Shown in pieces: positions 1 to 27,370 of a stretch of DNA of 27,370 nt (the first letter of the stretch is position 1; every line of letters starts with the position of its first letter). The stretch comes from a virus. The stretch is taken from positions 1-27,370 of the IMG/VR virus record IMGVR_UViG_3300034190_001100. One strand, given 5' to 3'. Under the pieces are notes generated by a model. That model did no database searches and had not been told where the DNA came from. It worked only from the letters and a program-made list of their open reading frames with translations. Both the position numbers and the translations under genes were made by a program.

Positions 1-3000
1 AGTCTTTAGACTCGCCAGTTCCTATAGGTTGCTTGGCTATTTTGCTCTTTTTAAATGTATCGTAGTTAGCAAGTATCTCAAGCGGAGCCTTGATTAAGGG
101 ACTACCCATTTCAGCAAGCAGTGGCGCAGGTTTAATCATGCGCTGAAGGTCTGCCATAGGCACAACATTTAACAAGGTAAAGGCTTTAATAACGCCTTGA
201 GATTCCTGACCTAAAAATACAGGAACTCTCTCACCCCAGAACGCACCGTAGTCAGAGTAGTCTAAGTCTCCAGTCTCATGCTCAAACTGTTGCTTGGCGA
301 TGGCTAGTTTCTCTGCTCTCTGCGGGTTAAGCACAAGGCTCTTAAGTTGGGCAGGTATGTTCTTACGAGTCCAAGTGTAGAAAGGCATAAACCTTTTAAG
401 AACATCTCTCTCAAACTTTGATACATCAGTGTAATCGAACTGAGATTTCTTTACCTCAAGAGAAGCCATTTCAAACTTGCGGTCATCAGCATTAGCAATT
501 TTCCTAATAACTACAGGCTTACCAGTTACAGGATCAATCTGTTCTTTTGTTTTAAACAGTTGTCCTTCATACTCTCTAAGTTTATTAGGATTCTTTTTCA
601 TCTGACGAAGGGCATGGATAAATACAGCGTATCTTGCATTACCTTCTATCGTCCCGCCAAGAGCAAATCCAACTTGCACTGCTGGGTTCTCTGCTCCTAC
701 TCTCCTTCGTAATGCAGAACCTTGTCCTCTAGCGGCCTCCTGTTGAGCCTCAAGCGCCCTAATGTTATCAGCCCTATAGTGACCTGCTGTAATTCCTTTG
801 TTCCTAGCGGCCTCTACAACCTCTCTCATAGAGTATCCAGTATCCATCCAGTTAGGAGCATTCCATTCCTTTGCTGATATTTTAGGTGGGACTTTATAAA
901 ACAAGCCTTTGCCTCCACCAATATCATCAATAAACTTTTGCCTCGCTATATCACTCCCATTAAACCTAGCATAATACTGGAGTTTAGCCGCGCCTGTAAA
1001 TATATCTATTGCCTCTGGTATGTTTACTCCAAGACCAGATATAACATAAGCATTAAAAATGTTACCCACGGCATTACGAGTGTGGTAAGCAGGACGAACA
1101 CCGAGAGTCCAAGCCTTCCATGAGTTTTGTATTTCATCATAGAACTGAAAGAACTTTTTAATTTCTTTTTCTGAGGCAATGTCACCACGCATTAGACTAA
1201 GAACATCTTCTACCTGCCGCTTGATCTGTTTAGGAGCCATGAATATTTCTGATCCATTCTCCTTTGCAACAGCCCTAGCCTGATCCGCAATCTTTTTAGA
1301 TTCAGACGTTGCCTTTATATATTTCTTAGATCCTGATTCTAACATTCTAGGGCGAACATCTGAAACACCATAACCTCTTAAACGCATCTGCTCTGCGTAT
1401 ACATTTTTCCATTCAGTGTCTAGCACATCTTCAGGTACAGTGCGTCTTGGTATTCCTTTAACCTCTGCCCAACCAAGTTCTTCTGGGTCAACCGTTTCTT
1501 CAATATATTTAGGCTGTCCTCTGCTTCTTTCAAAGCCTTCTTCTAATATAGGATTTTGTTTCTTTCTGATCCAAGTTCCATCAGGAACTCCATCCTCATC
1601 TAATCCTCTGCGTACCCAGAATCCAATTTCCTTTTCTCTTTTAAACGGCTGGTTATCCATAAACCTAACCCACGCTTGGTAGTCTGTCTTGCCGTCCTCT
1701 TTTCTAAAGGTTCTTCTAGCCCACCCATCCCGTTTAGCGCCGTTTATTTTATCTTCAATGTACTCCCACTCATTAGTTTTTTCATTGAACTCTCTTCTAT
1801 AACCTGCCTTAGACCAGTCATAAGCGTCATCTGCTGACCCGCCTTTAGCCATAACTCCTGCCTGTGGCATAAGACCTGTTACTCTAGGGCTATCAGAAAT
1901 TTCATCAATAGCCCATTTGTTTTGCAGTGCGTTGTTCTGCCTATCCCAGCGCATAGTCATTGCTACTACAGGATCGCTTTGGAAAAACTCATAAGGTTTA
2001 TCAGCAGGATTAGGTCTTACTCCGTGGCTTGCAAATGTAGCCGCCATTGCTTCTTGCCTTTCTAGGTTGGCCTCGTCTACAGTTTTTCTATCAAGAACAG
2101 TTCTTTCTTTTTTGTATCCGGGTCCAGATTTAAATATAGGCTGACCAAATTCATCCACGCCTTCTAAGAACTCATCTCCACCCATCTGCAAATACTTACG
2201 ACCATCAGATGATAGGACTCCGGGAAAGTAACCTTTATGCACTACCCGGTTTAAAGGCTGTCCATGTATAACAGATAACTCATACAACCTGTCACCCATA
2301 CGCTCCCACTCATCAAGCATATCAATGCCTTCATCTCCAAGAACTTTACGTCCTTGCATAGATACGTCTGTTAATGGAGTGAGAGAGCCATCATCATATA
2401 TGTATGCCTCGCTAGGGTTCTCCATATTAGGATCGTACTTTATACCATCCTTTGTGGTTCTTGCGCGTTGAGCCTCGTTAGCAAATACTTTCTTAATCTC
2501 ATCCTCTGATACATCTAACTGTCTTGCTCTAGCAGTAAAGTATTGAGAAAGTGGAGCAACAGATTCTGTCATCTCCTTTTGAAGTTCGGCCAGATTATAC
2601 TTTCTTTCATCAAGAACGCCTTTCACTTCTTTAGATTTGCCAACAGGTACATTAAACAATCTGGCAAGGTCTGGTATACCTATATCATTCTTACCAAACT
2701 TAGCATCCATAACCTTTTCACCTGCTCGCTTAAGAACAGGTGTAGCACCAGTCTTTTCTCCCGCTCCTTTAATAAGAGCGCCAACACCTCTAACAATGCC
2801 AGGACCAAACCAAGTAAGAGGATCAGTAGCAACATCACCTGCAAAACCTAGCACACCTTTAGTGAATGGACTAAGGTTGTCAGGCAACATATCCTGAGTT
2901 CTAACCTCATCCTCACCAAGCCATCCAGACTTCATGCCTTTAAACAGTCCTTCATTTGGGGTCAAGTCTACACCACCTAGCGCAGTATATATATCACTGC

Positions 3001-3235
3001 CTAGTTTACTCTCCCTTGCTCCTACCTTTAAAGCCTGTGAAGGACGCTCAAGCAAAGCAAGATAATCTAATACACCTTTCTCGTCACTACCTCTTTCTGG
3101 TATTTTAGTATCGTACTTTTTCTTAAGGTTATTTAGTAGAAGCCTTTGTTGCTCTACCTTGGGGCGTTGAAGGAATGAGTCGGGAACTTGAGCGGTAAAC
3201 TCTTTACCACGGAAATCAAATTTAATATCGGGCAT
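1..3235 (-). CDS. Very large internal/ejection-type virion protein, C-terminus beyond the left edge
   Basis: The reading frame is open from the ATG at 3235 to the window edge, giving 1078 codons without a stop, so the protein is C-terminally incomplete here. I checked the frame in four places and it stays intact. The N-terminus has a short beta-like start (MPDIKFDFRGKEF). It is followed by a hydrophobic, glycine-rich stretch around residues 110-150 containing DVATDPLTWFGPG, a motif I associate with giant internal proteins of podoviruses. Near the right end of the visible part it reads FMPFYTWTRKNIPAQL, another such signature. Being last in the visible late operon, after four presumed internal proteins, fits the place of T7 gp16, the large ejected core protein. 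Its start overlaps the preceding stop as TAATG with AAGG just upstream. No enzymatic motif was recognised. The family is moderately sure; the ejection role is inference. Confidence 0.75.
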   Translation of the reverse strand, partial: MPDIKFDFRGKEFTAQVPDSFLQRPKVEQQRLLLNNLKKKYDTKIPERGSDEKGVLDYLALLERPSQALKVGARESKLGSDIYTALGGVDLTPNEGLFKGMKSGWLGEDEVRTQDMLPDNLSPFTKGVLGFAGDVATDPLTWFGPGIVRGVGALIKGAGEKTGATPVLKRAGEKVMDAKFGKNDIGIPDLARLFNVPVGKSKEVKGVLDERKYNLAELQKEMTESVAPLSQYFTARARQLDVSEDEIKKVFANEAQRARTTKDGIKYDPNMENPSEAYIYDDGSLTPLTDVSMQGRKVLGDEGIDMLDEWERMGDRLYELSVIHGQPLNRVVHKGYFPGVLSSDGRKYLQMGGDEFLEGVDEFGQPIFKSGPGYKKERTVLDRKTVDEANLERQEAMAATFASHGVRPNPADKPYEFFQSDPVVAMTMRWDRQNNALQNKWAIDEISDSPRVTGLMPQAGVMAKGGSADDAYDWSKAGYRREFNEKTNEWEYIEDKINGAKRDGWARRTFRKEDGKTDYQAWVRFMDNQPFKREKEIGFWVRRGLDEDGVPDGTWIRKKQNPILEEGFERSRGQPKYIEETVDPEELGWAEVKGIPRRTVPEDVLDTEWKNVYAEQMRLRGYGVSDVRPRMLESGSKKYIKATSESKKIADQARAVAKENGSEIFMAPKQIKRQVEDVLSLMRGDIASEKEIKKFFQFYDEIQNSWKAWTLGVRPAYHTRNAVGNIFNAYVISGLGVNIPEAIDIFTGAAKLQYYARFNGSDIARQKFIDDIGGGKGLFYKVPPKISAKEWNAPNWMDTGYSMREVVEAARNKGITAGHYRADNIRALEAQQEAARGQGSALRRRVGAENPAVQVGFALGGTIEGNARYAVFIHALRQMKKNPNKLREYEGQLFKTKEQIDPVTGKPVVIRKIANADDRKFEMASLEVKKSQFDYTDVSKFERDVLKRFMPFYTWTRKNIPAQLKSLVLNPQRAEKLAIAKQQFEHETGDLDYSDYGAFWGERVPVFLGQESQGVIKAFTLLNVVPMADLQRMIKPAPLLAEMGSPLIKAPLEILANYDTFKKSKIAKQPIGTGESKD

Positions 3236-4122
3236 TAGTCCTTAATTACTATTTCATCCTCTGTCATTACAGCAGTACCATCTCGTCCTTGCAACATTCT
3301 AGCCGCCATATCCTGAAGGTCTTCATCAGACATTTGTTTAAAACCCATATAACCTTCTGGAACATCAACAACTTTTGTTTTAATAAGAAACGCAAGTTGA
3401 TTAATAGCATCTTGTTGATACCCAGAATCATAAATTTGTTTAAGTTCTAATACTCTAAGATGATCTTTGCTATATCTGTCAGTTAATTTAGGCTGACCAC
3501 GCATATAATCTGCGGCGGCTTCAGCCTGAGTCTTTTCAATCTCAAGTTGATGACCGCTTATCTCTGATGCGTATGCAGGATCACCACCCGCTCTAATGAT
3601 TCTGTCGTATATAACCTTAGAGTCATCAGGTAGAGTGCCGTCTTTATTTTTAATGGCTTCAATAATCTTAGCCTGACGATTATCATTTTTCTGTAGTGCG
3701 TCTGCTTTAAGAAACTCTAATGCACTTTTAGTATAAGTATCTTTTGCTCTAGGGTTATGAGCCTTTAGGATAGCGCCCTGCATTAAAACCTTTTTAAGAG
3801 CCTTGTTGCTCCTTGACTGTTCCTGCTGTAAGAATTCAAGCCTAGACTGTAAATTATTAGGTGGAGTCCAGTCATCAGCAATAGGTGTACGGCCTCTAAT
3901 CAAGTCCATGCTAGGATTAATACCTTGACCTCCTGTAGTAACCTGTGGCTTTTCTGCGTCAGGCTTAAGCATTTCATACCCAAGCAACCCTAATGTACCT
4001 GCCGCCGTTCCTGTTCTCCAAGGGCTAATACCAGCGTCTTTCTTTCCGCCTCTTTTTAATAATCTTGGAATATATGGAGCCGCTATAGACGCTCCTTTTC
4101 CTAGCAAACCTAAAATTGGCAT
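3235..4122 (-). CDS. Probable internal virion protein, 295 aa
   Basis: I chose the ATG at 4122 because it overlaps the previous stop as TAATG and has GAGG eight bases upstream. A longer reading from 4158 would need a TTG codon and overlap the neighbour by 37 bases. The N-terminus is hydrophobic and basic (MPILGLLGKGASIAAPYIPR), followed by a glycine-rich, possibly membrane-active stretch (GTAAGTLGLLGYEML). The rest is charged and helical, with a central part rich in K, D and Q. It resembles no enzyme I know. It lies between a glycine-zipper protein gene and the giant virion protein gene, so a role in the ejected internal protein set is likely but inferred from position. Confidence 0.75.
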   Translation of the reverse strand: MPILGLLGKGASIAAPYIPRLLKRGGKKDAGISPWRTGTAAGTLGLLGYEMLKPDAEKPQVTTGGQGINPSMDLIRGRTPIADDWTPPNNLQSRLEFLQQEQSRSNKALKKVLMQGAILKAHNPRAKDTYTKSALEFLKADALQKNDNRQAKIIEAIKNKDGTLPDDSKVIYDRIIRAGGDPAYASEISGHQLEIEKTQAEAAADYMRGQPKLTDRYSKDHLRVLELKQIYDSGYQQDAINQLAFLIKTKVVDVPEGYMGFKQMSDEDLQDMAARMLQGRDGTAVMTEDEIVIKD

Positions 4123-4694
4123 TACGACATCCTCATTAATGATGGGAGAGAAGCCCAAGTTTTATTACCGCCACCTACTGCCGTTCCATATGGTGTAGGT
4201 GGAGGACCGCCTTGCATACCTGCTACAAGGTTAGCCAAGAACATAGCATCAAGGAATCCGTATTCATCTTCTTCCTCTTTAGGTTTGGGAACACCCATTC
4301 CTGCATGATGTCTTGCCCCAACACCTCTGCCTCTTAGGTCTGCTAAAAGTTCTGGACTAAACGGTCCTTGTCCTCTTTGTTGGTTAGCCTGTCTTCGTTC
4401 TGCTAAAAGCGCAGGGCTAAAAGGTGAGGCAGTAGAAGGCATCCCAAAATGAGGATTATTTGCATTACCTAGTCTATTGGTAGCCGTAACAGTAAGTAAA
4501 TTTGGATTTACTCCTCTAGCACCATAACCCGGCCTTGACTGTAGTTCTTCTTGCTGTCTTAAACGCTCTTGCCGTAACTCTTCTTCTCTTCGTCGTTTAT
4601 ACGCTTCAGTTCCAAGTTCAAGCCTAGAAGGCAACCCGGTTCCTGTACTCATTATAGAGTATGCCGGTAATGTTCCTGTATATCTTCCTGCCAT
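4122..4694 (-). CDS. Hypothetical protein, 190 aa, probably virion-associated
   Basis: The start ATG at 4694 has GGAGA six bases upstream. The protein has a charged arginine/glutamate stretch at about residues 34-52 (RRREEELRQERLRQQEELQS), probably helical. It is followed by two related short segments, SPFSPALLAERR and GPFSPELLADLRGRG, which look like a small internal repeat of a linear motif. The C-terminal third is glycine- and proline-rich with a hydrophobic patch (GFLDAMFLANLVAGMQGG). No known family was recognised. Its place among presumed internal virion proteins suggests a structural or ejection role. The stop overlaps the next start as TAATG. Confidence 0.7.
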   Translation of the reverse strand: MAGRYTGTLPAYSIMSTGTGLPSRLELGTEAYKRRREEELRQERLRQQEELQSRPGYGARGVNPNLLTVTATNRLGNANNPHFGMPSTASPFSPALLAERRQANQQRGQGPFSPELLADLRGRGVGARHHAGMGVPKPKEEEDEYGFLDAMFLANLVAGMQGGPPPTPYGTAVGGGNKTWASLPSLMRMS

Positions 4695-4703
4695 ATTATT
4701 CTC

Positions 4704-5720
4704 CTATCCAACCAAACCTGCTAAACCAGAACCTATAGCCGCTCCCATTGGCCCACCTGCGGCCATACCTATGCCACCTGCCAAAGCACTAACAAGAGGA
4801 CTAGGACCAGCAGGGCCGGTAGCAGTGACATTACTGCCGTAATCACCAGAGATGGCGGCAAGGTAATTCTGCAATCCGATTGTCGGAAGTTGTGACTCAT
4901 AAGCATATCTATCAAGTGCAGACTGAATTCCTCGTTGTTCCATAGCCTGACGCTGTTGACCAACTCTATCCATTGCGGCAATGTTAGACAGCGGAGCAGA
5001 CATAATAGTGGGATACTGACCAAGATAATTTGCTCCAATACCTGCGCCTGTGGCTCCTTGCTGTTGACCAAACTGTTGTGCGCCAAGCCCCATCTGTGCC
5101 GCGCCCATCCTACGGCCTTGTGCTTGGTTATACGCATCAAACATAGCCCTACCAAGGTTATCTGTAACTCTCTGGTTTGCGGCGGCTACAGCATTAGCCT
5201 GTATAATGTCGCCTCTCGTACTCCCTCCCGGCTGGTACTGGACGATCTGCGATCTAATGCCGGGTAGTATCTCTCCTGTCAACTGGCCCATAGCCTCGCT
5301 CCTGTAAGCGTCTGCAAGAGGATTAAATACTGACGTATCTACCTCTCCACTTAGCAGTCCTGAATACTGAGCCTCTGTAAAAGGCGTAAGCCCTGCATAT
5401 TGCGCTCCGGTCATTGGGCTACGCATAGCCGTACCGTAGTCCATTAAGTCTCTACCGTACTGTAATCCACCCAACTGTGTAGTTTCTGCTCCTGCTTGTA
5501 AATTGGCAGGGCGTGGACCTGTCGCATATGTAAGCGCAGACCTTTGCGCTTCAAGTGTGGCAGGATCAAATGGAGCAATTCTGGTTCCAGAGTAATACGC
5601 TGGAGTCATCTTGCCTGAAGAGTACAGGTCTTCCGCTCTAGCAAATCCTGTCTTTAAGTAGTCTTTCTGAGCGTCCCACGGTTCTGTCCGTGTAGTTTGT
5701 GATTGGCTTCCTCCTGACAT
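4704..5720 (-). CDS. Glycine-zipper internal virion protein, 338 aa
   Basis: The ATG at 5720 is preceded by a good GGAG site. The protein opens with MSGGSQSQTTRTEPWDAQKD and an AEDLYSSG...PAYYSGTRIAPFDPATLEAQ-like block. This is a layout I recognise as common in podovirus proteins encoded just before the giant virion protein. The middle is glutamine- and alanine-rich and probably helical. The C-terminus (about residues 308-338) is a glycine-zipper hydrophobic segment with LAGGIGMAAGGPMGAAIG, which could insert into a membrane. This fits an ejected protein comparable in position to T7 gp14. The family assignment is from memory of similar sequences; the membrane role is inference. A 128-aa frame inside it on the same strand is a shadow. 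Confidence 0.78.
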   Translation of the reverse strand: MSGGSQSQTTRTEPWDAQKDYLKTGFARAEDLYSSGKMTPAYYSGTRIAPFDPATLEAQRSALTYATGPRPANLQAGAETTQLGGLQYGRDLMDYGTAMRSPMTGAQYAGLTPFTEAQYSGLLSGEVDTSVFNPLADAYRSEAMGQLTGEILPGIRSQIVQYQPGGSTRGDIIQANAVAAANQRVTDNLGRAMFDAYNQAQGRRMGAAQMGLGAQQFGQQQGATGAGIGANYLGQYPTIMSAPLSNIAAMDRVGQQRQAMEQRGIQSALDRYAYESQLPTIGLQNYLAAISGDYGSNVTATGPAGPSPLVSALAGGIGMAAGGPMGAAIGSGLAGLVG

Positions 5721-5723
5721 ATA

Positions 5724-6155
5724 TTACTCCTTTATTAACTTAACGCCAACAAGCATAGGACTGGTGCTTGTTCTTCCTTCTGGAAAGTATGGGTAATAAT
5801 CATAGGCATCTCTATCTTCTTCATAAGAACCTGAGTCCGTCCAAATGCCGTCCTGTGCGCTATATGTCCATTTAGGATACACATATTTATATCCTTCAAC
5901 ATCTGGCATAGGAAGTCCTGCTCCTATAGTTTCTGGGCCACCGGGTTCTTTAGTAGAAATAAAATCAGTTGAAAAATTAGGGAATTTATCTGGAGATGAG
6001 CCAACTAACCCAACTAATTTATTGTAGTTTAAAAAGCCGGGAAGGTGTGTCATTCCGGTTCTTGCTCCAGCCTCGGTACTCCACGGACTATAATCAGCCG
6101 ATAGTAAACCCGGAGCCAAAGGCTGTGATACTGGTATAGGTGTTCTTACTGCCAT
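5724..6155 (-). CDS. Hypothetical protein, 143 aa
   Basis: The ATG at 6155 overlaps the end of the preceding gene by 10 bases; the upstream AAGGATAT is a weak and rather distant ribosome site. The protein is proline-, glycine- and tyrosine-rich (PVSQPLAPGLLSADYSPW near the start; DRDAYDYYPYFPEGR near the end). It has no obvious domain, membrane span or coiled coil. It is encoded between a GNAT-like gene and the glycine-zipper internal protein gene, so a minor structural role is likely. I do not recognise a family. Confidence 0.65.
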   Translation of the reverse strand: MAVRTPIPVSQPLAPGLLSADYSPWSTEAGARTGMTHLPGFLNYNKLVGLVGSSPDKFPNFSTDFISTKEPGGPETIGAGLPMPDVEGYKYVYPKWTYSAQDGIWTDSGSYEEDRDAYDYYPYFPEGRTSTSPMLVGVKLIKE

Positions 6156-6616
6156 TTGCTTTTTATATCCTTTGTTATTACTGAGTATTCATTATCCCAT
6201 TTTAATTTTTTTGCAAGACCTTTTCTTGTCCAAGCCTCTATAGCAGAGCATCCGTGTCTTACACCAAATCCTTCAATTACTTCTACAAAATCTTTCCAAT
6301 GCTCGTAGTCGTGACCGCTTTTAGTAGCAAAGGTAATTATTCTTAAGACTCGTTTCCTTGGGTATGTAATAATTTCTGTAACGCCAGCGCAAAATATCTC
6401 TCCGTCTTTCATTCCTACCCATAAAGTTTGAGTTTCTTCAAAGATTCTTTGCAATACATCTTCTGAATATAGTTCTCCTTCAGCGTAAGCCAATGCTTTT
6501 TCTATCAAAGGCTTTACTTCATGCCAAACATATTCAACGTCATCAGAATTTACTATAAGCAATGTTGGTTTATTAGCATCTTTTAACATACTAACAGTGT
6601 TTAAATGGTTTTCCAT
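6146..6616 (-). CDS. GNAT-fold-like protein, 156 aa, in the T7 gp13 position
   Basis: The protein has the alternating helix/strand layout of a small N-acetyltransferase. There is an N-terminal helix around VWHEVKPLIEKALAYAEG, a strand pair TLWVGMKDGEIFCAGVTEI, a further strand KRVLRIITFATKSG, and a C-terminal VIEGFGVRHGCSAIEAWTR segment before a lysine-rich end. The classical acetyl-CoA loop (Q/R-x-x-G-x-G/A) is not clear, so catalytic activity is doubtful. Related proteins occur widely between the tail nozzle gene and the internal protein genes of podoviruses. T7 gp13, which has a degenerate GNAT-like fold and is needed for virion assembly, is in the same place. Its start overlaps the previous stop as TAATG with no Shine-Dalgarno site, so translation is probably coupled. 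Confidence 0.7.
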   Translation of the reverse strand: MENHLNTVSMLKDANKPTLLIVNSDDVEYVWHEVKPLIEKALAYAEGELYSEDVLQRIFEETQTLWVGMKDGEIFCAGVTEIITYPRKRVLRIITFATKSGHDYEHWKDFVEVIEGFGVRHGCSAIEAWTRKGLAKKLKWDNEYSVITKDIKSKWQ

Positions 6617-7365
6617 TATTGATCTACTTGTACTATAGTAACCGTTGCGCTTGGTACAGCAGGGCCAAAAGCACTAGCCGCTGTTCCATGCAAGTCTAAG
6701 TCTGTATCGCTAGTAGCCCACATCCACTGTAGATAATCTCCAGAAGCAATGGTAAATAAACCCGATCTATTTATAGTTTGCCTGTGGTTATTTGTATCTA
6801 AAGAATTAACCATAGAAGAAGAGTTAGAAACATCAACGCCATTTATTCTAGGCCATATCCATACATCTTTTGAACTGGCACTCGTAGAATGAATTGTAGC
6901 AGACATATCTACATGGTAAATGCCGTTGTAAGTAAACTCCATTTTAGAAGTATCGGAAACATTTAAAGAAACGCCATCCGTAACGTCTGTACCATTCCAA
7001 GTTATAGGATAAGCAGTGTTAATTGAAGCAACTGTTTGTTGTGACGTATCAAAAAACTCTGCATAAGAGCCTGCACCACTTCCTCCGGCAAAGGCTATCC
7101 AGTTAGTTCCGTCAAAATAATATAGGTTTTCTCCTTGACTGGGATTCCAATCAATACCATCAGCATATCTAATATCACCAATTCTAGGACGCTGTGGTTC
7201 TTCGTGTATACGCTCAAGCCTAAACGTAGCCTGATTATATAGTATGCTACCAAGTCGTTTTAACTCGGTTACAAGATATATTCCAAGATCATTTACGTCT
7301 TCAGGTAGTGGACCCGGCTCATACAGCGTAACACTTTTTTGAACTCTATCAGAGTAAGTAGACAT
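6616..7365 (-). CDS. Tail fibre/receptor-binding-type protein with C-terminal TNF/C1q-like domain, 249 aa
   Basis: Residues 1-60 include a helix (VNDLGIYLVTELKRLGSILY) typical of trimeric or attachment regions. Residues 57-92 carry PQRPRIGDIRYADGIDWNP and LYYFDGTNWIAF, a small repeat-like module I know from marine phage fibres. From about residue 97 to the end the sequence looks like a jelly-roll domain of the TNF/C1q kind: a strand ending at FTYNGIYHVDMSATI, then WPRINGVDV, and near the end SGLFTIASGDYLQWMW. Such domains often form trimers and bind surface ligands. It follows the nozzle gene with a TAATG overlap, with AAGG upstream of its own ATG region. The fibre role is probable; the ligand cannot be told. 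Confidence 0.72.
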   Translation of the reverse strand: MSTYSDRVQKSVTLYEPGPLPEDVNDLGIYLVTELKRLGSILYNQATFRLERIHEEPQRPRIGDIRYADGIDWNPSQGENLYYFDGTNWIAFAGGSGAGSYAEFFDTSQQTVASINTAYPITWNGTDVTDGVSLNVSDTSKMEFTYNGIYHVDMSATIHSTSASSKDVWIWPRINGVDVSNSSSMVNSLDTNNHRQTINRSGLFTIASGDYLQWMWATSDTDLDLHGTAASAFGPAVPSATVTIVQVDQ

Positions 7366-9386
7366 TAATAAGACCTTGATCCTCTAGCGCCAATGTTCTT
7401 TACGTCTATTGCGTAACCGTCTAACTCCCAATCCATATCTGTAGTGGACTCAAACTTAACAGCATACAACTTGCCAGTGCCTCTGACAGATACTTTAGAT
7501 TGCGTATTAGGATTAAATGTCGTAGGAGCGTTCCATGTAATACCTTCTTCAGTAGACATGGACGTACCTAGATATACGTTTATCTCATTGTCACTGCTAA
7601 TTGACATTTTAGGATAGATAGCGCTGATTCTTTTTACCGTTGTTTGGTCTGGCTGTCCTTGCTCGTTCAAGGTAAGACCGCTACGTTCAATATAAGAGTT
7701 CATAAACGTAGTGTCTTCTTTGTTTCCAGAGTTATCACGGTATAGTTTAGTATTGCCTGGATCAGCAAACAACAACACCTTATCCTGTAGGTCGTAACTC
7801 ATAGTCCAAGGGCCAGTAGAACTTTCCCAAGTATCAGTAGTCGCGGCCCATGTAGTTGCTCGCACCGGGTTTCCTACGTTACCATAACCAATGTGTGACA
7901 GGTCAGGTATGTCTCTGATAGTAAACGTATTAGTAATGTAGTTCCACACTACCGCTTTGTTAGGCTGGTCTGTTGTCGCGCCGTCAGCCGTAAAACAGAA
8001 AAGTATTTCAGTCCTTCCGTAGTCAGCAGTAACAAAACATTTGTTAGTTTGCTGTCCGTCAATAGACTGGAACACATATTCTTTTAACTTCATAGGCAGG
8101 ATTGGTTTAATCCTCTGCCCATCGTTAATGTAGAAGTTACCTTTACCAAAGATAGCATGACCGCCATCAAACTCTGCAACACAGTTCTTTGCTATAGCGC
8201 CGATAGTAGGAGACAATTGACGGAAGGAAAATATAAACGGCGTACCAACAAACGTCATTGAGTATACAGCATCTTCCTTATATATCATAAAGGAATCTCT
8301 TAACTGTAGACCGTCTAAGATATCTCCTTTACTGTCTGCTAACTCAAATTCACCAGCATCAACCGTGCTTGATGTCTCATTCCATGAAGTAGGAAGTGTC
8401 TGGGTTGCGGCTTCTGTACTCCATTTAACTACTCTAGGAAAGTTTACACCGTCTTTAGTAATATTAAGAGCGATCAAGAATGATCTAAATGCTCTCATTG
8501 ATTTACACAGAGTAGTAATCTTTACTTCAGCATTATCAGAATGTGATGCCGCGCTAGTTCCGTCTGCTCCTCTAGTACATCCTGTAAAAGTTGTAGACGT
8601 TATACCAGTGTAAGTAATCTTTTCTGAGCCAATGTTTATTGTTCCGGCGCTTGGAAAATCCTCTGTACTGTCTACCGTAATAGTTGTAACAACGTCATTA
8701 ATAGCGCCATCCAAAAGTGTAAGGCTGGGCCAGTTAGTCAAGTCCTGCATGAGTTGGCTAGACAATGGCTTGCCATCTGTCAATGCCCAATACTGAGGAT
8801 TATCAAAATTGTTAGTCATTACAAGGACGCCACCAATAATGGTAGAAGTCCATCCTTCATCAGCAGTAGCAGAGTAGGCTCCGCTAGAACGTGTAATGTT
8901 ATACCATTTAGAAGACCTAGTTACCGTATCTCCATTGCTATGTGATGCGGCAACAGTGCTGTCAGCGCCTCTAGTACAACCAGTAAACGTAGTTGAAGTC
9001 TTGCCTGTGTAGGTAATGTTTTCTTCGTCAATAGTAATGGTTCCAACATCTTCAAACCCTGCTGTGCTTGCAACGGTTATAGTAGTTACAGAAGAGTTTA
9101 TATCTCCGTTAAGAGTTGTAGATGATCCTGTATTATCGTATGCGTATATAGCATTAAGACCGCCAACAACCCAATACTCTGGGTTACCAAGAGTAATCTG
9201 TGTTATATGGTAAGGAGCAATAGGGCAAGTAGCCATAACCTCTGAATAGCCCGCACATTTTTTGATAGAACCTTCTTCGGTTTTTACATTATTGCCATCA
9301 GACCAGACGTTAGGCGCTAAGTTCCAAGAACTTTTTTCCTTGACTATACCTACCTGACCAACATTGTCTATATTAATTAAGGCCAT
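7365..9386 (-). CDS. Tail nozzle / tubular protein B-like, 673 aa, with duplicated FTGCTRGAD module
   Basis: The N-terminus (WNLAPNVWSDGNNVKTEEG at about 21-39, then CAGYSEV) matches the conserved opening of podovirus nozzle-type proteins such as those of phiSU10 and relatives of T7 gp12. These form the distal tail tube and close it before DNA ejection. Later blocks (FRSFLIALNITKDG; FGKGNFYINDGQ; AVVWNYITNTFTIRD) have the repeating strand pattern of a beta-propeller core. Two related 65-residue inserts lie at about residues 89-152 and 224-289. Each contains TTITV, ITYTG.TSTTFTGCTRGAD and AASH; see the findings. The start overlaps the previous stop as TAATG. The family is fairly sure; the exact tail position is inferred. 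Confidence 0.8.
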   Translation of the reverse strand: MALINIDNVGQVGIVKEKSSWNLAPNVWSDGNNVKTEEGSIKKCAGYSEVMATCPIAPYHITQITLGNPEYWVVGGLNAIYAYDNTGSSTTLNGDINSSVTTITVASTAGFEDVGTITIDEENITYTGKTSTTFTGCTRGADSTVAASHSNGDTVTRSSKWYNITRSSGAYSATADEGWTSTIIGGVLVMTNNFDNPQYWALTDGKPLSSQLMQDLTNWPSLTLLDGAINDVVTTITVDSTEDFPSAGTINIGSEKITYTGITSTTFTGCTRGADGTSAASHSDNAEVKITTLCKSMRAFRSFLIALNITKDGVNFPRVVKWSTEAATQTLPTSWNETSSTVDAGEFELADSKGDILDGLQLRDSFMIYKEDAVYSMTFVGTPFIFSFRQLSPTIGAIAKNCVAEFDGGHAIFGKGNFYINDGQRIKPILPMKLKEYVFQSIDGQQTNKCFVTADYGRTEILFCFTADGATTDQPNKAVVWNYITNTFTIRDIPDLSHIGYGNVGNPVRATTWAATTDTWESSTGPWTMSYDLQDKVLLFADPGNTKLYRDNSGNKEDTTFMNSYIERSGLTLNEQGQPDQTTVKRISAIYPKMSISSDNEINVYLGTSMSTEEGITWNAPTTFNPNTQSKVSVRGTGKLYAVKFESTTDMDWELDGYAIDVKNIGARGSRSY

Positions 9387-10003
9387 TAAATATACCTAAC
9401 GTGATACGGATCAACCTCCGTGTCTGGTGCTTCCGGCCAACCCCAATATGTTTTGTCTACAGTGCGTGTAACGGTTTCAGTCTCCGGCCCAATTGTTTCA
9501 ACACCTTCATCGTCATAGGTAGAGACTTTGCGTTCTTCTTGCACCTCATGGTTCTGAAAGTTCTTTATCGCGTCTAGAGAAGCAAACGCCTCAACACCTG
9601 ATTCAAGGCTGTTGCCGTGAGTACGCACTTCAGCGCGGTATGTCGCCCATGCTTCTGGTACAGCCTTACCGCCGTCTGCCTGTCGAATGACCATCCAGTC
9701 AGAGGATGACAGCAACTCGCCGACATTGGCTTTGATCTTTGCGATAAGTTCTGCCTTGAGGTCATCAACATTCTTTTCTGTGGTTTCGTAGGAGATTACC
9801 CACTCGCCATCGGTGAAGGTGTATGACTCTGCTCCGGTGTTGTAATACCGTGAGTCAGGTACTTCTACTCTAGCGGGTGCAATGCCAATACCAAGCAGTT
9901 CTGCTTTCGACCATGCCCTAAAGATGTTAGCAGGGTGTTGTACGCCATCAACGGTTAAAGCGCGAGGCGTTTTTATTGTTCCAAATTGTTCGCTATACCA
10001 CAT
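9386..10003 (-). CDS. Probable tail fibre assembly chaperone-like protein, 205 aa
   Basis: The N-terminus reads like a small fibre-associated module (MWYSEQFGTIKTPRALTVDG). Residues about 78-126 form a helical part (VDDLKAELIAKIKANVGELL) followed by SSSDWMVIRQADGGKAVPEAW..YRAEVR. The pattern tDW.v.R..e.g...p..W..yR...R is typical of DUF4376/XkdW-like tail assembly proteins in phages. Position directly after the LamG fibre gene fits a fibre chaperone. The ATG at 10003 has GAGG upstream. Two hand-counted 60-base lines of this gene are 52 and 55 percent G+C, against about 35 percent in a line from the GNAT-like gene, so it may have been acquired recently. The chaperone role is inferred. Confidence 0.65.
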   Translation of the reverse strand: MWYSEQFGTIKTPRALTVDGVQHPANIFRAWSKAELLGIGIAPARVEVPDSRYYNTGAESYTFTDGEWVISYETTEKNVDDLKAELIAKIKANVGELLSSSDWMVIRQADGGKAVPEAWATYRAEVRTHGNSLESGVEAFASLDAIKNFQNHEVQEERKVSTYDDEGVETIGPETETVTRTVDKTYWGWPEAPDTEVDPYHVRYI

Positions 10004-10005
10004 AG

Positions 10006-12168
10006 TTACCTCGCGTTTGAATATTTGAATGGGCTTGATGCCACGGCGTAAAAAATATAATTTTGGGGCGCAGAAATATCAGCAGATCGAATCTTAAAAC
10101 CATTGCTTACAAAATCTATGCCGCCATGAACATCTTCTGCGGCATTGCTGTTTGGCCTTAATCTGTTATCAACCAAATTGAACGAATTACGTTTATTGTC
10201 GTACATCGCCCATTGCTCTGTTGCACCAGAATTTTTCAATAGCACAAATGCCGGTTTGAACCCGCAGTAAATAAAGTTTGAATCTGTGGAATTTGCTCCG
10301 GTGTAACTGCCTACCTTGCTGTAGCCGTCTACGGAATTGAAACAGTAGGCTATAACATCCTGCCCTGATGGAGCGATGTCAGAACCAATAGAAAATACAG
10401 AACTTGTTGGGTCTGTATTATTCCATGCGTTAGTTAAACTTTGCGCAACTGTACTTTCTAAGTAAACGGCATTGCCGTTACCGATTGGTTCAGCATATAC
10501 CACCCAAGACGTATTTAATTGAGATGTGCATTTTGAAATAATCATTTCTGGCTTTTGACTAAGGCCGTGTCCAACAGTCCCCGAATTTCCTGTCCATTTA
10601 ACGATGGACATTCCAGCCGTAGTGTTTGCGCTTACCGAAGAAGTTACAGAGCCATCAGTGTTAGATACTGCTGTGCCACCGGCTTTCCAGTTCCATCCAA
10701 CATAGTTTTTACCGCTTCCATTACATTCTGAATCAGAGCCAACGGTAAACCCTGTTGAGTCAAAAGATTGCAATCCAGTTGATCTAGTTCTTTCAAGGTC
10801 AGTAGAGTTAGAAATTAATCTCTTTTGCGCTCCACGGATAGAGTCATAAAGACTATTGCTTTCTGTTCCAGTTCTATCTTTGTACCAAACAAAATCAGCG
10901 TCTACACCAGTTGTAATTGCTCTACTTGCCGCATCATTACCAGACCAAAGAGTTGCACTAAAATGAACCGCAGGATCAGCGATGCTAGGGTCAGGGAGGT
11001 TGTCGGTGTTTAGTGTTTTGAAGGTTCCGTCTGTTGGAGAAAAACCAGACTGCCCAAAATCACAAGTACACGCTGCTTTAAACAACGGAACGTAAGCATC
11101 TGCTGTAAGCCCTGTTGCAACCGAAGTTAAACCGCCGCCGTCAACGCGCACTTTTAACGTATTAGCGTCGAGGTCTAGTTCAAATTCAAGCACTTCTAAG
11201 GAAGATGCCGAGTAAGTTGATTCAGTTCCGGCCAGACCGTTGCTTGCGACGCCAAAATCGCCTGACGCATCGGCTGTTACTTTCCACGCCCACTTGCCGG
11301 AAGACAAAAGAAAAGTCGCTGATCTATCCGTCGTTCCGGTAGATTTAAGATTGCCTTCAGAAAGCGTACCGCTTCCCGCATCCACTGAATTGAGCGTAGC
11401 ATGATTTTGGGTTGGGGAGTCCGTAACCTGATCTGAGGCAACAAGATTCGTAACGGTAAAATCGTTGGTATTGCCGCTAGAATCATCGCCTAATGCAGAT
11501 GAGTCTTGAAACTTTAAATAGAAGCCGTTAGTGCCGTAACTTCCTTCGTACTTGATGGGAACCCATTGGTTAGTGTCGGAGTTGGTTTCACCAAAGGAGG
11601 ATGCGTCTAGGGCAGTGCCGTCGATGAAATGGACTTCTGCTAGGTAGCCGTCAGAATATCCACTAGCGCTAGTATATCTCCCAACATTTGCGGTTGCAGA
11701 AGCGGTATTTATTCCCCAAATTGAATTTTGAGTAATAGTATTTTGTTTTGTAGTTGTTACTTGCGAACCATTTACATAAATTTTGATCCTGTCATCATTA
11801 GACGCTTGCGTCGAATCTCCAATTATTGTGATGTTGTACCAATTGCCAACATCACGAAAAACCATTTCGGTAGTTTGACCATAACCTGTATTTGCTTCTG
11901 CGACTTGCAAAACATCTGAACTTGCATTGAATCCCGCTAGAAACGCATTACCTCCACTGCCGCTAAAAAACCATTGAGCAACAGACGTTCCAATATTCCC
12001 GCGCTTAAGCCAAAACGATAAAGTAAAGACTTTGCCGTCTGTTGGGCTAGATAAAGTCCTGCTCAGATAAGCGGAATCACCATCCTCAAACCGCAACGAC
12101 TGGTTGATGTTGTAGCCAGTATCGCCCTGACCAGATGCGCCAGCAAGTATGTTATTGAATATAGGCAT
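10006..12168 (-). CDS. Large LamG/SPRY-like tail fibre protein, 720 aa
   Basis: Three beta-rich parts can be read. Residues about 22-195 look like a LamG/concanavalin-like domain: LRFEDGDSAYLSR, KVFTLSFWLKRG, KIYVNGSQV and GYLAEVHFIDGTAL. Residues about 275-390 look like a SPRY domain: SSGKWAWKVTADASGDFGVA, LEFELDLDANTLKVRVDGGG, then YVPLFKAACTCDFGQSGF. The remaining 330 residues contain DSTGFTVGSD, YVGWNWKAGG, MSIVKWTGN, VIAYCFNSVDGYSKVG and GFKPAFVLLKN. I recognise this arrangement from fibre-like proteins of aquatic phages (I believe Pfam calls it DUF7483). Lectin-like folds suggest binding to host surface glycans. The start overlaps the upstream fibre stop as TAATG; the stop leaves two bases before the next ATG. 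Role as receptor-binding fibre is probable. Confidence 0.75.
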   Translation of the reverse strand: MPIFNNILAGASGQGDTGYNINQSLRFEDGDSAYLSRTLSSPTDGKVFTLSFWLKRGNIGTSVAQWFFSGSGGNAFLAGFNASSDVLQVAEANTGYGQTTEMVFRDVGNWYNITIIGDSTQASNDDRIKIYVNGSQVTTTKQNTITQNSIWGINTASATANVGRYTSASGYSDGYLAEVHFIDGTALDASSFGETNSDTNQWVPIKYEGSYGTNGFYLKFQDSSALGDDSSGNTNDFTVTNLVASDQVTDSPTQNHATLNSVDAGSGTLSEGNLKSTGTTDRSATFLLSSGKWAWKVTADASGDFGVASNGLAGTESTYSASSLEVLEFELDLDANTLKVRVDGGGLTSVATGLTADAYVPLFKAACTCDFGQSGFSPTDGTFKTLNTDNLPDPSIADPAVHFSATLWSGNDAASRAITTGVDADFVWYKDRTGTESNSLYDSIRGAQKRLISNSTDLERTRSTGLQSFDSTGFTVGSDSECNGSGKNYVGWNWKAGGTAVSNTDGSVTSSVSANTTAGMSIVKWTGNSGTVGHGLSQKPEMIISKCTSQLNTSWVVYAEPIGNGNAVYLESTVAQSLTNAWNNTDPTSSVFSIGSDIAPSGQDVIAYCFNSVDGYSKVGSYTGANSTDSNFIYCGFKPAFVLLKNSGATEQWAMYDNKRNSFNLVDNRLRPNSNAAEDVHGGIDFVSNGFKIRSADISAPQNYIFYAVASSPFKYSNAR

Positions 12169-14039
12169 TAGGAATAGTTAAGAGTAGCCACCGCATGAAT
12201 GTTAGAAGAGTCAAGAATAACGTAATCAATTCTATCTACTGCTCCTGCTGTCGTAGTCAATGTGGGTGCAGTTCCTCCTGCAAAATCCCAATCGGTTCCC
12301 CAACTGGCGGTTCTTGATCCAGTACCATCCTGCGTAATAAAGATGCTACCGCACTGACCCGCTGTATCGTTAGATGGATTTGCAAATGTAGCATTGTGGC
12401 CAAGCGTAACACTAAAGTTATTGCTGTCAGCCATATCAATAGTAATACTTGTTCCAGATGTAAGAGCAGTAATCTCTCCACGCTGTCCTGCCGTCCATGT
12501 ATTAGCAGAACTTGTAGACGCTTTAGCATCAATCTGGGTTTGTGCGTTAGAAGTAAGAGAGTTAATATACTGGAATTCAGTGTTAGATACAGAGCCGTCT
12601 GCAAGTTTGGCGGCATCTATACCTGTAGCAACCATAGCATCTTCTACAGCACTATTAGCAATAGTTACTGCACCAGTGTTAGCCATTGTAACGTCACCGC
12701 TAAGAGAAGCGGCGGTAAATCCTGTACCATTACCAATAAGGACTTGTGTATCTGCTACCGCTTTGTCAGACGGAACTCCTGATGAGTTTGCATCTCTGAC
12801 CTTAACGGTATTAGCGGCCATGTCAGCAAGTTTAGCATTAGTTACAGCGCCATCTGCTACGCTTCCATCCTGCCATGATACACCGTTTGTCGCGGTAGAG
12901 TCAGCCTGTAAGAATTTTCCGTCAGCCCCAACTGGAAGTCTTGTTTCAGAGTCTACAGTATTGTAAACAAGCAAGTCACCTTTCGTGGTTAGTCGGTCAG
13001 GAGCAAGAACGCTTACTGGTTGCCATTCGTTAGATGAACTAGAATATTTAAGGTACTGGTCGTTAGTCGGTGCATTAGAAGATACGGCGCTACCTTGTAT
13101 TTTTGTAACAGTAACCGCACCAGCATTGGTCATAGATACGTCACCGGAAGGAGCGGCGGCTGTAAAGCCAGTACCATCACCGATTAGAATCTCTCCATTA
13201 CCTACAGCCTTATCTGAAGGAACACCACTAGAGTTAGCATCTCGTACTTTAACAGTGTTAGCCGCCATATTGGCTAACTCGGCATTAGCAACGCCCTGAT
13301 CTTTGATGCTTACAGCACCGGATGATACAGAAAAGTTATCAGTAGAAAATGACGCTATGCCTTTGTTTGACGTTGATGCGTCTTCTCCCGCGATTGTAAG
13401 TGTCGTACCTGTCGCTGAAGTATCAATACCTTCGCCACCAGTAACAGTAAGGCTTTCTGAATCAAGATCAATGTCGATAGTGCCGCTGTCAGAAATAAGG
13501 TCCAAGTCTTGCGCCGTAACTTGAGCATCAACATACGCCTTGATCGACTGTTGAGTAGCAAGTTTAACATCCGAATCGGAGGCCATGTCATCTTCATCTT
13601 TGATTCCTGTTACTGTGGCTCCGTCTCCTGCCACATTAAGAGTGCTGAACTTACCTGTAGACGCTGTAGTTGCACCAATGGTAGTTCCGTCAATAGTTCC
13701 CGCATCAATATCTACGCTATTGCTTGTCTCTGGGTCAATAGCTAGAGTAACCCACGCATCGTTTGCTTGGTTTCTAATCTTTAATAGATTGTTTGTAGTA
13801 TCTAGCCATACCATACCCATAGACTGCGTAGCACTGCCGCTAATAGTTGGCGCGGTAGCCTTTGCAACAATAACCTGTACTGCTTGATCTGGTCCAGCAT
13901 CATTAGTTCCGGCAGGAAATGTTTTCTTCAGAACATTTTTAACAAGACGAAGATGATCGTCGCCTTCACTTACGTTATCGCTTGAAAGCGGGTAGGAACT
14001 ATTTAGATTTGTTATAAAATTTCCAGACTCAATACCCAT
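12168..14039 (-). CDS. Repeat-containing tail fibre protein, 623 aa
   Basis: The N-terminus contains EGDDHLRLVKNVLKKTFP (residues 25-42), a conserved signature of the particle-attachment end of many phage tail fibres. The long middle is rich in S, T, G, A and D and poor in aromatics, as in beta-helical or triple-beta fibres. Two 60-residue copies sharing MAANTVKVRDANSSGVPSDK are found at about 251-310 and 399-458. The C-terminal part (from about 520) reads as a beta-domain, with SGTSITIDMADSNNFSVTLG and GSIFITQDG. Long open frames on the other strand (such as 12394-12966) are composition shadows. The ATG at 14039 is preceded by AGGATAT. It probably anchors to the tail and carries or complements the LamG fibre encoded next. 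Confidence 0.78.
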   Translation of the reverse strand: MGIESGNFITNLNSSYPLSSDNVSEGDDHLRLVKNVLKKTFPAGTNDAGPDQAVQVIVAKATAPTISGSATQSMGMVWLDTTNNLLKIRNQANDAWVTLAIDPETSNSVDIDAGTIDGTTIGATTASTGKFSTLNVAGDGATVTGIKDEDDMASDSDVKLATQQSIKAYVDAQVTAQDLDLISDSGTIDIDLDSESLTVTGGEGIDTSATGTTLTIAGEDASTSNKGIASFSTDNFSVSSGAVSIKDQGVANAELANMAANTVKVRDANSSGVPSDKAVGNGEILIGDGTGFTAAAPSGDVSMTNAGAVTVTKIQGSAVSSNAPTNDQYLKYSSSSNEWQPVSVLAPDRLTTKGDLLVYNTVDSETRLPVGADGKFLQADSTATNGVSWQDGSVADGAVTNAKLADMAANTVKVRDANSSGVPSDKAVADTQVLIGNGTGFTAASLSGDVTMANTGAVTIANSAVEDAMVATGIDAAKLADGSVSNTEFQYINSLTSNAQTQIDAKASTSSANTWTAGQRGEITALTSGTSITIDMADSNNFSVTLGHNATFANPSNDTAGQCGSIFITQDGTGSRTASWGTDWDFAGGTAPTLTTTAGAVDRIDYVILDSSNIHAVATLNYS

Positions 14040-14049
14040 AATTTATATC

Positions 14050-14676
14050 CTAATAATATCCAGAGGTGTTCATCACCCTTAATTCAGAGCCAGAATGTCT
14101 ATCTTTATCATCCTGCTCCTGTAAATCAGCAATAGCCTGTCTCAACCCTCGCTCCCACACCGGGATACGTTGGTCGTTCATAAGGAATGGTTCGGCTTGT
14201 AATAGAGTTCCGTACAAATAAACGTCAGGAGCGTTAAGTATAACCCAATTAGTTGTAGTTGCGTCACTAAGACCATCAAACTTTTTATAGTAGGTCATTA
14301 CATAATTGTACGCGCTGTCTGGTGTAGGACCAAAATATATTTTATCACCAATAATACTGTATGCGCTAGGTTTGCCAGAGGAACTACCCGCCCAAATTCT
14401 ATACAGCATTTCTGGAGTCATATATTGAATAGATGTAATCGGGCTTGTATCTAAATGTATTTCACGCATCTGGACATATCCAGTAGGCAAGTCATACGCT
14501 TTTGTGCCGGACACCGTAGCATCAGTCACAATAGTTTCCATTGCTCTAAGACGCAATACTCTGTTAAATACAGCCTCATTCAGAGCAATAAACTCTGGTA
14601 TCCGGTCAGACAGATCATCTCTGTCCAACCAGTTAGCCACAGCGGTCTGAAGAGTTGAGTACGAATTAATAGCCAT
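14050..14676 (-). CDS. Head-to-tail adaptor protein (phiSU10/T7 gp11-like), 208 aa
   Basis: The sequence starts MAINSYSTLQTAVANWLDRD, then FIALNEAVFNRVLRLRAME and DLPTGYVQMREIHLD, with YKKFDGLSD in the second half. It ends in a helical part (VWERGLRQAIADLQEQDDKD). This order of helices around a beta core is that of podovirus adaptor proteins, which sit under the portal and connect it with the tail nozzle. Length of about 200 residues is normal for that family. The start overlaps the stop of a 28-aa microgene as TAATG, with no convincing Shine-Dalgarno site of its own, so coupling is likely. The identification is good; exact family naming would need a profile search. Confidence 0.82.
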   Translation of the reverse strand: MAINSYSTLQTAVANWLDRDDLSDRIPEFIALNEAVFNRVLRLRAMETIVTDATVSGTKAYDLPTGYVQMREIHLDTSPITSIQYMTPEMLYRIWAGSSSGKPSAYSIIGDKIYFGPTPDSAYNYVMTYYKKFDGLSDATTTNWVILNAPDVYLYGTLLQAEPFLMNDQRIPVWERGLRQAIADLQEQDDKDRHSGSELRVMNTSGYY

Positions 14677-14762
14677 TAACTATTCTTGCTCTTGAACCAG
14701 ACAGAGTTGTTAATAATAGGCTTCTGATCGTTGCCTGAAAATGTAGGTTGATATAACCACAT
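14676..14762 (-). CDS. Microgene, 28 aa, between a conserved head gene and the adaptor gene
   Basis: An ATG at 14762 follows the stop of the 113-aa gene by two bases and reads 28 codons (MWLYQPTFSGNDQKPIINNS, then eight more including VWFK). Its TAA overlaps the adaptor start as TAATG. GAGG lies about nine bases upstream. It fills an 88-base space that would otherwise be the only larger gap in this part of the operon. The peptide has three tryptophan/tyrosine residues and no signal or membrane segment. Tight fit on both sides argues for a real gene; no function can be read. Confidence 0.6.
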   Translation of the reverse strand: MWLYQPTFSGNDQKPIINNSVWFKSKNS

Positions 14763-14764
14763 AA

Positions 14765-15106
14765 TTAAACCCTCGTAGGTGTAGTCCTGAAGTATTTGTT
14801 ATCAGGATCATTCAAATATTTTGCTAGTAGTTTGTTATCTTTCTTGATTGCGTCATTTGTCTCTTTGCACCACTGCTCCCAGACATTTATTGGGATTGAT
14901 GCTACAGTAACTCCGTTATCAGTTCCCATTGCAGACGCTTTACCAAATGTAAGTTTGTCGCCATAATTATTTAAGTTAAGTTTATTTCTTTCGATAATAG
15001 GCTGTACATCTTGGTAAGTATTAATAGTTGCAGTGCCGTCAAGATTAATATCCAGTTTCCAAGGACGAGAATCTGGAGAGTCAAAATTCCATCCTGATGA
15101 ACTCAT
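14765..15106 (-). CDS. Conserved phage head-region protein, 113 aa
   Basis: The C-terminus contains IPINVWEQWCKETNDAI and LAKYLNDPDNKYFRT.PTRV. The pattern of a tryptophan helix followed by LNDPDN.(K/R).FRT...RV is one I recognise in small proteins encoded close to the capsid gene of many podoviruses, often of unknown function. The N-terminal half is short strands and turns (DINLDGTATINTYQDVQP). The ATG overlaps the oxygenase stop as ATGA, so the two are probably translated together. Possible roles are a head or neck component; no catalytic motif is seen. Confidence 0.72.
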   Translation of the reverse strand: MSSSGWNFDSPDSRPWKLDINLDGTATINTYQDVQPIIERNKLNLNNYGDKLTFGKASAMGTDNGVTVASIPINVWEQWCKETNDAIKKDNKLLAKYLNDPDNKYFRTTPTRV

Positions 15107-15846
15107 ATCGGCATTGAACCTCTATCTTCTGTAATTTTTTTAAATTTATTATGCACATTCTTTGCATGAAGTTTAGCATCTACAGGTTTTTTGTCAGTTT
15201 TAACAGACTGTTTAGCCTTCAACGCTTTTTTAAGTTCTTTCTTAGTTACCATTACATCTTTCTCCCGAAACCAAAATGTTATAATCCACTTGTCTCCGTT
15301 TTCTGGAGGTAGTCCCATATGCAATGATGCAGGATGCGGAACCTTGTTTTCATCAAGGTTGCCAAACATAAGAACCCTGCCTTGTACGGCTTGTATTGCA
15401 AGTCCTAAAACAGGAAAAACTGTGCCACCACCATCACGCACATCATTTAAGTACGCAATCATAGTGACACAGCGATTCCCACCTTCTTTTATCTTTGAAG
15501 ATTCTGGCATCTCTCCCATCTCATTAGGGAGAAACGCATCGTAGTGAGGTTTATACTCCTGACCCGGCTGATACCTTTGAATAGTCACAGGTTCCAACCG
15601 GGTAGGAGGTAGACCACACATACCGGACAACGCTTCAATAACACCATCTAACACATTATTGTCACCGTAATCAAAGAAAGCACCTTTGCTGGTCCTTACT
15701 TTATCTTGGATATACTTACCATCACGGTTTATTAGATTATCACCAAGCCCTTTATTTTTAGCAAGGTTAATTATGTGTTCACATAAATCAGGTGAAAGCA
15801 CATTATCTTCAACAACAATCGTAGGAGTGTTATTGTATTTTATCAT
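15103..15846 (-). CDS. 2-oxoglutarate/Fe(II)-dependent oxygenase, prolyl 4-hydroxylase-like, 247 aa
   Basis: The full metal and cosubstrate set is visible: H101 and D103 in YKPHYDAF, the distal H176 in SLHMGLP, and K186 in NGDKWIITFWF, the expected 2-oxoglutarate-binding lysine. GGGTVFP (139-145) and RTSKGAFF (51-58) match the prolyl 4-hydroxylase substrate-loop and core motifs. The enzyme should be active. Such enzymes hydroxylate proline or other residues using 2-oxoglutarate, oxygen and Fe(II). A lysine-rich tail (200-240) extends beyond the catalytic core. The ATG overlaps the major capsid stop as TAATG and its stop overlaps the next start as ATGA. It therefore sits inside the virion gene block, which suggests a structural protein as substrate. 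The substrate itself is inference. Confidence 0.9.
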   Translation of the reverse strand: MIKYNNTPTIVVEDNVLSPDLCEHIINLAKNKGLGDNLINRDGKYIQDKVRTSKGAFFDYGDNNVLDGVIEALSGMCGLPPTRLEPVTIQRYQPGQEYKPHYDAFLPNEMGEMPESSKIKEGGNRCVTMIAYLNDVRDGGGTVFPVLGLAIQAVQGRVLMFGNLDENKVPHPASLHMGLPPENGDKWIITFWFREKDVMVTKKELKKALKAKQSVKTDKKPVDAKLHAKNVHNKFKKITEDRGSMPI

Positions 15847-16859
15847 TAAGCGTCTTTTACTCCGATAACAGCCGCGTTAGCCAAACCATTCTTCGCACGA
15901 AGACCGTATTCAGCGATCATCAACTGCTTCACGCTGTCGCCAGTCTTGGCAAGGGTTTCGGTCTGGAAAGGCCGCAGATAGTCGATTGACCAGAAATCAT
16001 AGTCAAAGAAGTACAACTGGTTAGGCAGACAAAAACGGCTAGGCACAATCTTCAGCGTACCGAAATCAGTCACCAGAACATCAATGGCGTTGATAGCGGT
16101 AGCAGGAGCCGCACCCGGCGCTTCTTTCTGAAGGTCAGCAATAACCGAGCCACCAAGCGAACTAATTTTCTGCTTGAGGGAAGCATCGCACATAAGATCG
16201 GTAGGTTCACCACCGTTTTCAAAGCAACGCTCCATAGCGAGGTTAATCATCGCCATCGTCAGAACTGCGTCAACACCCGAAGGGCTTGCAACAGACGTAC
16301 CATCAGGATAGCCAGCCGCAGGAGAGCCTTGGTTGACGATACCAACAACAGGAGAAGCCGAACCATCAATGATGTTAGACGTTCCTGCCGAGGCGGTACC
16401 AAGCCAAGACATCACAGCCGCAGATTTACGAACCGTACTCGCGCCACCAGCAACTTTTAGATCTTCAGACAGAAGCATCTTTTCCATATCGCGCTTAATT
16501 TCTTTTGCGCGTTTGGCCAACTGATAAGCCTGAGATGAACGGCGACCAGCAAAATCTACTGCTTCAGCCGTGCCACTCGTCTGCACTGCTTTGTACGAAA
16601 TCTGAGCATAGTTCTGCAAACGACGAGGCTCTGCAACAGCGAGAGCGTCCATGTTATTGTCACCTTCTAACTGCTGGTTAGCGGCGGCGGCGGCAAGTTC
16701 ATCAGTCTGCCACTCAAACAACGTGTTGTCACACGACCCTTTGCCCACGCTCGACATAAACGGCGTGTCCATCGGGCTAATATTGTAAATAATATCACTT
16801 AGGTCTTCCCTAATGCCAACGGCACTGTAGGTAGTCCTAGTATTGGTTGCGATTGTCAT
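15846..16859 (-). CDS. Major capsid protein, phiSU10-like HK97 fold, 337 aa
   Basis: Motifs typical of the phiSU10-type major capsid family are present: GIREDLSDIIYNISPMDTPF at about 15-34, LFEWQTDEL and LEGDNN. Next come QISYKAVQTSGTAEAV, the long spine-helix region AYQLAKRAKEIKRDMEKMLL, and a C-terminal TLAKTGDSVKQLMIAEYGLR. These correspond to the N-arm, E-loop and spine helix of the HK97 fold. The gene follows the scaffold gene, as usual, with a strong GGAG site upstream of the ATG. A hand-counted 60-base line is 50 percent G+C, higher than most neighbours, which fits a highly expressed gene. No separate decoration protein is obvious nearby. Confidence 0.92.
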   Translation of the reverse strand: MTIATNTRTTYSAVGIREDLSDIIYNISPMDTPFMSSVGKGSCDNTLFEWQTDELAAAAANQQLEGDNNMDALAVAEPRRLQNYAQISYKAVQTSGTAEAVDFAGRRSSQAYQLAKRAKEIKRDMEKMLLSEDLKVAGGASTVRKSAAVMSWLGTASAGTSNIIDGSASPVVGIVNQGSPAAGYPDGTSVASPSGVDAVLTMAMINLAMERCFENGGEPTDLMCDASLKQKISSLGGSVIADLQKEAPGAAPATAINAIDVLVTDFGTLKIVPSRFCLPNQLYFFDYDFWSIDYLRPFQTETLAKTGDSVKQLMIAEYGLRAKNGLANAAVIGVKDA

Positions 16860-16877
16860 AAAATGACTCCTTTATTA

Positions 16878-17945
16878 TTATAGTTCTACATAATCTTCAA
16901 ACAGACCTGCGGCGTCTTCTGCTCTTCCTGTCTGCTGTAGACGTTTCATTTGTTTGGCACGTTTTGCTTTATCAGTGTCAGCCTTGTTTACTTTAGCCTT
17001 GCTCCGCACTACTTTAGGTTTGTTTTTAACTTTCTTAGACCTAACCGTGTTTTGCTTTTTCTGCATATCTTCATATGCTTTGGCTTGCATAAGTACAATG
17101 ATTGACCTGTGATCGACAAGTTGACTTAACTCTTCTTGTGTATATCCTTTGCCTAAAGCAAATTCTGATACGGCTTTAGCCATTGCTTGCCGTTTATCGT
17201 CTTCTGCCCACTGCGGGATAAGTTTCACCATTTTCTGATGCTCTTCTTGAACAATACGCTGATGTTCTCTGCGAGCCTCTGCTTGCGCTTCTTCTTGTGC
17301 TTTTGTTTGGGCTTGCTGTAGAGACTGAATCTGGTCTTGAGCCTGACGATATTCATCACGCTTGGTCAGATATTCTTCTCTATCTTCCATTTTAAGCCTT
17401 TCCCAATCAACATTTTGGAATTGCGCTAAATGTGAATAGTTAGTTTCAATTGCTTGTGCGACAGCACTAACGTACTGGTCTCTGGCTTGCTGAGTCTGAG
17501 CAATTTCGTTCTGATAGTTTTCTACTACCTGATCTATCTGCTTTCGATATTCTGCAAGTTGTTGAGTTTTCCTTGTATAATCCGCTTGTCGGGAGTAGCC
17601 TTTAACGAGTTCTTCTTCCGTGACTTCATGTTCCTCTCCGTCTACTGTTACAGTATAGAGAGTTGTCTCTTCCGAGTCGTCTTCAACTTCTTCTTCATCG
17701 GATTCTTCAGATTCATCATCTTCAGAAATTTCTTCTTCGGTTTCTTCAACCTCTTCTTCAATTTCATCAGTTGTTTCCTCTAAAGCGTCTTCAGTTACTT
17801 CTTCAGACGGCGATGCTTCCTCTTGCTCTTCCGGTTCCTCTAGCGAGTCCATGAGTCCGAGTATTGCATCTTGGGCTTCAGATATACTACCCGGTGCTTT
17901 GGGTAATCCACCTGTGGGTTGTGGGGCTGTTTGCGTATCCACCAT
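16878..17945 (-). CDS. Scaffolding protein, 355 aa
   Basis: Residues 35-94 are extremely acidic, with glutamate and aspartate making up most positions. They are followed by a short conserved module, VDGEEHEVTEEELVKGYSRQ (101-120), then ADYTRKTQQL, that I know from many phage scaffolds. Residues 128-240 are glutamine-rich coiled coil. The C-terminus (about 300-335) is strongly basic (KKVKNKPKVVRSKAKVNK). An acidic, helical protein with a basic C-terminal end that can dock on the capsid protein, encoded directly before it, is the standard scaffold arrangement. GGAG precedes the ATG at 17945. The scaffold would leave or be cut out of the procapsid during maturation. Confidence 0.88.
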   Translation of the reverse strand: MVDTQTAPQPTGGLPKAPGSISEAQDAILGLMDSLEEPEEQEEASPSEEVTEDALEETTDEIEEEVEETEEEISEDDESEESDEEEVEDDSEETTLYTVTVDGEEHEVTEEELVKGYSRQADYTRKTQQLAEYRKQIDQVVENYQNEIAQTQQARDQYVSAVAQAIETNYSHLAQFQNVDWERLKMEDREEYLTKRDEYRQAQDQIQSLQQAQTKAQEEAQAEARREHQRIVQEEHQKMVKLIPQWAEDDKRQAMAKAVSEFALGKGYTQEELSQLVDHRSIIVLMQAKAYEDMQKKQNTVRSKKVKNKPKVVRSKAKVNKADTDKAKRAKQMKRLQQTGRAEDAAGLFEDYVEL

Positions 17946-17954
17946 AATAATCTC

Positions 17955-18197
17955 CTATATGTGGTATTCCTTGAGTTTCTTCGCCATATCTCCTGTTTCC
18001 ACAATGGAGGTTAGATGTAGACGTATCCGTTCAAGGAGTCTTAATGACAACCAGATTTGTTCTCTGGCCTCTACTTCACTGACTCCCGAAGAATTCCAAG
18101 AGTTCAGCAAATTTTTTTCTAGCGTTTCAAACGCTTCGTTGAACAACTTATCTGAAAGGAGGCGTCTAGCGTGTTCCTCTCTTAGTTCGTTACTCAT
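17955..18197 (-). CDS. Small helical conserved phage protein, 80 aa
   Basis: The sequence is nearly all helical: LSDKLFNEAFETLEKNLL, then EAREQIWLSLRLLERIRLHL. The pattern of a helix, a short linker with tryptophan-asparagine and then E.Re.iW..L..L....L is one I associate with small proteins encoded between portal and scaffold in many podoviruses. Their role is unknown; a part in head assembly is likely from position. The ATG at 18197 has AGGATAA upstream. Nine bases separate its stop from the scaffold ATG. Confidence 0.72.
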   Translation of the reverse strand: MSNELREEHARRLLSDKLFNEAFETLEKNLLNSWNSSGVSEVEAREQIWLSLRLLERIRLHLTSIVETGDMAKKLKEYHI

Positions 18198-18204
18198 ATT
18201 TATC

Positions 18205-18447
18205 CTATCTTGATCGTGGTGGCCTACCTATGCCGGGGTTTGCCGCTTTATTATACCTAACGCTTTTTCTTGTTTGAGTTGGAGATAGTCTCCTCCACTC
18301 TGACCAAATTTTATCGGCTTCTTCTGATTTTCCTACAGCGCCTAATGTCATGGCTTTGTACGCCCTTGCCGTTTGACCTAAAATATTTCCTGTTCCAGTA
18401 CCTTTAACATTAGGATTTCTTTTTCTTGGTTTTATATATTGTGGCAT
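18205..18447 (-). CDS. Small basic protein, 80 aa, next to portal
   Basis: The protein is strongly basic, especially at both ends (MPQYIKPRKRNPNVKGTGTG; KSVRYNKAANPGIGRPPRSR), with a central tryptophan-containing helix (SEEADKIWSEWRRL). Such a composition suits nucleic-acid or capsid-interior binding. I do not recognise a named family. It starts four bases after the portal stop and ends seven bases before the next ATG, so it belongs to the head operon. Opposite-strand frames here are shadows. Confidence 0.68.
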   Translation of the reverse strand: MPQYIKPRKRNPNVKGTGTGNILGQTARAYKAMTLGAVGKSEEADKIWSEWRRLSPTQTRKSVRYNKAANPGIGRPPRSR

Positions 18448-18451
18448 AACA

Positions 18452-20401
18452 CTATCCTATAGCAATGGGTCTATTTTGTTGCGCTTCAAGTTGTAATTCA
18501 GCCGCTTTTAATTGAGCCTCCACAGCAGATTCAGCCGCTTCCTGCTGAAGTTTCTGTTGTTTCAACTGTAGGTCAGCCGCCTTGATTTGCAGTTCCTGTT
18601 GTTTAACCTGCATCTCCATCATCTTTTCCTGCTCTGCCGGGTCAGGTTGTGGAGGAACCATATCCGGGTTAGTCAGGAAATCATCGACATTCTGGAAGCC
18701 CATGTTCTTTACAAGTGCGGCTCCCATGTTGTACAGGTTCTTTTCATTGACAATTTTAAGTCCACCACGCATTGCATCGCCAGCAAACTGTAGCATTGTA
18801 GTCAAATGCATCAACTGTTGGTCACGATTACCATTACCAATACCTACGGCAACTGTGCAGTCCATTTTGTCACGCCACATATCAGGACGGATAGGAACCC
18901 ACTTGTTGCGTAGTTTGACTACACGCTCTTTGTCTTGGTTTTTAAGTACAAGTTCGTAAATACAACGCATCAAATCTCTTACACCAGTTTCTGCAAAACA
19001 TCGCGCTATTAACTCTACTCTGGATTGAGCGGCTGTCATTGTAGCATTTACTGCGGTAGCCGTGGTGTGAGAAGTCAGCGCATTGTCGTTAAGACCTTGG
19101 CTGTATTTGTTTACTCCTGATCGTGACTCTCTTTGTTGGTCAAGATAGCTAAGCATTTGGAATGATGACGCTTCAAGCGGAGGTGTAGCCAACGGCATAA
19201 TAGCGTTAGGAGATTTAACTCGCACCACACCGCCCGGACGCTGGGATAGCAAATCATCCAGATTCGCTTGGCCTTCAAGGACTGCGTACCTGCCAAAGTT
19301 CATGTTGTACATATTGTCCATGAGGTTCCGCATTAACGTACTCTTAATGAGTTGCAAGTCCATAATAAGGTCTGCAATAGACAAACCAAAGAACTTATGA
19401 GGAATCTTTACCGGAGTAATACTTACAAATGGAATCTTGTCAATAGGATCGTTAGCAAGAATCTTACTGCCTACCGAGCAAACCTTTCTTAGTTCGGCAA
19501 TACCATCGCCATCGTAGTCTGTTTTAAGAAATGACTCATGCAACCAGTAAGTTCTAAGTGCTTCTTCGCTATCAGAATTGTAACCCCAACCTTCAAAGTA
19601 GTTAGCAGAATCATCAAAGTTATAACGGCTAAGTCTTTCAGAGGAATAAGCGTTAATATCGTCATCACCACCGCCTAATTCTCTAGGATCAAGGTCTTCA
19701 TCAGGATACATAAGGCGTAACTCTGACAAAGTTTTTCTAACACGATGGCAAACAAACCGAGCATCTTTAATATCTTTAGCCTCACGGCTAATAAGAAACT
19801 CATCAGGCGGTACGTTTTCAATCTTTACCCGCCCTGTATATGAGGTTCTTTTAATAACAACATCATGTTTTGCGCCATAATCATCAACGTATGGAGTGTG
19901 TTCCATAACCTCAATGTCTGGCGACATGATAAGTAAGTTGAACTCCTGTTCGTCAAGACCGTTATACTCTTCACGGTTCCAGTCTTCGTAGTCATCCCAC
20001 CATACTTTAACGATGCCGTTTTTTTGGAGGAGAGCATCAGTGAACCAAGTGTAGAGGATTTCCCAACCGTTGTTATCTTTTGTAAAGATATGGTTGACGT
20101 AATCAGTGGCCTGTTCTGCCGCATCTACATCTTCTGGTCCATGAGGCTCAAATGTAACCATTTCATCGCCACTGGCGAACACTCTCATCAGTGACGGTTT
20201 AATCCATTCGATAGTATCCATAACAGAAGAATCAACGTACTGACTCCTGCCTTCTACCTCATTACCAAATGGAAGTGCATAGTAGTAATCCATAGCAGTC
20301 TCTCTCTGCTTGGATACAGTGTCATTATAGCCTAAAGAGTCAGTGATTTCTCCCTGAACTCTGGCTAATAGTTCTTCGTCTGTTATATTAGATGATGCCA
20401 T
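18452..20401 (-). CDS. Portal protein, P22/phiSU10-like, 649 aa
   Basis: The protein has the length and order of podovirus portals. It has an N-terminal helical part (YYYALPFGNEVEGRSQYVDS), then WIKPSLMRVFASGDEMVTFEP, the helical stem region ILYTWFTDALLQKNGIVKVWW, and TSYTGRVKIENVPPDEFLIS. Past the middle comes SITPVKIPHKFFGLSIADL, with FFGLSIADL typical of this group. The C-terminal 50-60 residues are glutamine- and alanine-rich coiled coil, fitting a crown or barrel. Twelve copies would form the DNA channel and dock the terminase. The ATG overlaps the large terminase stop by 14 bases and lacks a clear Shine-Dalgarno site. Confidence 0.9.
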   Translation of the reverse strand: MASSNITDEELLARVQGEITDSLGYNDTVSKQRETAMDYYYALPFGNEVEGRSQYVDSSVMDTIEWIKPSLMRVFASGDEMVTFEPHGPEDVDAAEQATDYVNHIFTKDNNGWEILYTWFTDALLQKNGIVKVWWDDYEDWNREEYNGLDEQEFNLLIMSPDIEVMEHTPYVDDYGAKHDVVIKRTSYTGRVKIENVPPDEFLISREAKDIKDARFVCHRVRKTLSELRLMYPDEDLDPRELGGGDDDINAYSSERLSRYNFDDSANYFEGWGYNSDSEEALRTYWLHESFLKTDYDGDGIAELRKVCSVGSKILANDPIDKIPFVSITPVKIPHKFFGLSIADLIMDLQLIKSTLMRNLMDNMYNMNFGRYAVLEGQANLDDLLSQRPGGVVRVKSPNAIMPLATPPLEASSFQMLSYLDQQRESRSGVNKYSQGLNDNALTSHTTATAVNATMTAAQSRVELIARCFAETGVRDLMRCIYELVLKNQDKERVVKLRNKWVPIRPDMWRDKMDCTVAVGIGNGNRDQQLMHLTTMLQFAGDAMRGGLKIVNEKNLYNMGAALVKNMGFQNVDDFLTNPDMVPPQPDPAEQEKMMEMQVKQQELQIKAADLQLKQQKLQQEAAESAVEAQLKAAELQLEAQQNRPIAIG

Positions 20402-21851
20402 ATTGTTTATATTCTATATCGTTTGTCCAAGTAGGGTCACTGCCTGAGACAGCAAATCTTCGTGATAATACTGCGTACCGTGTCGCGCTCATTAGATCGT
20501 CTTTGAACGCTACAACTTTGCCGCCTTTTCTGTGGTACATTCTAAACTCTTCAAACCAATCTGTTAATGTGTTGAATACATGGAATCTCCCATCCTCCAT
20601 ATACTGCAACATATCCATCAGACCTTCTTCCACAGAATTACCACCTTTGTTCTGTCCGAGGGCCGGAGGATTGCTAAAATGCTCCAACATCATATTGCAC
20701 CCAAGGCTCCTGTATTGGTCTGCAAGACCCGGATTTCCCATGCTGTCTCTCCTATTGCCATCGTGAGGATACGCAATAGGGACGCTCTCAGAGCGTGTCC
20801 TGATGGATGCGGCGTGTACTGACGGTGATGCTTTGGATTGTCGGTAACAATCGTAGATATATATTTCGTCTTCGTCTTTGTCCCAAGCCGCCCACACCAC
20901 AGCGGTAGGATGATCCCACCCGAAGTCAATACCTGCAATTTTCGCCCAATGATCCTCAATTTGGATAGGATCAATCATAACTTTGTCTTCCTGCACCGGG
21001 AAAACAAGGCCGGAACCAATGCTGGGACGGCCATATCGTCTCATTTCTCTCTCGTGTGGGGAGTAACTGGAGAGAATCTGGGTCATAACGGCTTCATTTA
21101 AGTGGCCTTTGTTACCTTTCATGGAGGTAACTGCCTCTGAAGCGTCATCCCAAGTAGCGTTTGTCAAGGATTGACCGGGCTGTAGGTTGTTCATAAACGA
21201 TGCAACAGTCTCAGTCATGCCCGATTCTGGTGTAAATGTCATGTAAACCATGCCTTTACGGTCCAGTGTTCGGGTTACAGCCTGTGAGTATAACTCTCTT
21301 GACGGTTCTTCGTCAAGCCATATACAGTCTACACTGCGTCCCTGCCACTTGTCAACGCCCATTTCATAGGCTTTAAAGTGTAAAGAAGAGTTCCCGCCCG
21401 TAACGTGTTGTATAAGAGCAACACTTTTTGCGTTGGGTACACCCGGTTTACGTTCCGTTTTTATAATTTTACTTTTAGGTATCGCACCGGACCCAAACGC
21501 ATCAGGATCATCTGGGGAACCCAATAATTCGTATTGTACAATGTCTCTCGTTGTTTCGTTTGAAACCCCACCCGCCCAAGCAGTTATGGGTTTATTGTAC
21601 CGTCTACCTTCCCACCAGTCAGGATATAAACCTGTAAGATGGTAACTCATCTCTGCCGCACCGGAAAAAGACTTCCCAATACGGTTAGCCGCCATCAGAA
21701 GCCTCTGGTTGGCCTCTGCGCCTGTTTGGTGGAACTTCTGCTGGTAAGGGTAGGGATCGTACTCGTCAATGCGAGAGAAGCGTACAAGGCTCCTGAGAGC
21801 CTGTTTTAATTCTAACTCTTTACGGTACTGTTCAGTGCTTAAGCCTTTCAA
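20388..21851 (-). CDS. terL: Large terminase subunit (ATPase and nuclease), 487 aa, TTG start
   Basis: Walker A is AANRIGKS (54-61), Walker B IWLDEEP (177-183), and the coupling motif TFTPESG (205-211). The RNase H-like nuclease has D309 in GIDFGWDHPT, D364 in YPHDGNRRDS and the acidic pair in KDDLMSATRYA near residue 456. All packaging-motor and headful/nuclease elements are thus present. The start is the TTG at 21851. It lies 20 bases inside the small-subunit gene, an in-frame stop is three codons upstream, and no ATG or GTG occurs before the conserved N-terminal domain. GAGG sits four to five bases upstream, within the small-subunit gene. Coupled translation is likely. Confidence 0.93.
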   Translation of the reverse strand: MKGLSTEQYRKELELKQALRSLVRFSRIDEYDPYPYQQKFHQTGAEANQRLLMAANRIGKSFSGAAEMSYHLTGLYPDWWEGRRYNKPITAWAGGVSNETTRDIVQYELLGSPDDPDAFGSGAIPKSKIIKTERKPGVPNAKSVALIQHVTGGNSSLHFKAYEMGVDKWQGRSVDCIWLDEEPSRELYSQAVTRTLDRKGMVYMTFTPESGMTETVASFMNNLQPGQSLTNATWDDASEAVTSMKGNKGHLNEAVMTQILSSYSPHEREMRRYGRPSIGSGLVFPVQEDKVMIDPIQIEDHWAKIAGIDFGWDHPTAVVWAAWDKDEDEIYIYDCYRQSKASPSVHAASIRTRSESVPIAYPHDGNRRDSMGNPGLADQYRSLGCNMMLEHFSNPPALGQNKGGNSVEEGLMDMLQYMEDGRFHVFNTLTDWFEEFRMYHRKGGKVVAFKDDLMSATRYAVLSRRFAVSGSDPTWTNDIEYKQYGII

Positions 21852-22203
21852 GTGCCTCTAACTCCCGAATGATCTCTTCTTTACTCATTTGGTCGATGTT
21901 GGTAGTTTCTACCTTGTCTACTGGTTTAAGCCCGGCGCGGTCAAGGATATCTTTAATGGCTCCCAATCTGACAGATTCAGACTCAGCCTTTTCCGCAAGG
22001 TCGGTCAACCACATAAGACTAGCAGGAATCTTATCCGCAATAGCCTTCTGTACTTCCTTTTGTATTTCAGGATACAGTTGGTTCTTTAGTTGGTATCCTT
22101 TGCTTTTGGCAGTCTTTTCAGAATACCCAGCCGCGATAGCCGCTTTAGTGGCGTTACCAGTAAGGACGTATGTTTCTATGAACTTGTCTTGTTTTTCTGT
22201 CAT
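21832..22203 (-). CDS. terS: Small terminase subunit, 123 aa
   Basis: The N-terminus (MTEKQDKFIETYVLTGNATKAA) followed by IAAGYSEKTAKSKGYQL is the classical terminase small-subunit helix-turn-helix: a helix, then G.atkAAi.AGYs..tA...g..L. The middle (LAEKAESESVRLGAIKDILDRAGLKP) and the C-terminal acidic helix (MSKEEIIRELEALERL) are also typical; the C-terminus usually contacts the large subunit. It recognises phage DNA at the packaging start. No strong Shine-Dalgarno site is seen upstream of the ATG at 22203, and it overlaps the large subunit gene by 20 bases. Confidence 0.9.
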   Translation of the reverse strand: MTEKQDKFIETYVLTGNATKAAIAAGYSEKTAKSKGYQLKNQLYPEIQKEVQKAIADKIPASLMWLTDLAEKAESESVRLGAIKDILDRAGLKPVDKVETTNIDQMSKEEIIRELEALERLKH

Positions 22204-22217
22204 GTTAATAAACTAAC

Positions 22218-23252
22218 TTAATTTAGAGGATCAGTAGATGCGCTAGGAACACTAAGCCATGAGGGAGGAGTTGATTCGGCTGGTTCATTCCATCCATCGG
22301 TTCCAGTATCATCCGGCGGCGCATTAAAAATGGGATTGTATATGGTATCGTCAAGAAATTTATCTAATTGCGTCAAGAAGTCATCTGGTTCTAAATTACC
22401 CATGCTAAAATCAGTATCCATTGACGCTTCTAACTCTTGTTCAGCCAGCATATCTGCTACCATTTTATCGTATTCTTCTCTATGGAGTCTTTCTTCTTCT
22501 TCATTTCTTCTATCAAAGGCTTCTTTAGCGGCATCATATTCTAGTTGCCATTTTCTTTCTTCTTCAGCATGAATAACAGGTACAGCGTTATAAGCCCAAA
22601 CATTATATTCTGGTGGGGTATTCCATGTTGCGTTTGTACTCAGCCTCTGAACCTCAGGGCCGCTATATTCAGGATATAAACCTTTTTCTATTGCTTCTTG
22701 ACGTAAATTGTAATAGTCTAACTCTGGATCACCATACACACCATAACCTCCTCCTATCTCTGGATTTGGCTCTCCCAATCCTTCTGTCCAGTGACCGTAT
22801 TCAAATTCACCCGGATCATATGGTACATATGCAGGTATATCTTTTCCTGAAACTTCTCCTTTTCCTTCTAAGTCTACTGGTTGTGGAGTTAAACCAGCAT
22901 CCTCTAAAAGACCTTCTATAAAATTCCGCGATTCTAATAAAACACTTGGTATGGTCAACCAAGGCGGGAGTCCTGCCGCCGCTCCTGCACCTGTCGTTAT
23001 AATTTTTCTAATAATATCATGGTTATCTGCCAGTATATCACGGATCATCTCTGAGTTAGATTTATACTCCCAACCGGGTTCATAAGCATTTCCCCAATCA
23101 CTTGTATCCCATGCTCCAGTGCCTTGCATAAAGTCGCTTTCTTGAAGACTTCTTGCAGCATCTTGAATCTTTTGCCATGCAGATAAATTTTCTGTATGAG
23201 CAAGAGCGCCAGCGGCTCCATTAACTATTCTCTGGTATTCTTCTTCATCCAT
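22218..23252 (-). CDS. Unknown acidic protein, 344 aa
   Basis: The ATG overlaps the transglycosylase stop as TAATG. The protein is acidic. It has an N-terminal helical part (MDEEEYQRIVNGAAGALAHT), a hydrophobic patch around residues 90-110 (TTGAGAAAGLPPWLTIPSVL), and a long proline/glycine/tyrosine-rich region (YVPYDPGEFEYGHW). A strongly charged helix EEERKWQLEYDAAKEAFDRR then continues to about residue 265, probably as a coiled coil. No family was recognised. Its neighbours (transglycosylase upstream, terminase downstream) do not settle its role; an internal virion or lysis-associated protein is possible. Confidence 0.7.
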   Translation of the reverse strand: MDEEEYQRIVNGAAGALAHTENLSAWQKIQDAARSLQESDFMQGTGAWDTSDWGNAYEPGWEYKSNSEMIRDILADNHDIIRKIITTGAGAAAGLPPWLTIPSVLLESRNFIEGLLEDAGLTPQPVDLEGKGEVSGKDIPAYVPYDPGEFEYGHWTEGLGEPNPEIGGGYGVYGDPELDYYNLRQEAIEKGLYPEYSGPEVQRLSTNATWNTPPEYNVWAYNAVPVIHAEEERKWQLEYDAAKEAFDRRNEEEERLHREEYDKMVADMLAEQELEASMDTDFSMGNLEPDDFLTQLDKFLDDTIYNPIFNAPPDDTGTDGWNEPAESTPPSWLSVPSASTDPLN

Positions 23253-23698
23253 TAAAAATTACTCCAATTACGCCAGAGAGCGAAGTCTTTATCTGGATTG
23301 TTTATTGAATATTTTTTGTATCCTGTCGGTCCCATGTTATATGCGCCTAGTAGGCTTTTTTCTGTGACAGGTACACCCATTCTGTTTAGGTATACTTCGT
23401 TGGCTCTCATTAAGGTTCTTGCCGCCATCTTAGCATACTTCTCATTATCCATTACTTGTTTGAAATTCTTTCCTTCCAGTTCTTCAGGAAAGTGTACTCC
23501 CGTAATTTTAGCATCCTGCTTTAATCCTTTCCATGTAGATGGCAGGAATTGTGCCAGTCCGTATGCGCCAGCCTTTGAGGTCTTTCCGGGTTTACCAGAG
23601 GATTCAGCCATGAAGAGGCGATCAAGGTCTATATTATCCGCAATAGAGCCTATCTGTGTTCTGAATCGTAGATCAGGTTTAAAGTCTAGTAGTCCCAT
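23252..23698 (-). CDS. SLT-type lytic transglycosylase, 148 aa
   Basis: The catalytic glutamate is E32 in MAESSGKPG, followed by the family motif SKAGAYGLAQFLPSTW (ESSG...GA.GL.Q..P.T). LLGAYNMGPTGYKKY near residue 120 is the AYN.GP signature. The protein would cleave the glycan strands of peptidoglycan with formation of the anhydro sugar. There is no signal peptide or membrane segment. It therefore needs a holin for lysis or acts as a virion protein during entry; which one cannot be told. Its start overlaps the previous stop as TAATG, and its stop overlaps the next start the same way. Confidence 0.88.
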   Translation of the reverse strand: MGLLDFKPDLRFRTQIGSIADNIDLDRLFMAESSGKPGKTSKAGAYGLAQFLPSTWKGLKQDAKITGVHFPEELEGKNFKQVMDNEKYAKMAARTLMRANEVYLNRMGVPVTEKSLLGAYNMGPTGYKKYSINNPDKDFALWRNWSNF

Positions 23699-24330
23699 TA
23701 ATAGAATTCAGGAGGATTTAAATAGTCATTCATCCAAGCCTGATAGTCCATAGCGTCTGCATAATCTTCTATTTCCCTACCAGTTTCATTTTTATATTTT
23801 TTTATAAGGTCTGATTTAGATTCTTTATTTCTTTTTGCGTAGAAATCTTCTACTTCTTTTCTTTTGCCCATTCTTTTTCTTACAATCTTTGCTGCGCTTC
23901 TTTGCTCTCCTTTAGTAAGGTATTTACCAAGATCAACAAGGTCACTACCATCGTATCCTTCACGGCCTCTTTTTAGAGTGCCAACAACATCTTGTTCCCA
24001 ATTACTATCATCGAAAGGATGTCGTGATGCTCTGTCGTAGTAATTTGTTTCTGCTTTGTTAAACTGCCGATCTTTTCTTTTTGAGTCTGCTTTTCTTGCT
24101 CTTCTTGATCCGGGCTTTTTAACAGGTCTTTTAGATTTAATAGTTATTGATGGAAGAGTAGGCTCTTTTCTAAAAAATGCTCTCACAGGAGTCTTCATAG
24201 CGGCTTTAGCAAGCAATCCACCTAATCCCGTACCGGCCATACCAATAAAAGGATATGAGCCTTCAAGAGGTAAATCAGGGTCGCCTGTGTATAGCAATCC
24301 ATGCGGGTTTCCCGGATTAAAGTATTGCAT
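23698..24330 (-). CDS. Basic hypothetical protein, 210 aa, first gene of the leftward operon
   Basis: The ATG at 24330 has AAGGA upstream with a nine-base spacing. Residues 28-46 are small and hydrophobic (FIGMAGTGLGGLLAKAAMK), a possible short membrane-active segment. The next 60 residues are very basic (KRPVKKPGSRRARKADSKRK). The C-terminal half is mixed-charge helical with KYLTKGEQRSAAKIVRKRMG. No family was recognised. As the promoter-proximal gene of the late block, just before the transglycosylase gene, it may be a lysis, entry or DNA-binding protein. This is guesswork from position and charge. Confidence 0.7.
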   Translation of the reverse strand: MQYFNPGNPHGLLYTGDPDLPLEGSYPFIGMAGTGLGGLLAKAAMKTPVRAFFRKEPTLPSITIKSKRPVKKPGSRRARKADSKRKDRQFNKAETNYYDRASRHPFDDSNWEQDVVGTLKRGREGYDGSDLVDLGKYLTKGEQRSAAKIVRKRMGKRKEVEDFYAKRNKESKSDLIKKYKNETGREIEDYADAMDYQAWMNDYLNPPEFY

Positions 24331-24525
24331 ATTAGTAATTCCTTATAAATGGTTAAATATCCCACCGCTGTATGGGGAGAACATATATATATATTTTTCC
24401 CAGTATTGGGGTGGGGTAGGGTATCAGTAGTCCCATACTTTTACAGCCAGATGCTCTGGAGTCCGTGTGTGTGTGGGAGGAGGACATCCATCTGAGGCTA
24501 TCTGAGTTCTACAGCCAAGAGTATA

Positions 24526-24536
24526 CTTCCCTATAG
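24526..24536 (-). promoter_or_regulatory. Possible phage-type (T7-class) promoter box CTATAGGGAAG
   Basis: Read on the minus strand, the bases CTATAGGGA are identical to the initiation part of the T7 class III promoter (CTATAGGGA). The upstream specificity part is different (GATTACT instead of the T7 TACGACTCA). If used, a leftward transcript would begin about 200 bases before the first late gene. No phage RNA polymerase gene lies in this window, so it stays a weak call. Confidence 0.25.
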
Positions 24537-24564
24537 AGTAATCAGAGCCTGAGTAACTATCAGT

Positions 24565-24598
24565 ATCTTTCTAAGATGTGCCGCCCGGAGCCCGGCAC
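24565..24598. other. Two directly adjoining hairpins
   Basis: ATCTT-TCT-AAGAT (24565-24577) is followed without a gap by the six-base stem GTGCCG/CGGCAC with a nine-base G+C-rich loop (24578-24598). There is no T run on either side in either direction, so it is not a simple terminator. It could be the end of a small RNA, a processing site or a protein-binding element. The local G+C content is much higher than its surroundings. Confidence 0.45.
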
Positions 24599-24635
24599 CC
24601 AGCCCAACGGCAAGAAACAAAAAGAAACAGAAAGA

Positions 24636-24725
24636 ATGAAGTGTATCTCTCTATGTGAATCATATGATTGTATCATAGAAATTCTTAAAGTAATAGGTCA
24701 TCCGCGAATAGGTCAAATGCCATGA
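24636..24725 (+). CDS. Possible microgene, 29 aa
   Basis: An ATG at 24636 after a purine-rich tract (no clear GGAG) reads 29 codons (MKCISLCESYDCIIEILKVI, then GHPRIGQMP). Its TGA overlaps the next possible ATG as ATGA. The peptide has three cysteines. An operator-like palindrome lies inside the frame. A frame this short can arise by chance; the overlap with the next frame is the only support. Confidence 0.3.
   Translation: MKCISLCESYDCIIEILKVIGHPRIGQMP
24658..24676. promoter_or_regulatory. Operator-like triple half-site ATCAT/ATGAT/ATCAT
   Basis: AATCATATGATT (24658-24669) is a perfect 12-base palindrome. Its right half forms a second dyad with ATCAT three bases further on (ATGAT-TGT-ATCAT). 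Overlapping dyads sharing one half-site are typical of repressor-binding DNA. The gene for a matching repressor is not visible apart from the HTH protein encoded at 26408. Confidence 0.4.
24692..24715. repeat. Direct repeat AATAGGTCA, two copies
   Basis: AATAGGTCA occurs at 24692-24700 and 24707-24715, separated by TCCGCG, so the copies are 15 bases apart. The second copy lies seven to fifteen bases before the ATG of the 33-aa frame and could also serve as a weak ribosome site. Binding by a tandem-site regulator is possible. Confidence 0.4.
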
Positions 24726-24823
24726 GATTCTATAAGATATGTGGTTACTCGCAACAGCAGGTTATGGCTCTGTTATATGCCTTAGGCTACCAAGAAGAAG
24801 AATCCGGTGTCGTTTCTAGGTAA
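24722..24823 (+). CDS. Possible microgene, 33 aa
   Basis: The ATG at 24722 overlaps the TGA of the 29-aa frame (ATGA). It reads 33 codons beginning MRFYKICGYSQQQVMALLYA and ending in an acidic part EEESGVVSR. The central part is compatible with two short helices. The stop lies four bases before the ATG of the next frame. Upstream AGGTCA gives only weak ribosome binding. Overlap and spacing on both sides are operon-like. No function is recognised. Confidence 0.38.
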   Translation: MRFYKICGYSQQQVMALLYALGYQEEESGVVSR

Positions 24824-24827
24824 GTTG

Positions 24828-25004
24828 ATGTCGGTTAATCTGTTGACATCCTCAAAGCGACTCTTTCTGTCGTATTTGGGACATGGAGCAGAATTAGGGT
24901 TTCACGTGGAACCTTCACATGTTAATATCGGTCTTGCTAGATCAATCTCCATCGGCGCATTATCCGTGGCCTACTTGCGCAGGGCTTGCGGGTCGGCTGT
25001 TTAG
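24828..25004 (+). CDS. Possible small gene, 58 aa
   Basis: The ATG at 24828 has AGG about eight bases upstream (CTAGGTAAGTTGATG); a longer start with GTG at 24807 would overlap the 33-aa frame. The sequence starts MSVNLLTSSKRLFLSYLGHG and includes NIGLARSISIGALSVAYLRR near the end. It is moderately hydrophobic and has no recognised family. It ends inside a strong hairpin (24987-25014). Against it, the codon pattern is not clearly that of the neighbours. It could be non-coding leader RNA. Confidence 0.35.
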   Translation: MSVNLLTSSKRLFLSYLGHGAELGFHVEPSHVNIGLARSISIGALSVAYLRRACGSAV

Positions 25005-25041
25005 TTGGCCCGCAGGAAGGAGGTTATCTAGCCTTTTTTTT
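24987..25041 (+). terminator. Hairpin plus T8 tract, candidate terminator or attenuator
   Basis: Positions 24987-25014 fold into a 12-pair stem (TGCGGG at one end and CCCGCA at the other, three G-U pairs inside) with a four-base loop. After AAGGAGG comes a weaker stem AGGT/GCCT directly followed by eight T. The strong stem is too far from the T run for a textbook terminator; the weaker one is adjacent to it. Competition between the two could form an attenuator before the 25065 gene. Confidence 0.45.
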
Positions 25042-25064
25042 AACTTCAAAACAGGAACAAGAAA

Positions 25065-25637
25065 ATGACTGACTACAACATGACACCGTTTAAAAACCTG
25101 ATGACCAACTGCTACATCGGAGCCAACATCGGGTGCGTTTCAAAACTAAAATACCATCTGGAGCGGGTTCAACTGATCTCGAACGCAAGCCGGGAAGATG
25201 CCGTTTCTATGAAGGTTTTGCATGACATGGGGCTTGATATTGATGACCTGCAATACGAGACAAAGCAGTTATCTTATTGGAAATGGTCTCTTCAGGTGAT
25301 GCTAGACGAGACAGGCGAGATAATGAACTATAAGAAAGAAATGGTTCAGTTGGGCATTGAGCACGCCTTTGACTACTGCGCCAAAGAAAACAAAAAAGCG
25401 GAGATGCTGGGCAGACGCAAGCCCTACTCCGAGACAGTTGTTGCTGAGAACCGCCGAGCATATGCAGAATTGCAGGGCGTTAAAGAAATGCCGGGAATCC
25501 CTAAAGGTTTCTACGACTGGATTGTTGACATGGCCTCTGACAGTAACAAAATCCTAAAAGGTTTAGAGTATCAAACCAAAGAGATTAAAGAGCAGATTGA
25601 CATTAATGATGAAGCAATCGCCGCCTGTCTAGGCTAA
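25065..25637 (+). CDS. Unknown protein, 190 aa, first clear rightward gene
   Basis: The ATG at 25065 has AGGA about ten bases upstream. The protein is mostly helical and charged: VSKLKYHLERVQLISNASRE, LDIDDLQYETKQLSYWKWSL and VAENRRAYAELQGVKEMPGI. There is a C-terminal helix around YQTKEIKEQIDINDEA. No signal peptide, membrane segment or catalytic motif is seen, and no family was recognised. One hand-counted line is 48 percent G+C, clearly more than the small genes downstream (38 percent in one line), so its origin may differ. It stands alone between the T8 hairpin and a block of dyads. An early host-takeover protein is possible but unproven. Confidence 0.72.
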   Translation: MTDYNMTPFKNLMTNCYIGANIGCVSKLKYHLERVQLISNASREDAVSMKVLHDMGLDIDDLQYETKQLSYWKWSLQVMLDETGEIMNYKKEMVQLGIEHAFDYCAKENKKAEMLGRRKPYSETVVAENRRAYAELQGVKEMPGIPKGFYDWIVDMASDSNKILKGLEYQTKEIKEQIDINDEAIAACLG

Positions 25638-25648
25638 TCCTCCGGTCC

Positions 25649-25757
25649 TGAGCAAGACTATAAACTGCTCATCATAATATGCTAATATACTGTAAAAAAA
25701 TTTTTTAACAGCATGAAAGATGCGACAAGTCGCATAAAATTTTCTCGCGCTGACGCG
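25649..25757. promoter_or_regulatory. Block of four stacked dyads before the early operon
   Basis: Four inverted repeats follow each other. TGAGCA/TGCTCA (25649-25671, 11-base loop) comes first. Next is a 22-base A-tract/T-tract near-palindrome with CTGT and ACAG ends and one mismatch (25690-25711). Then comes ATGCGACAAGTCGCAT (25720-25735, perfect), and last GCGCTGACGCGC (25746-25757) inside a direct repeat CGCGCT. No gene overlaps. Such density suggests a regulatory switch, a replication start or terminators in series. TAATATACT at about 25683-25691 may be a -10-like element. Confidence 0.5.
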
Positions 25758-25785
25758 CTCGTAACAGCAAGAAACGGCAGGGAAA

Positions 25786-25848
25786 ATGACTGAAGTTATT
25801 GAGGCACGAAAGGTAAACTTTCCTTTAGATATAAGTGATTGTATTTAA
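25786..25848 (+). CDS. Possible leader peptide, 20 aa
   Basis: An ATG at 25786 with AGGG five bases upstream reads 20 codons starting MTEVIEARKV. The context (GAAAATGACTGA) is the same as at the start of the 25065 gene. Its end lies in the inverted repeat TTTCCTTTA/TAAAGGAAA (25819-25827 and 25846-25854). A regulatory leader for the downstream operon is conceivable; chance is not excluded. Confidence 0.35.
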   Translation: MTEVIEARKVNFPLDISDCI

Positions 25849-25876
25849 AGGAAAACTTAAAGTTATAAGGTAAACT
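25810..25876. repeat. Direct repeat AAGGTAAACT and inverted repeat TTTCCTTTA/TAAAGGAAA
   Basis: AAGGTAAACT occurs at 25810-25819 and 25867-25876; the second copy contains the likely ribosome site of the 43-aa gene. Between them lies a nine-base inverted repeat (25819-25827 with 25846-25854, 18-base loop) and AACTT-A-AAGTT (25854-25864). RNA folding here could control translation of the first early operon gene. Confidence 0.4.
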
Positions 25877-25879
25877 AAT

Positions 25880-26011
25880 ATGACATACAAAATAGATAAA
25901 GATAAGTATGTATTCTTTAACTGTAAAGGACAAGCAATAGTATGGACGAGTAACTTCGATGATGCTATGATGCTTATCCGTGAATTCAATATGGAGAAAC
26001 GTGATGACTAG
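25880..26011 (+). CDS. Small protein, 43 aa, start of early operon
   Basis: The ATG at 25880 follows AAGG with a nine-base spacing. It reads 43 codons starting MTYKIDKDKYVFFNCKGQAI and containing DDAMMLIREFNMEK near the end, compatible with a small beta hairpin followed by a helix. Its end overlaps the next gene by eight bases. The overlap, ribosome site and aligned operon make it a likely real gene. Function unknown. Confidence 0.6.
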   Translation: MTYKIDKDKYVFFNCKGQAIVWTSNFDDAMMLIREFNMEKRDD

Positions 26012-26177
26012 AACAGAAATTGTAAACAAACTTCTTGAGTCTTACGATGATGAAGAAATAAAGGCAGTAGGAAATGCTATTGGCATAGGATATACTAGCC
26101 TTTGGAGACAAGAAGTAATGAAAATGTTTGCCGAAGCGATAAATGATTTCCTGTCAGACCCAACTAACAAGGAGTAA
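26004..26177 (+). CDS. Small early protein, 57 aa, paralogue A
   Basis: I chose ATG 26004 (GGAG eight bases upstream) over a GTG at 25980, because the latter would overlap the 43-aa gene more and lacks a good site. It starts MTRTEIVNKLLESYDDEEIK and ends with AINDFLSDPTNKE. The first 25 residues and the (I)(N/S)..L.DP end match the next gene, so the two are a tandem duplication. The protein is acidic and helical. No family is recognised. Confidence 0.7.
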   Translation: MTRTEIVNKLLESYDDEEIKAVGNAIGIGYTSLWRQEVMKMFAEAINDFLSDPTNKE

Positions 26178-26181
26178 TGTA

Positions 26182-26406
26182 ATGCTCAGAACAGAGATGA
26201 TTGATAACTTGCTTGACTCTTATACTAAGAGAGAGTTGGAAGCGTTGGCTGTAAAATTAGGAATATCAATTGAAAGATTTAAAGGTATTAAGTACAACGA
26301 TCCCGGCTTCTATATGGTATCTCTTAAAGATGATATTAGTAATATACTGTTTGATCCTGCGGGTAGTCATCATGAGTTTAATAAGTTAGCAGAAATGGAG
26401 CAGTAA
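26182..26406 (+). CDS. Small early protein, 74 aa, paralogue B
   Basis: The ATG at 26182 has AGGAG eight bases upstream; an ATG at 26143 in frame lies inside the previous gene and has no such site. It begins MLRTEMIDNLLDSYTKRELE, parallel to paralogue A, followed by ALAVKLGISIERF. An insert of about 17 residues follows, and then the shared end ISNILFDP. After it the tail GSHHEFNKLAEMEQ is unique. It is acidic and helical, with no recognised function. One base separates it from the HTH gene. Confidence 0.72.
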   Translation: MLRTEMIDNLLDSYTKRELEALAVKLGISIERFKGIKYNDPGFYMVSLKDDISNILFDPAGSHHEFNKLAEMEQ

Positions 26407-26407
26407 T

Positions 26408-26731
26408 ATGAGATCATCTGGATCATTTGTCAAAGGACACAAGCAACCTAAATCTTTCAAGTCTGTCAGTGCTAAACTTGACGAAGATAAGGTAGAGCAA
26501 ATCTATATTGAGTTAAGAGAAGGCACAAGTTTTGCGGCAATAGGCAAGATGTTTGATGTTTCTTCTTCTACAATACAGAACGTAAACAGTGGTAAGTATT
26601 TCAAGATACCTGATATGATCTATCCCATTGTAGATAGGCATCACAGATATGGTAAGGAACCTGTTGAACACAGTGAGTTCTGGGATACTTACTGGCCTGA
26701 GTCACCTATAAATCTAGGAGGTTTAAAGTGA
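26408..26731 (+). CDS. Helix-turn-helix DNA-binding protein, 107 aa
   Basis: Residues about 27-62 (KVEQIYIELREGTSFAAIGK, then MFDVSSSTIQNVNSGKYFK) have the resolvase/homeodomain-like helix-turn-helix pattern: a helix, then G.s...Ig..F.vs.stI..i..G..f. The basic N-terminus (SFVKGHKQPKSFKS) may add DNA contacts. The C-terminal part is tryptophan- and proline-rich (YPIVDRHHRYGKEPVEHSEF) without a known domain. It may regulate the phage early or late switch; binding at the nearby dyads is a testable idea. The stop overlaps the next gene (GTG inside AAGTGAA). Confidence 0.72.
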   Translation: MRSSGSFVKGHKQPKSFKSVSAKLDEDKVEQIYIELREGTSFAAIGKMFDVSSSTIQNVNSGKYFKIPDMIYPIVDRHHRYGKEPVEHSEFWDTYWPESPINLGGLK

Positions 26732-26877
26732 ATCAAGAACTAAGCCAAGACGTTAAAGAAGCGATTGATTATGTACTGTCTAACTTTGAGTTGTCAGAAG
26801 TTGATATTATCCAAGAGACTCTAGCCAATCATATTAAAGATTGGATTGAGAAAAACAACAGGCAATGGGAGCATTGA
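26728..26877 (+). CDS. Small acidic protein, 49 aa, GTG start
   Basis: A GTG at 26728 overlaps the HTH gene stop (GTGA) and has a perfect AGGAGG six bases upstream. It reads 49 codons starting MNQELSQDVKEAIDYVLSNF and including IIQETLANHIKDWIEKNN, two amphipathic helices. The strong ribosome site decides the non-ATG start. Its function is unknown. Its stop is followed directly by the next ATG. Confidence 0.65.
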   Translation: MNQELSQDVKEAIDYVLSNFELSEVDIIQETLANHIKDWIEKNNRQWEH

Positions 26878-26878
26878 T

Positions 26879-27121
26879 ATGTATGATCCGTATTCACCTA
26901 GTGGTTGGGACATTGACGGTCATGGTTCAGTAGAAGTAGGCGATCTTATCTTTGATGACAACCAACTTATATGGATGCACCTTGATGAGATTACATTGGA
27001 GCCTGTAACTGGTGATCCAATGGAGACTAACTTAGAGCCTGTGTTCTGGCTGTCTAGTAAGGATTTGTTTCGTGAATTACAGTTAAGTGAGAGTGAATTG
27101 ATACCCTACTTAGGAGGTTGA
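26879..27121 (+). CDS. Small acidic early protein, 80 aa
   Basis: The ATG at 26879 has GGGAG upstream with nine-base spacing; a longer TTG reading from 26846 would run into the 49-aa gene. The sequence begins MYDPYSPSGWDIDGHGSVEV and contains FDDNQLIWMHLDEITLEPVT and WLSSKDLFRELQLSESELI. It is strongly acidic with a mix of strands and helices. A DNA-mimic or host-inhibitor role would fit the charge but is speculation. The next gene starts two bases after the stop, so they form one operon. Confidence 0.72.
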   Translation: MYDPYSPSGWDIDGHGSVEVGDLIFDDNQLIWMHLDEITLEPVTGDPMETNLEPVFWLSSKDLFRELQLSESELIPYLGG

Positions 27122-27122
27122 T

Positions 27123-27370
27123 ATGAAAGTACCTGACAAGATAGCGAATGAGGTAAGGGATTCTGTCGTTGCTAACCTTACCGAATATAAGAAAGCGATT
27201 GAGGCAGGGCTACCTGCACCGTGGAATCCTTGGTTTAGACCGTGGAAGAATGACGGTACAGTGAATACTCTACAACCTGTGATGGCTATGAACGGAGTAT
27301 CTAAGCGTCCTTACAATGGATGCAACTGGTTCCTCCTAAACTTGTTAGTTAGTTATGAGTCGCCTGATTA
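27123..27370 (+). CDS. ArdC-like antirestriction/ssDNA-binding protein, N-terminal part, cut by the window edge
   Basis: Only the first 82 residues are inside the window. They contain an N-terminal helix (about residues 5-29), then APWNPWFRPWK (32-42) and, after a loop, KRPYNGCNWFLLNLL (61-75). The paired PW motif followed by (R/K).Y.G.N...LL is the pattern of the ArdC N-terminal domain (DUF1738), which binds single-stranded DNA. It is found in plasmid antirestriction proteins and phage proteins. A metalloprotease-like C-terminal domain is expected beyond the edge but not seen. AGGAGG precedes the ATG. It may protect entering DNA. Confidence 0.75.
   Translation, partial: MKVPDKIANEVRDSVVANLTEYKKAIEAGLPAPWNPWFRPWKNDGTVNTLQPVMAMNGVSKRPYNGCNWFLLNLLVSYESPD

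Follow-up and report, generated by a model that had tools for sequence, protein, structure and literature searches.

A prolyl 4-hydroxylase-type gene of marine LUZ24/SU10-capsid podoviruses is linked to the major capsid gene and carries a tail suggestive of recruitment to the virion head

Introduction

Marine phages have often been reported to carry oxygenases dependent on 2-oxoglutarate (2OG) and Fe(II), which most accounts class as auxiliary genes directed at the host and of unknown target. In the literature they figure as auxiliary metabolic genes (PMC10580990, PMC9599517, PMC11561400, PMC3037559), and one survey places P4HA among the most abundant viral genes in Baltic water, its use there being called cryptic (PMC9301287). 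Among the open-access published papers searched, none was found to describe a tailed-phage capsid with hydroxylated prolines. Here we describe a prolyl 4-hydroxylase-type (P4H) gene in a stretch of 27,370 nucleotides (the whole of which is hereafter called the window), comprising positions 1 to 27,370 of virus record IMGVR_UViG_3300034190_001100.

Among solved enzymes, CrP4H-1 of Chlamydomonas (PDB 2jig, 3gze) and bacterial P4H (3itq, 5hv0) resemble the window protein in fold family by sequence, in their Fe and 2OG ligands and in their substrate-site residues; they are, however, cellular proteins without linkage to a capsid gene, and matches to them stop at about residue 195, before a basic tail. 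PDB entry 5c5t, which we take to be the prolyl 4-hydroxylase of chlorovirus PBCV-1, is likewise viral, but belongs to a giant algal virus, gives a weaker match (E = 5.5e-11) and is not associated with a capsid cassette of the tailed-phage kind. The phage 2OG-Fe(II) oxygenases of phrog_61, from cyanophages and pelagiphages, fall in the same PHROG family as the window protein (E = 8.4e-29), but they share only 25–37% identity with it and their matches end before the tail; the five that were checked are located apart from any annotated capsid gene.

The LUZ24-like and SU10-like podoviruses (phiM5, HTVC106P, Venkman and others) share with this locus the order of major capsid protein (MCP), portal, scaffold and adaptor genes, and in most of them a homologue of the small head gene g113 is present. 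Five that were checked differ in having no P4H between MCP and g113; where the slot is not empty, it is taken up by an SGNH hydrolase, a tRNA or small genes of other kinds. LUZ24-like clades from metagenomes have been attributed to Pelagibacterales (SAR11) and SAR116 hosts (PMC10386132).

Results

Organisation of the locus

The minus strand of the window carries a podovirus head module of the LUZ24/SU10 type, in which the genes are ordered TerL, portal, scaffold, MCP, P4H, g113, a 28-residue open reading frame and adaptor, followed by tail and fibre genes. The features discussed below are as follows.

16878..17945, minus strand: scaffolding protein (phrog_3927); left-hand boundary of the exchangeable cassette
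15846..16859, minus strand: MCP (SU10_MCP, LUZ24-like; Pfam SU10_MCP E = 7.9e-83, with matches to PDB 9ny2 and 7z45)
15103-15846, minus strand: P4H open reading frame, 247 residues, ATG start
15253..15846, minus strand: predicted P4H-type 2OG/Fe(II) oxygenase domain, residues 1–198, delimited by Pfam 2OG-FeII_Oxy_3, solved-P4H matches, invariant residues and the ends of bacterial relatives
15106..15252, minus strand: lysine-rich C-terminal tail of P4H, residues 199–247, beginning at Met199 and identified by the match of a tail profile to the stand-alone reading frame of locus L120
14765..15106, minus strand: g113, small conserved head-module protein (phrog_3982, by PHROG match), directly downstream of P4H
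14676..14762, minus strand: 28-residue open reading frame MWLYQPTFSGNDQKPIINNSVWFKSKNS between g113 and adaptor, conserved in position and TAATG-coupled to the adaptor gene
14050..14676, minus strand: head-tail adaptor protein (Pfam SU10_adaptor); right-hand boundary of the exchangeable cassette

The MCP stop codon TAA (15848-15846) and the P4H start codon ATG (15846-15844) overlap as TAATG, and the P4H stop overlaps the g113 start as ATGA. An earlier note, written from the letters of this stretch, had described the reading frame at 15103-15846 with both overlaps, and its coordinates and junctions match ours exactly. In many relatives the 28-residue frame starts MWLY. Among the tail genes, a 156-residue open reading frame (6146-6616, minus strand), conserved in some relatives, resembles an acetyltransferase (GNAT-like by eye) and had no PHROG match.

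Enzyme family and active site

The window P4H matched Pfam 2OG-FeII_Oxy_3 (PF13640) with E = 7.5e-13 and 49.7 bits, against a cut-off of 27; among solved P4Hs, phmmer retrieved CrP4H-1 at E = 5e-26 and a bacterial enzyme at about 1e-25, and a profile match reached E = 1.8e-39. Its cellular relatives are mostly proteobacterial proteins of 26–44% identity. Alignment to the metal and 2OG ligands of CrP4H-1 identifies H101, D103 and H176 as Fe ligands and K186 as the 2OG ligand. All four are invariant in 33 of 33 diverse relatives aligned (44–97% identity), which upholds the view, taken in the earlier note, of a complete ligand set in an active-looking enzyme. Equally invariant (33/33) are E85, Y98 and R125, the equivalents of CrP4H-1 Glu127, Tyr140 and Arg161, which are residues of the peptide-proline site (PMC9676403; PMC5684110). 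The catalytic domain has a median pairwise dN/dS of 0.13, the tail one of 0.19, and MCP and g113 each stand at 0.13; the P4H gene is under purifying selection and is as strictly kept as the capsid gene. Judged by these alignments, the window protein belongs by fold family with the prolyl 4-hydroxylases within the superfamily of 2OG/Fe(II) oxygenases and has an intact active site; we infer that it is catalytically active and that its target residue is proline.

Linkage to capsid genes

Relatives were drawn from three scans of a 2.9-million-contig viral collection, whose use of conserved peptide patterns favoured closer relatives, and from P4H-positive loci of a capsid scan; together they comprise 122 distinct P4H sequences of about 40–99% identity, among which near-identical loci are still present. 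Four metagenome-assembled genomes titled Bordetella parapertussis (L251, L259, L260, L278) look misnamed, having site- and date-coded isolate names and differing P4H genes.

MCP lies upstream of P4H in all 112 relatives with enough upstream sequence, directly adjacent in 74, and g113 is the next gene downstream in all 118 with enough downstream sequence, the exceptions among the 122 being contig ends. The closest non-members are 2OG oxygenases of large phages with 25–37% identity, five of which, when checked, sat among replication or unknown genes. The enzyme belongs to the head block, as had been proposed: above about 40% identity, no relative with sufficient flanking sequence lies outside the capsid cassette, and it is only the more distant oxygenases, rather than the bulk of the relatives, that lie elsewhere. 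The independence of virion genes that would mark an auxiliary gene is not seen within the P4H subfamily, though distant relatives do vary in location; instead the gene has the fixed place between MCP and adaptor, and the conserved neighbours, of a head-module gene. It does not occur throughout the capsid family, being absent from 49 of 106 distinct MCP loci, and its presence or absence has changed at least four times on MCP trees. No P4H was found elsewhere in two P4H-less records of 36–40 kb. We consider a role of P4H in the head module to be well supported. Relatives without it (several among L145–L175) often carry, directly behind MCP, a proline-rich protein of 64–72 residues that starts MA.IGQPP.KG.ATA.GP...PPPY.

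Exchange of the cassette between backbones

In a set of 30 close loci, the distances of scaffold and those of adaptor show a correlation of r = 0.93, though MCP, P4H and g113 lie between them. The distances of these three genes correlate with one another at 0.44–0.67, and more weakly, at 0.18–0.39, with those of scaffold and adaptor. Locus L005 is 93%, 94% and 95% identical to the window in MCP, P4H and g113 respectively, but 50% in scaffold and 68% in adaptor; L017 has the reverse pattern, with 93% identity in scaffold and 95% in adaptor, against 82% in MCP and 80% in g113. These correlations and identities therefore show that MCP, P4H and g113 recombine as a block between phage backbones. 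Since P4H distances track those of g113 (r = 0.67) better than those of MCP, cassette exchange alone does not name the substrate; indeed, once g113 was controlled for, no MCP-specific co-evolution with P4H was found in the 30 close loci (partial r = 0.02), and the linkage may therefore reflect position.

The tail as a gene fusion

The tail, which the earlier note took for an unusual addition of about 45 residues, is real and lysine-rich, with 14 lysines, one arginine and five acidic residues, but is 49 residues long and no stray appendage, being found across the main-clade P4H relatives and homologous to a separate small gene. In P4H-less phages with the same capsid, a stand-alone basic reading frame of about 48 residues lies just before g113. 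A profile of fused tails matched one such frame, that of L120, at E = 3.6e-11, and none of 21,500 composition-matched decoys scored as high; pairwise comparison with it gave z = 14.6 for the tail of L142 and 11.9 for that of the window. On the capsid tree L120 is the sister of the L142 clade. Bacterial P4H matches end at residues 193–198, just before Met199, in 70 of 80 cases, with a median of three more residues to the stop codon. By profile comparison, then, the tail is homologous to a small basic protein of the head module, which P4H-less relatives encode separately and which here is fused to the enzyme. In a deep clade (L104, L105) the P4H has no tail, and a small basic reading frame overlaps its end in another frame; this frame did not match the tail profile, being too diverged. 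Fusion to a head-module protein suggests a recruitment signal, through which the enzyme would be held at the assembling head.

The codon of Met199 is ATG in 63 distinct sequences. An internal start there, which would yield the tail as a separate protein, is not supported: there is no conserved Shine-Dalgarno sequence, and upstream synonymous diversity is unremarkable, ranking 108th among 239 windows.

MCP sequence in P4H-positive and P4H-negative phages

The candidate-substrate region of MCP is a loop rich in glycine, serine, alanine and proline (residues 160–198), which contains S169-P170, P180 and another Ser-Pro near its end. Among all MCP columns, the strongest enrichment in P4H-positive phages falls on S169 and P170, the latter occurring in 93% of these and in 8% of P4H-negative phages. 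A Ser-Pro occurs in the loop in 90% of P4H-positive and 14% of P4H-negative capsids (the tree being built without loop columns), and mean loop proline is 3.25 against 2.10, with equal content elsewhere in MCP (9.4 and 9.6). Deep-clade loops read GAPSPPGLG, GSPSPAAG or GTPAPAAP. The existence of a crystal of CrP4H-1 with a (Ser-Pro)5 substrate makes such loops look plausible as substrates.

Only four independent contrasts are available on the tree, too few pairs for the loop association to reach significance there; for P170 typically three agree, one is level and none opposes, and for the plain Ser-Pro motif there is sometimes one opposed pair among the four. The L142/L143 clade has P4H but carries threonine at the position of Pro170. 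Pro15 of g113 is also enriched in P4H-positive phages (0.81, against 0.15 in P4H-negative ones), and no proline column in MCP, g113, scaffold, adaptor or portal separated the two groups at 95%/10%. A look for proline-rich or collagen-like repeats in the other virion proteins of the window turned up nothing striking. The association of the Ser-Pro loop with P4H is thus a lead, not proof.

Discussion

Gene order, recombination and gene fusion now connect one widespread 2OG oxygenase subfamily with the head of the virion, and candidate residues can be named. The capsid linkage and the fusion suggest that oxygen serves here to modify the viral particle itself and not the metabolism of the host. 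The reading we favour, at about even odds, is that a marine podovirus lineage with a LUZ24/SU10 capsid has in P4H a prolyl hydroxylase dedicated to its head module, acting on a proline of a virion protein, with MCP as the likeliest substrate. The enzyme would be made late and, as the overlapping genes imply, in translational coupling to MCP; its catalytic domain would use Fe(II), O2 and 2OG, and its basic tail would most likely tether it to the capsid or to assembly components. Most probably it would hydroxylate a virion protein at a proline, and would do so while the head matures or earlier; the favoured candidates are Ser169-Pro170 of the MCP loop, and also Pro180 and the Ser-Pro near the loop end, with the adjacent g113 protein as a second candidate substrate. 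The modification might stiffen the loop or stabilise contacts between subunits. Against this reading stands the absence of P4H from many phages with capsids of this family, any modification being dispensable in general.

The enzyme may belong to the head module and yet act on something other than the capsid, be it g113, the scaffold, some other structural protein or a partner of the small fused one. That P4H distances follow those of g113 best and that g113 Pro15 is enriched speak for such a substrate, as does phiM5, where proteins flagged as found in the particle are encoded between the capsid and tube genes; virion-related genes tend to lie in the interval that follows the capsid gene. Yet the residue association is stronger in the MCP loop (Pro170, 0.93 against 0.08), and g113 is the nearest gene to P4H, a position that alone can raise the correlation, and on balance we think a non-capsid substrate unlikely. 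We find it similarly improbable that P4H is a host-directed auxiliary enzyme, acting on a host protein such as EF-Tu or a ribosomal protein or on 2OG levels, and placed in the late operon for timing only. EF-Tu is reportedly hydroxylated by a Pseudomonas prolyl hydroxylase, phage 2OG oxygenases are treated in the literature as auxiliary metabolic genes, and the distant phage relatives do lie among replication or unknown genes; an unbroken capsid linkage, a head-module fusion and exchange in a cassette with MCP would, however, be unexpected of a freely placed gene.

Proteins of the 2OG fold can be repurposed, and the domain might serve the head in a structural or binding capacity, or hydroxylate lysine, asparagine or aspartate, with a tail of 14 lysines in 49 residues that would bind DNA. 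The invariance of all catalytic and substrate-site residues, together with the tighter constraint on the catalytic domain than on the tail, fits catalysis on a prolyl substrate instead, and makes such a use very unlikely in our estimation. The reading as a head-module prolyl hydroxylase has the merit that mass spectrometry of virions can address directly the question of target for phage 2OG oxygenases. Should the capsid prove to be hydroxylated, this would constitute an oxygen-dependent step in phage assembly and a new modification of tailed-phage capsids.

A bolder proposal, which we entertain tentatively and with more doubt than confidence, is that a tailed phage hydroxylates its own MCP with a dedicated, head-tethered P4H, in a maturation step dependent on oxygen and 2OG, and that in deep relatives this has grown into a cassette with as many as three modifying enzymes beside the capsid gene. 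In those relatives a second 2OG-FeII_Oxy_3 protein, PKHD-like and of 207 residues (L104, 4502-5125, and relatives), is encoded between MCP and P4H, directly behind the capsid gene, together with a protein of 180 residues labelled ferrochelatase by PHROGs (phrog_2954; L104, 5106-5648, and relatives among L176–L221). The latter had no profile match to 2OG oxygenases, the likeness lying only in its HxD...H pattern, that is, an invariant H-x-D followed by a later H-W-R-D. These motifs look more like those of a 2OG oxygenase, and the ferrochelatase label of phrog_2954, widely used for pelagiphages, may be wrong.
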